From assembly GCA_021647785.1 (NCBI GenBank), contig JAKIUC010000009.1, positions 1 to 64,000 on the forward strand: a stretch of DNA of 64,000 nucleotides. The letters run 5' to 3'. Made by a program: the position numbers and the translations under genes. Numbering within the stretch: position 1 is the first letter of the stretch; each line of letters begins with the position of its first letter. Under the pieces are notes generated by a model. It saw nothing but the letters and a program-made list of their open reading frames with translations, searched no databases and was not told the DNA's origin. Below are positions 1-64,000 of this stretch, piece by piece. The DNA comes from Melioribacteraceae bacterium (GTDB taxonomy: Bacteria > Bacteroidota > Ignavibacteria > Ignavibacteriales > Melioribacteraceae).

Positions 1-374
1 TCATAAATTGACTAATTTCAATTTTGCAGCAAGGATATCTTTTTTACTTTTTAAACATACAATCTGCGAGGAGCTCCATCCCGAAGCAATCTATAATTTG
101 TCTTAAAAACCGACAGATTGCTTCACTCAACAAAATGCGTTGGTATTCGCAACGACAATTTTTAAAGTAATAATATTTACGGGTGATGATTACATACCCC
201 ATTATAAATAATTTGCCGCTGCGAAGAACAAGAAATATTCAATTCTCCTTTTTTCTTCGCCTCTGCCTTTGCCTGCACTTTAGTCTATTATAATTTTGTA
301 AAATGTATGCACTTTTCTTCTTTGCTAAAAGAAAGAAATATTTTTATATTTGTTAGCTAAAATATTTTTTAGAT
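1..374. other. gene-free leader region before tRNA-Leu
   Basis: No convincing reading frame is present on either strand. The stretch around 108-165 (cgacagattgcttc, then ttcgcaacgacaa) looks like the intergenic GATTGCTTC...CGCAA.GACA type of dispersed repeat that I associate with Bacteroidota genomes; this is recognition from memory and was not searched. The last 55 bases hold the promoter for the tRNA. Confidence 0.45.
321..352 (+). promoter_or_regulatory. Bacteroidota-type promoter (TTTG / TAnnTTTG) for tRNA-Leu
   Basis: A TTTG box at 321-324 is followed after 20 bases by TATATTTG at 345-352. This matches the -33 TTTG and -7 TAnnTTTG consensus known for the primary sigma factor of Bacteroidota. 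Transcription would start near 359-360, about 15 bases before the mature tRNA. Confidence 0.5.
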
Positions 375-456
375 GCGAGGGTGGCGGAATTGGTAGACGC
401 GCTAGACTTAGGATCTAGTATCGCAAGGTGTGGGGGTTCGAGTCCCCCCTCTCGTA
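375..456 (+). tRNA. tRNA-Leu (anticodon TAG)
   Basis: The sequence folds as a class II tRNA of 82 nt. The acceptor arm is GCGAGGG at 375-381 pairing with CTCTCGT at 449-455, with a G1-U72 wobble and discriminator A456. The D arm carries TGGTAGACGC. The anticodon arm is CTAGA-CTTAGGA-TCTAG, giving anticodon TAG, followed by a variable arm and a T arm of GGGGG-TTCGAGT-CCCCC. No CCA is encoded, so it must be added after transcription. It reads CUA and probably other CUN codons. Confidence 0.96.
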
Positions 457-469
457 CTAAATGTTCTAT

Positions 470-507
470 AGCCCAATCCCCTATAAAAACGGGTTGGGCT
501 TTTTTTG
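470..507 (+). terminator. Rho-independent terminator after tRNA-Leu
   Basis: AGCCCAATCCC (470-480) pairs with GGGTTGGGCT (491-500), with one bulged base, and is followed by a run of seven T. It lies 13 bases after the tRNA and before the family 1 repeat fragment. Confidence 0.85.
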
Positions 508-608
508 ATACCGACAATGAAATGTTAGTCCCGTAGGGAATGCTTACAGCATAAGAACCCTTTTGGGGTTTTCGGAATTTTCCTGCAAGGTTGGAATGTC
601 GTGTATAT
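508..608 (+). repeat. partial family 1 modular palindromic repeat
   Basis: The element opens with ATACCGACAATGAA and closes with AATGTCGTGTATAT, the outer arms of the family 1 element seen better at 2815, 18722 and 56920. Between them are smaller hairpin units, including TCCCGTAGGGA at 529-539 and TTTTCGGAA near 570. The second module (ACAACCAAATTG...) is absent, so this is a half element or a degraded copy. Confidence 0.5.
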
Positions 609-652
609 TTTTAAATTATAAGATGAAATTTCTCTAAAGAAATGAGGTTAGT

Positions 653-2011
653 TTGGAAAAGAAAGTAAATGAAATTGCAAAACACGAACATGAGTTAGAA
701 GTTACATTAACTTATGATGAAATTAAACCAGAAATTGATGATGCCTATAAAAAGGAGAGAAAAAAGATATCAATTGATGGATTTAGAAAAGGGAAAGCTC
801 CTATTCATGTTATAAAAAAATTCTATGGAGATGCAATTGAATATCAAGCGGCTGAATCCATATCAAATAAAAAATTCTGGGATATTGCTGATAAAGAAGG
901 ATTAAAACCAATTTCTACTCCTAAGTTAATTGATATAGATTTTGTTCGTGGAGAAAAACTCTCCTTCAAAGTTCAATATGAAGTAAAACCACAATTAGAT
1001 TTAAAAGATTATAAAGGTTTAGAGATAGAAAAACCAATTCTAAAAGTACGTGACGAAGATGTTGAGATTGAATTGAATAAAGCATTAAAAGCCCATGTTA
1101 CTTATGAAGATGCTGAAAAAATTGAAGATAAAGATTTCAAATTTGTTGCAAATCTTCAAAGGGTAAATGATGATGGTGAACCTTTTGAAGGGAGTAGAAC
1201 TGAGAACTTAACAGTTGACTTATCTGAACCAACTGTGAATCTTGACCTTATGGAGAAATCTATAGGGAAAAAAATAGGTGATAAGTTTGATTTCTCTTTT
1301 ATTGATGAACATAAACATGGTGAAGATACTCACAAAGAAGAATATAAATATATCATTGAAGTAGTGAAAATTGAGAAAGCTTTTTATCCAGAATTTACTG
1401 AAGAGTTTGTTCAAAAAATTTCTAATAAAAAAGCTAAAACAATAGATGAATTTAGAGGGCAAATAAAAGAGAACTACGAAAAATATTATGCGAACCAATC
1501 AACACAACTTTTTGAAAGTACTTTGCTAAATGAAGTAGTAAAAAATAATGACTTCACCGCTCCGGAGGGTTACGTTGCTACAATGTTAGATAGGCTTATT
1601 GAAGTTGAAAAACAGAATGCACAGCGTTACAAACAACAAGCACCCGATGAAGAAACTTTAAGAAAAAATTTAGCACAAAGAGCCGAATGGACTGCTAAAT
1701 GGCAAATTATTCTTGAAAATCTGGCTCGCATTGAAAACCTTGAAGTTGAAGATTCTGAATTAGAAAAATTGGCTGAAGAAGAAGCAAGTAAAACTGGTAT
1801 TTCTGTAAAAAAGCTTGTTAAATATTATAAAGATACAAACAGAAAAGAATCGCTATTGGAAGATAAGGTTATTAAATTCCTAACAGATAATACAAAAATT
1901 AAAGAAGTTGATGCTGAAAAAGCGAGAAAAGATTCTGAAAAAAAATCTGCAAAAGATACTTCAAAAAAGAGTAGTAAAAAATCGACTAAAAAAGATGAGA
2001 AAAAGGATTAA
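653..2011 (+). CDS. tig: trigger factor, ribosome-associated chaperone and prolyl isomerase
   Basis: Trigger factor binds near the ribosomal exit tunnel and shields nascent chains. The 452-residue protein has the N-terminal ribosome-binding domain with the signature GFRKGKAP near residue 43, a degenerate central FKBP-like part around residues 150-240, and the long helical C-terminal chaperone domain. It ends in a lysine- and serine-rich tail (about residues 418-452) that is longer and more basic than in the E. coli protein. The start is a TTG at 653, chosen because GAGG at 644-647 lies five bases upstream and no ATG fits the conserved N-terminus. clpP follows after two bases, the widespread tig-clpP order that links folding and proteolysis. 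Confidence 0.95.
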
Positions 2012-2013
2012 TT

Positions 2014-2643
2014 ATGGCACCAGAAATTTATAATCAGTTAATACCCTATGTTATTGAGCAGACTGGCAAAGGGGAACGTGGAATGGATATCTATTCACGC
2101 TTGCTTAGAGAAAGAATAATTTTTCTTGGGTCTAGTGTTGATGATCATGTTGCAAGTGTAGTTATTGCACAGCTTCTATTTCTTGAAGCAGAAGATTCGG
2201 AAAAAGATATTTTCTTGTATGTAAATTCTCCTGGAGGGTCTGTCTCTGCAGGGTTAGCAATTTATGATACTATGCAATATATAAGACCAGATGTTTCAAC
2301 AATTTGTGTAGGACTTGCAGCAAGCATGGGAGCCGTTCTTCTCGCTGGCGGTGCCGAAGGAAAACGCTCTTCACTTCCTCACTCTAAAATTATGATTCAC
2401 CAACCCTGGATTGGCGGACTTCAAGGGCAAACAGCTGATATTGAAATTCATGCGAAAGAAATGGTTAAAACTCGCGATATCCTTTATCAAATTCTTGCTA
2501 AACATACAGGGAAAGAGATGAAGCAAATCCATACCGATTGTGATAGAGATTATTATTTATCAGCAACAGAAGCGAGAGAGTATAAACTAATTGATAATGT
2601 TTTAGTGAAAAGAAAAATAGCTTCTGATAAAAAAGCTAAATAG
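2014..2643 (+). CDS. clpP: ATP-dependent Clp protease proteolytic subunit
   Basis: This serine protease forms the tetradecameric chamber that degrades proteins unfolded by ClpX or ClpA/C. The catalytic triad is visible as Ser104 (GLAASMGA), His129 (MIHQPW) and Asp179 (DRDYYL), with spacing as in E. coli apart from one extra residue after the histidine. At 209 residues it has the usual family length. It starts two bases after the tig stop codon and is almost certainly cotranscribed with it. clpX is not the next gene here, unlike in many bacteria; recG follows after a non-coding gap. Confidence 0.97.
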
Positions 2644-2650
2644 ATTTTGT

Positions 2651-2677
2651 GGGAGCTTTTATAGTTCCCTTTTTTTT
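2651..2677 (+). terminator. probable terminator after tig-clpP
   Basis: GGGAGC at 2651-2656 pairs with GTTCCC at 2664-2669 with one mismatch, directly followed by eight T. It lies eight bases after the clpP stop codon. Confidence 0.6.
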
Positions 2678-2814
2678 GAATATTTCAAATATTTTTTCCT
2701 CTAATTTGAATCTCCTCAGAAAGTCAGACACAGAAGTTCTTTAGCATAGCAAACTTCATGATATTTGCAATAAACAGTATTAATACCATCCAATATTTTA
2801 TCGAATTGTAAAAT

Positions 2815-2934
2815 GTATACACAACCCAAATTGGTTTTGAAAACCTCTGTAAGAGTCTCACAGACAATTTAGTTGTTATATACCGACAACTTACGACAAT
2901 GAAATTCCGAAAACTACTTCATTGTCGGTATATT
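2815..2934 (-). repeat. family 1 modular palindromic repeat, reverse orientation
   Basis: Read on the minus strand it opens with TATACCGACAATGAA, contains TTTTCGGAAT, then TGTCGGTATATAACAACTAAAT, and closes with CCAATTTGGGTTGTGTATA. Two nested palindromes are present: an outer ATACCGACAAT / ATTGTCGGTAT pair and an ACAAC.AAATT / AATTTGGGTTGT pair. The hairpin in the second module is TGTGAGACTCTTACAGA, where the copies at 18722 and 56920 have CCCGCTAAGCGGG or CCTGCTAAGCGGG. It occupies the clpP-recG gap. Confidence 0.75.
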
Positions 2935-2965
2935 TTTTATCTTTGTATTTAAGAAATAGACAATT

Positions 2966-3150
2966 ATGACAAGAGAGAATATAATTCTTACAGATGAGAT
3001 TTCAAAAGCTTGGTCTGGTTTTACAACAAAAGAGTACAAGAATTTCAAAAACTAAAATAAGAAAACCTTGTAGATAATATGACCAATTTGGAATTGGTTC
3101 TAAATATGTTAGCGGAAGCAACAACAACTAATTTAATTCATAATCAGTGA
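2966..3150 (+). pseudogene. remnant of a phage-antirepressor or DinD-like protein
   Basis: A 29-codon frame from ATG 2966 reads MTRENIILTDEISKAW, then SGFTTKEYKNFKN, and stops at 3053. One base out of frame it continues as LK-stop-ENLVDNMTNLELV, then LNMLAEATTTN, to a stop at 3148-3150. Joined, this resembles the ENL.DNMTN.EL.LNMLAE...T region I remember from BRO/KilA-N or DinD-type proteins. The piece carries one frameshift and one nonsense codon and lacks both ends, so it is decayed. The family name comes from memory only. It lies between a family 1 repeat and recG. Confidence 0.5.
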
Positions 3151-3154
3151 ATAA

Positions 3155-5329
3155 ATGTCAATATCACTAAATAGCTCAGTTCAGTATTTAAAATCCATTG
3201 GACCTAAAAAGGGGGAACTCTTTTCAAAGATTGGGATCAATACAGTTCACGATTTATTATATTTTTTCCCAAGCCGTTATCTTGATAGAACAACAATACT
3301 TGATAGTTCAAAAGTCTCCAATTTTGTTGCATTGGGATACAAAAACGAAATAACAATTATTGGTAAAGTTGTTGAAACTGAAGAAATACGCTACGGGAAA
3401 AAAAGCATTTTCAAAGTCTCATTTAAGGATGAAAAAGGATTTTTTGAATGTGTTTGGTTTAGTGGAATTAAGTTTTTCAGAAATCGTTTTAAGGTAGATG
3501 ATTACTATGCAATCTCTGCAAAACCAGTAATCACAAAATATGGGCATCTACAATTTGCTCATCCAGATTTCGACAAACTCTCCTCAAGTGAATCTGTGGA
3601 CTTTAGGAATACAGGGAAAATCATTCCATTCTACAGAGTTCCAGCAGAACTTAAAAAATCGAATCTTGGCGATTTAAGCTTTCGGAAAATCATATCAATT
3701 GCGGTTACTAAGTGCATTGATGAAATAAGTGAAACTCTTCCGGTAAATATTGTTGTGCATAATAATTTGCTCGATATTAAAGCCACTATTAAGAACAAAC
3801 ATTTTCCTGAAACAATTGCTTTGCTTGATAGAGCCAACTACAGACTTAAGTTTGAAGAATTATTTTACATCGAATCTTTAATTGCTCTTAAAAAAAATAA
3901 GCAGAAAAAAAGGAATGGATTTAGTTATAAAGTTAATATTCCATTAGTGAAAAAATTCCTACAATCACTCAGTTTTTCTTTAACAAATGCTCAGCTTAAA
4001 GCACTTCATGATATTCGCTTAGATTTAGAAAGCTCGACACCAATGAACCGACTTTTACAAGGGGATGTTGGAAGTGGTAAAACCATAGTAGCTCTAATAT
4101 CTTTACTTATTGTTGTTTCAAACAATAAGCAAGCGGCATTTATGGCTCCTACTGAAATATTAGCAATCCAACATTTTAATAATTTAAAAGAGATGCTTGC
4201 AGATTTTCCAATTAAAGTTGAGCTATTGCTCGGAGGTCAAAAAGCCAAAGAGAAGAATGCAGCATATAGTAAAATGGAAGATAGTATATCAGCTATATAT
4301 GTGGGAACGCATGCCCTCATTGAGGATAGAGCGAGGTTTAGCAATCTTGGATTAGCAATTATTGATGAACAACACAAATTTGGTGTAGCTCAGCGTTCAT
4401 CTTTAATCACAAAATCTTACGCTCCTGATGTTCTGGTTATGACCGCAACCCCAATACCACGAACACTTACAATGACTTTGTATGGCGATTTGGATATTAC
4501 AATTATTGATGAAATGCCTAAAAATAGAATTCCGATAAAAACATATTTACGAAGTGATAGCAAGTTAGATAAAATATATAAATTCGTGATAGATAGTATC
4601 CACAAGGGTTTGCAAGCATTTATTGTTTACCCTCTTGTTGAAGAATCGGATAAATTAGATTTGAAAGCTGCCGAACAATATTTTGCAGACCTATCTAATA
4701 CTGTTTTTAGCAAACAACGAGTTGGCTTAATTCATGGTAAAATGAAATGGGATGAAAAGAGAGAGGCAATGGAGAAATTTGCTGAAAAAGAATTTGATTT
4801 ATTAATATCGACTACTGTTATTGAGGTAGGAATTGATATACCCAATGCAAATATAATGGTAATAAATGATGCACATCGCTTTGGGCTTTCGCAGCTACAT
4901 CAATTGCGAGGTAGAATTGGACGAGGCAAAGAGCAGGGTCATTGCATATTAGTAACCTCTGAGGCTTTCGCAAAAAAACAATTTGATGCATCATTCAATT
5001 TCGATTTTCTCTCTCCAGCCCAGATACAGAAGAACAAAACAATTATCAGATTAAATTCATTGGTAAACTACAGCAGCGGTTTTAAACTTGCCGAGATAGA
5101 TATGAAGTTACGTGGTCCTGGAGATATTTATGGATTAAAGCAGAGCGGACTTCCAGATTTTAAATATGCAAATTTAATTGAAGACCAGGATATTTTACTA
5201 ATAGCTAAGGATGCTGCATTCAGTTTAATTGATAGTGACCCATCTTTAACTAAGAATGAGAATAAAATAATTAGAGATAATATTAGAAATTTTTATAAGT
5301 CTAATCTTCATTATTCTAATATTGCATAA
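3155..5329 (+). CDS. recG: ATP-dependent DNA helicase RecG
   Basis: RecG remodels stalled forks and branched recombination intermediates. The 724-residue protein has the N-terminal wedge/OB domain (about residues 60-160), then a superfamily 2 helicase core with Walker A GDVGSGKT near residue 304, the DEQH box in DEQHKFGVAQR near residue 410, motif III MTATPIPRTL, and the conserved LRGRIGRG motif. The C-terminal signature GPGDIYGLKQSGLPDF is intact. The ATG at 3155 has no Shine-Dalgarno sequence, as is common for genes in this window. It converges on truA with ten bases between the stops. Confidence 0.96.
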   Translation: MSISLNSSVQYLKSIGPKKGELFSKIGINTVHDLLYFFPSRYLDRTTILDSSKVSNFVALGYKNEITIIGKVVETEEIRYGKKSIFKVSFKDEKGFFECVWFSGIKFFRNRFKVDDYYAISAKPVITKYGHLQFAHPDFDKLSSSESVDFRNTGKIIPFYRVPAELKKSNLGDLSFRKIISIAVTKCIDEISETLPVNIVVHNNLLDIKATIKNKHFPETIALLDRANYRLKFEELFYIESLIALKKNKQKKRNGFSYKVNIPLVKKFLQSLSFSLTNAQLKALHDIRLDLESSTPMNRLLQGDVGSGKTIVALISLLIVVSNNKQAAFMAPTEILAIQHFNNLKEMLADFPIKVELLLGGQKAKEKNAAYSKMEDSISAIYVGTHALIEDRARFSNLGLAIIDEQHKFGVAQRSSLITKSYAPDVLVMTATPIPRTLTMTLYGDLDITIIDEMPKNRIPIKTYLRSDSKLDKIYKFVIDSIHKGLQAFIVYPLVEESDKLDLKAAEQYFADLSNTVFSKQRVGLIHGKMKWDEKREAMEKFAEKEFDLLISTTVIEVGIDIPNANIMVINDAHRFGLSQLHQLRGRIGRGKEQGHCILVTSEAFAKKQFDASFNFDFLSPAQIQKNKTIIRLNSLVNYSSGFKLAEIDMKLRGPGDIYGLKQSGLPDFKYANLIEDQDILLIAKDAAFSLIDSDPSLTKNENKIIRDNIRNFYKSNLHYSNIA

Positions 5330-5339
5330 TAGAATATTA

Positions 5340-6074
5340 CTAATACTTCACATCTAAAAGGAACAAACCCTTTGCAGGCACTCCCCTTCCGGCTACTTCA
5401 CGATTTTTTGCATTTGCAATTTCAGTAATTCTATTAATTGGATAATTCTTCTCCGCAATTTCCAATACTGTCCCAACAATTGTGCGAACCATTCCGTGCA
5501 GAAATCTATTCCCATCAATTCTAAATATTATGCTATTTTTCATTCTTCTCCATTTTGCAAAGGAGATGTTGCACACCATATTCTCAGTATCTGTGTGTTT
5601 TTTTGAGAAGGATGTAAAATTATGTTCACCAAGCAAATTGTATGAAATAGCATTTAGTTTTTCAATTTCCATATCAAATATTGGTGAGTACTGGTATGAG
5701 TATTCATTATAGAATGGTGATTTTCTCTTTGTAAAAACATAAAGATAGCATCGCATTTTGGCATCAAATCTGGAATGGAAATTATCTTCAACTTCAATCA
5801 TTTCACTAATTGCAATATTATTTGAAAGTAGTGAATTTAATGAATGTTTAACTTTGCGAATGTTTAGTTCATTTTCAATTTGGAAATTTGCAACTTGCCC
5901 CAACGCATGAACTCCAGTATCAGTACGTCCAGAGCCAATTAAATTGATTTCACTTCCAGTTATTTGTTTTAGAACTTTGGTTATTTCGCCCTGAATAGTT
6001 GGTACATTTGGTTGAATTTGCCAACCAGAATATGCAGTTCCATTATATTCAATTTTTAGTCTATAATTCTTCAT
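5340..6074 (-). CDS. truA: tRNA pseudouridine(38-40) synthase TruA
   Basis: TruA isomerises uridines 38-40 in the anticodon arm. The catalytic Asp lies in GSGRTDTGVHALGQV about 50 residues from the start, and the typical AYSGWQ.QPN.PTIQG N-terminal motif is present. Length (244 residues) is normal. I prefer the ATG at 6074; the in-frame TTG one codon upstream at 6077 would add one residue. It is the last gene of a minus-strand run (mtaB, exported protein, truA), six bases after the preceding stop. Confidence 0.94.
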   Translation of the reverse strand: MKNYRLKIEYNGTAYSGWQIQPNVPTIQGEITKVLKQITGSEINLIGSGRTDTGVHALGQVANFQIENELNIRKVKHSLNSLLSNNIAISEMIEVEDNFHSRFDAKMRCYLYVFTKRKSPFYNEYSYQYSPIFDMEIEKLNAISYNLLGEHNFTSFSKKHTDTENMVCNISFAKWRRMKNSIIFRIDGNRFLHGMVRTIVGTVLEIAEKNYPINRITEIANAKNREVAGRGVPAKGLFLLDVKY

Positions 6075-6080
6075 CAAAAA

Positions 6081-6812
6081 TTAGAATGAAGTTCTAAAAT
6101 TCATAGATATCTTATCTGGTTCAATTACAGTATTGGAATAGTTAAACGACATATCCCAACCAAGTTCTTTCTTCAAATTATTATTGTGTGCATTTACAAG
6201 GCGGATAGCATTTACAACACTCGCTACCCTATTAAGTATAAGTGCACCTACAATAAAACGAGTAGTGTTGCTTGCAGTTTCACTCGACTTCCATATTTTT
6301 CTATATTCCTTTCGCTCTGCTTGTCCATTCCATTTCCAATAGTGAGTTTGCTCGTTATAGACATCATTAAAATTACGATCCAATTCTTTTAGATGATTAT
6401 ACTGATATATATCAAGGTAATTTCCAATATTTGCAAAATATTTATCATCTTTGCCTGAAAGAGAGACGCCCCCATATGTCTCTGCAAAAGAACGATAATT
6501 ATCTTCTTGATTATTCGCATAAGCTGTTACACCAAGTAAACCGCCCCACAATAGAGCATCAGCAATTGTGAAAAATTTTCCGGAAGAATATCCTTCAGCA
6601 TAAAGTTCTCCCATTCCGGGTAGAAGTGCGGAGTAGATAATTGCTAATCCCCTATTCTTTTTTTTATTGTTGTACTCTTCCTTAATAACCTCATCGTCAA
6701 TCCGGATAATGTTCTTCATTTCATATTTTAGTTCTTCCAAACTTTTTGTAGCTGTTCCTTGAGAAAATAATAGTGTTGAACTCATAATGATTATTAACGT
6801 AATTGCTTTCAT
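6081..6812 (-). CDS. exported DUF5683-like membrane protein of unknown function
   Basis: An N-terminal signal peptide (MKAITLIIIMSSTLLFSQG) is followed by a charged stretch and then a hydrophobic region with the motif SALLPGMGELYAEGY near residue 60, which recalls the ALxPGxGQxY motif of DUF5683-type proteins. A second hydrophobic segment lies near residues 185-205 (FIVGALILNRVASVVNAI). The same motif recurs in the proteins at 28865-29695 and 29698-30576. The start overlaps the mtaB stop as ATGA, with AGGGG just upstream, so translation is probably coupled. No function can be assigned. Confidence 0.7.
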   Translation of the reverse strand: MKAITLIIIMSSTLLFSQGTATKSLEELKYEMKNIIRIDDEVIKEEYNNKKKNRGLAIIYSALLPGMGELYAEGYSSGKFFTIADALLWGGLLGVTAYANNQEDNYRSFAETYGGVSLSGKDDKYFANIGNYLDIYQYNHLKELDRNFNDVYNEQTHYWKWNGQAERKEYRKIWKSSETASNTTRFIVGALILNRVASVVNAIRLVNAHNNNLKKELGWDMSFNYSNTVIEPDKISMNFRTSF

Positions 6813-8140
6813 TTTTCCCCTATAAGATTTAGTGAATTATTGTTAACGAAATTTGTTGTACAAACATTCTCGTCAATTCCATTTATATTATTTACTGATA
6901 ATTTATTAATTAACTCTTTATTAAAATTTTGTTTAACTCTAACATAATTGCTTGTCCAACCCAGCATATAACCATTGCTATTTTCATCTTCAAAAAGGAC
7001 TGTAACATTCTTCTCTATCATTTTATTGTAAAACTCCATCCTCTTTTTCTCACTCAATATTCTCAGCATGTTGTTCCTCCTCTTTCGCTCACTAACTGGC
7101 ACAGAGCCATCCATATCTATGGCTTCAGTGTTTGGTCTTTCCGAGTAGGTAAATACGTGCAGATAAGAAATTGGTAACTCTTTAATAAAGTTATACGTTT
7201 CCATAAAATCGGTTTCTGTTTCGCCAGGGAAGCCTACAATTACATCAACACCAATTCCAACATCAGGTATCGTTTTATTTAATTTTAGAATAAGATTTTT
7301 ATAGTCTTCTGCTTTATATCTTCGCTGCATAAGCTTCAACATTTTTGTACTTCCACTTTGCAGTGGAATATGGAAATGGTTCACCATTTTGCTGCTATTT
7401 AAAGTTAAATCAATTATCTCATCTGTAAGTAAATTTGGTTCAATAGAACTAATTCTAATTCTATAATCACCATCCACTTTTAGTAAGTGGAGCAATAAAT
7501 TATAAAGACTACCATCAATGTGTTTGCCGTAGTCTCCAACATTAACGCCTGTAAGGATTATCTCTTTATAACCTTTATTGATAAGCGTAACAAACTCTTC
7601 TACAACATCTTCTGGCTTTCTGCTTCTGCTCTTTCCGCGAGCTTGCGGTATAGTGCAGAACGTACATTTATAATCACATCCATCTTGAATTTTAAAAAAT
7701 GCTCTTGTTCTACCAAGTGCTTCTGATGAATATGCAAAGTTAAACTCCTCTAATTTTTCGGTTGGAGTAACTTGAATACATGATGGTGCATCTTTTCTAA
7801 ATTCCGGAATTATTGAAAATATATTAAACTTCTCATTGCTACCAAGAACAGCGTCCACTCCATCAATTTTTGTAATTTCATCAGCACTTAGTTGTGCATA
7901 ACATCCAGTAACAATAACATAGGCATTTGGGTTTGTACGCAAAGCACGCCTAACAATTTGCCTGCACTCACGGTCGGCATTCTCAGTTACAGTACATGTA
8001 TTAATTACGTAAACATCGGCATCTCCTTTGAAATCAACTACTTCAAAGCCTTGCTCAATAAACTGAGTTCCAATTGTTGATGTTTCTGCAAAATTTAATT
8101 TGCATCCTAATGTATGAAAGGCAACTCTGCTAGCTTGCAT
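6809..8140 (-). CDS. mtaB: tRNA t6A37 C2-methylthiotransferase MtaB
   Basis: MtaB is a radical SAM enzyme that converts t6A at position 37 of ANN-decoding tRNAs to ms2t6A. The N-terminal MTTase domain opens with FHTLGCKLNFAE and carries the three conserved cysteines for the second Fe-S cluster (GCK, NTCTVT, TGCYAQ). The radical SAM motif is DYKCTFCTIP near residue 155, and RGKSRSR follows. A TRAM-like region lies at the C-terminus. At 443 residues it has the family length. MiaB is the nearest alternative, but the GCKLN N-terminus favours MtaB. Confidence 0.9.
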   Translation of the reverse strand: MQASRVAFHTLGCKLNFAETSTIGTQFIEQGFEVVDFKGDADVYVINTCTVTENADRECRQIVRRALRTNPNAYVIVTGCYAQLSADEITKIDGVDAVLGSNEKFNIFSIIPEFRKDAPSCIQVTPTEKLEEFNFAYSSEALGRTRAFFKIQDGCDYKCTFCTIPQARGKSRSRKPEDVVEEFVTLINKGYKEIILTGVNVGDYGKHIDGSLYNLLLHLLKVDGDYRIRISSIEPNLLTDEIIDLTLNSSKMVNHFHIPLQSGSTKMLKLMQRRYKAEDYKNLILKLNKTIPDVGIGVDVIVGFPGETETDFMETYNFIKELPISYLHVFTYSERPNTEAIDMDGSVPVSERKRRNNMLRILSEKKRMEFYNKMIEKNVTVLFEDENSNGYMLGWTSNYVRVKQNFNKELINKLSVNNINGIDENVCTTNFVNNNSLNLIGEK

Positions 8141-8202
8141 TAGCTCTGCACCTATTTCTAATGACTGAAATTATATTTATATTTTTCAAAACTAATTGCT
8201 CC

Positions 8203-8271
8203 ATTGTTCTATTGCTTTATTGTTACATTTTATATTTCAATATTCTATTAGCAATTAAACAATAGAACAAT
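8203..8271. repeat. AT-rich inverted repeat between mtaB and rpsA
   Basis: ATTGTTCTATTG at 8203-8214 is the exact reverse complement of CAATAGAACAAT at 8260-8271, and partial matches extend inward. A related arrangement lies at 24530-24603. The two may belong to one small family. No coding content is seen. Confidence 0.45.
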
Positions 8272-8337
8272 TTTCAAAAAATGAGTATCTCTTTAAAGTA
8301 ACAATCCCGTACTAAAAAGTATCTTTAAACAAAAATA

Positions 8338-8386
8338 GGGCTGTCTATATGCTAAATTAAACAATTAAGCAAATATAAACAGCCCC
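8338..8386 (-). terminator. terminator after rpsA
   Basis: On the minus strand GGGGCTGTTTATATTTGC pairs with GCATATAGACAGCCC across a short AT-rich loop, and TATTTTTG follows. It lies about 20 bases beyond the rpsA stop codon. Confidence 0.7.
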
Positions 8387-8404
8387 AAAAATAATCACAT
8401 TTAA

Positions 8405-10546
8405 TTATTTATTATCTTCCTCTGATTCTGTTTTTTCTTCAGATGCTTCTTCTTTAACTTCCTCAGTTTTCACTTCTTCAGTAGAGTCTTCCGCCTTTAC
8501 AGCTTTTTCTTCTACTGCTTCTGTTGTCTCTTCAGTCGCTTCTTCTTTAGCTTCTTCAACTTTTACTTCTTCAGTCGGTTCTTCTTCTTTTGCAGGTTCT
8601 TCTTCAGCAGGTGTTTCCACTTCCTTTACTTCACTAGAAGTTTCCTCAACAGTTTCTTCTTTAGTATCTGCAACACTTTCCTCCTCTTTTACTTTATCAG
8701 CAACTTTGGATTTAGCTTTTTCTGCTTTTGGTTTAGAAGCACCTTTTTTAATTTGATCATCAAAGACTTTGAAATCAGCTGCATCAAATTTACCACCTTC
8801 TGCATTCTGAATATCTTCAACACTAACTTTTTCTAATTTATGGTCTTCAATATATTTTTCAATATCTTCAGATGATTTAGATTTAATTGCTGCTAATGAT
8901 GAAAGAACTATTTTTTTGTTCTCTTTATCAAATTCGATAACCATTAGTTCTAACTCGGTACCAACTGGAAAACAGTAAGAGAAGTTTTTAATTTTTGCAG
9001 TTGATAACAATGTACCAGGAATAAATCCATCAACACCAAGTTCTAATTCTGCAATTAATCCTTTTTCAATAGTTCTTACAACTTTACCATTTATAACTTT
9101 TCCTATCGGAAATTCTCTTTCAAAAATATCCCAGGGGTTCTCTTCAACTTGTTTATGACCAAGTGATATCTTCCTTTGATTTGTATCAATAGAGAGAACT
9201 ATTACATCTAATTGTTCACCTTTTTTAACAACCTCTCCGGGATGACGAATTTTCTTTGTCCACGACAAATCAGAGATATGAACTAATCCATCAATGCCAG
9301 GTTCAAGTTCAACAAAAACTCCAAAGTTTGTTAAGTTACGTGCAGTTCCCGAATGCTTTGAATCTATTGGATATTTTTTCATCAACTCTTCCCAAGGGTC
9401 AGGAGTTAATTGTTTCATTCCAAGAGATATTTTTTTGTTATTCTTATCCAAGCTAAGAATAACAGCTTCAACAATTTGCCCCATTGAAACAAACTGAGAT
9501 GGATGACTAATATGCTGTGTCCAACTCATTTCTGAAATATGAATAAGTCCTTCAATTCCTTTTTCTATTTCAATAAATGCACCGTAATCAGTAAGTGAAA
9601 CAACACGACCTTCAACTTTATCGCCAATACTATGTTTCTCTTCAATAGTTTCCCAAGGATGAGATAGCAATTGTTTAAGACTAAGTGAAATTCTTTTTCT
9701 TTCAATATCAAAATCGGTAACAACAATTTTAATTTTTTCATCCAATTTAACAACTTCACTTGGGTGGTTAATTCTTCCCCAACTTAAGTCAGTAATATGA
9801 ACTAATCCATCAACACCACCAAGGTCAACAAAGACGCCGAAATCTGTAATTGCTTTAACGATACCTTCAAGAATTTGACCTTTCTCAAGACCTTCAAGAA
9901 TTTCTTGGCGTTGGTCTGCAATTGTTTCTTCAATAAGTACTTTATGAGAAACAACAACATTTTCTGTAGGAACATTTACTTTAACAACTCTGAAATCCAT
10001 AGTTTGTCCAACAAACGTATCAAAATCTCTTACTGGACGAATATCAATTTGCGACCCAGGTAAAAATGCTTCAAGACCAATAAGGTCAACAACCATACCG
10101 CCCTTAATTCTTTTAAGAATTTTACCTTGAATAACTTCTTCTGTTTCATGGGCTTTCATAATTCTATCCCATATTTTGAGGAAGTCCGCTCTTTTCTTAC
10201 TTAATACTAAGTTACCGTCTTCATCTTCAACGCTTTCAATAACTATATCAACCGTTCCACCAATTTCTAATTCCTCGGTAGAAGAGAATTCATTTTTGGG
10301 AATTGAACCATCAGATTTAAAACCAACATCTAACACAATATGATCATCAGATATACCAACAATACGTCCTGCAACAATCTCTCCTTCAACTATATCATTA
10401 AAGGAATTTTCATAGAGCTTTTCAAACTCTGCTAATTCATTCTCAGAATATTCTTCTGGGTTCATAAATTTGCTATTACTAGCAAGTTCAACTTTTGGGG
10501 TCTGTTCAGATGCTTCTTCTACTGCATCGTTTTCTAACTCAGACAT
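8405..10546 (-). CDS. rpsA: 30S ribosomal protein S1 with a long acidic C-terminal tail
   Basis: S1 binds mRNA on the 30S subunit and helps start translation on messages with weak Shine-Dalgarno sequences. Six S1-type OB repeats can be followed through about residues 50-570, with recurring motifs such as GVFVDLGGVDGLVHITDLSW and RKISLGHKQ. From about residue 590 a low-complexity tail very rich in Glu, Lys, Thr and Ala runs to residue 713. That tail is absent from E. coli S1 (557 residues). A strong CAGGAGGC lies just before the ATG, in contrast to many neighbours. cmk lies immediately upstream, the common cmk-rpsA pairing. Confidence 0.95.
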   Translation of the reverse strand: MSELENDAVEEASEQTPKVELASNSKFMNPEEYSENELAEFEKLYENSFNDIVEGEIVAGRIVGISDDHIVLDVGFKSDGSIPKNEFSSTEELEIGGTVDIVIESVEDEDGNLVLSKKRADFLKIWDRIMKAHETEEVIQGKILKRIKGGMVVDLIGLEAFLPGSQIDIRPVRDFDTFVGQTMDFRVVKVNVPTENVVVSHKVLIEETIADQRQEILEGLEKGQILEGIVKAITDFGVFVDLGGVDGLVHITDLSWGRINHPSEVVKLDEKIKIVVTDFDIERKRISLSLKQLLSHPWETIEEKHSIGDKVEGRVVSLTDYGAFIEIEKGIEGLIHISEMSWTQHISHPSQFVSMGQIVEAVILSLDKNNKKISLGMKQLTPDPWEELMKKYPIDSKHSGTARNLTNFGVFVELEPGIDGLVHISDLSWTKKIRHPGEVVKKGEQLDVIVLSIDTNQRKISLGHKQVEENPWDIFEREFPIGKVINGKVVRTIEKGLIAELELGVDGFIPGTLLSTAKIKNFSYCFPVGTELELMVIEFDKENKKIVLSSLAAIKSKSSEDIEKYIEDHKLEKVSVEDIQNAEGGKFDAADFKVFDDQIKKGASKPKAEKAKSKVADKVKEEESVADTKEETVEETSSEVKEVETPAEEEPAKEEEPTEEVKVEEAKEEATEETTEAVEEKAVKAEDSTEEVKTEEVKEEASEEKTESEEDNK

Positions 10547-10643
10547 TTAGCCTCCTGTACAACTTTCTTTTCATCCTTCCTTTAAAGTCAGAAAAAGGTT
10601 GAATGAGTGTTTTTTAATTTAACATTAATTATTTAACTGACTT

Positions 10644-11318
10644 TTAATTAAAATTTATCTTTTTTTTTATATTCTCTATTAATATTTCAAACTCTTCATC
10701 AACTGTAAGATTTGATGTATCAACTTCAATTGCATTTTCTGCTACTAATAATGGGCTTGCTTCGCGTCCACTATCTATTCTATCTCGTTTCCTGATATTT
10801 TCTGTCACTTCATCAAGATTAACCGGAACACCTTTTTCGAGATACTCTTTATATCTTCTTTCTGCACGTACATCCACAGTTGCATCTAAATAAATTTTCA
10901 GGTCAGCATTAGGAAAAACAACTGTTGTTGTATCGCGTCCTTCTGCAACAACATTTCCAACCTTTCCCATACTTTGCTGCATTCGTACTAACTCTTTCCG
11001 AACAAATGGCATAGCTGCTATTTCACTAACTTTTGAATTAACCTCTGGAGTTCTTATATGCTCTGTTACTTCAATACCATCTACAAAAACATGTGTTAAC
11101 CCATTTTCAAAATTGAGTGTAACATCAAGACCTTCAACTAATTTATTTACCTCCTTTTCGTCATCAACAATTCCCGCTTGCAGAGCCAAATATGTTATTG
11201 CACGGTACATTGCTCCAGTATCGAGATAAGTAAAATTTAACCTCTCAGCTACCATTTTGGCTATTGTACTTTTTCCTGAACCAGCAGGACCATCTATTGC
11301 AATAATAATTTTTGACAT
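10644..11318 (-). CDS. cmk: cytidylate kinase
   Basis: Cmk phosphorylates CMP and dCMP with ATP. The P-loop is GPAGSGKST at residues 9-17, followed by LDTGAMYRAITY. The CMP-binding region contains the VAEGRDTTTVVFP motif, and the lid region has DRIDSGREASPL. Length (224 residues) is typical. It is transcribed towards rpsA with a 97-base leader between them, and divergently from the cytochrome b operon. Confidence 0.95.
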   Translation of the reverse strand: MSKIIIAIDGPAGSGKSTIAKMVAERLNFTYLDTGAMYRAITYLALQAGIVDDEKEVNKLVEGLDVTLNFENGLTHVFVDGIEVTEHIRTPEVNSKVSEIAAMPFVRKELVRMQQSMGKVGNVVAEGRDTTTVVFPNADLKIYLDATVDVRAERRYKEYLEKGVPVNLDEVTENIRKRDRIDSGREASPLLVAENAIEVDTSNLTVDEEFEILIENIKKKINFN

Positions 11319-11468
11319 AGTTTACAAAGTTACAAAACTGAACTTCTTTTTTCAATTAAAATAATCCTATAATTATTTTAATTCTAATGAGTTAACGGTC
11401 TGAAGATGCAGAAAACAACCTGCCTTTCCGCATAGCCACTTTAGCAAATCAATTGTCAATTACTTAAA

Positions 11469-12869
11469 TTGCTCTCCAAAAATAATTATGATTCTATCTT
11501 GAAAAAAGAGTTAAAAAAAAATAATATCTTCAAACGGTTCAAAGATTCAATTTACACTCGGTCAATTAATCCTAAAAAAGAGCGAGATAGAATTCAAGTA
11601 GTTTTTCAAAGTTTAGCTTTACATCTTCACCCAACAATGATACCAGAAAAGGCGCTAAAGTTTTCTGTTACTTGGGGGCTTGGTGGAATGGCTGCATTGC
11701 TTATTCTGTTGCAGGCATTAACTGGAATACTTCTTAGGTTTGTCTATCAACCCTTTCCTGGCAAAGCATACGATTCAATTATTTATTTAAAGAACAACAT
11801 TTTATTTGGTGATTTAATCCGAAACTTTCATCATTGGAGTGGGACATTTTTAGTGCTAATAGTTTTTTTACATTTGCTTCGTGTCTATTTTACGGGTGCA
11901 TATCACGATAAACGTCAGTTTAATTGGGTACTTGGAGTATTTTTATTACTCTTTGTTATCTTTTCAAATTTTACTGGTTATTTACTCCCTTGGGACCAAC
12001 TTGCTTTTTGGGCAATTACTGTAAGTACAAGTATGCTTTTCTATGTACCTTTAATTGGTGATACCCTTGTTGAAATGGTGCGTGGTGGCTCTGAGATTGG
12101 TGAAGCGACACTTTTGATATTTTATAATTTCCACACAAGCATTTTACCCTTGCTATTATTAGCTGTAATGGGTTTCCATTTTTGGAGAGTCCGCAAAGCT
12201 GGCGGAGTAGTTTTTCCTAAAAGCGAATCTGATACCGAAAACAAATTAGTTACAACACTACCACACTTAATTTTTAGGGAATTTGTAGTTGCTTTAATTT
12301 TAATTGCAGTAATATTATTATTCTCAATATTCTTTGATGCACCATTGTTGGAGAAAGCCAATCCAGCATTTAGCCCAAACCCAGCAAAGGCTCCATGGTA
12401 TTTTGAAGGACTCCAAGAATTGATGCTCCATTTTCATCCATTATTTGCTGCAATAATAATTCCTACATTTATTACTCTGTTTTTAATTTCACTCCCCTAT
12501 TTGAAGTACGATTCTAAAGTAACGGGCATTTGGTTTTTATCAGATAAAGGGAAACAAACAAGTAAAATATCAGCATTTGTTGGATTAATAATTACTCCGT
12601 CACTTATTATTATGGATGAATATTTTTTTGATTTCAGTTTAATATTAGAATCAATTCCTCCGGTTATCAGTAATGGTTTATTCCCATTTACTCTGCTTCT
12701 CTTACTCCAGACTGGTTATTATAAATATATTAAAATTAAATATACAACAAATAAAGCCGAAACTATTCAGGCAATGTTTGTTTTGAATTTAATAATTTTT
12801 CTTGTTCTCACCTTAACAAGTATCCTATTTAGAGGTGAAGGAATGGCATTAACATTACCATGGAATTAA
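11469..12869 (+). CDS. cytochrome b of a Rieske/cytochrome b quinol-oxidising complex
   Basis: This is the membrane core of a bc-type complex, oxidising (mena)quinol and passing electrons across the membrane. Haem-ligand histidines lie in HHWSGTFLVLIVFLHLLRV and in HTSILPLLLLAVMGFHFWR, the paired arrangement of cytochrome b. A C-terminal part with more membrane helices (about residues 300-460) corresponds to a fused subunit IV. The annotated start is a TTG at 11469 with no Shine-Dalgarno sequence; another TTG nine codons on is possible. An ATG at codon 57 would remove the conserved HLHPTMIPEKAL region ahead of helix 1, so I reject it. The Rieske gene follows after one base. Confidence 0.9.
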   Translation: MLSKNNYDSILKKELKKNNIFKRFKDSIYTRSINPKKERDRIQVVFQSLALHLHPTMIPEKALKFSVTWGLGGMAALLILLQALTGILLRFVYQPFPGKAYDSIIYLKNNILFGDLIRNFHHWSGTFLVLIVFLHLLRVYFTGAYHDKRQFNWVLGVFLLLFVIFSNFTGYLLPWDQLAFWAITVSTSMLFYVPLIGDTLVEMVRGGSEIGEATLLIFYNFHTSILPLLLLAVMGFHFWRVRKAGGVVFPKSESDTENKLVTTLPHLIFREFVVALILIAVILLFSIFFDAPLLEKANPAFSPNPAKAPWYFEGLQELMLHFHPLFAAIIIPTFITLFLISLPYLKYDSKVTGIWFLSDKGKQTSKISAFVGLIITPSLIIMDEYFFDFSLILESIPPVISNGLFPFTLLLLLQTGYYKYIKIKYTTNKAETIQAMFVLNLIIFLVLTLTSILFRGEGMALTLPWN

Positions 12870-12870
12870 A

Positions 12871-13392
12871 ATGAGCAGAGAAAAAAAAGAGAATATCAAT
12901 ATTCAAAAGGAACCCCTTTCGCGAAGAGGCTTTTTTAATAAACTCTGGATAGGACTTGGCACCCTTGCTGGTATTGAGGTCTTGGGAATTTCATTAAACT
13001 TTCTTCTTTCTTCATCTAAGATGGGGAAGAATGATTTAGCATCTTTTATAGTTGCAGGTAAAGTTGATGATTTCAAACCAAATAGCGTTACTCCATTTAG
13101 AAGTGGGAAGTTCTATCTCTCTCGTTTGAATGATGGCGGATTTCTTGCAATGTCTCTAACATGCACACATCTTGGCTGTTCAGTAGGTTGGAACAAGTTG
13201 GAGAATACTTTTATTTGTCCGTGCCATTCATCTTCATTTGAAATAAATGGGGATGTAACAAATCAACCAGCACCAAGAGCACTTGATTTGCTCCCTGTAA
13301 TAATTGAGAACGAAATTGTAAAAGTAAATCCCAATGAGAAAACTAAACGCCAAAGTTTTTCAAGTTCACAATTAACTTATCATGTGGTTTAG
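12871..13392 (+). CDS. Rieske iron-sulfur protein with Tat signal
   Basis: The protein carries a high-potential [2Fe-2S] cluster that takes electrons from quinol at the cytochrome b site. Cluster ligands are in CTHLGCSVGW and CPCHSSSFEI, with the Cys-X-His and Cys-X-X-His pattern. The N-terminus contains SRRGFFNKL followed by a hydrophobic segment, a twin-arginine signal that probably stays as a membrane anchor. It is 173 residues long, within the usual range. The stop codon is directly followed by the ATG of the cytochrome c gene, so the three genes form one tight operon. Confidence 0.93.
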   Translation: MSREKKENINIQKEPLSRRGFFNKLWIGLGTLAGIEVLGISLNFLLSSSKMGKNDLASFIVAGKVDDFKPNSVTPFRSGKFYLSRLNDGGFLAMSLTCTHLGCSVGWNKLENTFICPCHSSSFEINGDVTNQPAPRALDLLPVIIENEIVKVNPNEKTKRQSFSSSQLTYHVV

Positions 13393-15690
13393 ATGATGAG
13401 GCACTGGAAAACAACTGGATTAGTAGCTGCTGTAGTGATTGTACTTGCAATTCCAATGTACATAATAATTAAAATAAACTCTGGCAACTTGAACAAGAAT
13501 TATGGGAGTGTTAGTTTTATTGGAAAAGAGCGATGTGTTGATTGTCATAAAGTTGAGTATGACCAATGGCAGCAGTCCGATCACAGAAAAGCAATGGATG
13601 TTGCAACGGATAGTTCGGTGCTTGGAAATTTCAATAATTCCAAATTTGTTTCAGCAAATGGGAAAGAGACTCTATTCTATAAACGAGATGGGAAGTTCTT
13701 TGTAAAGACAGAAGGAGTTGAAGGCAAAATTGGAGAGTATGAGATAACGCACACTTTTGGATATACTCCTCTTCAGCAATATTTAATACCATTTGATGAT
13801 GGGAAGTATCAGTGCCTCCCTATTGCTTGGGATACAAAAAAAATGGAATGGTTCTCACTTGCGGAGATGGTATATCCTGATGAAAATCTAACACCAACAA
13901 ACTGGTTATACTGGACTAACGGTGGTCAAAATTGGAATGGAATGTGTGCAGAGTGTCATTCAACAAATCTTAAAAAAAATTACGACCCTATTACAAAAAC
14001 ATTTAGTACAACATATTCTGAAATAAATGTTAGCTGCGAGGCGTGCCATGGTCCTGGCTCTGCACATGAAGATTGGGCAAACTTACCTGAGATGGCAAGA
14101 CCAACGGATAATAATTTAGGGCTGATTGTAAAAACAAGTGGAATAGATAATCGTGAATATGTTGAGCTTTGTACTCGCTGTCATTCACGCCGTTCACAGT
14201 TTAGTGATTTTGAACATGGACGAGGAGACCTTTTAGATTCAATGCTTCCAACATTACTTAATGAAAATTATCACCCAGACGGGCAAATACTTGAAGAGGT
14301 TTATGTTTATGGTTCGTTTATCCAAAGTAAGATGTATGCCAATAAAGTACAATGCAATAACTGCCACAATGTTCACACTGGAAAATTAGTACTTGAAGGC
14401 AATGCCCTTTGCAGCCAATGCCACCGTGCAGATATCTATGATGCGAAAGAACATCACTTCCATAAATATGAAAACGAGAATGGAAACCCAATAGAATTAG
14501 CGGATAAAATAATTAAAGTTGGTGAAGGGACTTTATGCATAAAATGTCACATGCCTGGTCAGTATTATATGGGTGTTGATTATAGACCCGACCACAGCAT
14601 TAGAGTTCCGCGTCCTGATTTAACAATTTCAATAAATACTCCAAATGCTTGTAATGATTGCCATGCAGATAAATCGCCAAAATGGGCAGATGATTACATC
14701 ACAAAATGGTATGGCTTAAAGCGTAAACCTCACTACGGAACTACTTTTGCTGCTGCTCGTGAATCTGACCCAACTGCTGAAAACAAATTGATTGAAATTG
14801 CAAAAGATAACTTATACCCACTAAACGTAAGGGCAACAGCAATTTCGTTGATGAACAGATATAATTCTGATGAGACAATTAAAACAATACAACAAATGCT
14901 TGATGATGACGAACCGTTAATTCGCGAAACATCTATTCGCATCTATTCTAACAGTAATATCACTACATATAAAAAGGATTTATTAAAATTATTAAATGAC
15001 CCAGTTAAAGCTGTGAGGGCATCTGTAGCAATAAGAATTTCGGAGTTACCAATAAATGAGATTCCAGATAAATATAGAATCGCTTTCACTAATGCTTTGT
15101 CGGAATATAAAGATATGAATTTATATATGGCAGATTTTCCTTCAGCGAGAATGAACCTTGGAGTTATGTATGCCAATCAGCAGAAGTTGGCGGAAGCTGC
15201 AAAGGAATATGAAGAAGCAATAAAAATTGATTCATTATTTATTCCCGCAAAAGTAAACTTGGCAATACTTTATAATCAGCTTGACAAAAATGATGAAGCT
15301 GAAATTATTTTACGTGATTTGGTTAAAAATCATTCGGAACTTTTTGATGCTTATTACTATCTTGGCTTACTTCTTGCAGAAAAACATAATTATAGCGAGG
15401 CAGTTACATATATGCAGAGAGCTTCACACCTTATGCCAGAAAGGGGGAGAATAAATTACAATACTGGATTGATGCTTCAATATTTAGGAAGAAATGATGA
15501 AGCTGAAAAAGAACTATTAAAAGCTCTTGAAACAGAACCAAACAATTTTGATTTTCTATATGGACTTGCAGACCATTATGTAAAACTTGGTGAATTTGTT
15601 AAAGCCAAAGGAATTGCACTTAAATTAAAAGAGCTGTACCCAAGCAATAGTATAGGTGATGAAATATTAAATTTTATTGCTGGGAAATAG
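13393..15690 (+). CDS. membrane-anchored octaheme cytochrome c with HEAT-like and TPR regions
   Basis: An N-terminal hydrophobic anchor (about residues 8-28) precedes eight CXXCH haem sites: CVDCH, CAECH, CEACH, CTRCH, CNNCH, CSQCH, CIKCH and CNDCH. The first part resembles cytochrome c554-type multihaem proteins. After the last haem site there are HEAT-like helical repeats (about residues 475-585), then TPR motifs (AAKEYEEAIKIDSLF and later repeats) to residue 765. Its place right behind cytochrome b and Rieske genes suggests it replaces cytochrome c1 as the electron exit of the complex. The TPRs may dock a partner oxidase or reductase, but that is inference. Confidence 0.88.
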   Translation: MMRHWKTTGLVAAVVIVLAIPMYIIIKINSGNLNKNYGSVSFIGKERCVDCHKVEYDQWQQSDHRKAMDVATDSSVLGNFNNSKFVSANGKETLFYKRDGKFFVKTEGVEGKIGEYEITHTFGYTPLQQYLIPFDDGKYQCLPIAWDTKKMEWFSLAEMVYPDENLTPTNWLYWTNGGQNWNGMCAECHSTNLKKNYDPITKTFSTTYSEINVSCEACHGPGSAHEDWANLPEMARPTDNNLGLIVKTSGIDNREYVELCTRCHSRRSQFSDFEHGRGDLLDSMLPTLLNENYHPDGQILEEVYVYGSFIQSKMYANKVQCNNCHNVHTGKLVLEGNALCSQCHRADIYDAKEHHFHKYENENGNPIELADKIIKVGEGTLCIKCHMPGQYYMGVDYRPDHSIRVPRPDLTISINTPNACNDCHADKSPKWADDYITKWYGLKRKPHYGTTFAAARESDPTAENKLIEIAKDNLYPLNVRATAISLMNRYNSDETIKTIQQMLDDDEPLIRETSIRIYSNSNITTYKKDLLKLLNDPVKAVRASVAIRISELPINEIPDKYRIAFTNALSEYKDMNLYMADFPSARMNLGVMYANQQKLAEAAKEYEEAIKIDSLFIPAKVNLAILYNQLDKNDEAEIILRDLVKNHSELFDAYYYLGLLLAEKHNYSEAVTYMQRASHLMPERGRINYNTGLMLQYLGRNDEAEKELLKALETEPNNFDFLYGLADHYVKLGEFVKAKGIALKLKELYPSNSIGDEILNFIAGK

Positions 15691-15867
15691 CAAATAATGC
15701 AGCGTTCTAAAATAGTTTGACTTTATTTAGTCCGCCACAGTGGATTATTTTTAACTCATTATTTTTGTGGTGAAAAATATTAATGACTCATTAGATTGCA
15801 GAATAAAACAATTATAATAATGCTATATTTATTACATCAAAAAAACAATAATAAATTGGAGTAAATA

Positions 15868-16452
15868 ATGGAAAAGGTAATTAAGTTTTTAGCATATTTT
15901 CTATTAGTTTCATTTATCGGATGTTCATCAATTTCAACATCTACTGATTTTGATCCATCAGTAGATTTTACTAAGTATAAAACATACAAATGGTTTGATG
16001 CAGAGATGCCAGACCACGATGCCTTAACTAAACATCCATTAGTTAAAAGACGTATTGAACAATCTGTTGAAAAAGCTTTGGATGCTAAGGGATACAAAAA
16101 AGGGACTGAAGATAATTTTGATTTTGTTGTTATAATTCATGCAGGAACAAAAGAAAAAATACAAGTTAACACATACAACTATAACGGTTACGGTTATGGT
16201 GGCTATGGTTATGGTGGCTATGGCAGTGGATGGGGCGGTTACGGCAGAATGTCAACTACAGATGTGAACTATTATAACGAAGCTACTTTAGTAATTGATA
16301 TTGCTGATGCCGAAAAGGAAGAATTGGTTTGGAGAGGTACAGCAACTGGCGTTGTAAGCAAATCGGAAAAAACTCCAGCGGAAGCCCAAGAAGATGCTGA
16401 TGAAGTTGTAAATTTAATTATGGCTAATTTCCCACCCGAAAAAGAGAAATAA
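15868..16452 (+). CDS. DUF4136-type lipoprotein
   Basis: The signal sequence ends in a lipobox (FIGCSS), so the mature protein should be lipid-anchored at Cys19. The rest matches the DUF4136 pattern, with DFTKYKTYKW near residue 35 and WRGTATGVV near the end. A Gly/Tyr-rich insert (GYGYGGYGYGGYG) lies around residues 108-128. GGAG lies eight bases before the ATG. The function of the family is unknown. The gene stands alone, with a terminator downstream. Confidence 0.82.
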   Translation: MEKVIKFLAYFLLVSFIGCSSISTSTDFDPSVDFTKYKTYKWFDAEMPDHDALTKHPLVKRRIEQSVEKALDAKGYKKGTEDNFDFVVIIHAGTKEKIQVNTYNYNGYGYGGYGYGGYGSGWGGYGRMSTTDVNYYNEATLVIDIADAEKEELVWRGTATGVVSKSEKTPAEAQEDADEVVNLIMANFPPEKEK

Positions 16453-16462
16453 TATTTTCAAA

Positions 16463-16491
16463 AACAGCTCCTTAAAGGAGCTGTTTTTTTT
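16463..16491 (+). terminator. strong Rho-independent terminator
   Basis: AACAGCTCC and GGAGCTGTT form a perfect nine-base stem around TTAAA, and eight T follow. It lies about ten bases after the lipoprotein stop codon. Confidence 0.9.
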
Positions 16492-16594
16492 CTTCAATTC
16501 TTGTTAGTAATGTTTTGTCAAGTTTGTATCAGGCAAAACCCTCACATCAACTAAATTTAGACACATAATATTTTTATTATTGCTTATATATATC

Positions 16595-16602
16595 TATCTT
16601 TG
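16595..16602 (+). promoter_or_regulatory. candidate -7 box TATCTTTG
   Basis: TATCTTTG fits the Bacteroidota TAnnTTTG -7 consensus and lies 36 bases before the next start codon. No TTTG is found at the ideal distance upstream; ATTG at 16579-16582 is too close. The call is tentative. Confidence 0.3.
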
Positions 16603-16637
16603 AATTACATTTTTTATAATAAGAGGAGTAAATCTTA

Positions 16638-17882
16638 ATGAAAAATCTCATCACTTTAATTATTGTAGTTTTCCTTTTAATTTCATGTCAAGACGAAATA
16701 AATGTAATTACAACTAAGCAGCCAGGTAAAATTGTTGGAACTGTTTTGCCACAAGAATCAATAGCAACAATTAAACTAATTCAAGGCGAAGTTGTTTCTA
16801 CAACTACAACCGAGAATGGAGTTTTTACTTTTGAAGATGTTGAGCCAGGCATTTACAGAATTTCAATAAAAGCCGATAATTTTGGAAAGCAAGAAATTGA
16901 AAACATTAAAGTTGAAGATGGAGAAGGTAACGATATTGGAACAATCCATCTATCAAAATATCCATATCCCTTAATATCAACTTCACCTTTTGATGGAGAG
17001 GTTAATGTAAATCCATTTGGTGATATGATATTAAGTTTTAGTGAAAAGATAGACCCGTCAGCACTAGAAAGCGGTATAAGTATTGAACCAAATGCGGAAA
17101 TTCTTAGAAGATATTACTCATCGAGTAATCAATACTTCTATTTTGATTTGGAACTAAATTTTGAGACAGAATATATTGTAACTTTAGATACAACTATAAC
17201 TACTATTTATGGAGAGCCTTTAGAGTTTCCTGCTATTTTCACTTTCAGAACTAATTATTTTGCTCTTACCGAAGTTGATTACCCTATTATAAGTTCATAC
17301 CGTTATGAAGCTCTTTCTCTCTATTTTAATGGAGGTTTATCTGAAAACTATGAGGAATCAATAACTATTGAACCAGCAATTCCTATAATGACAAATCTAT
17401 CTACCAATAGAAGATATGTAAAGCGCAATAGAGTGGGATATTCCGGATTTAGTATTTTACCCATAAATGGATGGATGGCTGACACAACATTTAATATTAC
17501 AGTAAGTAAAAACCTTGAAGAGATTAATGGAGCTAATTTAAGAAAAGATACTACTATTACTTTTACTACACCATCATTAACTGTAATTAAATCCACTCCC
17601 GTAGATGGAGCATATTTCAGAGATATATATACTAATATTAGAATTGAAACAAATTACTTGCTAGATCAAGGCACAATTCAAAATGCAGTTTCAATATCTC
17701 CAAATGTTGAATATGTAATACAGACACAGGTATATAATAATAGAACTATTATTTATCTTAATCCTAATAATACTTTAGCACCTGAAACAGAATATACTTT
17801 TACATTAAATACTTCTTTAACAGATATTTATGGTGTTAATTTAAGAGAAGATTATATTCTTACATTTAATACTGGAAAATAA
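16638..17882 (+). CDS. lipoprotein with carboxypeptidase-regulatory-like and Ig-like (Big_5) domains
   Basis: The signal peptide ends at a lipobox (LLISCQ), so Cys17 should be lipidated. Residues 30-110 form a carboxypeptidase-regulatory-like beta sandwich (GKIVGTVLPQ, NGVFTFEDVEPGIYRISI). The remainder contains about three Ig-like repeats of the Big_5/SbsA kind, each opening with a phrase like STSPFDGEVNVNPFGDM or KSTPVDGAYFRDIYTN. AGAGGAG sits nine bases before the ATG. The likely role is structural or adhesive at the cell surface; no enzyme motif is seen. Confidence 0.75.
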   Translation: MKNLITLIIVVFLLISCQDEINVITTKQPGKIVGTVLPQESIATIKLIQGEVVSTTTTENGVFTFEDVEPGIYRISIKADNFGKQEIENIKVEDGEGNDIGTIHLSKYPYPLISTSPFDGEVNVNPFGDMILSFSEKIDPSALESGISIEPNAEILRRYYSSSNQYFYFDLELNFETEYIVTLDTTITTIYGEPLEFPAIFTFRTNYFALTEVDYPIISSYRYEALSLYFNGGLSENYEESITIEPAIPIMTNLSTNRRYVKRNRVGYSGFSILPINGWMADTTFNITVSKNLEEINGANLRKDTTITFTTPSLTVIKSTPVDGAYFRDIYTNIRIETNYLLDQGTIQNAVSISPNVEYVIQTQVYNNRTIIYLNPNNTLAPETEYTFTLNTSLTDIYGVNLREDYILTFNTGK

Positions 17883-17895
17883 AAGAATTGGTTTT

Positions 17896-17920
17896 AAACG
17901 AAAAGTGCTACTTTTCGTTT
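17896..17920. terminator. hairpin between convergent genes
   Basis: AAACGAAAAGT (17896-17906) and ACTTTTCGTTT (17910-17920) form a perfect 11-base stem that overlaps the last codons of the gene on the minus strand. No U-run follows on either side, so it may be a weak bidirectional terminator or only a processing hairpin. Confidence 0.5.
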
Positions 17921-18678
17921 AGAACTTTAATCATTTCATTATGTACTTTATTATTTGTTGCAAGAAGTTGTTTTGAATAAACATCTATCTGTTCGTTACT
18001 AAAGTTTGATATTTTCCCACCAGCTTCTTTGATTAACAACATGCCGGCACAGATATCCCAAGGTTGTAAATTGACTTCCCAAAAACCATCGAATACTCCA
18101 TTTGCAACATAACACATATCAATAGCTGCTGAACCAAGCCTCCGCACTCCACTAGAATTCATTAGAAATTTATTAAATCTCTCCATTGCAAAATCGGGGT
18201 TCTCTTTGATGTTGTACGGAAATCCAGTAACCAAAAGTGACTTTTCCAAATCTGAGTTTTCACTTACACTTATTTTTTTACTATTCTGAAATGCACCACT
18301 CCCCTTTTCGGCAGAAAATATTGCATCGTTCATTACATCATAAATTACTCCGGCAATAATCTCACTATCCTTCATAACTCCAATAGAGACGCAGAATATT
18401 GGAAGCCCATGTGCAAAATTCATAGTCCCATCAAGAGGATCAATCACCCAAGTATATTTGGAATTCCTATTATCAACTCCACTCTCTTCAGCTAAAACAT
18501 TATGCGATGGGTATTCCTTTTTAATAAATTCGATAATTTTATTCTCAGCTTCTTTGTCAATGTTAGTAACAAAATCAGTTATGTTCGATTTATATTCAAG
18601 CGTTAACTTTTTTCCAAAACCTTCTCTAATTATTTCACCCGCTTCTTTCGATATATTTATAATTTTTTGAATCATCAT
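17908..18678 (-). CDS. inositol monophosphatase family enzyme (SuhB-like)
   Basis: Members remove phosphate from inositol-1-phosphate or related sugar phosphates with Mg2+. The metal-binding motifs are AEESG near residue 63, WVIDPLDGTMNFAHGLP near residues 80-96, and WDICAGMLLIKEAGG near the C-terminus. Length (256 residues) is typical. Possible substrates include inositol phosphate, fructose-1,6-bisphosphate or PAP; the sequence alone does not decide. It is convergent with the lipoprotein gene and divergent from lon, with a family 1 repeat in the divergent gap. Confidence 0.9.
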   Translation of the reverse strand: MMIQKIINISKEAGEIIREGFGKKLTLEYKSNITDFVTNIDKEAENKIIEFIKKEYPSHNVLAEESGVDNRNSKYTWVIDPLDGTMNFAHGLPIFCVSIGVMKDSEIIAGVIYDVMNDAIFSAEKGSGAFQNSKKISVSENSDLEKSLLVTGFPYNIKENPDFAMERFNKFLMNSSGVRRLGSAAIDMCYVANGVFDGFWEVNLQPWDICAGMLLIKEAGGKISNFSNEQIDVYSKQLLATNNKVHNEMIKVLNEK

Positions 18679-18721
18679 ATTTCCATTTTTTTTGATGTGA
18701 AAGTTACTTAATAAATGATAC

Positions 18722-18892
18722 TATACCGACAATGAATTGTCTGTAAGACTCTCCCGAAGTGATTTCTACGGAGCTTCGGAGGAATTCCAAAAGCGAATAT
18801 TGTACTTCAGCAAGTTCAGTAACCATCGGTATATAACAACCAAATTGTCCCGCTAAGCGGGACCAATTTGGGTTGTGCATATTTTAAAATAT
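18722..18892 (+). repeat. family 1 modular palindromic repeat, longest copy
   Basis: The element opens with TATACCGACAATGAA and has a middle with smaller hairpins (TGTCTGTAAGACTCTC; CTACGGAGCTTCGG). It continues with GGAATTCCAAAAGCGAATATTG, an arm ATCGGTATATAACAACCAAATT, the core hairpin GTCCCGC-TAA-GCGGGAC (18847-18863), and CCAATTTGGGTTGT. It ends in ATATTTTAAAATAT. Compared with 56920-57030 it has an extra insert of about 60 bases. It fills most of the gap before lon. Confidence 0.75.
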
Positions 18893-18954
18893 TCAAATCG
18901 GATTTTTACTATTTTTAAAGTTCTTATTAATTATGATTGGAGATTAGAATTTAA

Positions 18955-21369
18955 ATGACTGAATTGTCGAATAACAATGTTGATAAATCGATTATATACG
19001 AAATACCAAAAGTACTTGCAGTTTTACCTTTACGAGATAATGTAATATTTCCATATATGATTTTTCCTGTTCTCGTGGGGAGAGAGCAATCAATACAAGC
19101 AGCAAACTACTCGTTAGAAAATTCAAAATATATTTTTCTTGTAGCACAAAAAAAAGGAAATGTTGAAGACCCCACAATAAAGGATATATACACCGAGGGA
19201 ACTATAGCGAAGATAATCCAAATTTTGAAATTGCCGAATGGTTTGATGAAAATTCTTGTTGATGGTACAATACAAGGAAGGATTATAAAATTCACTGATA
19301 ACCCAGATTTCTTTGAAGCGGAAATTGATATAGTTATACCAACCGATCAAGAGCATAGAGAGATGAAAGCTTTGATTAGACAAATGACAAATCTATTCAA
19401 AGAATATGTAAAGATTAACAGAACAATTCCTTCAGAAGCAATAAATGCTTACGAGAATATTGATGAACCCGACAGAAAATTATTTTATGTTGCAGCAAAT
19501 ATCAATCAATCTATCGAAGTAAAACAAGCGATATTGCAGAAGTTCACAATTAGAGACCAAATTTATGAGATAATTAAAATTCTACTTTCTGAAGTTGACA
19601 TACTTAAAATTGAAAAAGAAATTGAATCGAAAGTACAAGAAAATATTTCAAAGTCTCAACGTAAATTTATTATTCAGGAGCAAATAAGAATTCTGCAAAA
19701 TGAATTAGGCGAAGAGGGTACTGCTGCCCCAGAGTTGATGAAGTTGAAAGAGAAAATTCAAAAAATTAAAATGCCTAAGGCTGTACGCGAAAAGGCGAAT
19801 GAAGAATTTAATAAATTGCGGAAAATTCCTCCAAGTTCACCAGAATCAACAGTGATAAGGAATTTTCTTGATTGGATAATTGATGTTCCATGGACAAAAA
19901 GATCGCGTGACAATTTAAATGTAAACAATGTACGGTCAATTTTGGATGAAGACCATTTCGGATTAGATAAACCGAAAGAGAGAATTATTGAACATATTGC
20001 TGTACTAAACCTTGTTAAACAAATGCGCGGACAAATACTTTGCCTTGTTGGACCTCCGGGAGTTGGTAAAACCTCACTTGGTAAATCGATAGCACGTGCA
20101 TTAAATAGAAAGTTTGTTCGCATTAGCCTTGGCGGCGTACGTGATGAGGCAGAAATTCGTGGACACAGAAGAACCTACATTGGCTCAATGCCTGGTAAAA
20201 TAATTCAATCTATGAAAAAGGCTGGTACCGTGAACCCGCTGTTTTTATTAGATGAAATTGATAAAATGAGTATGGATTTTCGTGGAGACCCTTCTTCTGC
20301 TATGCTTGAGGTACTTGACCCGGAGCAGAACCATACTTTTAACGACCATTATCTCGATTTGGATTATGACTTATCGCAAGTAATGTTTATAACTACTGCG
20401 AATGTTGGTTATAACATTCCCTTACCACTACAAGACAGAATGGAAATAATTGAACTTCCCGGATACTTAGATTTTGAAAAAGTTGAAATAGCAAAGCGAC
20501 ACATTATTCCAAAGCAACTTGCACTACATGGTCTCGGAAATTGTAATATAAATCTTTCGGATGAAGTAATTCAAAAAATTGTTTCAGAATATACACGCGA
20601 AGCTGGGGTCAGAAATTTAGAACGTGAAATTGCAACTCTATTTAGAAAAACCGCTCGTAACTTGGTTTTAAAAGATATTAAATCTCGTAAGACCACGAGT
20701 CGAAAATTAAGTTACAATTTAGATGAAAAAAGAATTGAAGAATTCCTTGGTGTTCAGAAATTTAATAGAAGTAATTCAAAAAAAGGAAATAATATTGGAA
20801 GCATAACTGGCTTAGCCTGGACTAGCGTTGGCGGAGAGCTGCTAAGAGTTGATGCAACAATTATGAGTGGAATAGAAAAGTTTACTCTTACTGGACAGAT
20901 TGGCGATGTGATGAAAGAATCTGCACAAGCTGCATTGAGTTACTTACGTTCCAACGCAAAAGATTTTGGATTAGCACAAAACTTCCATAAAGGGAAAGAG
21001 ATTCATATTCACCTACCTGAAGGTGCAATTCCAAAGGATGGTCCATCGGCGGGAATAACTTTAACAATGGCACTCTATTCTGCCTTCAAGAAAAAAACAC
21101 CAAAACTTGATGTGGCAATGACTGGAGAGATTACACTACTTGGCGAAGTACTTGCTATTGGTGGATTAAATGAAAAATTACTTGCTGCACAAAGAGGTGG
21201 AATTAAGACTGTACTTATTCCAAAAGAGAATGAAAAAGATTTAATTGAAATAAAAGATCAGGTAAAAGAAGGGATGAAGATTATTCCCGTCTCAACTATA
21301 AAGGAAGCATTCCCCTATGTTTTTGGAAAAATAGTGCAGCGATCTAATAGAGTAAAAAAACAATTATAA
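18955..21369 (+). CDS. lon: ATP-dependent Lon protease
   Basis: Lon degrades misfolded and regulatory proteins in the cytoplasm. The LON substrate domain covers about residues 15-210, followed by the AAA+ module with Walker [13 protein letters not shown] near residue 365 and Walker B FLLDEIDK. The protease domain has the catalytic dyad Ser698 (KDGPSAGIT) and Lys741 (GLNEKLLAA), 43 residues apart as in E. coli. At 804 residues it is full length. GGAG lies about a dozen bases before the ATG. dnaX follows after 45 bases. Confidence 0.97.
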
Positions 21370-21414
21370 AAAATATATTTAACACAGATAACTTTTACAG
21401 AGAGTATTACAAAT

Positions 21415-22785
21415 ATGAATTATATAGTTTCTGCCCGAAAATGGCGACCAAAAATATTTGAAGAAGTAGTAGGACAAGAACATATTTCGCGAACAATTAA
21501 AAATGCAATTGTTAGCAACAGAGTTGCTCATGCCTTTCTCTTTGCTGGTCCAAGAGGTGTTGGAAAAACAACAACCGCAAGAATTTTAGCAAAAGCACTA
21601 AATTGTAGAAACAATACAGATGGCGAACCTTGTAACAATTGCGATACTTGCAATGCTTTTAATTCATCTCAATCACTTGATATAATTGAAATTGATGGAG
21701 CTTCGAATAGAAGAATAGATGAGATTCGCTCACTTAGAGAGGCTGTTAAATACTCACCCACAACTGGTAATTATAAAATCTTCATAATTGATGAAGTACA
21801 CATGCTTACTAACGAATCTTTCAATGCTTTGTTAAAAACTTTGGAAGAACCACCTGAACATGCCATTTTTATTTTTGCAACAACTGATGTGCATAAAGTT
21901 CCATTAACAATAATATCTCGCTGCCAGCGTTTTGATTTTAGAAGAATTGAATTAGATGCAATTAAAAATCAATTATCTAAAATTGCTAAAGAGGATAATA
22001 TAAATATTGATGACCAAGCATTAACTTACATCGCAAAAAAAGCTGACGGAGCATTGAGAGATGCACAATCACTTTTTGATCAGGTAGTATCGTTTGGTGG
22101 AAAAGAAATTGATGCAGCAGTTGTCTCTACAATGCTGAACTTAATTGATGAAAGTACTTACTTCCAAATTTCTGATGCAATATTAAATAAAGATTTTTTA
22201 GAAGCCTTCGTAATTTCAAAAACTATTTATGATAATGGCTGGAATTATATCGACTTCCTATCTGGGTTGATTGAACACTTTAGAAATATTTTAACTGTAA
22301 TATTGAAACAAGATTCCTCATTTGTTGAATCGTCAGAAGGGATTAAAAAATTATACTTGGAATATTTAGATACTTTTTCTGAATCGGATTTACTACGGAT
22401 TTTAACATACTTGAGTAAGGTAGAGTTTCAATTAAAAGCCTCGCAGAATCAAAAGTTATTGATGGAAATTTCTTTAAGTCATTTAATTGGATTAGAATCA
22501 ACTACAACAATTACTAAATTAGTTAAGAATATCTCAGATGGTTATTTCCCTTCTGAACCAGAAAAAAAAAAGAATGAAGTAAAAGAGGAAAAGAAAATTG
22601 AGGCGAGAGAAGAAGTTCAAAATCCATCTAAAACATTAGAGATGGAGAGTACTTCAGAAAAGACAGCCAAACCAAACTCTCAAGAAAACCAGCCCATTTC
22701 AAATGTTGATACAAACTTATCCACCGAAGAGAGTTCATTAATAAATGCAATTATTACAGAACTTGGAGGTAGAGAGTTTAAGTAA
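21415..22785 (+). CDS. dnaX: DNA polymerase III subunit gamma/tau
   Basis: DnaX is the clamp-loader ATPase that also ties the polymerases together. The AAA+ domain has Walker A GPRGVGKTTT near residue 46, zinc-binding cysteines around CNNCDTCNAF, and Walker B IIDEVHML; the collar domain runs to about residue 370. The tail from about residue 385 to 456 is charged, low in complexity and short for a tau. At codons 383-386 the gene has an uninterrupted run of ten A. Slippage either way leads to a stop within six codons, giving gamma-like products of about 387-388 residues. It is probably cotranscribed with lon. Confidence 0.93.
   Translation: MNYIVSARKWRPKIFEEVVGQEHISRTIKNAIVSNRVAHAFLFAGPRGVGKTTTARILAKALNCRNNTDGEPCNNCDTCNAFNSSQSLDIIEIDGASNRRIDEIRSLREAVKYSPTTGNYKIFIIDEVHMLTNESFNALLKTLEEPPEHAIFIFATTDVHKVPLTIISRCQRFDFRRIELDAIKNQLSKIAKEDNINIDDQALTYIAKKADGALRDAQSLFDQVVSFGGKEIDAAVVSTMLNLIDESTYFQISDAILNKDFLEAFVISKTIYDNGWNYIDFLSGLIEHFRNILTVILKQDSSFVESSEGIKKLYLEYLDTFSESDLLRILTYLSKVEFQLKASQNQKLLMEISLSHLIGLESTTTITKLVKNISDGYFPSEPEKKKNEVKEEKKIEAREEVQNPSKTLEMESTSEKTAKPNSQENQPISNVDTNLSTEESSLINAIITELGGREFK
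22562..22571 (+). promoter_or_regulatory. A10 slippery run in dnaX, candidate gamma/tau slippage site
   Basis: Reading frame 0 is GAA AAA AAA AAG AAT GAA. The A-AAA-AAG heptamer of E. coli dnaX is contained here in the same phase, and a -1 shift reads AAA GAA TGA, closely matching the E. coli AAG-GAG-TGA ending. Loss of one A gives AGA ATG AAG TAA. No Shine-Dalgarno-like stimulator upstream or clear hairpin downstream is seen, so transcriptional slippage is more likely than ribosomal frameshifting. Confidence 0.6.
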
Positions 22786-22787
22786 AT

Positions 22788-23417
22788 CTATGCATCACCA
22801 TAAACTTCATTGTAATCCTTTATAGCTGCATTAATTATTTTGAATGCTGCTTCTTTCCCTAAAACTTGCTCAATAGTAAATTTACTATCTTCACCAGGTA
22901 TTAGTTTATAAGTCATAAAATAATGACGTAATCTTTCAACTATCACACTTGGCAATTCACTAATATTAGAAATTTCACCATAAATATTATCGTTTTTTAA
23001 AACAGCAATTATTTTATCATCGGCTTCACCATGGTCAATCCCTTGAATAACACCAACTACTTTTGCTCTAATAATTATTTCACCCCTGCTAATAGGTCGC
23101 TCACTTATAACACAAATATCTAAAGGGTCTTTATCCCCTTTGCCTGCCTTAGGATTAAGTGCACTAGTGTTATCACCACAATATGTTCGCGGAATAAATC
23201 CGTAAAGAGCGGGCGGATGAGAAGAACTTCTCTGTGGTCTATCAACATGCATAAAACCGGTATATTTATCAACTTCATATTTAACAAAATCAAACGGAGT
23301 AATTTCAATAAAAGCATTAACAAACTCAGGAGCACCTTCACCAACATCAATACCGTGCCAAGGGTGTGGTCTCCATCTATAAAATGTTTTCGGAAATGAC
23401 ATGCTCTCCCCTTTCAT
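22788..23417 (-). CDS. ppa: inorganic pyrophosphatase (family I)
   Basis: The enzyme hydrolyses pyrophosphate and so pulls biosynthetic reactions forward. The metal-binding signature DKDPLDI near residue 100 and the active-site region KYEVDKYTGFMHVDRP match family I enzymes. The N-terminal WRPHPWHGIDVG and an insert before YGFIPRTYCGD make it about 30 residues longer than E. coli Ppa (209 against 176). AGGGGAG lies just before the ATG. It converges on dnaX with two bases between stops. Confidence 0.92.
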   Translation of the reverse strand: MKGESMSFPKTFYRWRPHPWHGIDVGEGAPEFVNAFIEITPFDFVKYEVDKYTGFMHVDRPQRSSSHPPALYGFIPRTYCGDNTSALNPKAGKGDKDPLDICVISERPISRGEIIIRAKVVGVIQGIDHGEADDKIIAVLKNDNIYGEISNISELPSVIVERLRHYFMTYKLIPGEDSKFTIEQVLGKEAAFKIINAAIKDYNEVYGDA

Positions 23418-23497
23418 TAATTATTATTAATAAACAATAATAAGAAGTTTCTTAATATTTAGCTAATAATTTGCCAAGTTGGATTTCTTTGCAGAAC

Positions 23498-24448
23498 CTA
23501 AATCTCATTATCTTCAAGATATCTTTGTGCATCAAGAGCAGCCATACAGCCAGAACCAGCAGCAGTAACAGCTTGACGATATGTTTTATCAGTTACATCA
23601 CCAGCAGCAAAAACGCCTTCAATATTTGTTAATGTTGATCCTGCTTTTGTATCCAAATATCCAGTCTCATCTTTGTTTAATTGGGTACCAAAGATTTTTG
23701 TATTTGGCTGATGTCCGATAGCAATGAATACTCCATCTATCTCCATCTCTGTTAAAGTACCATCTTTAGTATTTTCAAGTATTACACCGGTAACAGATTT
23801 CATTCCCATATTTTCAGTTCCAATAACTTCTTTAATTGTATTGCTTGTTAGAAGATTAATTTTCGGATTTTTTCTTACACGGTCTTCCATAATTTTAGAT
23901 GCCCTGAACTCATCTCTTCGATGAACTAAAAGAACTTCCGATGCAAATTTTGTAAGGTAGCTTGCCTCTTCCATAGCTGTATCGCCGCCCCCAACAACTA
24001 TTACTTTTTTCCCTTTGTAGAAAAATCCATCACAAGTTGCACAAGCCGAAACTCCAAAGCCCATATATTCCGATTCACTAGGAATTCCAAGTAAACGAGC
24101 TGATGCTCCTGTTGCAATAATTACAGAATCGGCAGTGTAATTCTCGTTATCATCCGTTTTAATTTTAAATGGTTTGTTTAATAAATCAACTTCAACAACA
24201 GACTTAAAAAATGCTTTGGCTCCAAAACGAATTGCTTGCTCTCTCATTATCTCCATTAATTCTGGACCTTGTATGCCATCCTTAAATCCAGGATAGTTAT
24301 CTACTTCGGTTGTAATTGTTAACTGACCACCTGGTTGGTTTCCTTCAAATATTATTGGATTTAAGTCTGCACGCGATGCATAAATTGCTGCTGTTAATCC
24401 TGCTGGACCACTTCCCATTATTATTACTTTATGATGATTTTCTGACAT
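23498..24448 (-). CDS. trxB: thioredoxin-disulfide reductase
   Basis: TrxB transfers electrons from NADPH through FAD to thioredoxin. The FAD-binding GSGPAGLTAA (residues 13-22), the redox pair Cys136-Ala-Thr-Cys139, the NADPH-binding GGGDTAMEEA and the C-terminal GVFAAGDVTD motif are all intact. Length 316 residues is standard. TAGGAGAA precedes the ATG. It lies upstream of ppa on the same strand with an 80-base gap. Confidence 0.96.
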   Translation of the reverse strand: MSENHHKVIIMGSGPAGLTAAIYASRADLNPIIFEGNQPGGQLTITTEVDNYPGFKDGIQGPELMEIMREQAIRFGAKAFFKSVVEVDLLNKPFKIKTDDNENYTADSVIIATGASARLLGIPSESEYMGFGVSACATCDGFFYKGKKVIVVGGGDTAMEEASYLTKFASEVLLVHRRDEFRASKIMEDRVRKNPKINLLTSNTIKEVIGTENMGMKSVTGVILENTKDGTLTEMEIDGVFIAIGHQPNTKIFGTQLNKDETGYLDTKAGSTLTNIEGVFAAGDVTDKTYRQAVTAAGSGCMAALDAQRYLEDNEI

Positions 24449-24529
24449 CTTATTTTCTCCTATTTATCAAATTATTCTAATCTTTCAATTTAGTTAGATT
24501 CAACTATTTCATTTTAGTTTCAAAGTATT

Positions 24530-24603
24530 AAATTGCTTTATTATTGAATTATAAAAATCACATTAATAATTCTCTAACAACAATTCAGCAATAAAACAAT
24601 TTT
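24530..24603. repeat. AT-rich inverted repeat overlapping the end of queG
   Basis: AAATTGCTTTATTATTGAATT (24529-24549) pairs imperfectly with AATTCAGCAATAAAACAATTT (24582-24602). It resembles the inverted repeat at 8203-8271, both sharing TTGTT.TATTG and GCAATA units. It could act as a terminator for queG, since T and A runs flank it. Confidence 0.4.
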
Positions 24604-25524
24604 TTAGTCCAACAAAAACTTAGCATTCCTTTTCAATCCTTTTGCCTTTGCTCTATATATTGGTGATGAAACATACTTTTTTTTGAACTTACTATTTGTC
24701 AACTCACTTACACTTTTTAATTCTATCTCTCTATTTTCACCTTGTTTGAATTCTTTAATTTTTGTTGTTGTTGAAAATTTTTGATTCCATGGACAAACCT
24801 CTTGACAAATATCACATCCAAAAATCCAACCGTTAAATTTATTTTTAAATTCTGTAGGAATCTCACCTTTGTTCTCAATTGTTAAATTTGAAATGCAACG
24901 ATTTGCATCAACAATATATGGCTCAACAATAGCATCGGTTGGGCAAGCATCAATACAAGCATTACATTTTCCGCAATGGTCTGTTACAATTTTGCTTGCT
25001 ATTAAATTGTAATTAGTAATAACTGTTGCAATAAAAAACCAGCTTCCAATTTTTGAATTAATAATGTTAGAATGTTTACCTTGCCAACCTAACCCAGCAC
25101 GCACTGCCCATGCTTTATCCATCACAGGACCAGTATCAACATAACTTTTTGCTTCAAAACTGCTATCAATTATTTTTAATTCGGATATTAATTCATCAAG
25201 TTTATCCCACATAATAAAGTGGTAATCCTTTCCCAAAGCAAAACGTGAGACCTTCCCCTTATCTATATTATTCGAGTACTCACCTTCAACAAAATAATTA
25301 AGCCCAAGTGAAATTATAGATTTTGCATTGGGAAGAATTTTTCTAACATCTTCTCGCTTATCAAAATTTCTCTCCATATAACTCATGTTGGATTGATACC
25401 CATTGGAGAGCCAGTTTTTTAATCCCTTTGTTTCACTAACCATTAGTGTAGCCTTAGAAAATCCAATTAGATCGAAGCCAAGTTCTCTTGCTTTCCCTTC
25501 AACTATTTCGTTTGTGATTTTCAT
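24604..25524 (-). CDS. queG: epoxyqueuosine reductase QueG
   Basis: QueG performs the last step of queuosine synthesis in tRNA, reducing epoxyqueuosine with cobalamin and two [4Fe-4S] clusters. The two cluster motifs are CGKCNACIDACPTDAI near residue 184 and CDICQEVCPWNQKF near residue 238, and the N-terminal DUF1730-like half contains SLGLNYF and FALGKDYH. At 306 residues it is at the short end of the family, without the C-terminal HEAT extension of E. coli QueG. Gaps on both sides suggest its own transcript. Confidence 0.93.
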   Translation of the reverse strand: MKITNEIVEGKARELGFDLIGFSKATLMVSETKGLKNWLSNGYQSNMSYMERNFDKREDVRKILPNAKSIISLGLNYFVEGEYSNNIDKGKVSRFALGKDYHFIMWDKLDELISELKIIDSSFEAKSYVDTGPVMDKAWAVRAGLGWQGKHSNIINSKIGSWFFIATVITNYNLIASKIVTDHCGKCNACIDACPTDAIVEPYIVDANRCISNLTIENKGEIPTEFKNKFNGWIFGCDICQEVCPWNQKFSTTTKIKEFKQGENREIELKSVSELTNSKFKKKYVSSPIYRAKAKGLKRNAKFLLD

Positions 25525-25705
25525 TTATTTTGTTTTAATCCAATATTTTAACAACTTAAAAACTCCTGAGAATTCATAAAAGTTGGGCTTTTTTATATCA
25601 ATCTCAATGAAGAAGAATATGTTTTGCTGTTATTATTAGAACTAAGCCATTTATTGTAAAAAAAGTAAGTGTATTTCATCATCACAATCTAAAATATTTT
25701 CTATT

Positions 25706-26050
25706 CTAAAGATTCCAATTAAATTTCTTTCCATAAACCTTTACATATATATATTCATCAACAACCTTAACTTCATAGGTATCTAACTTGGCTCCAGCTT
25801 CTAACATTTTCCCATCCTTCAAATTAAAACCCCAACCATGTGCTGGACAAATAACACAGCCATCTTCAAGAAATCCATCGTGCATAATATTTGCTTTTTG
25901 GTGCGGGCAAATATTATTTAGGGCATATATATTTCCATCAACTTTAAAGAGTGCAATATCAATATCATTTACCTTAAAGTGCTGACCTTCGTTCTCAATT
26001 AGTTTTGAATACTTACAGACTTTTTCAAAACCTTCTAACTCTTTTGTCAT
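25706..26050 (-). CDS. small Rieske-type [2Fe-2S] ferredoxin
   Basis: A single Rieske domain of 114 residues with ligands in CPHQKANI and CPAHGWGF, separated as in nitrite-reductase small subunits and aromatic-dioxygenase ferredoxins. There is no signal peptide, so it should act in the cytoplasm. The ATG shares one base with the stop of the MBL hydrolase gene (TAATG), implying coupled translation. The electron-transfer partner is not evident; the upstream MBL enzyme is the obvious candidate. Confidence 0.85.
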   Translation of the reverse strand: MTKELEGFEKVCKYSKLIENEGQHFKVNDIDIALFKVDGNIYALNNICPHQKANIMHDGFLEDGCVICPAHGWGFNLKDGKMLEAGAKLDTYEVKVVDEYIYVKVYGKKFNWNL

Positions 26051-26895
26051 TAAATTACCTCGAAAGTTTTGTCAAAAATAAAGCCGCGCTCACCTATTTT
26101 TATAGTTCCAGCAGCAACTTTTGGATCATGCTCAAAAAATAGATGCCAATTTTCATCAACAGCTTTTTGTAATATTGTTTGTTTCTCTTTTAAAGTTTCA
26201 AGAGGGTTAAGGTCATATCCCATTATATATGGAGGCGATATATGACTTGATAGAGGAACTAAATCTGCACAATACAACATTGTGTTTGTTGAATCTGAAA
26301 CCTTAACTAATTGCTGCGATGGCGTATGCCCATTAACTACAATCAGATTAATATTTTCATCAAATTGATAATCTCCACTATATTGCTTCAATATTCCTTC
26401 TTCTGCAAGAGTTACAAATCTTTCATTAAAATAGCTTGCTTTATCTCTATCGCTTGGGTTAAGTGCCCATTCATACTGTCTTTGCTGAACATGATAAATT
26501 GCATTCGGAAATGCTGGAACTGGTTTACCATTTTCAAACAGAACAGCACCACCAATATGATCGAAATGAAGGTGAGTTAGAATTACATCTGTAATTTCAG
26601 CAGGCTTAACTCCAACTTTTTCAAGAGCAGGAAGTAAATCGTGCTGTGAATAATCTATTCCATAAATCCTTTCAAATTTTTCACTCCAATTTTTTCCAGA
26701 ACCAGTGTCTATAAGGATTTTTTTATCTGAACTCAATAGAAGCATGTGGCGTGTTTTTAATTTAATTCTATTTTTTTCATCCGCTGGGCTACTTCGTTCC
26801 CATAATGGTTTTGGAATAACTCCAAACATAGCTCCACCATCTAAAAGTAACTCACCACTCTCTATTGTTTCTATTTTATATTTTCCAATTTCCAT
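26050..26895 (-). CDS. metallo-beta-lactamase fold hydrolase
   Basis: The binuclear zinc motif THLHFDHIGG lies near residue 110, with further ligands in VNGHTPSQQ and CADLVPLSSHI. The general form (281 residues, NRIKLKTRHMLLL, DTGSGKNW) fits the N-acyl-homoserine-lactonase / AttM-like branch of MBL hydrolases, but the substrate cannot be told from sequence. It heads a two-gene unit with the Rieske ferredoxin. Confidence 0.8.
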   Translation of the reverse strand: MEIGKYKIETIESGELLLDGGAMFGVIPKPLWERSSPADEKNRIKLKTRHMLLLSSDKKILIDTGSGKNWSEKFERIYGIDYSQHDLLPALEKVGVKPAEITDVILTHLHFDHIGGAVLFENGKPVPAFPNAIYHVQQRQYEWALNPSDRDKASYFNERFVTLAEEGILKQYSGDYQFDENINLIVVNGHTPSQQLVKVSDSTNTMLYCADLVPLSSHISPPYIMGYDLNPLETLKEKQTILQKAVDENWHLFFEHDPKVAAGTIKIGERGFIFDKTFEVI

Positions 26896-26925
26896 TTTTT
26901 TCTTTCATATTATTTCAGACTATAA

Positions 26926-26963
26926 ATAAAAAACCCAACTATGTATTCTAACATAATTGGGTT
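26926..26963 (-). terminator. terminator after the ferredoxin gene
   Basis: On the minus strand AACCCAA pairs with TTGGGTT, with an inner ATGT/ACAT pair, followed by TTTTTTATTT. It separates the ferredoxin transcript from the MBL-Rieske unit. Confidence 0.8.
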
Positions 26964-26993
26964 ATAATTTTACTAAATCTATAGACCAGAATT

Positions 26994-27266
26994 TTATTCT
27001 TCTTCTGGCACACAACAATCTACAGGACAAACAGCAACGCATTGTGGTTCGTCATGGTATCCTATACACTCTGTACATTTATCAGGCACAATGTAGAAAA
27101 ACTCATCCGAATAAAAACCTGTTTTTCCAGAAGGTGATGGGTCACCTTCGCCACCAGTGGTACCATCCATTTCCCATTCTACACCAGCTTCATAAATTGC
27201 AGTATTCGGACATTCAGGTTCACAAGCTCCACAGTTGATGCAATCATCAGTAATCATTATTGCCAT
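26994..27266 (-). CDS. 2[4Fe-4S] ferredoxin
   Basis: Two cluster motifs are seen: [12 protein letters not shown] near residue 9, and [18 protein letters not shown] near residue 63 with the insert typical of the Alvin type. An acidic Gly/Ser-rich segment of about 30 residues separates them. At 90 residues it is slightly longer than clostridial ferredoxins. TTAGGAGA precedes the ATG. It lies alone between two non-coding gaps. Confidence 0.92.
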
Positions 27267-27411
27267 AATTTTCTCCTAAGTTTTGTTAAGTATTTTGTTC
27301 AATAAAAGGAATTTTTGTTACTTCTAAATTAAAACTTTTTTAAGAAATAAATACAGATATTTGCTTAATTATACTATTTATTTCTTCTCTAAACTTTCAT
27401 AATATTCATTG

Positions 27412-28197
27412 TTACCAACCTCCACTGGCTCCACCGCCACCAAAGCCACCACCGCCACCGCTAAAACCTCCGGAGAATCCACCACTACCACCACCAAAGC
27501 CACCACCGCTACGCCCACCACCGCCTAGTGCACCAAGTAAAAGCAAAGCTCCAAGTCCACCTTTATTTCTGCCAAAAACTAGAAAGATAATTATAAAAAC
27601 TAAAAATCCCCATGGAAAACCTGTATCTTCATTTTCATTATTGTTTCTTTTTCTATCTCTTCTATACTCCCCTTTGGTTGCTGCAATAAGTGAAGTAAGT
27701 CCAGCAATAACGCCAGAAAAGTAATCATCCTTTTTAAAATAGGGTGCAACTTCATTTCTGATAATTGAGCTTGCCAGTGCATCAGGTACTGCACCTTCAA
27801 GTCCGTATCCAACTTCTATTCTCATTTTTTTATCATTCTTTACTATGAGAAAGAGAATTCCATTATCATTAGCTTTTGTACCTATTCCATTTTTTTCAGC
27901 AACTTCATTTGCATACATTTCCAACGGATAGCCATCGAGTGTGTTAATTATCAAAAATATAATTTGATTAGATGAAACGTCATCAAACTTTCTTAGTTCA
28001 TTATTTATTTGGTTCAATTTTGATTGTGGAATTGTATTAGTTAAATCATTTGCATATTGTTTTAACTGCGGTATTTCTGGTTGAGCTAATAGTTCACCGC
28101 TACCCATTGAAATGAAAAAGAGAATCAAGAAAACTCTATTCGTATTCACTAAAAACCATTTTATTATATTTATTTTTCGTCTAATCAAATTAACCAA
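27412..28197 (-). CDS. TPM-domain membrane protein with Gly-rich tail (YgcG family)
   Basis: An N-terminal hydrophobic segment (about residues 20-38) is followed by a TPM domain (residues 45-180, with LNQINNELRKF, RIEVGYGLEGAVPD) and a second hydrophobic stretch. A tail of Gly/Ser repeats ends the protein near residue 261, typical of the YgcG family. The function is unknown, although the TPM domain of plant TLP18.3 is linked to photosystem II repair. It directly follows lemA, a pairing found in many bacteria. Confidence 0.88.
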   Translation of the reverse strand: MVNLIRRKINIIKWFLVNTNRVFLILFFISMGSGELLAQPEIPQLKQYANDLTNTIPQSKLNQINNELRKFDDVSSNQIIFLIINTLDGYPLEMYANEVAEKNGIGTKANDNGILFLIVKNDKKMRIEVGYGLEGAVPDALASSIIRNEVAPYFKKDDYFSGVIAGLTSLIAATKGEYRRDRKRNNNENEDTGFPWGFLVFIIIFLVFGRNKGGLGALLLLGALGGGGRSGGGFGGGSGGFSGGFSGGGGGFGGGGASGGW

Positions 28198-28803
28198 CTA
28201 AAATTCAACTTTAGGTGCAACGTCAGAACCTTCAATTGCATTAAAATATTCTTTTTGAGTAAACCCAGTAATACCAGCAATTATGTTAGCAGGGAATTTT
28301 CTGATTGTAGTATTGAACCCTTGTACAGCTTGGTTAAACTTTCTTCGTTCAACAGATATTCTATTTTCAGTACCTTCCAACTGTGCTTGAAGTTGAAGAA
28401 AATTTTGATTTGCTTTTAGATCCGGATACTTCTCAACAGTTACTAACAAACGAGAAAGTGCCGAGCCAAGATTACTTTGTGCAGCTTGAAATTTTTGAAA
28501 TGCTTGCGGGTTATTCAACATATCGGAACTAACGTTTATATTATTTACTTTTGAACGGGCTTCCGTTACAGCTAAAAATGTCTCTTGCTCGTGTGTAGCG
28601 TAGCCTTTAACAGTATTTACTAAATTTGGAATTAAATCAACACGTCTTTGATATTGATTCTCTACTTGACTCCAAGATTGCGTTACCTGCTCTTCTAATG
28701 TTACAAGTGAATTATAATGCCCAACAAACCAGCTAATAGTCATCACAAATATTAGAACAATTACACCAAGAACTCCTAATCCAATTTTTACACCTTTTGT
28801 CAT
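28198..28803 (-). CDS. LemA family protein
   Basis: One N-terminal transmembrane helix (about residues 7-28) is followed by a helical domain with the family motifs LVTLEEQVTQSWSQVENQYQRR (positions about 33-54), RRVDLIPNLVNTVKGYA and FNTTIRKFP. Length 201 residues is standard. GGAG lies eight bases before the ATG. The TPM protein starts on the next base after the stop, so the two are made together. Confidence 0.93.
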   Translation of the reverse strand: MTKGVKIGLGVLGVIVLIFVMTISWFVGHYNSLVTLEEQVTQSWSQVENQYQRRVDLIPNLVNTVKGYATHEQETFLAVTEARSKVNNINVSSDMLNNPQAFQKFQAAQSNLGSALSRLLVTVEKYPDLKANQNFLQLQAQLEGTENRISVERRKFNQAVQGFNTTIRKFPANIIAGITGFTQKEYFNAIEGSDVAPKVEF

Positions 28804-28864
28804 TTATTACTCCATAATATTTATTTTTTTATAGTATTAAAGATAGCAATATTTCCTAAATATT

Positions 28865-29695
28865 TTATGGCTTTTCTCCAAAGTACTCTTTTGATAAGTA
28901 TTTATAAGCCTTATTGGATATTTTTTTATTCTCATCAATCGCAAATTTTTCTGCATTTTGAAAATTCCCCCTGTAGAAGCGTGCCCAGAGAAGCCCTCCT
29001 ATTAAAATTCCCTCAACAGCTCTTTCAGTAATGAATGCATTTATTGTTAAATATCCCCACAAAACATTCCAGCCGAGAGAGAGAATTCCAGAAATATAAT
29101 TACCAGTATAAAATTGCCCTGCACCAGGAATAATTAGGGATGACATCTTTGCAAATGTAATGGAATACTTTTCTAATTCAACTTTATCGGAAATAATTTT
29201 TAATGGATGGTCATATTCAATCTTTGCAAATTCAATTGAAGCTAAGTCCCAATTATCTGCCATTATATAAGCCCACCCTCGCCAATAATTAATTACTGAT
29301 GTCTCTATTACACCAGCATAATTGGATTGCAAATTATTCAAACTTCTTAATGCTTCCGGAATAGTTCTTCTAAGAATGTTAATCCTAACTATTTTCAATT
29401 CAGCATTGATGATTCCCGATTCATCAGTACAATTATTTCTAACAATTGTAAAATGCTTTATAGCATCACTATACTTTGCACCAACTTTGTATGCCTCAGC
29501 AATATTCAAGTTTGCATCGTATTTATAATTATTTAGCTTATCAAAATAGAGTAACCGCTTGTATTCTGTTATTGCATCATAATAATTTTCAATCCCAAAC
29601 AAGGAATCCGCATAATGTTTTTGCTCATCCAATGTTTGAGCAATTATAAATATAGAAATATTAAAAAGAAATATATTAATTAATAATATCTTCAT
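28865..29695 (-). CDS. exported TPR protein with C-terminal membrane region
   Basis: A signal peptide (about residues 1-19) is followed by TPR-like helices (YYDAITEYKRLLYFDK, YSDAIKHFTIVRNN) to about residue 170. The C-terminal third is hydrophobic, with the motif SSLIIPGAGQFYTGNY near residue 190, like the DUF5683 motif. It begins two bases after the stop of the next TPR gene and is related to it in layout. Function unknown. Confidence 0.7.
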   Translation of the reverse strand: MKILLINIFLFNISIFIIAQTLDEQKHYADSLFGIENYYDAITEYKRLLYFDKLNNYKYDANLNIAEAYKVGAKYSDAIKHFTIVRNNCTDESGIINAELKIVRINILRRTIPEALRSLNNLQSNYAGVIETSVINYWRGWAYIMADNWDLASIEFAKIEYDHPLKIISDKVELEKYSITFAKMSSLIIPGAGQFYTGNYISGILSLGWNVLWGYLTINAFITERAVEGILIGGLLWARFYRGNFQNAEKFAIDENKKISNKAYKYLSKEYFGEKP

Positions 29696-29697
29696 GT

Positions 29698-30576
29698 TTA
29701 ATCACATAAATATTTTGGAATTGGAATAAACTGGTCTCGCTCATTTAAATAGAACTTAACTTTATTATTGAAATTAAATTTTATTCCGGCATTATAATTC
29801 TGTACAGCGGTAGCTGAGCCATAAATATTCCCGGAATAGAAAAATGCAGCAATAGATGCATAGAGCCACCCACTCGCAGTATGATTATTCTGAAATTTAT
29901 CTACTGCGAGATAAGTAAATAATCCCGTTAATAAAAATGCTGTGATTCCATCACCAACCTCGTTAGCATATATTTTACCAAGCCCTGGGACTAATGCTGA
30001 CATAATAGCTGCCTTTGTTGGATTTTTGTATGGCGGCTTAATTTTCCAATCGTAATATTCAGAAATTCTATTTCTCTCTTCACCATTAAAGTGTGATAAA
30101 TAAACCGACTTTTCAGGGAGTAGTGAACTATCCAGCAATAGCGAATAGTTATATAGCTTTGATAATTTTTGAGACTCCCCCATTGTAATAAAGTAAACAT
30201 TAATTTGATCACGAAGAATATTGTAATCTCCAATTTGATAAAACGAACGGATGCTCTCTAACTTTGCAAGTTTGTTTAAGTAAATATCTGCTTCAATTTT
30301 TTGAAATTCATATATTGACTTATCAAATTGCCCCATCCGATAATAGGAAGTTGCAATTTTGAACTGAAGTGAATCATTCCATTCACTTGATAACACAGAC
30401 TTAAACTCATCAATAGCGCGGAGATAATCTCCTTCACAAAAAAGATAATTCCCGAATGCAGTTCTATTACTGGAGTTAAAGAGATTATCTAGTTCTTGAG
30501 AAAATAAATTATTAATTCCGATTAAAGTAAATAGTATAAATAAATAAGTGGTTAGTTTTAATACATTGGCAATCAT
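29698..30576 (-). CDS. exported TPR protein with C-terminal membrane region
   Basis: Signal peptide at residues 1-27, TPR-like helices (YLRAIDEFKSVLSSEW, DKSIYEFQKIEAD) to about residue 160, then hydrophobic segments with MSALVPGLGKIYANEVGDG near residue 192. The order of parts is the same as in its downstream neighbour, so the two may be old duplicates. It begins on the base after the exported YidD-like gene, which suggests a shared process at the envelope. Confidence 0.7.
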   Translation of the reverse strand: MIANVLKLTTYLFILFTLIGINNLFSQELDNLFNSSNRTAFGNYLFCEGDYLRAIDEFKSVLSSEWNDSLQFKIATSYYRMGQFDKSIYEFQKIEADIYLNKLAKLESIRSFYQIGDYNILRDQINVYFITMGESQKLSKLYNYSLLLDSSLLPEKSVYLSHFNGEERNRISEYYDWKIKPPYKNPTKAAIMSALVPGLGKIYANEVGDGITAFLLTGLFTYLAVDKFQNNHTASGWLYASIAAFFYSGNIYGSATAVQNYNAGIKFNFNNKVKFYLNERDQFIPIPKYLCD

Positions 30577-31014
30577 CTAATTAACTAACTTTTCTATAGA
30601 ATAGAAAATAATTGTAGAGTCGTGCAATTGATAATTTTCTGTCGGGTCATACAATTTACCTGAAACATGAGTGGGATAGTGTTCATGCGATTTAAAAAGA
30701 TTAGAGTCTCGTGTGAATCTATCTGCAAACATCAGTGTTCCCTTAACAAAATTTGTTCTGCTAACAGCTTCTACAAAAAACGAAGAACACGTTGGATAGA
30801 ATGGACAATTATTACCATCCAAATCAGATATTAAAAATGAATAGCCATCCTTTAGTAACGTCAATGGGGAAGATGAAGTCTCAGAATTGTAATTATCTTC
30901 AACCCCTTCTATTTCAAGGGAATAATCGACTTCAGCTTTTCCCCAACGAATCCAATCGGTTTGCGCTATAGTTAAATTAGTAAAAATAATAATTATGAAA
31001 AGAACAATTTTCAT
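30577..31014 (-). CDS. exported YidD-like protein
   Basis: YidD assists YidC in inner-membrane protein insertion. Residues 65-110 contain CPFYPTCSSFFVEAV and FVKGTLMFADRFTRD, matching the family pattern C.FYPTCS.Y..EA....G..KG.....R..R. Here the domain comes after a cleavable-looking signal peptide (residues 1-17, ending in IAQ) and a 45-residue spacer, and a tail with two histidines replaces the usual short C-terminus. Classical YidD is a small cytoplasmic amphipathic protein, so this one probably works on the other side of the membrane. It overlaps the DUF2442 gene by one base. Confidence 0.72.
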   Translation of the reverse strand: MKIVLFIIIIFTNLTIAQTDWIRWGKAEVDYSLEIEGVEDNYNSETSSSPLTLLKDGYSFLISDLDGNNCPFYPTCSSFFVEAVSRTNFVKGTLMFADRFTRDSNLFKSHEHYPTHVSGKLYDPTENYQLHDSTIIFYSIEKLVN

Positions 31015-31289
31015 TAGTCATCCATTGATAATCCAAGACCAGCCATTTGTTTCTTTAAATCTAATATTCCATACATCGCATTTTTACAAAGTTCTATATT
31101 TCCATTTACAATTATATCGCCAGATTTCTCATCAAGTTTTGCATCTTCAATAATGTCTTCTTTGCATAGTTCAGCAAACTGCTTTCGCGTTGATATTTTT
31201 TCAAGTGAGATTTTCCCTTGCATTCCATCTGCGTACTTTACAAATATTTTCTTTTCCGGAAGTGTTTTATATTCTATAATTTTTCTCAT
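31014..31289 (-). CDS. DUF2442-like small protein
   Basis: The 91-residue protein has the layout of DUF2442: a beta-rich start (KKIFVKYADGMQGKISLE), FAELCKEDIIEDAKL, and the ending NIELCKNAMYGIL. Many relatives lie in toxin-antitoxin-like pairs with DUF4160, but no such partner is present here. It begins two bases after the acyl-CoA dehydrogenase stop and shares one base with the YidD-like gene. Confidence 0.65.
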   Translation of the reverse strand: MRKIIEYKTLPEKKIFVKYADGMQGKISLEKISTRKQFAELCKEDIIEDAKLDEKSGDIIVNGNIELCKNAMYGILDLKKQMAGLGLSMDD

Positions 31290-31291
31290 AT

Positions 31292-32434
31292 TTAATCTCT
31301 CAGTAACAGACGACCAATAACAATCCTTTGAATTTCTGATGTACCTTCATAAATTTCTGTAATTTTTGCATCACGTAAAAATCTCTCAACTTGATATTCC
31401 CTTACGTAACCGTAGCCACCATGTATTTGAATAGCTTCGAGAGCATTATTTGTTGCTGCCTCTGAAGCAAACAACTTTGCCATTGATGCTTCCTTAATAT
31501 ACGACTTCCCTTCATCTTTAAATCCGGCAGCCTGTAATGTTAATAGCCTTGCAGCTTCTGCACGTGTTGCCATATCAGCAATTTTAAATTGAATAGCTTG
31601 ATGATTTGCAATTTCAGTTCCAAAAGTTTTTCTCTCTTTTGCATATTTTATTGAGAACTCTACAGAAGCCTGAGCAATACCAACGGCTTGCGAAGCAATT
31701 CCATAGCGCCCGCCATTAAGCGTATTCATTGCAAAGTTAAATCCTTTTCCAACTTCCCATATAATGTTCTCCTCCGGAATTCTACAATCAGTAAAAATAA
31801 GCGAGCAAGTATCAGAGCTTCTTATGCCAAGTTTATCTTCGTGAACACCATGCTCAAAACCTGGAGTTCCTTTCTCAATAATAAATGCAGTAATTCCATG
31901 ATGCTTTTTCTCTTTATCAGTCTGTGCCATCACTATATAATAATCAGCAGATTCACCATTAGTAATCCAATTTTTAATTCCGTTTATTATCCAATGGTCA
32001 CCATCTTTTACTGCCGTAGTTTGCTGCTGTGTTGCGTCACTTCCTGCCTCTGGCTCCGAAAGTGCAAATGCCCCAAGTTTATCACCACGTGCAAGTGGCT
32101 TTAGGTATTTCTCTTTAAGAAACTCAGACCCCCATTTCTCAATACCAAAAGTAACAAGGGAATTATTTACCGACATAATAACACCAACTGATGCATCAAC
32201 CTTAGATATTTCCATCATCGCTAAACAATAACTTACAGTATCCATTCCAGCACCGTCGTACATAGGGTCAACCATCATACCCATTAATCCGAGTTCTCCC
32301 ATTTTCTTAATAATCTCTGTAGGGAATTCTTCATTCTTATCCCTTTCAATTGCAGATGGAGCAATCTCAGCTTGGGCAAAATCGCGTGCCATTTCCTGAA
32401 TCATTTCTTGCTCGTCTGTAAGCGTAAATTTCAT
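31292..32434 (-). CDS. acyl-CoA dehydrogenase (short-chain/butyryl type)
   Basis: FAD-dependent oxidation of acyl-CoA. The family signatures FALSEPEAGSDATQQ (near residue 122) and QIHGGYGYVREYQVERFLRD (near residue 338) are present, with the catalytic Glu in TEIYEGTSEIQ. Length 380 residues is typical. The electron acceptor genes etfAB are not in the window. It heads the minus-strand run that contains the DUF2442, YidD-like and TPR genes, though these need not share a pathway. Confidence 0.93.
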   Translation of the reverse strand: MKFTLTDEQEMIQEMARDFAQAEIAPSAIERDKNEEFPTEIIKKMGELGLMGMMVDPMYDGAGMDTVSYCLAMMEISKVDASVGVIMSVNNSLVTFGIEKWGSEFLKEKYLKPLARGDKLGAFALSEPEAGSDATQQQTTAVKDGDHWIINGIKNWITNGESADYYIVMAQTDKEKKHHGITAFIIEKGTPGFEHGVHEDKLGIRSSDTCSLIFTDCRIPEENIIWEVGKGFNFAMNTLNGGRYGIASQAVGIAQASVEFSIKYAKERKTFGTEIANHQAIQFKIADMATRAEAARLLTLQAAGFKDEGKSYIKEASMAKLFASEAATNNALEAIQIHGGYGYVREYQVERFLRDAKITEIYEGTSEIQRIVIGRLLLRD

Positions 32435-32564
32435 AATTGTGTCCTTTAATTTTTATACTCCAATTAAAACTAATTATTCCATATTTTAATATCAATATAT
32501 GATTTAGATAAATGTAGTAAATTTTCATTTTCTTCATTATTAATTTAATTATTATATTGCAGCT

Positions 32565-33641
32565 ATGAGTTCAGGAAGAAAGAAAATAGAATTAAAAAGT
32601 TTAACACTGGCGCAACTTGAAAAACATTTTGTTGCTGCTGGAGAGAAAAAATTTAGAGCATCGCAAGTTCTTAATTGGGTATATAACAACCTTGTTACAA
32701 GTTTTGAAGAGATGAGTAATATACCTAAACCACTTAGGATAATGCTTAGCCGAGATTATACTTTAAAAACTTTATCATTAAAAAGTGTACAAACATCGAG
32801 CACTACCGAAACAAAAAAATATTTATATTCAACAAAAGATAATCATGTAATTGAAACGGTGCTAATACCTGATGAGAAAAGAAATACTCTCTGCATATCA
32901 ACCCAAGTTGGATGCCCATTGGATTGTAAATTTTGTGCCACTGGTTTGATGGGTTTTAAAAGAAATTTAACCGTTGGAGAGATTGTTGACCAATATTTCC
33001 TTTCAGCAAAAGAAGTTGGAAAAGATAAGATTACAAATATTGTTTACATGGGAATGGGCGAACCGTTAACTAACTTTGATAATACCATATCCTCTTTGGA
33101 GATTTTTACTGACCAGCACAACAATAGGGTTAGCAGAAATAGAATTACCATCTCTACTTCCGGAATTGCTGATAAGATTATTGAACTTGCTGATTCGCCA
33201 TTAAGAGTTAAACTTGCTCTATCGCTTCATTCGCCATTTGATGAAATCAGAACTCGTTTAATGCCTATAAATAAACGCTATCCCCTTGCTGAAACAATGG
33301 AAGCTATTAAATATTATTCCCGAATAACAGCAACAAGAATTACTTTTGAATATACAATGTTAAAAGGAATCAATGATAGGGATGAAGATATTAGAGCATT
33401 AACAAAACTTTGCCGAAGTCTTCCTTCCAAGTTAAATGTAATTCCTTTCAATAGTATAGCACATATGAGTCTTAAAGGTATTTCCAAAGAACTTGAGCCT
33501 ACTTCACTTTATGATATTAATCTCTTTGTTCAAAAACTAAGGGATAACAATATTACTGTTATGGTCCGAGATACACAAGGTGATGATATTGCAGCAGCCT
33601 GCGGACAATTAGCAACACACAATTTATCAAAAACAGATTAG
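32565..33641 (+). CDS. rlmN: 23S rRNA A2503 / tRNA A37 C2-methyltransferase RlmN
   Basis: A radical SAM enzyme that methylates A2503 in the peptidyl-transferase centre and A37 of some tRNAs. The cluster motif is CPLDCKFCATG near residue 119, the GMGEPLTN motif follows, and the C-terminal methyl-transfer Cys lies in AAACGQL near residue 345. Length 358 residues fits. It starts a plus-strand run divergent from the acyl-CoA dehydrogenase. Confidence 0.95.
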   Translation: MSSGRKKIELKSLTLAQLEKHFVAAGEKKFRASQVLNWVYNNLVTSFEEMSNIPKPLRIMLSRDYTLKTLSLKSVQTSSTTETKKYLYSTKDNHVIETVLIPDEKRNTLCISTQVGCPLDCKFCATGLMGFKRNLTVGEIVDQYFLSAKEVGKDKITNIVYMGMGEPLTNFDNTISSLEIFTDQHNNRVSRNRITISTSGIADKIIELADSPLRVKLALSLHSPFDEIRTRLMPINKRYPLAETMEAIKYYSRITATRITFEYTMLKGINDRDEDIRALTKLCRSLPSKLNVIPFNSIAHMSLKGISKELEPTSLYDINLFVQKLRDNNITVMVRDTQGDDIAAACGQLATHNLSKTD

Positions 33642-33690
33642 AATATTTAGTGATAAATAATTGTTTCCACTACAAAGCGAAAAGTATTAA

Positions 33691-34230
33691 ATGAAAAAAC
33701 TCACACACTCTGAAATATCCTTGAACAGAAGTACTATTGAAACTATTGATACCGTTGAGAAACTTCCCATTTATGTAATCCTTAATAGTATCCGAAGCAG
33801 TTATAATGTTGGCTCAATTTTTAGAACTTCTGACGGAGCAATGATTAAAAAATTATATCTATGCGGTTACACTCCGCATCCACCTCAAAAAGAAATCCTC
33901 AAGACTGCACTCGGTTCAACAGAGAGTGTTGATTGGGAATTTATTGAAGATGCAAAAGATGTAATTAATAAACTAAAAGAGGAGGGCATTAAAATATGTG
34001 CTCTCGAACAGACCAGCAGCAGCAGATTACATTATTCACTTGAAGCAAATGAATTTCCACTTGCTATTATTGTTGGTAACGAAATTACTGGAGTTTCGCA
34101 AGAGCTTATTGATTTATGCGATTTCTCAATCGAGATTCCTCAATACGGAATTAAGCAATCGCTAAACGTAGCAGTGGCTTATGGAATTTCAATCTTTGAA
34201 TTGCGGAAAGTCTTTGATACAAGTAAGTAA
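33691..34230 (+). CDS. SpoU/TrmH-family RNA 2'-O-methyltransferase
   Basis: The SPOUT-fold motifs are RSSYNVGSIFRTSDGA near residue 34, IVGNEITGVSQELIDLCD near residue 128 and the SAM-knot region IPQYGIKQSLNVAVA near residue 149. At 179 residues it lacks the N-terminal extension of RlmB, so a tRNA target (TrmH/TrmL-like) is possible, but the substrate cannot be assigned. It follows rlmN after 49 bases, so the pair may be cotranscribed. Confidence 0.88.
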   Translation: MKKLTHSEISLNRSTIETIDTVEKLPIYVILNSIRSSYNVGSIFRTSDGAMIKKLYLCGYTPHPPQKEILKTALGSTESVDWEFIEDAKDVINKLKEEGIKICALEQTSSSRLHYSLEANEFPLAIIVGNEITGVSQELIDLCDFSIEIPQYGIKQSLNVAVAYGISIFELRKVFDTSK

Positions 34231-34271
34231 TAATTTGTCATTAGGTTTAACTTAATTTTAGAAAGTATAAT

Positions 34272-35387
34272 ATGAAATATTTTATTTCTTTTTTATCCCT
34301 ATTTATTGTAATAAGTTGTCAATCAAATGTAGAGAAAACAATGGAAGAAAAAGATGTCTATACATTCTTTGTAGGTACTTACACAGATTCTGGAAGTAAG
34401 GGTATCTATAAATACTTACTAAAAAGTGATGGAAGCCTAAAGCAAATTGGTCTTGCTGCTAAATCTGAAAATCCATCTTTTCTAACTATGAGTGCTGATA
34501 AGAAATTTCTGATAGCCATCAATGAAATTAACAATGATGGTGTTGGTACTGTTGAATCTTTTTCAATTAAAAACGATAGCCTTAAATTCATCAGTAGAAG
34601 TTCATCCGGTGGTGCTCATCCTTGTTTTGTAACCATTAATGAAGATGGGTATATATTAACAGCTAATTATACTGGTGGTAACATTGGCTTGCTTAAGCTA
34701 AATAATAACGGGAGTTTATCTGGGTTACTTGATTTACAACAGCATACTGGAAGTGGTGGAACAGAACGACAAAAAGCACCACACGCACATTCTGTTTGGT
34801 TCGAGCCTAACAGCACTAATATTATTTCAATTGACTTAGGAACAAATGAACTTTTATTTTCGCAGCTTAACACACAATCGGGAAAGTTAGTACCATTGGA
34901 CCAATATAAATTAAAAATGGAATATGGAGCCGGTCCACGTCACTTAGTGTTTCATCCAAATAACAAATGGATTTATGTTGTAAATGAACTTAATAGTACA
35001 GTAACACTTTTGAGGAAATCTGACGAGGGTAAATATGAAAGTAGTATTTCGGTTTCAACTTTACCAGCCGGTTACACTAAGCCCAATACGTGTGCTGATA
35101 TTCATATATCCTCAGATGGGATGTTTCTCTATGCTTCAAATCGTGGAGAGAATAGCATTGCAATATTTAAGGTTAATACACTTAACGGTTCATTGAATCT
35201 AATTGCACATGAGTCAACACGTGGCGATGGTCCGCGTAATTTTTCACTTTCACCAGATGAGAAACATTTATTAGTTGCCAATCAGCATACTAAAAATATA
35301 GTTTCGTTCAAACGGAATAGTATTACTGGATTGTTAAATTACATCGACGAAGTTGAAGCCCCAACTCCAGTTTGTATTTTGTTTTAA
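34272..35387 (+). CDS. lactonase-family beta-propeller lipoprotein (YbhE/Pgl-like)
   Basis: A lipobox (ISCQS, Cys17) is followed by a seven-bladed beta-propeller of the 6-phosphogluconolactonase/YbhE type: VGTYTDSGSKGIYKY near residue 38, HAHSVWFEPN near residue 170, GAGPRHLVFHPNNKWIYVVNE and GDGPRNFSLSPDEKHLLVANQ. Cytoplasmic Pgl acts in the pentose phosphate pathway; the lipid anchor here argues for an envelope location and a different or unknown lactone substrate. Confidence 0.8.
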   Translation: MKYFISFLSLFIVISCQSNVEKTMEEKDVYTFFVGTYTDSGSKGIYKYLLKSDGSLKQIGLAAKSENPSFLTMSADKKFLIAINEINNDGVGTVESFSIKNDSLKFISRSSSGGAHPCFVTINEDGYILTANYTGGNIGLLKLNNNGSLSGLLDLQQHTGSGGTERQKAPHAHSVWFEPNSTNIISIDLGTNELLFSQLNTQSGKLVPLDQYKLKMEYGAGPRHLVFHPNNKWIYVVNELNSTVTLLRKSDEGKYESSISVSTLPAGYTKPNTCADIHISSDGMFLYASNRGENSIAIFKVNTLNGSLNLIAHESTRGDGPRNFSLSPDEKHLLVANQHTKNIVSFKRNSITGLLNYIDEVEAPTPVCILF

Positions 35388-35397
35388 TATAATTATT

Positions 35398-36051
35398 TCA
35401 CAAACTGGTAAAAAATGTTTGCCCATTATCTTTTGTGTGGATGTAAAGTAAACTTGCCCTTACCATTTTTATTAAAGTACGCGATGCACGTCTCGTTGAT
35501 ATATTTGCTAAGTGCTTTAGCTCTACAACAGTAATTGAATCATTCTCCATCAAGTAACTAAAAACCACTTCTTCATTTTTACCAAGTGAATACTTTGCAA
35601 GATTAGAATTGCTGCTCTCTGCTTGAAGTATTTTAATCATCTCCTTACTTGCCGGAATGCTTTTATCATTAACTCGTACATAAACTTCGGCAGTAGATAA
35701 ATCAAGTTCTTTTTGATAATCTTGAATGCGATGAGGTTTTAAATTTGAGGATGGAATTTCAGCAACAACAATTTCACGCCCAAATAATTCCATAAATTTC
35801 AACTTATAATTAATAAGCGGTTCACAATAATCTTCAACAGTCTCTTTAAAAAGTTCTGCAATTTCCTTTTCGCTCTCAACCCCATAGATAGAGCCATCAT
35901 CATCAACACCAAATAAAAGTACACCACCCTTTGTATTTGCAAATGCTATTATCTCTTTTGCAATTTTATTATGAGTTGAAAATCTCCGTTTGAATTCTGT
36001 TGTTGAGTTCTCACCATTAGCAATAACTTCTTTTATTTTTTTAATATTCAT
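35398..36051 (-). CDS. AlbA_2 (Schlafen-like) domain protein with winged-helix end
   Basis: Residues 8-130 form an AlbA_2 domain (STTEFKRRF, EIIAFANTKGGVLLFGVDDDG near residue 35). The last 60 residues read as a helix-turn-helix (VVELKHLANISTRRASRTLIKM). Such proteins are usually called putative transcriptional regulators, with a nucleotide- or nucleic-acid-binding fold. It is the last gene of the secA-PII-PorW-like run, 23 bases after its upstream neighbour. Confidence 0.75.
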   Translation of the reverse strand: MNIKKIKEVIANGENSTTEFKRRFSTHNKIAKEIIAFANTKGGVLLFGVDDDGSIYGVESEKEIAELFKETVEDYCEPLINYKLKFMELFGREIVVAEIPSSNLKPHRIQDYQKELDLSTAEVYVRVNDKSIPASKEMIKILQAESSNSNLAKYSLGKNEEVVFSYLMENDSITVVELKHLANISTRRASRTLIKMVRASLLYIHTKDNGQTFFTSL

Positions 36052-36074
36052 TTAGAAATTCGATGCTTTGGAAT

Positions 36075-38402
36075 CTATTTTTTCCCTTTATTACCCAGCT
36101 CCTTCGCTTGCTTAAAGAGATTTGCAGCCTTTGCACTATCAGAAATACTCTCATCTATTTCTTCATTATTCATTTCATCTTTTTGGATCGGTTCATCCAA
36201 TATTTTTTTAGTAGTATCATCTATTTCTATCGATGTAGAATCGATTATAGATGTTGAATCAGAGAGAAAAGTTGAATCAATTATAGATGTTGAATCAGAA
36301 AGAAAAGTTGAATCTGTTATTGATGTTGAATCGGAAAACATTGTGGAATCTGCTATAAAATTAGCATTAAATTGAGCAAGACTATCTGCCTTGATACTAT
36401 CAGAAATAGCTTTTTCAACACGAGCAATAGAATCGCGTACTGCTTTCATTTCTTGATGATAATAAGTTAACCTCGGATTTACTTCACGAACATATTCTGT
36501 TTTCGGATATCTAACTTTAAGAGAATCATAAAACTGACTTGCCCCATCAAAATCTGCAAACTCATTTTCATATATCCATCCAATAGAATACAAAGCCTTT
36601 GGTGCGTACTGCGATTCAGGATATGTTTGATAAATAAAATGGAACTGTTCAATTGCTTCAAGATAATCCTCTTCATCAATAAATTCTTCAGCAATCAAAT
36701 ATTTTTTTAAGGCTGGGTCAGAATCTAAATCTTTAGTGTCAATGCCTAATCTTAAAGCTGCAGCTTTTGCTATAGGGAAGCTCTTATAACTTTCATACAC
36801 AATACGAAAGAGAGAATCAGCTTTAGGTTTATTATCAACTGTTAAGTAATAACTTCCCATTGCATAAAGTACATTTGCTTGATACCGAGTATTTGGATAG
36901 TGAGTAACTATTTCGTTGTAGTAGAAGAATGCCGAATCAGGTACTAACAAATCTGTAAAATAGAGATTACCTAACTCGTATTGATTTCTAACAATATAAC
37001 TTTGCATTGAGTCAATAGAAATTAGAGGGAGTTTTGGCTCATAAGTAAAGAGTGAATCTTCCTCATATTCAAATAATTTATTCTTAGCAATTGCAGTACC
37101 TCTTGTCCTTCCCCTAGTAGTGGTACGGTTATTCCCTTCATTCAGTTTCTTTTGTTCATTATCTAAGAATTGAGCAGAATCCCTTCTCGTTATATAACCG
37201 GCATACGCAATTGAATCTTCCACAAACAAAGTAGTATCAATTAAATATTGATATTCCTTTTTGGCAATAAATATTTTATCGCTATAATCCTTGCGCGATT
37301 TCAGAACATTAGCTTTTAACCTTGCTTCAAGTCTATACTCACTTGGGGCTTTTTTTACGGCAACCTTCTCATAAAGAATTTTCGCACTATCAAAATCCAT
37401 ATAAATATGTTCCATAATATCGCCTTGCATAAATGCTGCAATACCGCTACTTTCATTCTTTGAATATCCAGTATCAACTGAATAAAATATTTCTAATGCC
37501 AATTCAGTATCACCTTCCTCCAAGTGAATTTGAGCTATCTCTAAATCAACTATATCCCAGTACTTTTCATATTTAGAATTGTCTCTCAATTCATTCAAAA
37601 TATCTATGGCTTCTTCTTGCCTATCTAAATTTTTAATTGCTTTTGCATACTCTAATTTTGTTCTAAATTCTATTTCAAATGTTGGAGAGCCATCTTCCAC
37701 TAATTCAAAAGCATTAACAGCCTTCTCATAGTTTTCAAGTGAGACATATAACATACCTAACTCATAAGTTACTTCAGCCATTACATCATCATCCAAATCT
37801 TGTTTTAGAAGCTCCTCTATCTTCAATACTGCCTTTGAAAACTCCTCTTTATAAATATAGTAACTAATCTCAGTAATGTATGCTTGGAAGAGAATTTCCT
37901 CATCTTCATTTTCAATTGCTAATGCTTTTACTTCATCTAAATGTTCAAGAGCCAACACAAAATTTCTCATCTGAAATTCAGATTTAGAAATCCAATATTT
38001 TGTAGAGAGCCAAAGTTCTTGATCATTAAGTCCATCTAATTCTATAAACTTACGAAGTGCCTTATTGAATTGCCCTTTATAGTAATACGATTTTGCGATA
38101 ATGTATATAGCTTCATTTACATATTTTGTATCTTGATTAAATTGAAGAATCTTTGAAGAAAATTTAATTACATCATCAAAATTACTATTAGCTTTTGAAG
38201 GAAGTTTCTCCTCTTTAAATTGAAAGAGAGGTTTTTTCTGATTTAATTTAATCTCTTCTTCACCATCTGCAAAAGCTTTTTGAGCTTTATAATATCTATT
38301 AAAGTAGGTAGTAAAATTACTCCACATTCCACAACTATTTAGCAAAAACAGAAAACTAATAATTGCAATAAGAGAAAAATATTTATTGTTTTTTTTAGCC
38401 AC
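36075..38402 (-). CDS. large TPR lipoprotein, PorW/SprE-like (type IX secretion)
   Basis: A lipobox (LNSCGM, Cys24) is followed by TTYFNRYYKAQKAF, the start typical of the PorW/SprE lipoproteins needed for type IX secretion and gliding. Many TPR motifs run through residues 60-680 (AIYIIAKSYYYKGQFNKALR, VLYAMGSYYLTVDN, ALYSIGWIYENEF). The C-terminal part has 12-residue Ser/Thr/Asp repeats (about residues 685-735). The two exported proteins at 48.7-53.8 kb carry sorting domains for this system. The gene lies 16 bases after the P-II gene. The family name rests on recognition of the N-terminal pattern and the TPR layout. Confidence 0.65.
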   Translation of the reverse strand: MAKKNNKYFSLIAIISFLFLLNSCGMWSNFTTYFNRYYKAQKAFADGEEEIKLNQKKPLFQFKEEKLPSKANSNFDDVIKFSSKILQFNQDTKYVNEAIYIIAKSYYYKGQFNKALRKFIELDGLNDQELWLSTKYWISKSEFQMRNFVLALEHLDEVKALAIENEDEEILFQAYITEISYYIYKEEFSKAVLKIEELLKQDLDDDVMAEVTYELGMLYVSLENYEKAVNAFELVEDGSPTFEIEFRTKLEYAKAIKNLDRQEEAIDILNELRDNSKYEKYWDIVDLEIAQIHLEEGDTELALEIFYSVDTGYSKNESSGIAAFMQGDIMEHIYMDFDSAKILYEKVAVKKAPSEYRLEARLKANVLKSRKDYSDKIFIAKKEYQYLIDTTLFVEDSIAYAGYITRRDSAQFLDNEQKKLNEGNNRTTTRGRTRGTAIAKNKLFEYEEDSLFTYEPKLPLISIDSMQSYIVRNQYELGNLYFTDLLVPDSAFFYYNEIVTHYPNTRYQANVLYAMGSYYLTVDNKPKADSLFRIVYESYKSFPIAKAAALRLGIDTKDLDSDPALKKYLIAEEFIDEEDYLEAIEQFHFIYQTYPESQYAPKALYSIGWIYENEFADFDGASQFYDSLKVRYPKTEYVREVNPRLTYYHQEMKAVRDSIARVEKAISDSIKADSLAQFNANFIADSTMFSDSTSITDSTFLSDSTSIIDSTFLSDSTSIIDSTSIEIDDTTKKILDEPIQKDEMNNEEIDESISDSAKAANLFKQAKELGNKGKK
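36226..36345. repeat. 36-bp tandem repeat inside the TPR lipoprotein gene
   Basis: A unit of 36 bases built on gttgaatcagaaagaaaagt and a following attatagat-like part is repeated about three times with small changes. It encodes the 12-residue repeat DSTSIIDSTFLS. The repeats lie after the TPR region and probably form a flexible linker whose length can vary. Confidence 0.8.
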
Positions 38403-38418
38403 GACATCCTGTAATTAA

Positions 38419-38766
<348 letters not shown>

Positions 38767-41700
38767 TTAAGTATTTTTACCATGGCATTGTTTATATTTT
38801 TTACCGCTTCCACAATGGCAGGGGTCATTACGTCCAATTTTTGCTTCAACTTTTATTGGCTTTTGCTTTCCACGATTTGCTCCCTCATCCTCTCCTCCAC
38901 CTTGCAATCCCAAATTGCCAGTGCTAGCCTTAACCATATTCATTTGCTGAACAGGAATTCTTCTATCTTGTATTTCTTCTGGCTGCTGAGGAAAGAACTT
39001 AAAACAGAATGAAACAATTTCATTTCTAATCTCTTCAACTAAAGTAATGAACAATTTAAACGCTTCCCCTTTATATTCAAGCAGTGGGTCCTTTTGACCA
39101 TAAGCACGAAGACCAATACCTTCTTTCAAATCATCCATTTCGCGGAGATGGTCTTTCCACTTTTCATCAATTACATGAAGTGTAGCATAGCGTTCAAGTC
39201 TTGCCATAACTTCTGAAGTAATCATCTCTTCTTTACGCTTATAAAATGCTTGTGCTTCCTTCATTATTAAATCTTTTACGCCATCTCTTCCAAGGTCTTG
39301 ATATGTTGTTGGGTCAAGTTTAACATCAACCAAAAGATGCTGCATCAAGTCTTCTCGTAGTTGGTCAATTAATGCATTCTCATAATATTGCTCCAATAAT
39401 GAATCGACATATTCAGCTAAATCATTGAATACTTCATTTTTTAACCTTTCACCTTCGAGGGCTTGCTTACGTTTATTATAAATAACTTCACGCTGCTGGT
39501 TCATAACATCATCATATTCCAGAAGACGTTTACGAATAGCAAAGTTATTCTCTTCAACTTTTTTCTGTGCTCGTTCAACTGATTTTGTAATCATTGAATG
39601 TTCAATGGCTTCCCCATCTTCCATACCCAGCTTGCTCATAATTGATGTAACCCTATCACCGCCAAAGAGTCGCATTAAATCATCTTCAAGTGAGATGAAG
39701 AATTTTGATGTTCCTGCATCACCTTGCCGACCTGAACGCCCTCGCAGCTGTCTATCAATACGCCGAGATTCGTGACGTCCAGTACCCAATATATATAAGC
39801 CACCTTTCTCTTTAACACCAGCACCAAGTTTAATATCAGTACCCCTACCAGCCATGTTTGTAGCAATAGTTACAGCTCCTGGCTGACCGGCATATCCCAC
39901 AATTTCAGCCTCACTTTTATGCTTTTTTGCATTCAGTACATTATGCTGAACGCCTTGACGCTTCAACATTCTACTCAATGTTTCAGAAACCTCGACATTA
40001 ACAGTACCAACTAGTACTGGACGTTTTTCTGCTTGAAGTTCTTTAACTTTTTCAATTACTGCATTATACTTTTCTCGTTTGGTTCTGTAAATTGCATCTT
40101 CTTCATCTTCACGAGTAATTGGTTTGTTTGTTGGAATTACTACTACTTCAAGTTTATAAATTTCATGAAACTCACCTTCTTCAGTTTCGGCTGTACCAGT
40201 CATTCCAGCAATTTTTTTGTAAAGACGAAAATAGTTTTGAAGTGTAATGGTAGCAAGGGTTTGCGAATCTCTTTCAACTTTTACACTCTCCTTAGCTTCA
40301 ATAGCTTGGTGAAGTCCATCAGAATAACGCCGACCAGGTAACACACGCCCAGTAAACTCATCAACAATGGCAATCTTACCATCTTCAGTAATCACGTACT
40401 GGTCATCCTTTACAAAGAGCGTATATGCTTTAAGCAATTGATTCAATGTATGAATTCTATCACTACGCTCGCCATATAAATGATAAAGAGCATCTTTCCT
40501 TTTTACTTTCTCTTCAAAAGAAGCAGAGCTATCACTATCAATTTTTCCTATTCCATCACTCAAATCTGGTAATACAAAATACTCCAGCCCTTCCTTTGAA
40601 CCTGATGCAAGCTCCTCACGTCCTTTCTCAGTAAGGTCAATTGAATTTTGTTTCTCATCAATAGCAAAATATAGATATTCATCTATCTCCGGCATTCTCT
40701 TTGCATTATCTCTTAAAAACTCTAACTCTGTATGGTTTAGTAATTTTTGATATTCTGGTTCGTTTAATAATTTGATTAATCTTTTGCTTTTTGGAAGTCC
40801 ACGGCTTGCACGCAGTAGGGCTTTACCAGCCTCATCTCTATCACCATTTTCTGATGAAAGCAATTTTTCAGCCTCTTGAACAAGTTCAGCAACAAGTGCA
40901 GTTTGTTTTCTAAGAAGACGTTCAACTTTAGGATTCATCTCATCAAATTTTTGATCGGTTGAGCCAACCGCACCGGAAATAATTAAAGGGGTTCTTGCTT
41001 CATCAATCAGTACCGAATCAACCTCATCCACAATTACATAGTTGTGAACCCTTTGTACACGGTTCTCTATTGATGTTGCCATGTTATCGCGAAGATAATC
41101 GAACCCAAATTCATTGTTAGTTCCATAAGTAATATCTCTGCTATACATATCCTTACGTGCTTCAGGGTCCATTGTGTTTAGAATACAACCAATTGTTAAG
41201 CCGTGGAATTTAAATACTTCGCCCATCCATTCGCTATCACGTTTTGCAAGATAATCATTAACCGTAACAACGTGAACTCCTCTTCCAGTAAGGGCATTTA
41301 GATATATTGGCATTGTAGCAACCAGAGTTTTTCCCTCGCCAGTAGCCATCTCAGCAATCTTTCCCTGATGAAGAACAACACCGCCAATTAACTGAACATC
41401 GTAAGGAACCATTTCCCAAGTAATACTATAGCCAGCAGCATCCCACGATTTACCAACCAATCTTTTTGATGTCTCTTTAACAACTGCAAATGCTTCCGGT
41501 AAGAGTTCATCAAGTATTTCTTCATACTCTTCGTCTAATGATTCTTTTAATTCATCTAACTCGTCATACAAGCCAATTCTATCACCATCAAAATCATCTG
41601 CTTGCAATTTGGCTTCAATCTCCTCTATTTGCTTTCTAGTCTCTTCAGTATGCTTTTTTATTATCTCTTTGAACTCATTAGTTTTTGCTTTCAGATCCTC

Positions 41701-41823
41701 ATCACTTAAAAGTTTTATTTTTTCATATTCATCATTAATTTCATCAACTATCGGCAATAATTCTTTCAATGCCTTTTCATTTCTATCACCAAATATTTTC
41801 TTTAATAAACCTTGTAACATCAA
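38767..41823 (-). CDS. secA: preprotein translocase ATPase SecA
   Basis: SecA drives proteins through SecYEG. Walker A is MATGEGKTLVATMP near residue 163, the DEAD-like Walker B is YVIVDEVDSVLIDEARTP, and the C-terminal half has GRGTDIKLG and RQLRGRSGRQGD. The protein ends in a SEC-C zinc motif, CHCGSGKKYKQCHG. At 1018 residues it is longer than E. coli SecA (901) because of inserts near residues 60-110 and 300-450. TAGGAGAT precedes the ATG. Its upstream gap (255 bases) is shared with a divergent hypothetical operon. Confidence 0.97.
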   Translation of the reverse strand: MMLQGLLKKIFGDRNEKALKELLPIVDEINDEYEKIKLLSDEDLKAKTNEFKEIIKKHTEETRKQIEEIEAKLQADDFDGDRIGLYDELDELKESLDEEYEEILDELLPEAFAVVKETSKRLVGKSWDAAGYSITWEMVPYDVQLIGGVVLHQGKIAEMATGEGKTLVATMPIYLNALTGRGVHVVTVNDYLAKRDSEWMGEVFKFHGLTIGCILNTMDPEARKDMYSRDITYGTNNEFGFDYLRDNMATSIENRVQRVHNYVIVDEVDSVLIDEARTPLIISGAVGSTDQKFDEMNPKVERLLRKQTALVAELVQEAEKLLSSENGDRDEAGKALLRASRGLPKSKRLIKLLNEPEYQKLLNHTELEFLRDNAKRMPEIDEYLYFAIDEKQNSIDLTEKGREELASGSKEGLEYFVLPDLSDGIGKIDSDSSASFEEKVKRKDALYHLYGERSDRIHTLNQLLKAYTLFVKDDQYVITEDGKIAIVDEFTGRVLPGRRYSDGLHQAIEAKESVKVERDSQTLATITLQNYFRLYKKIAGMTGTAETEEGEFHEIYKLEVVVIPTNKPITREDEEDAIYRTKREKYNAVIEKVKELQAEKRPVLVGTVNVEVSETLSRMLKRQGVQHNVLNAKKHKSEAEIVGYAGQPGAVTIATNMAGRGTDIKLGAGVKEKGGLYILGTGRHESRRIDRQLRGRSGRQGDAGTSKFFISLEDDLMRLFGGDRVTSIMSKLGMEDGEAIEHSMITKSVERAQKKVEENNFAIRKRLLEYDDVMNQQREVIYNKRKQALEGERLKNEVFNDLAEYVDSLLEQYYENALIDQLREDLMQHLLVDVKLDPTTYQDLGRDGVKDLIMKEAQAFYKRKEEMITSEVMARLERYATLHVIDEKWKDHLREMDDLKEGIGLRAYGQKDPLLEYKGEAFKLFITLVEEIRNEIVSFCFKFFPQQPEEIQDRRIPVQQMNMVKASTGNLGLQGGGEDEGANRGKQKPIKVEAKIGRNDPCHCGSGKKYKQCHGKNT

Positions 41824-42078
41824 TATCTCCTAAATTTTAACAACTTTAAATTTACTGAAAAGTGACTCCGATTACAAAAAAAACGAACTCAACACTAACA
41901 GATTATAAACGGAACAAACTATTTTTTCACTTATCCATTGTTTGCAAGTGCTATTCCAGGTTTTAGGTTTAATTAGTTTCCCAAAACTAAAAAGGAATAA
42001 GTAGAAATTATATGCTAAAATTTGTAACCACAACAATTTTTATTAAATTCACTTTTAGAACTAAAAAGGTTTTACAAA

Positions 42079-42669
42079 ATGGGAATAACAATTCACTATA
42101 AGGGGAAATTAAATGATGCAAATTTGATTGAACCCTTCTGCAATGAAATGGAAGATATAGCAAAAGATATGGGTTGGAAGTACAAACTTTTAGAGAACGA
42201 TTTGTACAAACCTAACTCCGCTCAGATTATTGATGGAAAAATTATTGGACACATTCCGCTCAGTGGTATCACACTAAGTATCCATAAAGAGACAGAATCC
42301 TTATCATTTTATTTTGATAAAAATGGGAATATTCAGAATATTATATCGATGTTTTTTTTAAGTGAAAATGAATTAAATGATTCTTCTGATTTCATCAAAA
42401 CTCAATCCGCTCCTATTCAAATTCATATTTCTATAATTAAACTTATGAAGTATATTAAGTCGAAGTATATAAGTAATCTTGAAGTTACTGATGAAGGTGA
42501 GTATTGGGAGACTCAAAATGAAATATTACTCCAAGAAAAATTTAATTATTTAAATGATAAAATTAATGAAGTTGGGAATTTACTTAGTAATATTGGCTCT
42601 AATAGTGATGATTCAGTAGAATCTATGGTGGATAGAATTGAAACTATATTGAAAAATTATTTTAAATAA
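42079..42669 (+). CDS. conserved-looking protein of unknown function
   Basis: I do not recognise a named family. The 196-residue protein starts MGITIHYKGKLND, has no signal peptide or membrane segment, and has a mixed alpha/beta N-terminal half with IIGHIPLSGITLSIHKE near residue 60. The C-terminal third (from about residue 140) is likely helical or coiled coil. It heads a run with another unknown gene and ygiQ, 13 bases apart, and is divergent from secA. Confidence 0.6.
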   Translation: MGITIHYKGKLNDANLIEPFCNEMEDIAKDMGWKYKLLENDLYKPNSAQIIDGKIIGHIPLSGITLSIHKETESLSFYFDKNGNIQNIISMFFLSENELNDSSDFIKTQSAPIQIHISIIKLMKYIKSKYISNLEVTDEGEYWETQNEILLQEKFNYLNDKINEVGNLLSNIGSNSDDSVESMVDRIETILKNYFK

Positions 42670-42682
42670 TTGGTTTATTAAA

Positions 42683-43267
42683 ATGAGTTTAACCGACAAA
42701 GAACTTTCAATGATTGAGGATAAAGATTTTTTAATCACGAAAATTAAAATTATTTCAGAAATTGAAAATCTTATGAGAAATACTAAAGATAGATTGTTGG
42801 AAGTAATGGAGAGGGAGAAGAGTAGTTTTCTTTCAAAACCAGAGTTTAATAAAGGGAAGGTTTACAAAGGTGAGTATTACAGAGAGCTTCCCTTTGTAAC
42901 ACTAGACTTCCCAAGTATTTTTACTAAAGAAAATGTTTTTGCATATAGAACAATGTTCTGGTGGGGAAATTTTTTCAGTGCAACACTTCATCTGCAAGGG
43001 GAATATTTAGATATACACAGAGCAAAGTTTTTATCCAGCTTCGATATGCTGTTGCATCAAGACATATATATCTGCGTTGGTGAAACTCCGTGGGAATATC
43101 ATTACGGAAAAGAGAACTACGTTAAATTATCTTCACATCACAAAGAGATGTTTGAGAATTCTTCCTTTATTAAATTGAGTAAAAGAATTCCACTTGAGCA
43201 AATAGATTCAGTTCCACAAATATCATCAAGTTTCTTCCTCTACTTGGCTTCTTTTTTAAATAAATAA
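42683..43267 (+). CDS. protein of unknown function
   Basis: The 194-residue protein has a charged helical N-terminus (residues 1-50), a segment with KVYKGEYYRELPFVTLDFP near residue 60, an aromatic patch (FWWGNFF) and CVGETPWEYHYG near residue 137. No signal peptide, transmembrane helix or catalytic motif is clear. It lies between the previous unknown gene and ygiQ on the same strand, so cotranscription is likely. I cannot suggest a function. Confidence 0.6.
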   Translation: MSLTDKELSMIEDKDFLITKIKIISEIENLMRNTKDRLLEVMEREKSSFLSKPEFNKGKVYKGEYYRELPFVTLDFPSIFTKENVFAYRTMFWWGNFFSATLHLQGEYLDIHRAKFLSSFDMLLHQDIYICVGETPWEYHYGKENYVKLSSHHKEMFENSSFIKLSKRIPLEQIDSVPQISSSFFLYLASFLNK

Positions 43268-43313
43268 CCTCAAATATTTTTCTCTATTTTAGGGGCAATA
43301 ATTTTAGGAAAAA

Positions 43314-45074
43314 ATGTTTTTACCAACTACAAAAAAAGAACTTAAGGAACTTGGCTGGAATAAGCTGGACATCATTTTTGTAAGTGGCGATACTTACGTT
43401 GACAGCCCATATATGGGAATTGCTATACTTGGGAATATCCTTGCAGACAAAGGCTTTCGTGTTGGTATTATTGCTCAACCGGATATTAACTCGGCTTATG
43501 ATATTTCTCGACTTGGAGAACCAGAATTATTTTGGGGTGTTTCAGGTGGCAGTGTCGATTCGATGGTATCAAATTATACAGCTTCCAAAAAGAGACGAAG
43601 GCAGGACGATTACACGCCGGGTGGTGAAAACAACAAACGACCAGATAGAGCAGTGCTGGTTTATACAAATCTGATTCGCAGAAATTTTAAAAACACAAAG
43701 CCAATAATTATTGGCGGAATTGAAGCAAGTCTAAGACGTGTTGCCCACTACGATTATTGGTCGAACAAACTCCGCCGTTCAATACTTTTTGATTCCAAAG
43801 CTGATTACCTCATTTATGGGATGGGTGAAAAAACAACAATTGAAATTGCACAAAAATTACAAAAGGGTAAAAGTATTATTGGAGTTCGAGGACTATCGTA
43901 TCTCTCGAACGAAAATAAATATGAATATCTTCAACTCCCCTCATTTGAAGAGACAGTTAAAGACAAATATAAGTTCATAGAAATGTTCGATACTTTTTAT
44001 TTAAACAACGATCCCCTTTCTGCCAAAGGGTTGGTACAAAAACATGGTAAAAGATTTTTAATTCAAAACCCGCCGCAGTATAACCCAACAACAGAGGAGA
44101 TGGATTATTATCACGACTTAAAATACGAACGTGAAGTTCATCCCTATTATAAAAAATGGGGAGAGGTTAGAGCATTAGAGACAATCCGCTTCTCTATTAA
44201 TACTCATCGTGGCTGCTATGGCGAGTGTAACTTTTGTGCTATTGCTGTCCATCAGGGGCAAACCATTAGCGGGCGTAGTGAGAAATCAATTCTGAATGAA
44301 GCAAAAGAATATTCTAAAATGAAAAACTTTAAAGGAAATATTTCGGATGTTGGCGGACCTACTGCAAATATGTATGGATTTGAATGCACAAAAAAAATAA
44401 ATTTAGGGAGTTGCGATGACAAGCGATGTGTTGCCCCAACCACCTGTAAAACATTGAGACCCACACACAAACCACAAATAGATTTATTAAAAAAATTACG
44501 TAGGTTAGATGGAATAAAGAAAGTTTTTGTAGCATCGGGCATTAGGTATGATATGGTTCTGGATGATAAACAGTATGGTGATGAGTATCTAAAAGAGATA
44601 GTACAACACCACACTTCAGGGCAAATGAAAATTGCACCAGAGCATTCAGAAGATAAAGTTTTGGATTTAATGGGAAAGCCTGGAAAGCGATATTTAACAG
44701 AGTTCCGAGATAAGTTTTATCAATATTCAAAAGAGGTTGGAAAGAATCAGTTTCTCACTTACTATATGATTGCTGCCCATCCTGGCTGTACAGAAAGTGA
44801 TATGCACAAGTTAAAAGAATTCACTTCAGAAAAACTCTCCATTTCACCAGAGCAAGTTCAGGTGTTCACTCCAACACCCTCCACATATTCTACATTAATG
44901 TACTATACTGAAATAGACCCATTTACAGGGAAAAAACTCTTTGTTGAAAAAGATATAAATAAAACAACTTTGCAAAAAAACATTGCGGTTGCTAAAAGAG
45001 AAAATCCTAAAGCAGGAAAGGGAAGAAGTAATAGTAGAAGTAATTATCATTCTAAAACTAAAAGACGTAGATAA
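43314..45074 (+). CDS. YgiQ family radical SAM protein
   Basis: A radical SAM protein with an N-terminal B12-binding-like domain (DIIFVSGDTYVDSPYMGIAI), the cluster motif CYGECNFCAIAVHQG near residue 302, and the family phrase GNISDVGGPTANMYG near residue 345. The C-terminus is basic. The function of YgiQ is not established. Its last codons CGT AGA TAA are the start of the left arm of a palindromic element, mirrored at the end of tkt. Confidence 0.92.
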   Translation: MFLPTTKKELKELGWNKLDIIFVSGDTYVDSPYMGIAILGNILADKGFRVGIIAQPDINSAYDISRLGEPELFWGVSGGSVDSMVSNYTASKKRRRQDDYTPGGENNKRPDRAVLVYTNLIRRNFKNTKPIIIGGIEASLRRVAHYDYWSNKLRRSILFDSKADYLIYGMGEKTTIEIAQKLQKGKSIIGVRGLSYLSNENKYEYLQLPSFEETVKDKYKFIEMFDTFYLNNDPLSAKGLVQKHGKRFLIQNPPQYNPTTEEMDYYHDLKYEREVHPYYKKWGEVRALETIRFSINTHRGCYGECNFCAIAVHQGQTISGRSEKSILNEAKEYSKMKNFKGNISDVGGPTANMYGFECTKKINLGSCDDKRCVAPTTCKTLRPTHKPQIDLLKKLRRLDGIKKVFVASGIRYDMVLDDKQYGDEYLKEIVQHHTSGQMKIAPEHSEDKVLDLMGKPGKRYLTEFRDKFYQYSKEVGKNQFLTYYMIAAHPGCTESDMHKLKEFTSEKLSISPEQVQVFTPTPSTYSTLMYYTEIDPFTGKKLFVEKDINKTTLQKNIAVAKRENPKAGKGRSNSRSNYHSKTKRRR

Positions 45075-45143
45075 TATTACCATAATATTGTACCTATGGT
45101 ACTATAAGCTCCTGAGGATGGATATTATGGTAATATTATCTAC
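45067..45143. repeat. family 2 palindromic element with perfect 22-bp arms
   Basis: The left arm GTAGATAATATTACCATAAT plus AT (45067-45088) is the exact reverse complement of the right arm at 45122-45143. The centre holds two smaller hairpins, GTACCTATGGTAC and AAGCTCCTGAGG. Related copies lie at 55577-55633 and 59791-59840. The arms contain the stop codons of both flanking convergent genes, so it could serve as a bidirectional terminator, although it has no U-run. Confidence 0.85.
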
Positions 45144-47142
45144 CTACTAACCGCTTCCCTTCCGCCACAATATTAGCAACTGTAAATCCATACTCTTCAA
45201 AAAGTTTTGCTGCTGGTGCAGAAGCTCCGTATTGTTCAATGCTTATTGAACTTCCATCTAATCCTACATATTTTTCCCATCCAAATTGTATTCCAGCTTC
45301 AACAGATAGGCGTGCTCTTACTTCGTTTGGTAAAACAGAGTTTTTATATTCATCCGATTGCATTTCAAATATTTCCCAACTTGGGAAAGAGACCACACGT
45401 GTTTTAACACCAGATACACCAAGCTCATCGGCAGCTTTAATTGAGATTTCAACTTCTGAGCCACTTGCCATAATAATTAAATCTGGAGTCCCTTCAACAT
45501 CTTTAATAATATAGGCTCCTTTCTTTAATCCATCTGCTGATGCATATTTTGTTCTATCAAGGATTGTTAACTTCTGTCTTGTTAATGCAATGGCTACCGG
45601 TCCCTCTTTGTGGGCAATTGCAAAACTCCATGCTTGTGCAGTTTCATTTGCATCTGCCGGACGAAGATAAATCACTCCAGGTATTGACCTTAAAGCAGCC
45701 CCATGTTCTACTGGCTGATGTGTAGGTCCATCTTCCCCAACCCCAATGCTGTCGTGGGTTAGAACATAAATCATTTTAATATGAGATAATGATGCAATTC
45801 TAAGTGTGGGACGTAAATAATCGGAGAACACCATAAATGTTCCACCGTAGGGAATTACTCCGCCATATATTGCCATTCCATTCATAATTGCAGCCATTGC
45901 AAATTCTCTAATGCCATAGCGGATATAACAACCTTCGGGAGTATCTGGAGTAAAGTCTTTCCATCCTTTTATAGCAGTATTGTTTGAAGGAGTTAAATCG
46001 GCAGAACCTCCGAATAGCGTTGGTAATGCTGGTGCAATTGCATTTAGCACAGTTTGTGAAGAATTTCTTGTTGCCATTCCTTCGCCATAATTTTCAAATT
46101 GCGGAATAAGTTCTTTCCAGTTATCACCAAAATCTCCACTCATTACTTTTGTAAATAGTTTTGCGTCTTCCGGATACTTTTTAGAGTAGCTTGCAAAAAG
46201 TTCATTCCACTCCGCTTCTAATTCTGCTCCCTTTTCAATCAATTCAGCGTAATGTTCAGTCACTTCACTTGGAACAAAAAACTTCTTATCCTCTGGAAAT
46301 CCAAAGGCTCTTTTCACTAAAATAATTTCATCATCACCAAGCGGAGCACCATGTGCGGATGCTGTTCCCTCTTTGTTAGGGCTGCCGTAACCAATTACAG
46401 TTTTTGTAATAATAATTGATGGCTTATCAGTTTCGCTCTGTGCATTCACTACTGCTTGGTTAAGTTCAGTTAGATTGGTTACATCATTAACAGTCTGCAC
46501 GTGCCAATTATATGATTCAAATCTTTTTGCTGCATCATCAGAACTTGAAAGAGATATATCTCCATCTATAGTAATACTGTTATCATCATAAAAGAGGATC
46601 ATATTTCCAAGTTTATTATGTCCGGCAAAGGATGCAGCTTCGTGAGATAATCCTTCCATTAAATCACCATCACCAGCTTCTGCATAGATAAAATGATCTA
46701 ATATTTTATATCCATCTTTATTGAAAATTGCTGCAAGATGTTTTTGAGCAACAGCCATTCCAATAGCGTTTGCAAATCCTTGCCCAAGTGGTCCTGTTGT
46801 AGTTTCAACTCCATCGGTCTTTCCAAACTCCGGATGCCCTGGAGTTTTACTTCCCCACTGTCTAAAGTTTTTGATATCGTCCAATGAAATATCATAACCA
46901 CACAGATGTAAAATTGAATAGAGCAGCATACTTCCATGCCCGCCAGATAACACAAACCGATCTCTATTTAGCCATTTAGAGTTTTTAGGGTTATGCTTCA
47001 TTATATTTTTATAGAGTAAATAAGCTACAGGTGCCATCCCCATTGGTAAACCTGGATGTCCGCTATTTGCTTTTTGAATTGCTTCAGCAGATAATAGGCG
47101 TATTGTATTTATTGACTTTGCCTCAATTGTTTGATGATACAT
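45136..47142 (-). CDS. tkt: transketolase
   Basis: Thiamine-diphosphate enzyme of the pentose phosphate pathway. The ThDP motif starts at GDGDLMEGLSHEAASFAGH near residue 158, and ends in the DDNSITIDG segment; the N-terminal GLPMGMAPVAYLLY and the transketolase motif GEDGPTHQPVEH near residue 470 are intact. At 668 residues it is full length. GAGGAAAC lies just before the ATG. The C-terminal residue pair (Gly-Arg) and the stop are within the family 2 palindrome. Confidence 0.97.
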   Translation of the reverse strand: MYHQTIEAKSINTIRLLSAEAIQKANSGHPGLPMGMAPVAYLLYKNIMKHNPKNSKWLNRDRFVLSGGHGSMLLYSILHLCGYDISLDDIKNFRQWGSKTPGHPEFGKTDGVETTTGPLGQGFANAIGMAVAQKHLAAIFNKDGYKILDHFIYAEAGDGDLMEGLSHEAASFAGHNKLGNMILFYDDNSITIDGDISLSSSDDAAKRFESYNWHVQTVNDVTNLTELNQAVVNAQSETDKPSIIITKTVIGYGSPNKEGTASAHGAPLGDDEIILVKRAFGFPEDKKFFVPSEVTEHYAELIEKGAELEAEWNELFASYSKKYPEDAKLFTKVMSGDFGDNWKELIPQFENYGEGMATRNSSQTVLNAIAPALPTLFGGSADLTPSNNTAIKGWKDFTPDTPEGCYIRYGIREFAMAAIMNGMAIYGGVIPYGGTFMVFSDYLRPTLRIASLSHIKMIYVLTHDSIGVGEDGPTHQPVEHGAALRSIPGVIYLRPADANETAQAWSFAIAHKEGPVAIALTRQKLTILDRTKYASADGLKKGAYIIKDVEGTPDLIIMASGSEVEISIKAADELGVSGVKTRVVSFPSWEIFEMQSDEYKNSVLPNEVRARLSVEAGIQFGWEKYVGLDGSSISIEQYGASAPAAKLFEEYGFTVANIVAEGKRLVGR

Positions 47143-47522
47143 AGTTTCCTCGTTGTTACTAATTATGTTTTTATATAAATACTTTCATTACATTTAAAAA
47201 AATCAAACTCCAAATAAGAAATATCAAATAAACTCCAAATTCTCACAGAGTCCTACGGACAAAATTTTCAAAATGACAAACCTCTTATTTTGATTTCTCA
47301 ATAATTGCGGAAAAAATATTCTGTGGTAATGTTTTAATTACTTAACGAATTTCTTTTTCAAATTGGTGTGCTCTCTCTTCTCCCAATTGATTCCTTCTGA
47401 ACAAATCGTATTTAGGTTTGTTGTTTTCCATTTTGTCCTTTGTAATTTATTTGAATTTTATAATTTGCTTTTTGTCATTTCTCCTTTGTCACTAAAATAT
47501 TATTATTGACCCAACTTTTCTT
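47143..47522. other. gene-free gap upstream of transketolase
   Basis: No reading frame is supported. The stretch contains short repeats (aactccaaat twice near 47207 and 47227) and tctcacagagtcctacggac near 47242, which resembles the hairpin units inside family 1 repeats (ctctgtaagagtctcacagac near 2846). The promoter for tkt should lie here, but no clear box is seen. Confidence 0.4.
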
Positions 47523-47855
47523 TTAATCTAAAGTTTTTACTTCCCCATCCACAACAGGAGTAACACAAACCAGTGGATTTTCGGGAACATTAAATTTTGA
47601 GAATATCTCTTCAAATAGCTGAAAGTGCATTCCTCTACTCTCCAGTTTTGAAAAATTTTTGTATTTCATAAACGCACCATATTTATTTTGCGGAGCATCA
47701 AAATGGAATGAAGTTAAATAATCCGCCTTTGCATTCTTTTTCAAAAGAGCAATTTTCTCATTATCGCCATCATCACTTAAATATGGCTTTGCCTTAAATC
47801 CAACAACAAATCCATTTTTAATCACCAAATATATATTTAAGATTGTCTCATTCAT
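47523..47855 (-). CDS. small protein of unknown function
   Basis: The preferred start is the ATG at 47855 (MNETILNIYLVIKNGFVVGF), which overlaps the end of the upstream membrane-protein gene by eight bases (ATGAATGA); the longer in-frame extension lies inside that gene. The 110-residue product has no signal peptide or membrane helix and no motif I recognise. It is coupled to the membrane protein. Confidence 0.55.
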   Translation of the reverse strand: MNETILNIYLVIKNGFVVGFKAKPYLSDDGDNEKIALLKKNAKADYLTSFHFDAPQNKYGAFMKYKNFSKLESRGMHFQLFEEIFSKFNVPENPLVCVTPVVDGEVKTLD

Positions 47856-48525
47856 TCTCGTCCTCACTAACTTTGCTACTATTTCTAATTGCATAAATTG
47901 TTAAAGTAATTGCAATTAAGGATGCAGCCTTACAGAAAAAACTCTCTACATAATCTATCAGAAATGGAAACATTGCAATAATTAATGCTACAGGAATAAA
48001 GGTCAGCAAAAGTCCCCAAAGCATAATAAGTAAATTAGTTTTCTTCTCTTTATAAATTGGGTTAAGAACCATTTTAGATAATAAATAAATTGAAATTATT
48101 ATTGGTGAATAATAAACTACGCCATATAAATCTCCAAGCGGCATTTCATAAGCAGCAAATAGAATATTACAAGCTGTTATTTCAAAACCAGTTATAACAA
48201 AGATATAATAAAACAAGAGTAAGATAGCTGGCAAAAAGATTAATAAAGCTAATTTACTTTGAACTTTTTTAATCTTCAAAACTAAATAAAGTACAAATGG
48301 CGGAAGAAATGTTATAATAGAAAAAGAAAAATATACTAACAAGTGAGAATAATTTTTGAAATAACACATTATGAATTCCATAATCTGGTAACTAAATAAT
48401 AGTACAATTATGAAAATAATAAGTTTGTTTTCGCTATTCTTTTCTGAAAATATTAAGAGGTTGATGAAAAACACTATCTCTAAACAAGCAATAAAAAGAG
48501 AAATAATCCCAGGATAATCGTTCAT
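47848..48525 (-). CDS. multi-pass membrane protein of unknown function
   Basis: About seven hydrophobic segments can be marked across 225 residues (starting IISLFIACLEIVFFINLLIF), ending in a short charged cytoplasmic tail. The layout recalls sensory 7TM domains found at the N-terminus of some histidine kinases, but no kinase part follows. It is coupled to the small protein at 47523-47855. Confidence 0.6.
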   Translation of the reverse strand: MNDYPGIISLFIACLEIVFFINLLIFSEKNSENKLIIFIIVLLFSYQIMEFIMCYFKNYSHLLVYFSFSIITFLPPFVLYLVLKIKKVQSKLALLIFLPAILLLFYYIFVITGFEITACNILFAAYEMPLGDLYGVVYYSPIIISIYLLSKMVLNPIYKEKKTNLLIMLWGLLLTFIPVALIIAMFPFLIDYVESFFCKAASLIAITLTIYAIRNSSKVSEDENE

Positions 48526-48621
48526 TTAAATCCATTTTTTGAAAATTTTATCTGCAAAATTACATAAAATAAAATCATATTAAAAATTTGAATTGAGATA
48601 TCAGCAGAATGGAAGATAAAT

Positions 48622-48657
48622 AAAAAACCCATACCAAATAATTGCTATGGGTTTTTT
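48622..48657. terminator. bidirectional-looking terminator
   Basis: AAAAAACCCATA (48622-48633) and TATGGGTTTTTT (48646-48657) form a perfect 12-base stem with U-runs on both sides. It lies about 70 bases beyond the end of the large sorting-domain protein gene on the minus strand. Confidence 0.85.
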
Positions 48658-48725
48658 GAAAATTGAATAAACGCATCCAGCTATGCGGGATAATTTATTT
48701 TATCAGCAGCCCCACAAAGGGACTA

Positions 48726-51521
48726 CTACTTAAGTAGCAGCATTTTCTTTGTTGCTGTGTAGTTGCCTGATTGTATTTTGTAAACATACATTCCTGTTGT
48801 TAAGCCAGATGCATCAAATGATACTTCATAAGTACCTGCTGATTTTACATCATTAACTAATTCTACAACTTCTTGTCCTAGTATGTTAAATACTTTCAAG
48901 GTTACTAATCCACTCTCTGGTATTGAGAAATTGATTACTGTACTTGGGTTAAATGGGTTTGGATAGTTTTGTCCTAACTCGTAAGCTGTTGGTATTTCAC
49001 TTCCTATTTGTTCTACTCCATTTACTATATCTTTTGTCTCCTGTGAACCAAAAACATCTACTGCATCACCATACCAAAAACTCTTAAATAATGTTACATG
49101 ATGATTAGACTGTACTCCACCTTCATTATCATTTGCTCCACCATTAGAAGCTAAACCCCAGTTTGCACCATATTTATACTCAATATCAAATGGTGAGTAT
49201 ATTGGAAATGTAACTTCCATTGTCCAGAAATTATCTCCTGCTGTTGCATCGCCACTAGTACCATCATCTACCATGAAAATTACTATATCAGAATCAGAAT
49301 CTGGCCATCCAACATCAGGCCATTTTAATGGAAGATTTGCTCCTGCAATTACAACATTATCTACTGATGAAAATTCTACATTATTTACATCAACTGCATT
49401 ATTCATATCAACCACAAATCTGATTACTGATTCTTGGTTTACTACGGTTTCCAGTGTAACATTGTTGTAACCACGTAATGGAACCATTGTAAATCCATTT
49501 GTAATATCTGCTGCTGTAACAGAATGTTCGTAGTTATTAGAAGCTGTTGGGGGATTATTTTCCCAATTTGTTCCACTTGCTGTTGTGTATGCAAATTTAT
49601 AATATACTACATCTCCATCAAAGGCTTCATATTGTGCTGTTCCTTCGTAGATGTTGGGATTTATTGCGGATGGAAGTAATTGTAAAGCATCGTCTTCCCA
49701 AGAAGTAGCAGTACCACGAGCAGTTAAAGTATCTAAAGCCGGATTAAAACGTGATGCTGCTATCTCTAATTCCATATTACATTGGAAAGAAATGGCTATT
49801 ATTTTTGTTTCTCTACCTTCATCATCATCAAAATATGCAAAGTATGTATCTGCACTTCCTGGTACTGTATATTTTCTATTTGGATCTGATTCCCATCCGT
49901 CACCATTTTTTACAAACTTAAATTCATGTTCATCACCTTCTGTTAAGTCTAAGGTTACTGAATAGACTAAATCTCCATCTCCATCAGACATTGATGTTGC
50001 ACCTGCATCCCAGCCATTCATTGTACCGGCTATTGTTACTGTACCTGTTGCTGCATCAAAGTTGCCTTTGTTTACTTGTACACTCATGTCAACTTCAAAG
50101 GTGATTGGTACTGTTACACTTGGTTCTTGCATCTGCCCTAACCAGAAATCATAACCCCCTTTACTGGTAAGGGAAAACGGGTTAAATTCTCCTGTACTGC
50201 TTTTAAAGTTACCGCCAAAGTAAACAGTTCCATCAGCATCAATTACACTTGCATTAAGGTAATCATCGCTGCTACCACCATAATTTTTTGCCCAAATAAT
50301 ATTATCCTCAAACATACGCATAACAAAAACATCTCGCTTACCATAGTTGTATAGTGTATCATTTGGTAAAATTAAATCGCTTTTAGTAATACCTGAAAGG
50401 AAGTAATCCCCTTCAGTTCCCTGTATAACATTAATTGCTTTAGCTTCGTCATCAGCATCCCCACCATATGAAAAACCATGTAGATATTCTCCATCTTCTG
50501 AGAATAGTAAGGTATAAATATCGTAACCTCCTACAGATTCAAAAAGCACATTAGAAGGTCCAGCAAAAAGAGAATCTCTAAAAGAACCTGCTATTAAAAT
50601 CACACCTGCTTCTACACCACCTCCAAAAACATAATCAATTGCATATCCTTTATCGTCACCAGGACCATTTGCAGAGATTGCCCATTCGTAAGAACCTGAA
50701 GAACTTACTTTTGCAAGAAATAGTTCATATCCATTATCATTATTGGGGAGAATTGTTGTACCAAAAGTTGCTTCAACATTATCGTAATTACCGTTAAAAT
50801 AGATATTGTCATTTTCATCAATTACTAATCCACCAGGATAATCGTTATCAGCACCTCCACCGGTTACACCCCATAGTGGGTTACCATCAGAATCCATTTT
50901 AATAACGAAAACATCTCTCTCCCCTTTTGAAGTAGTTAATTCTAAACCTTCAAATTTAAATGGAAGAGTTAAAGAATCATTAACATCATAATAACCAAGT
51001 AGAATATAATTACCTTGGTTATCCACTTGAATGTCGAATGGTTTTTCTTGATTTTCAGTATATCCATGTTTCATCCAAATGTAGTTACCATCAGAATCAA
51101 ATTTCAGAACAAAAATATCAAAGTTACCAGCACTAAATAGTGTGTCTGTTCCAAAATTTATTGTTGAAAAAAAGACTCCGGCAACAATTACATTTCCGTT
51201 ACTATCAACAGTAACAGCATTTCCTTCATCAGTAAGAGTACCACCTATCGATTTTGCCCATTGAATATTATTATCTCTGTCATATTTTACAACAAAAGCA
51301 TCATAGTTATCTCTGGGTGTAATAGAGACTCCTTGCCCAAAATCGATAATACCTTTGTACCTTCCTGTAATATATTTATTGCCTGCTTCATCAACAAAAA
51401 TATCGTAACCATAATCAGCACTTGAAGACCCATCGTGAACAATCATATCAAACGGAAATGCTTGCCCAAAAGAGAGTGAAACAAACAATAGCATTGATAA
51501 GAGAATTAATATTTTTTTCAT
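48726..51521 (-). CDS. T9SS cargo protein: SBBP-like propeller, three carbohydrate-binding-like domains, sorting domain
   Basis: Signal peptide at residues 1-19. Residues 25-465 hold repeats of about 50-60 residues like VDSNGNVIVAGVFFSTINFG, which look like SBBP beta-propeller blades. Three beta-sandwich domains follow at roughly 470-575, 578-690 and 700-815, each with a phrase such as VTIAGTMNGW or ...FKFVKNGDGW, similar to starch-binding/glycogen-binding type modules. The C-terminus (from about residue 850) is a type IX sorting domain: NYPNPFNPSTVINFSIPE, LKVFNILGQEVVELV and a final KKMLLLK. Expected to be secreted and surface-attached. Confidence 0.82.
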   Translation of the reverse strand: MKKILILLSMLLFVSLSFGQAFPFDMIVHDGSSSADYGYDIFVDEAGNKYITGRYKGIIDFGQGVSITPRDNYDAFVVKYDRDNNIQWAKSIGGTLTDEGNAVTVDSNGNVIVAGVFFSTINFGTDTLFSAGNFDIFVLKFDSDGNYIWMKHGYTENQEKPFDIQVDNQGNYILLGYYDVNDSLTLPFKFEGLELTTSKGERDVFVIKMDSDGNPLWGVTGGGADNDYPGGLVIDENDNIYFNGNYDNVEATFGTTILPNNDNGYELFLAKVSSSGSYEWAISANGPGDDKGYAIDYVFGGGVEAGVILIAGSFRDSLFAGPSNVLFESVGGYDIYTLLFSEDGEYLHGFSYGGDADDEAKAINVIQGTEGDYFLSGITKSDLILPNDTLYNYGKRDVFVMRMFEDNIIWAKNYGGSSDDYLNASVIDADGTVYFGGNFKSSTGEFNPFSLTSKGGYDFWLGQMQEPSVTVPITFEVDMSVQVNKGNFDAATGTVTIAGTMNGWDAGATSMSDGDGDLVYSVTLDLTEGDEHEFKFVKNGDGWESDPNRKYTVPGSADTYFAYFDDDEGRETKIIAISFQCNMELEIAASRFNPALDTLTARGTATSWEDDALQLLPSAINPNIYEGTAQYEAFDGDVVYYKFAYTTASGTNWENNPPTASNNYEHSVTAADITNGFTMVPLRGYNNVTLETVVNQESVIRFVVDMNNAVDVNNVEFSSVDNVVIAGANLPLKWPDVGWPDSDSDIVIFMVDDGTSGDATAGDNFWTMEVTFPIYSPFDIEYKYGANWGLASNGGANDNEGGVQSNHHVTLFKSFWYGDAVDVFGSQETKDIVNGVEQIGSEIPTAYELGQNYPNPFNPSTVINFSIPESGLVTLKVFNILGQEVVELVNDVKSAGTYEVSFDASGLTTGMYVYKIQSGNYTATKKMLLLK

Positions 51522-51575
51522 TTTAATAACCTACTTAATTGTTAGTATTATTTATATTAATATTATTTAATGAAT

Positions 51576-53822
51576 TTATTTTATAAGTAACATTTTCCTA
51601 CTTTGCAAAAGTCCAGCACTTGTAAGAGTATATATATAAATTCCTGAAGCCAGTTTTGATGCATTAAATACAACTTCGTAAGCACCAGGTTTTTGTATTT
51701 CATTAACAAGAGTTGCAACCACCTGACCAAGCAAATTATAAACTTTTAATGTTACATTTTGCGGTCCCGCAGTAGCGGGACGGCGTGTTTCTACTGGTAT
51801 TGAATATTTAATTATTGTGCTAGGGTTAAAAGGGTTTGGATAGTTTGCTTCAAGTGAAAATTTGCTTACTAAATTATCGTCAACTAATTTAACATCAACT
51901 GTTGGAACAGCTCTATATATTTCACTACCTCCAGAAGCTACCCATATATATCCGTTATTATCAACCATAATACCATAATTTGTAGTAGCCGTAACAATAT
52001 CCAAATCAATAATATCTTCCCAAGTATATCCGCCATCATACGTAACAAAAAGAAACTTACTGCCAGTTAAATACCAGGTTAATTCATCAACAATTGCAAT
52101 ACTTTCAATTTTTTTTGATAAACCAGCAACTTCGATATATTCCCAAGTCTTACCGCCATCATTAGATAATATAAGTTTTTCACCTGCTGCAAGACCAAAG
52201 CTATTATTTAGAAATTCAATTTCGTAGAAATCATGCTCTCCCGGTGGCATATTGCTTGGAGTAATTTTTGTCCAACTTATTCCACCATCAGTTGTATATG
52301 CCAAAGCGGATTCATCTCCGGCAACAACGCCATTGTTTTCATCAAAGAAATGGAGGGAGTTTAATTCGTTTATTAAATTTGGGTCTGCAATTAGTGAACT
52401 CCAGTTTATCCCGCCATCTGTAGTTTTGTAAAACGCACTTACGTCAGGATTTCCTTTCCCTACAACAAAACCAACATCTTCGTTTATAAATAGTACTCCG
52501 TAATTATTTATAGTAGTTGCCATTGTGTCTTTCATAATCTGTGTCCAAGTTTCTCCACCATCACTGGTCTTTGATACAGTCCTATTTTTTTGGGCAGCGT
52601 ATCCAATATTTTCATTAAGAAAAAAAAGGTCTTCCACAGTTGGAGAGACATTTTTATCTGAAATGTATGTGCTTTCCCAGGACTCTCCATTATCAATTGA
52701 TTTAAGAAATAGACCGTTAAACCCTGCTGCTATTATTGTATTATCACCAATTTTATCAATTTCATAAAGAGTGGAGGAAGGGATTTCAGTAATTAATTTC
52801 CAACTCTCCCCAGCATCTTCCGATATCGCTATTCCACCATTAGAACCAACAATACATATTTTGTCATTTATCAAACTTATTGATTTAGCTTGGAAACCCA
52901 TTGGAAAGTTGATCTCATTCCAATTTAATCCACCATCTATTGTTTTATATGCAACCCCACCCTTATAACTTGAACCACCAACTGCAATACCATAGAGTTC
53001 GTCATTAAATGCAATACTATACAAATTAACATATAATCTGTTATCTTCTACTTGAGTCTCATACGTCCAGTTTGCACCACCATCTGTTGAACGTAATGTA
53101 TAAGTAGGCTGCAAACCGGACGAACTTGCCCCCCAACCAGTAGCAAACGCAACTGTTTCGTTAATCATTACAACTGCATTCAAATCAGTACGAGTATAAC
53201 CATAAGGAATTCCCGTTGGAGTTGGGGCTTTAGTCCAAGCTAATCCATCTGTTGTGTAATAAATTGCAAAATTTCCTGACCTTCCGCCAACACAAACTCC
53301 ACGTTCAGCAGAATAAAAACTCATAGCTTTTAAATTAGTTGCAACTTCTGTTGCTTGAATAGTCCAAGTGGTTCCTCCATCAGTAGTGTGTGAAATTTCA
53401 CCTCCAGTAGAAGTTCCGGATAGTACCCATCCAGTGTTTGCATCAGTAAAATATAGTGAATAAATTTTTCCGCCAACTGACTCGAACATTACTTCAATCC
53501 AAGTTGCACCACCATCTATACTTTTTAGAATTAGATCGTTAGCTCCCCCAGCATAGCCAATATTTTCATCAACAAAAAAAATGCTATACATTGATGCAAT
53601 AACTGGTAAAGTATCTATTGGCTCTTCCCAAGTATAACCACCATCAGTTGTTCTTAAAATTGTACCAGACTGACCGGCAATCCATCCAAGATTTTCATTT
53701 ATGAAGAAGATATCACTTAATGGATTATATGTTGCCGAAGTAACTTTTTTCCATCTGCTTGCTCCATAAAGTGAAATTGAAAAAAGCAGTATCACTATAA
53801 TTAATATTTTTTTAATCATCAA
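51576..53822 (-). CDS. T9SS cargo protein with BNR/Ycf48-like repeats
   Basis: Signal peptide at residues 1-20. The body is made of repeated blades of about 45 residues with TTDGGYTWE / STDGGANWT and FFINENLGWIAGQ phrases, a BNR or Ycf48-like beta-propeller. The sorting domain from about residue 670 reads NYPNPFNPSTIIKYSIP, LKVYNLLGQVVATLV and ends RKMLLIK. Between the SIP and the VTLKVYN strands there is an extra segment ETRRPATAGPQ, encoded by a palindrome with the same arms as the core hairpin of the family 1 repeats. The gene is 54 bases from the previous T9SS protein gene. Confidence 0.82.
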   Translation of the reverse strand: MMIKKILIIVILLFSISLYGASRWKKVTSATYNPLSDIFFINENLGWIAGQSGTILRTTDGGYTWEEPIDTLPVIASMYSIFFVDENIGYAGGANDLILKSIDGGATWIEVMFESVGGKIYSLYFTDANTGWVLSGTSTGGEISHTTDGGTTWTIQATEVATNLKAMSFYSAERGVCVGGRSGNFAIYYTTDGLAWTKAPTPTGIPYGYTRTDLNAVVMINETVAFATGWGASSSGLQPTYTLRSTDGGANWTYETQVEDNRLYVNLYSIAFNDELYGIAVGGSSYKGGVAYKTIDGGLNWNEINFPMGFQAKSISLINDKICIVGSNGGIAISEDAGESWKLITEIPSSTLYEIDKIGDNTIIAAGFNGLFLKSIDNGESWESTYISDKNVSPTVEDLFFLNENIGYAAQKNRTVSKTSDGGETWTQIMKDTMATTINNYGVLFINEDVGFVVGKGNPDVSAFYKTTDGGINWSSLIADPNLINELNSLHFFDENNGVVAGDESALAYTTDGGISWTKITPSNMPPGEHDFYEIEFLNNSFGLAAGEKLILSNDGGKTWEYIEVAGLSKKIESIAIVDELTWYLTGSKFLFVTYDGGYTWEDIIDLDIVTATTNYGIMVDNNGYIWVASGGSEIYRAVPTVDVKLVDDNLVSKFSLEANYPNPFNPSTIIKYSIPVETRRPATAGPQNVTLKVYNLLGQVVATLVNEIQKPGAYEVVFNASKLASGIYIYTLTSAGLLQSRKMLLIK
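51764..51781 (-). repeat. REP-like palindrome inside a coding sequence
   Basis: GTCCCGC-AGTA-GCGGGAC lies in frame in the sorting domain of the T9SS protein. The two arms are identical to the core hairpin GTCCCGC-TAA-GCGGGAC of the intergenic element at 18847-18863. The segment adds about ten residues that the neighbouring sorting domain lacks. Confidence 0.75.
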
Positions 53823-54004
53823 ACATCCAAATCATTTCATTAAAGAATCCTTGGAATAACCTATTTTGAAAGTCTGTTTCTATAATAATCTCACTAATAT
53901 TTGCTACACTCGGGGGGCGTAGCATCAAAAACGAAGTATAATTAACATTTAAATTATTATGTAAAAATAGAATTCCTTTAACTTTTCGGTTATGCAAAGC
54001 CTCC

Positions 54005-55453
54005 TTAAAAATTATAAAATCTTAATGTTGTGTAAATACCATAGTTATTTTTATATAAACTATTCTCACTAAGTCTTGTTGCTGCATATTCAAAGCGCGG
54101 TTCAATTTCGACAGAATTCGAAAGTTTAACTCTGCCTCCAAATGTAATAAAATGTGTAACAACATTCTTTCCACCAAAGATAAAGTCATGTTCTTTATAA
54201 ATAAAATTATATCCAATTCTTACTACAAACATTTCACTTAATGATGCTTCAAATCCTACACGTGCTATATGGTTAAACGCTGTTATTTCAGAGAACTTAT
54301 TATCAATATATTTTAATGAATCAGCTGCGATTGAATGTAACTCATATTCAGTTCCTACAAGAATATTTTTCGATTTATTAGAATATGTTAATCCCACTCC
54401 GGTAAAGATATCATCAACACTAAGCTCCCATATTGTTAAATTACGTTTGCTATTTTTTGACCAGCTATTATCATCAGTATAGCCTGCTGTAAATCCAAAA
54501 GTAAAACTGTTGCTTTGCAGCCATCTTGCCTGCAGAATAATTTTACTATTCTCATAGCTTGTATATCCATCTTCAACATCAATAAGCGAACTCGCTGGAA
54601 AAAGAGATTTTGAATTATGGAGTACATATTTAAAATCCAACCCAATTGTTAGATTCTCTAAATAAGTAAATTGTGTTTGGGCAGAAAAAATATTTCCAAA
54701 TTTTTTCAATTTATAACTCTGCGATGTACCACGAAGTTCAATTTTGTATCTATCCCCTCTGTACAGAAAAGTTTGAACCGTTCTATTATTTACATCAGTG
54801 GCAGTAATTCTTTCTTGAGCATCATAAATTTCGTAATTAACACCAAAAGAAAAATTATTTGAAAATCTATAAGCAATTCCAATATTTCCTGAAACCTTAC
54901 GGTACAATGTTTCGGCAAAGGTATAGACTTTTTTCAAACCATCTAAAATTTTGTAACTAACTGATGCTCCAACAAAAAAATTATCTATCAATTCGAGACT
55001 ATGCATAAATTCAAAGGTTGGTCCGCTATATCTATAATCTCCGGAAGTTGTGTCGGTAAAGAAGAATGCATCACCAGAGTAAGGTTCAAGAGTCAAAATT
55101 TTGTTTCTATCTTTTTGCATTTCATAATTGTATGAGGCATATCCACGGAAAGTACCACTACTGCCAAGAGGTTTAATTCCCATAAAACTTAAATCAAAAT
55201 TATTAATATTTCCAGATTCGTAGTAGCGGTGGTAATCTCCTTTACTATTTCTAAAGACCGGGTCAATCTCTAATCTTCGATTTACTTGACTATTAATTAA
55301 CCAAGCCGGATTTCCACCAAGTATATAAGGGTCAATCTGCGAATCAATATCCACAATAGAATAGCTTAAACCGCCAAGTGCATCTAATCTACTTTGTTGT
55401 GCAAAGAGAGTTGGAGATATAAACAGTATTAGTAATAATAATTTAAATTTCAT
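54005..55453 (-). CDS. outer-membrane beta-barrel protein
   Basis: The start at 55453 (MKFKLLLLILFISPTLFAQ) gives a clean signal peptide; the longer frame up to 55498 would add a basic leader that spoils it. The body has alternating beta strands ending in aromatics and finishes in ...YTTLRFYNF, a typical barrel C-terminus. It lies in a run with a DUF4876-like lipoprotein and a TonB receptor, and may belong with the DUF6850-type barrels seen with such genes, though that match is from memory. Confidence 0.7.
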   Translation of the reverse strand: MKFKLLLLILFISPTLFAQQSRLDALGGLSYSIVDIDSQIDPYILGGNPAWLINSQVNRRLEIDPVFRNSKGDYHRYYESGNINNFDLSFMGIKPLGSSGTFRGYASYNYEMQKDRNKILTLEPYSGDAFFFTDTTSGDYRYSGPTFEFMHSLELIDNFFVGASVSYKILDGLKKVYTFAETLYRKVSGNIGIAYRFSNNFSFGVNYEIYDAQERITATDVNNRTVQTFLYRGDRYKIELRGTSQSYKLKKFGNIFSAQTQFTYLENLTIGLDFKYVLHNSKSLFPASSLIDVEDGYTSYENSKIILQARWLQSNSFTFGFTAGYTDDNSWSKNSKRNLTIWELSVDDIFTGVGLTYSNKSKNILVGTEYELHSIAADSLKYIDNKFSEITAFNHIARVGFEASLSEMFVVRIGYNFIYKEHDFIFGGKNVVTHFITFGGRVKLSNSVEIEPRFEYAATRLSENSLYKNNYGIYTTLRFYNF

Positions 55454-55529
55454 TTTAATTCTTTTAAAGTTCTTTTTAACTCGGCTAAGTTCTCCCAAGG
55501 GGATGCTTTCAGCGTACTTATCTTAGCAA

Positions 55530-55701
55530 ATAATGTCGTGCCGATGGCACTGTTGTTATCTATTTTATTATTGATATTACCATAATATCGCTCCTCTGGA
55601 GCTTTTAGTACCGTAGGTACGATATTATGGTAAAAAAAACATATAAGCAAAAATAAATGCCATTCCGCAAAAAGATACGGAACAGGTAGGCACGACATTA
55701 T
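55530..55701. repeat. 172-bp element with 13-bp terminal inverted repeats and a nested family 2 palindrome
   Basis: ATAATGTCGTGCC at 55530-55542 is the exact reverse complement of GGCACGACATTAT at 55689-55701. Inside are a family 2 copy (TTACCATAATATCG at 55577-55590 with CGATATTATGGTAA at 55620-55633, centre GCTCCTCTGGAGC and GTACCGTAGGTAC) and a GTGCCGATGGCAC hairpin next to the left end. No coding capacity; it looks like a MITE or stacked palindromes. Confidence 0.7.
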
Positions 55702-55779
55702 CACTTTTTAAATAAAACTGTAATCATTGGAACTTAGTCTTCAACTTTTCCATAGGATGCTTAGAGCAAGGCACTTTCA

Positions 55780-56871
55780 TCATTGCCAGCCTGGAGTAGG
55801 ATAAGGAATAGTCTTCCAATCTAAAGTTCCATCATTTGTGTCAATACCTTTCTCTCTTCTTTGCATCGATTCTCCATTATATTTTGGCGGTGATTTTATC
55901 CATCCCCTATCAATTCTATCATCTAAAGTTGGATATCCGATACCTCCCGTTCGGTATTCAACACCATCAAGAATTGTTTCAATATCAATACCATCTTCCC
56001 AAACAGTATCTACACCACTCGTAATTATAACTCTATCTGAATCAAGTCTTATTATAAAGTCAATGTTTTTATCAAGACGAATATTTCGCAAGTTTGGAAC
56101 ACTTGGATTATCAAACTCGATAGCACTAAGTTGATTCACAAATTCCCAATCAGCATTACTTAAATTAATGCTTGTTGAAATAGAATTCTGATGATTATAA
56201 GCATCTCTGGCTAAAACTATAAATGAGTGTGGTTCAAATGGAAAATTCTGTTCACCTGAACGTCCTGGAAATTTAAATGCATAAGTTACTCCGTCAATAT
56301 CATTGTCAAAACCCCAATCACCACCTGGTGGCTGTGTACCTTCATCAGTAAAAGAGAGTCGGAATACTTGCATTCCATCAAGAAACTTTACATCATTGCT
56401 GCTATTATAAAGTTCAATAAACTGGTCTCTAAAGAAAAAAATATTATTTACAGGACCGCCAGCATATATTTCATTTATTGAAATTCCACTTGATGAAATA
56501 GGTTTTGCAAATATTGTATCATTCACTGGAGTTCCGCTAACAACCTCGATATTAGTGATATTGCCAACAATAAATATATTTGAATCATCAGGGTGTTTTT
56601 TTCTAGCAGAAATTTGGTAAATAGATGAAGGAATATCTGTGAGATGCATCGCACCAGTTTCATCAGTATGTTCAGTTCTCATTCCATATTCTGAAACAAG
56701 AATCATCTCAGCATTTGCAAGGGGTATATAGCTTTTACTCGAATCACTATTAACAACTTCCCACATTGCAGCAATTTTCAGTTCAGCTTTGCCATCCACT
56801 TGAACCGGTGCTTTTTCCTGACAAGAAAATAGAACTGCTAATAATGATATAAATAATATTCTTTTTTTCAT
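55780..56871 (-). CDS. DUF4876-like lipoprotein
   Basis: A lipobox (LFSCQEK, Cys17) and a short carboxypeptidase-regulatory-like domain (residues 28-120) are followed by a region with SISINEIYAGGP-like and FIELYNSS motifs that recalls lamin-tail-like beta sandwiches. The overall form fits DUF4876 proteins that accompany TonB receptors in Bacteroidota. The gene ends upstream of the barrel gene, and the TonB receptor gene lies just upstream of it, separated by a family 1 repeat. Confidence 0.75.
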   Translation of the reverse strand: MKKRILFISLLAVLFSCQEKAPVQVDGKAELKIAAMWEVVNSDSSKSYIPLANAEMILVSEYGMRTEHTDETGAMHLTDIPSSIYQISARKKHPDDSNIFIVGNITNIEVVSGTPVNDTIFAKPISSSGISINEIYAGGPVNNIFFFRDQFIELYNSSNDVKFLDGMQVFRLSFTDEGTQPPGGDWGFDNDIDGVTYAFKFPGRSGEQNFPFEPHSFIVLARDAYNHQNSISTSINLSNADWEFVNQLSAIEFDNPSVPNLRNIRLDKNIDFIIRLDSDRVIITSGVDTVWEDGIDIETILDGVEYRTGGIGYPTLDDRIDRGWIKSPPKYNGESMQRREKGIDTNDGTLDWKTIPYPTPGWQ

Positions 56872-56919
56872 TTTTCTATAATTTAATTTTTATAAAGTCT
56901 TTATAAAACAAATACTTTC

Positions 56920-57030
56920 TATACCGACAATGAATAGGTTTTCGGAATTCCAAAAGCGAATATTGTCGGTATATAACAACCAAATTGTCCTGCTAAGCGG
57001 GACCAATTTGGGTTGTATATATTTTAAAAT
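56920..57030 (+). repeat. family 1 modular palindromic repeat, compact copy
   Basis: It runs TATACCGACAATGAA, TTTTCGGAATTCC, AAAAGCGAATATTGTCGG, TATATAACAACCAAATTGTC, core CCTGCTAAGCGGGA, then CCAATTTGGGTTGT and TATATATTTTAAAAT. Outer and inner palindromes are both complete. Its end contains the TAA stop (57024-57026) of the TonB receptor gene on the other strand. Confidence 0.8.
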
Positions 57031-59702
57031 AATTTATCAAATATCATACTAAATTCAATTCCATAAAACAATTCCGGATTTCTACTATCCTCTTTATATT
57101 TTTTATTCACAGGGTCGTAGTAATTCCAAATTGCCGGATCATCCATAAAATTATTAACGTAAAATGAAACCTCAGCCCCATCAAAAAGTGATTTTGAAAC
57201 ATTGAAACTGAATAACCACTTAGGTGGTCTTGAAATCACGGACTCTTGATAATCGCGATCAGTTTTTCCTTTGTCGGTTAACAAATTGTAATCAACTGGT
57301 ATTAAGGAAAATTTTTGTTTCCTATCTCCATACAACTGCTCTCCTCGTAAGGTAACCCAAAGACCCAATTCTTTATTTATATATTTCACATAATAATTTA
57401 TCTGCAATCTATCTTGCCAATTACCTGATGAAGGATAGTAAAACCCAATCAATGTATCGGTAGTAACATTAGGGACTTGGTAGTTTGCAATTTGCCCAAT
57501 GCTTTCATCGTTAGTAAACTTATAGGAATATCCTCTACTTGGAGTTTTATTATAACTATACGAGCCTGTAATTTTGAAGTTCATATTAAGTGGTTTAATC
57601 TGTGCTGTTTTAAAAATAAATTCTATACCCTTACTTCTATTGGCTCCAATGTTATAGTATAACGAATATTCATCCACATAATAGACAACTTTTTTTCTGT
57701 TATCATCAATTTCAGTAAATACTTGTTTTTTTTGAATCTTGGGCTGGTTATTTCTTTCACGATAGTAAGCAGTTAAAGAGATTCCTATTTTATCTAAAAA
57801 TTTGTGGTCGTACGAAATCTCTAATTGTGTTGTTTTATAACCCTGCAAATCTGGAACTTTCTTATCAAATCTAAAATATTCTGTATCACCGGTTATTGGG
57901 TTTCTCCATTTCAACACACTTTCCGGAGGATAAATACGGCTCATAGCTGGCGATTTTGAACTACTTCCAAAATTAATTCTTAACTGATTATTCGGAGAAA
58001 AATATGTTAACAAACTTATTCTCGGATTAAAAAAACTTCCTTGATATGACTCGACTAAATCGCCATCACCCCAAAGCCCGCTTACATTAAATGAATTTGG
58101 TCTATACATTTCATATCGAAACCCAAACATAAGCGTAAAGTCAAAAAGGAAATGTCCAGTCAGTTTATCCTCAGCATACAGACTAAAGATTAGTTGCCCT
58201 GGAATAGAATCAAAAGTGTATGAACGCTTCTTCGATTCAACTCCGTAGTAATTATAAACAGTATCTATAATTAAACCTTCACCACTATTAGCATCATACT
58301 GAACCTCTGTACCTGCAAGGAAGTTATGAATAAAATCTCCAGTATAAAAAATATTTTGCCATTCAAACCTTCCGCCAGCAAGCCATTGAATTCCTTTAGT
58401 TTCAGCTTTTCCAATATATGAAGATACCGTATCTCCCTCTGGAGTAACAAGATACTCAGTTCTTAATCTACTTCTCATTGAGTTTATTTTCTTCATACTT
58501 ACATAGGCATTGTACTTGAATTTAGAGATTTGATTAAAAGGTTTCACAGTTCCCCAAGTATTAAGCCCAACTGTATAGCCTCTATTAAAATCTTTGGTTT
58601 TTAATAGATCGCCTTGAGGTTCTTTTTCATCATTAATAAACTGACCTTTTAATTTGTAGCGTGCAGTCCAATTATTATAATGTTCAGCAGCATAAATTAG
58701 TTGTGCTGTCATTCTAGTATATTCATCACCTACTAATCGTAAATCTCTTTCACTACGAGCAGCATTGGCATTATAATTAAGTGAATTATTACCGAGACTA
58801 AAACCACCTCCAAAATTAACCTCGCTTATTTTCGGATTGTTCTTAATTTTTATTCTGTGCGGAGCTACTCCCATTTTAGTTTTAAGTTCAATAATTCCGT
58901 TAGAAAAATCGCCATATCTCACGGAAGGCATTCCGAGAATAACTGAGACAGATTCGAGATTATCGGCTGGTATTTCTCTCAAATCAACGCTGCCTCCCAT
59001 ACTGTTCATACCAAACTTTGATCCGGATAGAGCTTCAAATTGCAAATTAGAATTATTTGAAATAGGCTCACCATCAATAATTATTTTTGTACCAAATGCA
59101 TCTATCTGTTCTTCGGCAGTAGTACCTGCTGATGCTCTAATAGCTATTTGGCTCGTTTTATTTATACCAGGGTTTGTTTTTTGAATCCCAGGAACTAAAT
59201 CAAGAACATCGCCCAAATTTGTTGCTTGGTAATGTTCAATTTCTCCGGAACTAATATCAGTTGTAGTAGCAATATCTCTGGGTAGTAAATCATCTTTAGC
59301 TGATACTATTATTCCGCCAACATTAAAGGATTCTGGTTTTAGATTAAAATTTAATTGAATTAATCTCTCTTTAACGATTTCAATTTCAACAACTTTTTTA
59401 GTGTAACCAACGTAAGATGCTTGTACTTTATATTTCCCAACTGGAATATTTTCTAATCTGAATTTTCCCTCAAAATTAGCAGTTGTGCCAAAGGTAGTAC
59501 CAATTAAAATTATGTTTGCTGAAAATAACGACTTCCCTTTTTCATCTAAAACTACACCCTTTATTCCACCACTACTCTCTTCTGTGAAATCTAAATTTTG
59601 TTTTGAATTATTTATCCATGTTTGCGAAAGGCTTACTTGCTGAAATAAAAATAAAAAGAAAAAAAGGGATATGAAAAATTTTTCTAACAGAACTCCCACC
59701 AA
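57024..59702 (-). CDS. TonB-dependent receptor with carboxypeptidase-regulatory-like N-terminal domain
   Basis: After a signal peptide (to about residue 27) comes a CarboxypepD_reg-like domain (residues 45-130: IKGVVLDEKGKSLFSANI, VQASYVGYTKKVVEI), a plug domain (about 135-255, with DVLDLVPGIQKTNPG and the SVRYGDFSNGIIELKT end), and a 22-strand-type barrel. Length 892 residues. The start is unusual: no ATG fits, so TTG at 59702 or GTG at 59699 must be used; GGGAG lies right there. The transported substrate is unknown. It sits above the DUF4876 lipoprotein and the barrel gene. Confidence 0.88.
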   Translation of the reverse strand: MVGVLLEKFFISLFFFLFLFQQVSLSQTWINNSKQNLDFTEESSGGIKGVVLDEKGKSLFSANIILIGTTFGTTANFEGKFRLENIPVGKYKVQASYVGYTKKVVEIEIVKERLIQLNFNLKPESFNVGGIIVSAKDDLLPRDIATTTDISSGEIEHYQATNLGDVLDLVPGIQKTNPGINKTSQIAIRASAGTTAEEQIDAFGTKIIIDGEPISNNSNLQFEALSGSKFGMNSMGGSVDLREIPADNLESVSVILGMPSVRYGDFSNGIIELKTKMGVAPHRIKIKNNPKISEVNFGGGFSLGNNSLNYNANAARSERDLRLVGDEYTRMTAQLIYAAEHYNNWTARYKLKGQFINDEKEPQGDLLKTKDFNRGYTVGLNTWGTVKPFNQISKFKYNAYVSMKKINSMRSRLRTEYLVTPEGDTVSSYIGKAETKGIQWLAGGRFEWQNIFYTGDFIHNFLAGTEVQYDANSGEGLIIDTVYNYYGVESKKRSYTFDSIPGQLIFSLYAEDKLTGHFLFDFTLMFGFRYEMYRPNSFNVSGLWGDGDLVESYQGSFFNPRISLLTYFSPNNQLRINFGSSSKSPAMSRIYPPESVLKWRNPITGDTEYFRFDKKVPDLQGYKTTQLEISYDHKFLDKIGISLTAYYRERNNQPKIQKKQVFTEIDDNRKKVVYYVDEYSLYYNIGANRSKGIEFIFKTAQIKPLNMNFKITGSYSYNKTPSRGYSYKFTNDESIGQIANYQVPNVTTDTLIGFYYPSSGNWQDRLQINYYVKYINKELGLWVTLRGEQLYGDRKQKFSLIPVDYNLLTDKGKTDRDYQESVISRPPKWLFSFNVSKSLFDGAEVSFYVNNFMDDPAIWNYYDPVNKKYKEDSRNPELFYGIEFSMIFDKLF

Positions 59703-59790
59703 CGTTTATTATTGATTTACCAAATTACAATAACTAAAAATTAAACTCAATTCTATTATTGGGGAAATAATTGTACCCTTTTACTTATGA

Positions 59791-59840
59791 ATATTACCAT
59801 AATATCGCTGCTCTGGAGCTTTTAGTACCGTAGGTACAAT
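59791..59840. repeat. family 2 palindromic element, right arm decayed
   Basis: ATATTACCATAATATCGC, TGCTCTGGAGC and GTACCGTAGGTAC match the copy at 55577 closely, but the right arm has become caatatatatata. It lies between galE and the TonB receptor gene. Confidence 0.7.
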
Positions 59841-59951
59841 ATATATATAGTATTGAATCCGCCGCCCGAGGATGTCGGAATGGTTGAATTGCTGTAATAG
59901 CCTATCTGGCAACTGCCTGAAACAATTTAACAATTATTCGTAGTAAAGTGT

Positions 59952-60971
59952 TTACAAGTTAGTTTCAAATCCATTAGGGTTCTGTGATTGCCATCGCCAC
60001 GAATCTTCGCACATTTTTTCAATTCCATATTTTGCTTCCCAGCCTAACTCTTTTTTCGCAAGAGCAGGATTAGCATAACAAGCTGCAATATCACCAGGTC
60101 TTCTATCAACAATTTTAAAAGCTATCTCTTTATTGGATGCTTTTGCAAAGGCATTAACAACCTGAATTACAGAGTATCCATTTCCAGTTCCTAAATTATA
60201 CACAACACAACCAGGATTTTGGACTAATTTTCTTAACGCTTTTAAATGCCCTTTTGCTAAATCGACAACATGAATATAATCACGAACCCCAGTGCCATCA
60301 ATAGTTGGATAGTCATTTCCAAAAATGGATAGCTCTTTTCTTTTGCCAACCGCAACTTGAGTTATAAAGGGCATCAGATTATTTGGAATTCCATTTGGGT
60401 CTTCACCAATTTTACCAGATTCGTGAGCACCAACAGGATTAAAATAACGGAGTATTGCAATATCCCAGCTATTATCCGATTTATATAAATCTCGTAGGAT
60501 TTCCTCAATCATTAATTTTGAGTGCCCATAAGGGTTTGTTGCAGAGAGTGGAAAGTCCTCTGTAATAGGAACTTTATGAGGGTCCCCATAAACAGTAGCC
60601 GAAGAACTAAATACCAATTTGGTAACATCATTATTCATCATTACTTCCAAAAGATTCAAAGTACCGGAAACATTATTACTGTAGTAGTGAAGTGGAATTT
60701 CTACCGATTCGCCAACAGCTTTAAGTCCGGCAAAATGAATAACTGCATCAACATTTTCATCAACAAATATTTTATTCAGTTTCTCTTTCTCTAATAGGTC
60801 AGTTTCGTAAAATTTAATTTTTGTATTAGTTATCGCTTCAACTCTATTAAGTGATTCAATTTTACTGTTACTAAGATTATCAACAATTACAACTTCATTA
60901 CCATCTTCAACTAACTCTATTACAGTATGGCTTCCAATATACCCCACACCACCGGTAACTAATATTTTCAT
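59952..60971 (-). CDS. galE: UDP-glucose 4-epimerase
   Basis: Short-chain dehydrogenase fold enzyme that interconverts UDP-glucose and UDP-galactose for surface sugars. The NAD-binding motif is TGGVGYIGSHTVIEL at residues 6-20, the catalytic Ser lies in SSSATVYGDP, and the Tyr-X-X-X-Lys pair in NPYGHSKLMIE. Length 339 residues is standard. The gene is divergent from rpsU. Confidence 0.95.
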   Translation of the reverse strand: MKILVTGGVGYIGSHTVIELVEDGNEVVIVDNLSNSKIESLNRVEAITNTKIKFYETDLLEKEKLNKIFVDENVDAVIHFAGLKAVGESVEIPLHYYSNNVSGTLNLLEVMMNNDVTKLVFSSSATVYGDPHKVPITEDFPLSATNPYGHSKLMIEEILRDLYKSDNSWDIAILRYFNPVGAHESGKIGEDPNGIPNNLMPFITQVAVGKRKELSIFGNDYPTIDGTGVRDYIHVVDLAKGHLKALRKLVQNPGCVVYNLGTGNGYSVIQVVNAFAKASNKEIAFKIVDRRPGDIAACYANPALAKKELGWEAKYGIEKMCEDSWRWQSQNPNGFETNL

Positions 60972-61097
60972 TTCACAACTCTGTTTTCTTCATTTTTATA
61001 GTTGCAATATAATATTTTACTATTTGAAATAATGAGTTATTTAATTAAATTTGATGTTCACATTAAATTAATAACCACTGAAAGGTAGGTGATAACT

Positions 61098-61292
61098 TTG
61101 GTTGGCATTATTCTGTCTGATAATGAGAATATTGACAGAGCTCTGAAACGTTTTAAAAAGAAATATGAGCGTTCTGGTGTTCTTAAAGAATTTAAGAAAC
61201 GTCAGTATTTCGTGAAACCTTCTATGGAAAATAGATTGGAACGAATTAAAGCAAAAAGACGAGCTTACAAAGAATCTCGTAGAGATCGCTAA
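61098..61292 (+). CDS. rpsU: 30S ribosomal protein S21
   Basis: Small basic ribosomal protein next to the anti-Shine-Dalgarno end of 16S rRNA. The product reads [18 protein letters not shown], then [15 protein letters not shown] place the start at TTG 61098 because AGGTAGGTGAT at 61083-61093 forms a strong Shine-Dalgarno site at the right distance; the GTG at 61089 lies inside that site and would add three residues. A terminator follows at once, so it is monocistronic. Confidence 0.93.
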
Positions 61293-61297
61293 AGTTA

Positions 61298-61329
61298 AAA
61301 ACCCCTCAAATTTGAGGGGTTTCTTTTTA
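61298..61329 (+). terminator. terminator after rpsU
   Basis: ACCCCTCAAA and TTTGAGGGGT (61301-61320) form a perfect stem, extended by A-T pairs, followed by TTCTTTTT. It also lies at the end of the convergent LOG-family gene. Confidence 0.92.
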
Positions 61330-62148
61330 TTTCAAATAATGTTTTGTGAAGTGCTCAGTAACTTTTATGAAAACTTCATCAATAGAGTTACAGATATCGA
61401 ACAATTTTAAATCGCTCTTACTCACTGTACCAAACTCAACAAGTTTATCAAAATTTATTACTTCCCTCCAAAATTTTTCATCATAAATAATTACTTTCAT
61501 ATTCTTTTTGATTTTTTTAGTTTGCATCAATGTTATCACTTCCATGAATTCATCCAAAGTTCCGAAACCGCCCGGGAAAACAATCAATGCTTTTGCAAGA
61601 TATACGAACCAAAATTTTCTCATAAAGAAGTAGTGAAATTCGTATGTAGATTCTGCTTTCAAATACTTGTTTCCAAACTGCTCAAACGGAATTGAGATAT
61701 TTAACCCTATTGAATCTCCACCAGCTAACTTAGCACCTTTGTTTGCAGCTTCCATTATTCCTGGTCCGCCACCACTACAAACTATAAAACGTTTCTCCTG
61801 CTCCGATAGTTTCATAGACCACTCAGTTAATCTTTTTGATAGCTCTACAGCCTCTTCATAGTATCGTGACATCACAAGCATTTTCTCAGCCAGTACAAGT
61901 TCTTCTTTATATTTACGCGATGTTTTCTTCCCAGATTTCTTTAATTCTCTAAGTCTTGCTTTCGCTTCTTTCTCTGATTTAATTCTTGCTGACCCAAAAA
62001 ATACTATTGTATCAACAATTTTATTTTTACTGAATCGTAATTTGGGTTCAATAAACTCTGATAAAATCCTTAATTCTCTAGCTCCTGCTGAGTTAAGAAA
62101 TTCACCGTTATTATAAGCCCTTAAAACTCCTGCCTTCTTTTTCGACAT
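61327..62148 (-). CDS. LOG family protein (TIGR00730-type)
   Basis: The nucleotide-binding motifs GGGPGIMEAANKGA near residue 147 and PGGFGTLDEFMEV near residue 210 define the family. Some members release cytokinin bases from their ribotides; others cleave purine monophosphates, and the old label lysine decarboxylase is wrong. At 273 residues it is longer than the core family, with a basic helical N-terminal part (residues 1-100). It converges on rpsU and is followed by its shared terminator. Confidence 0.88.
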   Translation of the reverse strand: MSKKKAGVLRAYNNGEFLNSAGARELRILSEFIEPKLRFSKNKIVDTIVFFGSARIKSEKEAKARLRELKKSGKKTSRKYKEELVLAEKMLVMSRYYEEAVELSKRLTEWSMKLSEQEKRFIVCSGGGPGIMEAANKGAKLAGGDSIGLNISIPFEQFGNKYLKAESTYEFHYFFMRKFWFVYLAKALIVFPGGFGTLDEFMEVITLMQTKKIKKNMKVIIYDEKFWREVINFDKLVEFGTVSKSDLKLFDICNSIDEVFIKVTEHFTKHYLK

Positions 62149-62186
62149 AATTACTCCTTACTTTAAAATTTGGATTGTGAATATAC

Positions 62187-62223
62187 GAAAAAACCTACCC
62201 TTTCCTAAAAGAAAAGATAGGTT
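62187..62223 (-). terminator. terminator after secG
   Basis: On the minus strand AAACCTATCTTTTC pairs with GGAAAGGGTAGGTTT with small mismatches around TTTTA, and TTTTCG follows. It lies 26 bases beyond the secG stop. Confidence 0.8.
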
Positions 62224-62248
62224 TATCAAAAACTAGTTTAATTTAAAT

Positions 62249-62605
62249 TTAGTTTCCGAGATTTGCTGGGGCATTATCCTCTGTAGCAGGAGGAAGGTTT
62301 GGGGTTATTGGAGCTTGCTGAGATTGAGAACCCTGAATAATACTCTCTCTTTGTTCACTGGTTGTTTGCCCTGGTAAAAAGAAAAGGTTAATAACAATTG
62401 CTAAAACCAATAGCGAACCACCTAACCACCAAGTTGATTTACTTAAAAAATCGGCTGTTCTTCTTGAACCAAACATATTTCCAAAACCACCACCGGCACC
62501 ACCTGTAATGCCAGCCATACCGCCACCTTTACTCGATTGTAATAAAATTACAACCACAAGTAAAAATGAAATTATTATTGATATCGTAATTAATAAAGTG
62601 TACAT
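62249..62605 (-). CDS. secG: preprotein translocase subunit SecG
   Basis: Two transmembrane helices (about residues 3-22 and 60-78) flank the conserved loop LLQSSKGGGMAGITGG and GNMFGSRRTADFLSK. A Gln/Pro/Ala-rich tail of 35 residues ends the protein. TAGGAGAAAC lies upstream of the ATG. The tRNA-Met gene lies 25 bases upstream on the same strand, so both may be read together, as tRNA-secG pairs often are. Confidence 0.95.
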   Translation of the reverse strand: MYTLLITISIIISFLLVVVILLQSSKGGGMAGITGGAGGGFGNMFGSRRTADFLSKSTWWLGGSLLVLAIVINLFFLPGQTTSEQRESIIQGSQSQQAPITPNLPPATEDNAPANLGN

Positions 62606-62629
62606 CTAATGTTTCTCCTAATAAAATTG

Positions 62630-62703
62630 TAGCGAGGGAGGGATTTGAACCCCCGACACGTGGATTATGATTCCACTGCTCTAACCAACTGAGCTACCTC
62701 GCC
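62630..62703 (-). tRNA. tRNA-Met (anticodon CAT), elongator type
   Basis: On the minus strand the acceptor GGCGAGG pairs with CCTCGCT (first pair G-U), followed by discriminator A. The D arm is AGCTCAGTTGGTTAGAGC, the anticodon arm GTGGA-ATCATAA-TCCAC gives CAT, and the T arm is GGGGG-TTCAAAT-CCCTC. An initiator is excluded because position 1 and 72 pair. A tRNA-Ile with lysidine-modified CAT cannot be fully excluded. No CCA is encoded. Confidence 0.93.
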
Positions 62704-62776
62704 AACTCTTTAAAATACAGACATGTAATATAAAGATAGAATGAAATAATTTCAAGAATTAAGAATTAATTTTTAA

Positions 62777-63775
62777 TTAAGTTTCACGTTTTTTAAGTAG
62801 ATAAATAAATACTGGTGCTCCAATTATTGCAGTTACAACACCAACAGGAAGCTCGGATGGTAAAATAACCGTTCGTGCAATTGTATCTGTAAAAACAAGA
62901 AATATTGCACCTATTAAAAATGATGCTGGTACAACAATTCGGTTATCGCTGCTAAATATAATACGGACAAAGTGCGGAATCAGTAATCCGACAAAACCAA
63001 TAATTCCACTTACAGAAACAATAATTCCAACTAAAACACTCGCCAATATATATATTACCGATTTAATTCTCTTTGGGTTTAATCCAAGGTTCGAGGCATC
63101 TTCATCCCCCATTGCAAGTAGATTTAATTTATAACCAAAAAGGGAGAGTACCACTGATATAATAAGGGAGAATATTACAATATAATAAGCCGAAAAATTA
63201 TCAGCCATTGCAAGATTTCCGACAAGCCAAAAAATTGCTGTACGTAGAGTATCATTCAGAAATGTTAAGAGTAAAAGAATTAATGCCGAGAAAAATGCTC
63301 CAATCATTACACCTGTTAGAAGAAGAATATTTGGTTGTAATTTCCCAAATCGATGCCCAATAATGAAAACTAATAGAATTACAATAGAGGCACCGATAAT
63401 AGAAAATAATTCAACCCAAATAAATGATAGCCCAAGAAGCAAAGCCAGGACTGCACCAAAACTCCCTCCGCTTGAAACACCAAGTATATATGGGTCTGCA
63501 AGTGGGTTCATTAATAGAGATTGGAAAACTGCACCAGCTACCGAAAGCCCTCCGCCAACCCCAATAGCCAACAGTAATCTAGGGATTCTAATATGCAAAA
63601 TAATTTCTTGAATAGTATCGGTTGAAGAACCAGAAAAAGAAGCAAACAATTCTGATATATTTATATTAGCTGACCCAAGAAGTAAAGAGAAAAGAGATGT
63701 GAAAATTAACAGAATAAATAATACTGTTAGCTTCCACATTAGCGATTTAAGATTTATGCTTCTATCAAATTCCAT
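62777..63775 (-). CDS. FecCD/BtuC-family ABC transporter permease
   Basis: Permease for iron-siderophore, haem or cobalamin import. The family motifs are SVAGAVFQSLLMNPLADPYI near residue 80 and GLLIPHFVRIIF near residue 262, with about ten membrane helices over 332 residues. Neither the ATPase nor the binding protein is next to it downstream; they could lie elsewhere. The start overlaps the preceding GTPase gene by 22 bases. Confidence 0.9.
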   Translation of the reverse strand: MEFDRSINLKSLMWKLTVLFILLIFTSLFSLLLGSANINISELFASFSGSSTDTIQEIILHIRIPRLLLAIGVGGGLSVAGAVFQSLLMNPLADPYILGVSSGGSFGAVLALLLGLSFIWVELFSIIGASIVILLVFIIGHRFGKLQPNILLLTGVMIGAFFSALILLLLTFLNDTLRTAIFWLVGNLAMADNFSAYYIVIFSLIISVVLSLFGYKLNLLAMGDEDASNLGLNPKRIKSVIYILASVLVGIIVSVSGIIGFVGLLIPHFVRIIFSSDNRIVVPASFLIGAIFLVFTDTIARTVILPSELPVGVVTAIIGAPVFIYLLKKRET

Positions 63776-64000
63776 AAATGATCAATTAAATTTGCAGTAC
63801 CAACTTGTGTAACCGAAGAAATTAAGAATGTATTTCCATCATAATTTTTTATTTTTTTGGAAAGTAATTTTTCTTTCTCTTCATCACTTAATAAATCTGA
63901 TTTTGTGAATACAATTACTTTCTCTTTTCCACTCATTAAATCACTAAACTCTAATAGTTCATTAAGAAGAATATTGTATTCCTTTTCCGGGTACTCAACA
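63754..64000 (-). CDS. obg: Obg/CgtA GTPase, C-terminal part (cut by window end)
   Basis: The visible 82 codons read EYPEKEYNILLNELLEFSD, then the G4 motif FTKSDLL and the G5-like FLISSVTQVGTANLIDHLW. This is the end of the G domain of an Obg-type GTPase, which acts in 50S assembly and stress control. The gene starts beyond position 64000. The internal ATG at 63936 is not the real start. It ends within the FecCD permease gene. Confidence 0.75.
   Translation of the reverse strand, partial: VEYPEKEYNILLNELLEFSDLMSGKEKVIVFTKSDLLSDEEKEKLLSKKIKNYDGNTFLISSVTQVGTANLIDHLWNLIEA

Follow-up and report, generated by a model that had tools for sequence, protein, structure and literature searches.

A modular MITE-like repeat with nested hairpin units in a Melioribacteraceae genome

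Copies in the window

The window, the whole stretch of 64,000 nucleotides analyzed here, is contig 12 of the 4.25-Mb, 99-contig draft genome of a Melioribacteraceae bacterium. It is low in GC and encodes type IX sorting domains ('YPNPFNPST'), features which by themselves indicate a probable member of the Ignavibacteria or close kin. The four copies of a palindromic repeat that an initial annotation had placed at 508, 2815 (reverse), 18722 and 56920 were all found in the sequence, and occupy 507-607 (+), 2816-2932 (-), 18722-18881 (+) and 56920-57021 (+). The last is a full-length copy of 102 bp in which both outer arms are exact and the inserts u2 and u4 (see below) are missing.

The 18722 copy, which lies between divergent genes, had been given a span of 18722-18892; its right boundary is 18881. 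On the plus strand it starts with the L end, TATACCGACAATGAATTG, and its TA terminus (18722-18739), of which the first 11 bp are common to all 50 full-length copies of the genome (with at most one mismatch, as set by the search design). A composite hairpin insert of u2 type follows (18740-18781, 42 bp, TCTG...GGAG), which replaces GTTTTCG as judged against the 56920, C26:10398 and C15:21921 copies. The type-A core GAATTCCAAAAGCGAATATTGT (18782-18803), also present in the 56920 copy, is succeeded by the 23-bp u4 insert ACTTCAGCAAGTTCAGTAACCAT (18804-18826), located at TTGT^CGG in the right arm of module 1 by comparison of filled and empty sites. The remainder of this arm (CGGTATA) and the left arm of module 2 (TATAACAACCAAATTG) have TATA in common (18827-18847), and the copy is completed by the u1 GC hairpin TCCCGCTAAGCGGGA (18848-18862) and the R end CCAATTTGGGTTGTGCATA with its TA terminus (18863-18881). 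The left arm and the module-2 arms are exact, and the right arm is interrupted, reading ATTGT[ACTTCAGCAAGTTCAGTAACCAT]CGGTATA. The changing inserts first described in these copies are real, and their letters were quoted correctly (CCCGCTAAGCGGG, CCTGCTAAGCGGG, TGTGAGACTCTTACAGA); the extra insert of 60 bases at 18722, however, measures 58 bp and is made up of two distinct inserts, the 42-bp unit in place of GTTTTCG (net 35) and the 23-bp unit.

The copy at 2816-2932 (-) is full-length (117 bp) and carries u2 within module 2, at 2845-2864. Its left arm is exact, its right arm reads GTTGTCGGTATA and its module-2 arm ACAACTAAATTG. The copy at 507-607 (+), in the interval between a tRNA-Leu and a trigger-factor-like gene, is diverged: an L end (GATACCGACAAT) is joined to other inner hairpins and to a right end ...ATGTCGTGTATA. 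It is the one copy without module 2, the second module being present in three copies, as annotated. Two further candidates, C12:10352 and C16:168383, were rejected as chance arm matches within genes.

Copy number, ends and anatomy

The left-end pattern has 95 matches in the whole genome and the reversed control 7, corresponding to about 90 copies; the right-end pattern has 64 matches and its control 1. There are 56 exact occurrences of the 12-mer TATACCGACAAT in 1.50 Mb, where about 0.35 would be expected by chance. The possibility that the genome might hold no further copies, considered with the initial annotation, is therefore set aside.

Individual copies were read in 1.87 of the 4.25 Mb, which contain 50 full-length copies running from L to R (30-171 bp, median 122). 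Their ends are constant, L being TATACCGACAATGAA.. and R ..CAATTTGTGTTGTGTATA. TA stands at the start of 50/50 copies and at the end of 49/50, a regularity partly imposed by the search pattern. The inverted repeat formed by L and R is perfect over TATAC/GTATA and weak beyond, which is short for a MITE; module 1 by itself forms a perfect 12-bp pair. The canonical order is TATACCGACAATGAAATG - [slot A] - GTTTTCGG-core - ATTGTCGGTATA - TAACAACAAAATTG - [slot B] - CAATTTGTGTTGTGTATA. The description of the repeat as two modules thus stands in a sharper form, as palindromes placed end to end with a common TATA (TATA-mod1-TATA-mod2-TATA).

Copy C38:36532 (30 bp) is composed of the L and R ends only, and C29:25182 (55 bp) of both ends plus one hairpin. 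Because some copies keep only these ends, L and R define the mobile element and the interior is dispensable. Diverged copies with module 1 alone occur at C83:161, C25:41218 and C28:32660. None of the copies read has a transposase gene inside it. Their mean GC content is 36.7%, vs. 32.8% for the part of the genome read, and the predicted fold is strong (z -4.65).

Genomic location and empty sites

The copies are intergenic: 45 of 50 lie between ORFs, though ORFs account for 87% of bases (in a proxy map of ORFs of at least 100 aa). The arrangement of the flanking genes is unremarkable (31 tandem, 8 convergent and 4 divergent).

The family is restricted to one species as far as it was followed. 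A search of 57 relatives, including four members of the same genus, found no copy; u2 (up to 2 mismatches) gave 0 matches in 38 relatives vs. 58 in this genome; and the ends, u1 and u2 are all absent from 610 kb of congener G004. Neither the roughly 85,000 species genomes searched nor IMG/VR contain an exact match to the patterns, the junction pattern included; a search of this type misses diverged kin. Within these searches the sequence belongs to no named family, as had been supposed, and its kind, a bacterial MITE or mosaic repeat, is already known.

The comparison of empty sites proposed with the initial annotation could be made at five intergenic loci that lack the element in G004. The cleanest filled/empty alignment is that of suhB-lon, where a single TA is left. 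Excision scores summed over the five loci are 491 for retention of TATA, 485 for TA and 471 for none, in alignments to a diverged congener, and keeping 2-4 bp outscores keeping none in 4/5 loci. No target duplication longer than TATA is found in the 50 full-length copies. Duplication of a TA (or TATA) target is likely. The copy at C60:9841 had been read as inserted, with a single TA, at the midpoint of a perfect palindrome; other copies show it to be a chimera of two palindrome families, and it is therefore left out of the duplication evidence.

Small hairpin units and module shuffling

The inner hairpin units measure 15-23 bases and are also present in unrelated repeats. They are designated u1 (TCCCGCnnnGCGGGA), u2 (TCTGTGAGACTCTTACAGAG), u4 (ACTTCAACAAGTTCAGCAACCAT) and u22 (TCCTGTAAGGATGCnnnnnnCA). 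Filled and empty versions were seen for u2 at five different hairpin sites: slot A, GAAATG^GTTTTCGG (14 filled, 21 empty); the core, GTTTTCG^GAATT (4 filled, 32 empty); slot B, AAATTG^GTTT (3 filled, 22 empty); and, in two hosts unrelated to this family, the AATCCCRTCGG^GATT hairpin in the array of repeats around an IS200-like gene on C52 (2 filled, 4 empty) and CCCAAAGG^GATTCC (filled and empty). A G precedes u2 in every clear copy and u2 itself ends in G, so that an insertion can equally be described as a 19-bp palindrome that has duplicated a single G. Among the copies read, u4 occupies TTGT^CGG in 11 and is missing from this site in 27; it carries further inserts in three copies. The 22-bp unit u22 is found within u2, in either arm. 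The filled and empty u2 sites in unrelated hosts, together with the nesting of units, suggest that small hairpins move into larger ones and that recombination then shuffles them.

Scoring of 45 copies by core type, the contents of slots A and B and the u4 insert gave 27 module combinations. The presence or absence of u2 in slot A and of u4 occurs in all four states (22/9/8/6), a pattern that needs recombination unless units were inserted or lost repeatedly. The content of slot B varies between CCCGCnnnGCGGG, u2, a GAAGCTTC hairpin and a hairpin of the form GTTTyC..GAAAACC; the AAATTG/CAATTT arms around the slot are kept throughout, and the pairing of the module-2 arms is preserved across different versions. 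The original proposal of a modular mobile element with swapped hairpin units agrees with the 27 combinations, the four-gamete pattern, the filled and empty sites and the absence from relatives. Mobility is inferred here from distribution rather than from direct sight of movement.

Comparison with known repeats

Bacterial MITEs are under about 200 bp, non-coding and A+T-rich, with TA termini, terminal inverted repeats and target-site duplication (PMC2229807). The element fits a bacterial MITE such as RUP, Correia or ERIC in its size, its gene-free copies and its TA termini. RUP of the pneumococcus, Correia/NEMIS and ERIC are likewise intergenic, present in about 100 copies and rich in strong hairpins, and some Correia copies carry an internal insert that others lack, as here (PMC2229807). 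The element differs from RUP, Correia and ERIC in its unrelated sequence, very short imperfect inverted repeat and highly modular interior. It also differs in its partner: RUP, as an IS630-derived MITE, has a partner IS630 with matching ends, whereas no match to the IS630 DDE_3 transposase was found in this genome, although IS copies may have been collapsed in its 99-contig assembly. No multi-copy IS is evident in 1.5 Mb, and pairs of L and R spaced up to 5 kb apart do not enclose a gene, as those of an autonomous copy would.

BOX of Streptococcus is a composite too, with constant ends, variable inner modules and repeats within repeats (PMC3049150). However, BOX varies mainly in the number of tandem boxB modules (PMC3049150), whereas here different hairpins fill different fixed slots and, unlike in BOX, also occur beyond the L/R family. 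In Anabaena variabilis, GTAG-15 REP dimers lie in a TATAGGA..TCCTATA palindrome (PMC3733652), again as small hairpins in a larger TA-ended one. In contrast to GTAG/CGTC REPs, the units described here lack the tag, comprise several kinds per host and are nested at multiple levels. The GC clusters of yeast mitochondria (PMC4478555) and the palindromes of Volvox organelles (PMC2670323) are short mobile hairpins that merge, shuffle and form palindromes within palindromes as in this genome, but they reside in eukaryote organelle genomes rather than in a bacterial chromosome with a MITE-like host. The design of a hairpin inside a hairpin is better known in yeast and algal organelle DNA than in bacteria. 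Cyanobacterial very small mobile repeats (SDRs) are reportedly mobile units of about 20-27 bp, a description attributed to Elhai et al. 2008; we know of no transposase for them. Judged by the location of the copies, mostly between ORFs, the in-frame gene insertion typical of Rickettsia palindromic elements is not a trait of this family.

Possible mechanism of spread

The arrangement is probably best explained by two tiers of non-autonomous mobile DNA, a MITE-like L/R element and small hairpin units landing within it. In the first tier, the repeat would insert in AT-rich DNA between genes, with a probable duplication of TA, and would have spread within one species by means of a transposase acting in trans. 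In the second, the hairpin units of 15-23 bp may insert at fixed hairpin positions, in each other and in unrelated repeats, and their reassortment may involve recombination or gene conversion between copies. A HUH enzyme (IS200-like) is a candidate for the active movement that these units may undergo.

About five Y1_Tnp loci exist in the genome. The IS200-like Y1 (TnpA) gene of C52 (L128:1405-1857) is embedded among arrayed AATCCCRTCGGGATT hairpins; three u2 copies surround it, two of which clearly sit within a hairpin of this type. On C95 (L129), a frameshifted Y1 transposase gene (about 1501-1910) breaks off in an L end of the L/R family. As a link to unit movement, both loci are suggestive only. 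IS200/IS605 elements insert after a fixed base and generate no longer duplication, which the insertion of the units resembles.

These features may also be read in terms of REP-like hairpins whose movement depends on Y1 (HUH) transposases, the whole element being a cluster similar to BIMEs or REPINs, a reading that we consider unlikely. REPs are marked by a GTAG or CGTC tag at one palindrome end and flank a RAYT gene (PMC3733652). This tag is missing from u1, u2, u4, L and R and from the flanks, so the units are not classed as REPs. Moreover, no units were found near the RAYT-like gene on C40 or the TnpA gene on C24, and the TA termini and paired L/R ends indicate a DDE-type MITE for the first tier.

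Another unlikely alternative is that the small units are immobile parts of an old family, in which ectopic recombination, slippage and gene conversion between copies created all of the module variety and deletions created the short forms. The module combinations do look recombinant, and C60:9761 is a chimera joining the R end of this family to another palindrome family. Confinement of u4 to one site in the family could likewise reflect a single old insertion spread by recombination. Immobility does not account well for u2, which has empty counterparts at five or more non-homologous sites, in hairpins some of which are otherwise dissimilar, nor for u22 in either arm of u2. A function as terminators, attenuators or mRNA stabilizers, with variety tolerated since only structure counts, would agree with the strong fold, the intergenic placement and the module-2 arms that still pair in differing versions, but is very improbable given the lack of clear preference in gene arrangement, the 18722 copy between divergent genes, an Rfam search without a match and the absence of the family from all relatives, even where the flanking genes persist.

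The two-tier scheme can be extended to a bacterial chromosome in which self-nesting hairpins of 19-23 bp insert actively, and without longer target duplication, at a fixed stem or loop position (after G for u2), with MITEs as vehicles and through a process that works on hairpins in single-stranded DNA. This extension is tentative and rather doubtful; if true, it would provide a bacterial counterpart of the GC clusters of yeast mitochondria. The family bears on how DNA units of about 20 bp spread, be they REPs, cyanobacterial SDRs or organelle GC clusters. One genome contains several kinds of unit, each with filled and empty versions of defined sites and with a readable order of nesting, and its congeners are wholly without them. 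The insertion rule (position, duplication and hairpin dependence) thereby becomes directly testable with a few more strains. The family is also a young, species-limited MITE family in which the birth and shuffling of such elements can be studied.

Other palindromes

Nested inner hairpins also occur in a second family of palindromes, which are 53-257 bp long and have the ends GGCTAAGTTCT / AGAACTTAGCC. Its sites include C16:34782, 103614 and 163411, C27:13857, C60:47919 and C32:26536, among others, and it is this family that joins the L/R family in the chimera at C60:9761. The motif CTTCGACAAGCTCAG, similar to u4, is found at C60:42825 and C28:19898, in frame in a sorting-domain gene and elsewhere; it is presumably common in many environmental genomes. 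Within the window, the gene at 51576-53822 (-), which encodes a type IX sorting domain, contains an in-frame GC hairpin, TCCCGCTACTGCGGGA, at about 51752-51778. The apparent extra residues TRRPATAGP result from this hairpin, which suggests that a palindrome has inserted into the coding sequence.

Follow-up and report, generated by a model that had tools for sequence, protein, structure and literature searches.

A REP-like palindromic insert between the predicted beta1 and beta2 strands of a T9SS sorting domain in a Melioribacteraceae genome

Background

Within the 64,000 nt of Melioribacteraceae DNA analysed here (the window; contig JAKIUC010000009.1 of assembly GCA_021647785.1), a GC-rich palindrome is translated as part of an exported protein. 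Its forward-strand letters at 51764-51781, GTCCCGCAGTAGCGGGAC (GTCCCGC-AGTA-GCGGGAC), lie in frame in a minus-strand ORF at 51576-53822; on the coding strand, sequence inspection, an arm search and folding all give the hairpin GTCCCGC-TACT-GCGGGAC (51764..51781, minus strand). The question raised by this locus is to what kind of element the palindrome belongs, and how it came to lie within an export signal. A sequence-only reading had described it as an in-frame palindromic element occupying a loop where a repeated export domain would tolerate insertion, had likened it to the palindromic elements of Rickettsia, and had derived it from an intergenic repeat of the same window that carries identical arms. 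Different REPs are known from about the same site of recB in Xanthomonas campestris and X. oryzae, and some Rickettsia palindromic elements (RPEs) carry a CGTC tag, according to the relevant passages of one paper (PMC3733652).

Results

The host gene (51576..53822, minus strand), defined from the ORF list and from NCBIfam and Pfam scans, encodes an exported beta-propeller-like (PSII_BNR / Sortilin-Vps10-like) protein with a C-terminal T9SS sorting domain. This type A domain (CTD), delimited by model matches and alignments, extends from NYPNPFNP to the last codon (51579..51845, minus strand) and passes both cut-offs at the C terminus, scoring 28.7 against 23 bits for TIGR04183 and 30.3 against 27 bits for PF18962. 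It was modelled with AlphaFold2 from an input of the target CTD, the neighbouring CTD and those of three relatives (mean pLDDT 79.1). Strands are predicted at residues 21-28 and 41-48, and the mean pLDDT falls to 58 over residues 31-40, against 82 over 21-30 and 90-92 over 41-60. Since this low-confidence stretch separates the two strands, the insert is, in the model, the beta1-beta2 loop (loop 1; residues 29-40, 51762..51797, minus strand), the peptide of which, VETRRPATAGPQN, is flanked by a strand ending in KYSIP and by the strand VTLKVYN. A Foldseek comparison of the model with the PDB gave no match at E <= 0.001, the T9SS CTD entries 8glk and 8qb1 being ranked 4 and 6; a profile search matched the sorting domain of 8glj chain D at E 5.9e-5. 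The domain model that the sequence-only reading had called for agrees with it as to where the insert lies, as do the frame and the CTD matches. Its observation that the neighbouring T9SS protein has no insert is likewise borne out by alignment with that protein's CTD (48729..48968, minus strand; ORF list and NCBIfam scan), which serves as an internal comparison, and extends to the orthologs of this T9SS gene of the target in three genomes of its genus (G042, G018 and G054, about 59-62% identity), all of which have a 4-residue loop, no insert and no palindrome.

The arm pattern of the target hairpin had 0 matches in 100 dinucleotide shuffles, and folding of its coding strand gives -17.9 kcal/mol (z -3.9). 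Comparison with the ortholog loops and with a counterpart elsewhere in the genome (C61:58713) delimits the inserted sequence as a 30-nt unit, here termed family A' (51765..51794, minus strand), that consists of a GTAG foot, AAACACGCC and the hairpin, and encodes VETRRPATAG. Read in coding order, the insert DNA is GTAGAAACACGCC, GTCCCGCTACTGCGGGAC, CGCAAAAT; the palindrome noticed earlier is the second block, and the 13-nt repeated head that precedes the hairpin on the coding strand (51782-51794), by which the element is identified, had been overlooked. The GTAG at 51791..51794 (minus strand), of which GTA is a Val codon, resembles the foot of the GTAG-tagged REPs portrayed in parts of two papers (PMC3733652, PMC6006769). 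The 30-nt unit has the hairpin as its right half, and its head makes up the left half of a double-foot REP of the GTAG type. A GTAG tetranucleotide stands at one end of the 8 CTD copies described below, the target among them, and of the single intergenic copy. The stem-loop of a REP, at the foot or at most 1-2 nt from it, is so placed in family A copies; in the target the stem begins 9 nt past the GTAG, and the target is therefore a derivative rather than a canonical REP. The complementary C[TC]AC foot opposite is absent from the target and present in L159, L193, L196 and two elements of a relative (G023).

Across the 4.25 Mb genome, the head pattern GTAGARACNCGCC occurs at 9 places, 8 in loop 1 of a CTD and one intergenic, the latter being the palindrome GTAGAGACACGCCGCAGCGTGTCTCTAC with CTAC at its end. 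In 6 of the 8 CTD copies (family A) the head continues as GTGGCGTGT or variants of it, and the peptide is ETRRGVSP; in the other two, the target and C61:58713, it continues as the CCCGC-TACT-GCGGG hairpin of family A'. Apart from the target itself, its hairpin was found only in the C61:58713 unit (L153), which lies between the Pro and the SVQT of a further element, B, in a B-carrying CTD, and has an outer A-T stem pair (arms ATCCCGC/GCGGGAT) where the target has G-C. Element B is CTCCCCTCTTGGGAGGGG, and its search pattern CTCCCCTCTNNNGAGGGG occurs at 13 places, all of them in CTD loop 1, one being cut by a contig end to leave 12 complete carriers. As the A and B search patterns fix 11 of 13 and 15 of 18 bases, the likeness within each element is partly preset; in the CTD list compiled without these patterns, degraded B copies were absent and a single GTAG insert differed. 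Three CTDs have A or A' followed by B, the CTD of L127 has an insert headed GTAGAGACGTTG, and in another CTD a different repeat has contributed an insert of 23 residues. Both A' stems fold stably (z -3.9 and -4.4), and the A copy of L056, at z +0.5, is no better than shuffles. In the C61 CTD (L153, 1393-1755), NPF and NPST are separated by an additional GEAIPMG segment with TCCC-TAT-GGGA in its DNA, possibly a further palindromic insert. Two CTDs are found at the ends of contigs C1 (L176) and C10 (L071), one of them being that cut inside B; the repeats may thus break the assembly, and an undercount is possible.

For a wider count, 150 of 201 candidate CTDs were HMM-scored and 11 further sites came from patterns; 143 of 146 complete domains were aligned, the 3 without a recognised core being dropped, and 2 additional CTDs (contig end or stop) were left out. 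Family A or B is present in loop 1 of 17 of the 143, counted after a first rule for loop-1 length, which misread B carriers, had been replaced; this is the alignment count that the earlier reading had proposed. Hairpins were defined as perfect, with an arm of 6 and at least 5 G+C, a rule adopted after a first look that allowed AT-rich stems showed a high background. By this rule the 143 CTDs hold 18 GC-rich hairpins in loop 1, 5 in loop 2 and none in the rest of the domain; codon shuffling predicts on average 0.52 (maximum 3) for loop 1 and 0.14 (maximum 2) for loop 2. The whole 64-kb window has three, including the pair that had been compared at the outset. Loop 2 of several CTDs, among them L085, L110, L123, L126 and L157, contains a third palindrome, TCCGCC-NNN-GGCGGA (SATGGL and variants), directly before LTSGIYFY, twice in tandem in L126. 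An ARGIHSETGSA-like repeated insert was also seen near the last strand, in loop 3 of L091 (two copies), L117 and L124, and in loop 2 of L056.

The syntenic ortholog in L273 (Ignavibacteriales; apparently G057), which is 61.6% identical over 748 residues and adjoins the ortholog of the next gene, carries a plain A REP at the target's insertion codon. The A head was found at 19 places in the 78 other genomes of the family, two of these being both strands of one palindrome: three in CTD loop 1 (G054, G057 and, one codon further on and in another genus, G046), one in a Y1 transposase gene and 15 elsewhere, mostly intergenic. Element B has 6 places in relatives, three of them intergenic and three in CTD loop 1, of which G042 has two and G030, a member of another genus, has one. 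Among stretches of G023, G002 and G042 picked irrespective of CTDs, with 4 of the 47 CTDs from other genomes dropped for lack of a core, 3 of 17 CTDs in G023 have three different loop-1 GTAG palindromes, all on one contig and with related GTAG palindromes elsewhere; 1 of 13 in G002 has an insert from another repeat, and 0 of 13 in G042 have one. A search of GTDB contigs returned 0 records of the composite element and 11 of the Ile-Pro codons followed by the GTAG head, two in CTDs (apparently the G054 and G057 places) and nine outside CTDs. Of the GTAG inserts in CTD loops, 15 were read (nine in this genome, one each in G054, G057 and G046, and three in G023), and in every one GTA is a codon. 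One alternative phase would put TAG in frame, but the other stays open, hence the constant phase demands an explanation, which may be common ancestry, aimed insertion or selection acting on the peptide.

Whether the copies entered separately or were copied between domains was judged from their flanks. Synonymous codon difference is 0.454 between A flanks and 0.383 between B flanks, against a short-loop background of 0.521, while inside the elements third positions differ by 0.067 in A and 0 in B. Codon by codon, and right to the edge of the insert, pairs of A flanks are as diverged as pairs of an A and a non-A carrier, with values of 0.75 and 0.70 for the last codon before it; the codons beside B are more alike than background (0.30 against 0.54 at -1, 0.17 against 0.48 at 0). 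When clustered at a synonymous difference of 0.25, all 8 A carriers stand alone, and the 12 complete B carriers form 8 clusters, the largest having five members on different proteins at a difference of <=0.25. Clearly related hosts are confined to one A pair (51% over 137 residues) and one B pair (30% over 294); the remaining carrier proteins show a few weak matches and are otherwise unrelated over the stretch compared. By these figures the flanks of A carriers are near synonymous saturation and the elements are almost identical, which argues that the elements repeatedly entered domains that had already diverged. For the majority of placements the pattern resembles discrete insertion into old domains, and the five-member B cluster was probably spread by domain recombination. 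The recombination between sorting domains suggested by the sequence-only reading thus fits five of the 12 B carriers, but for the A carriers and the other B carriers, with flanks diverged up to the insert, repeated separate insertion is the better fit.

A candidate mover is found in relatives. At L203 (G073:C40), a REPtron, a RAYT gene adjoins an array of alternating GTAGAGACACGCC, GTAGAGACGTTGC and GTAGAGACTTGCC A-type double-foot palindromes, and the RAYT itself holds a sister REP in frame; G036 has an A REP in frame within its RAYT gene. Both arrangements match the account of TnpA-REP / RAYT subclass 2.4, with REPs beside or in frame inside RAYT genes, in the portion of the work of Quentin and co-workers that treats this subclass (PMC6006769). 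No RAYT of subclass 2.4 was seen among the three of six Y1 matches read in the present genome, which have IS200-like D-H-[IV]-H motifs, and no A or B element was found near Y1 transposases at 32 loci (the best 30 from 79 genomes and two more of this genome).

The intergenic repeat from which the hairpin had been derived, family 1 (18826..18891, strand unassigned), was compared through ten copies, at 18847 and 56966 in the window and eight elsewhere. The 7-nt arms of the target are indeed identical to those at 18847-18863, and recur in 8 of the 10, but the loop differs and the AAATT/AATTTG-like context of all ten is lacking in the target, whose flanks share nothing with them. The sibling A' hairpin at C61 has ATCCCGC/GCGGGAT arms, hence the identity of the target's arms with family 1 is probably a coincidence. 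Family 1, with its GTCCCGC-type hairpin and conserved AAATT/AATTT flanks, occurs also at 56966-57031 and, inverted, near 2803-2886, with further copies in eight contig stretches outside the window. Another intergenic repeat, 63 nt long, partly palindromic (ATATTACCATAATAT ...) and unrelated to the insert, has three copies, at 45063-45125, 55563-55625 and 59780-59842.

Discussion

What was observed is an insert and its frame, insert-free orthologs, a repeated head, several palindrome families in the same loop across genera, flanks much more diverged than the elements they border, and, in two relatives, RAYT genes that adjoin or contain such REPs. The explanation that we consider probable is that the 30-nt insert is a derived GTAG-footed REP, inserted in frame into the CTD's beta1-beta2 loop and kept there. 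A GTAG-footed REP is a palindromic, non-autonomous element of a type that RAYT/TnpA-REP HUH transposases mobilise, and in this lineage a RAYT may have done the moving. A copy inserting in frame into the loop would meet a site that is exposed and free in length, and short inserts in an open phase would therefore be retained there, presumably through neutrality, while insertions in most other coding sequence would be lost. Family A' may have arisen from a longer double-foot REP after loss of the right arm. Against this explanation stand the near absence of intergenic copies in this genome, for which free transposition alone is insufficient, and the constant Val phase of GTA, a possible sign of shared descent. 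The distance of the target's stem from the GTAG, the lack of a subclass 2.4 RAYT among the Y1 matches read and of A or B elements near the 32 Y1 loci, the bases preset by the search patterns and the later choice of the G+C hairpin rule also count against it.

Spread mainly by recombination or gene conversion among the approximately 150 CTDs, after one or a few original insertions, is possible but seems unlikely as the principal route. It would account well for the restriction of the A places (8 of 9) and the B places (13 of 13) to CTDs, with almost none intergenic, for the five B carriers clustering on different proteins, and for the similar codons beside B; yet the A carriers have no common flank, the complete B carriers are split among many clusters, and conversion tracts would have to stop at the element edges time after time. 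Selection on the palindrome at the level of DNA or RNA, for instance as an mRNA hairpin near the 3' part of genes for exported proteins, is improbable: the two-sided change that preserves the C61 stem, the stability of both A' stems and the nearly invariant third positions of the elements would suit it, but the A copy of L056 folds like shuffles, most CTDs have no hairpin, and different families occupy the loop.

Descent of the hairpin from family 1, very improbable in our estimation, draws on the identical arms, which are all that matches across the copies read, and was rejected given the unshared flank and loop, the other arms of the sibling A', and the 13 nt that A' and family A have in common and that family 1 lacks. 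That the loop is merely long and diverged, with a palindrome arising by chance, can scarcely be credited; palindrome-free loop-1 extensions do exist in some CTDs, but this idea is contradicted by the numbers of A and B places, by the excess of loop-1 hairpins over expectation and by near-identical repeats on unrelated proteins. The sequence-only reading had recognised a real insertion and the right phenomenon, and had named the wrong repeat.

The preferred reading, a derived REP retained in the loop, can be set beside known systems. Like the GTAG double-foot REPs described in two papers (PMC6006769, PMC3733652), the elements described here have a GTAG foot and a palindrome that is short and GC-rich, CTAC closes the complete copies of family A, and relatives have intergenic copies and RAYT genes with REPs beside or within them in frame. 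Unlike those REPs, the copies in this genome lie nearly all in one loop of one domain, and the target has no right arm and another hairpin; nor was a subclass 2.4 RAYT found among the Y1 matches read in this genome. The likeness to RPEs proposed earlier is right in kind, both being in-frame palindromic repeats in protein genes, and extends to the mode of insertion as sketched in part of one source (PMC3733652); the sequences are different, and RPEs are spread over many unrelated target genes and sites instead of being confined to a single loop of a single domain. The recB REPs, as outlined there (PMC3733652), resemble the CTD inserts in that different REPs share roughly one position within a gene, but they concern one orthologous gene rather than an export domain common to unrelated proteins. 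No report of recurrent REP colonisation of one export-domain loop was found in the open-access full texts searched; within that literature, in-frame REPs are already known, and their concentration in an export tag is the new part.

Conclusions

It is conceivable, though doubtful, that CTD loops are a preferred harbour for REPs in this family, insertion being steered to, or almost only retained in, the beta1-beta2 and beta4-beta5 loops, and that the resulting diversity of loops alters cargo recognition, cleavage or anchoring; were this the case, a transposase would act as a diversifier of an export signal. In-frame REPs have previously been reported scattered across many genes, whereas here proteins destined for secretion bear additional loops made of short stretches of selfish DNA. 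Many entries by several unrelated palindromes into one loop of a widespread export domain, in unrelated proteins and in several genera, amount to a scan of the T9SS signal by natural insertions, in which the positions of the inserts reveal where that signal tolerates foreign peptide. This provides a clean system for asking whether REP insertion is aimed, or merely filtered by selection.
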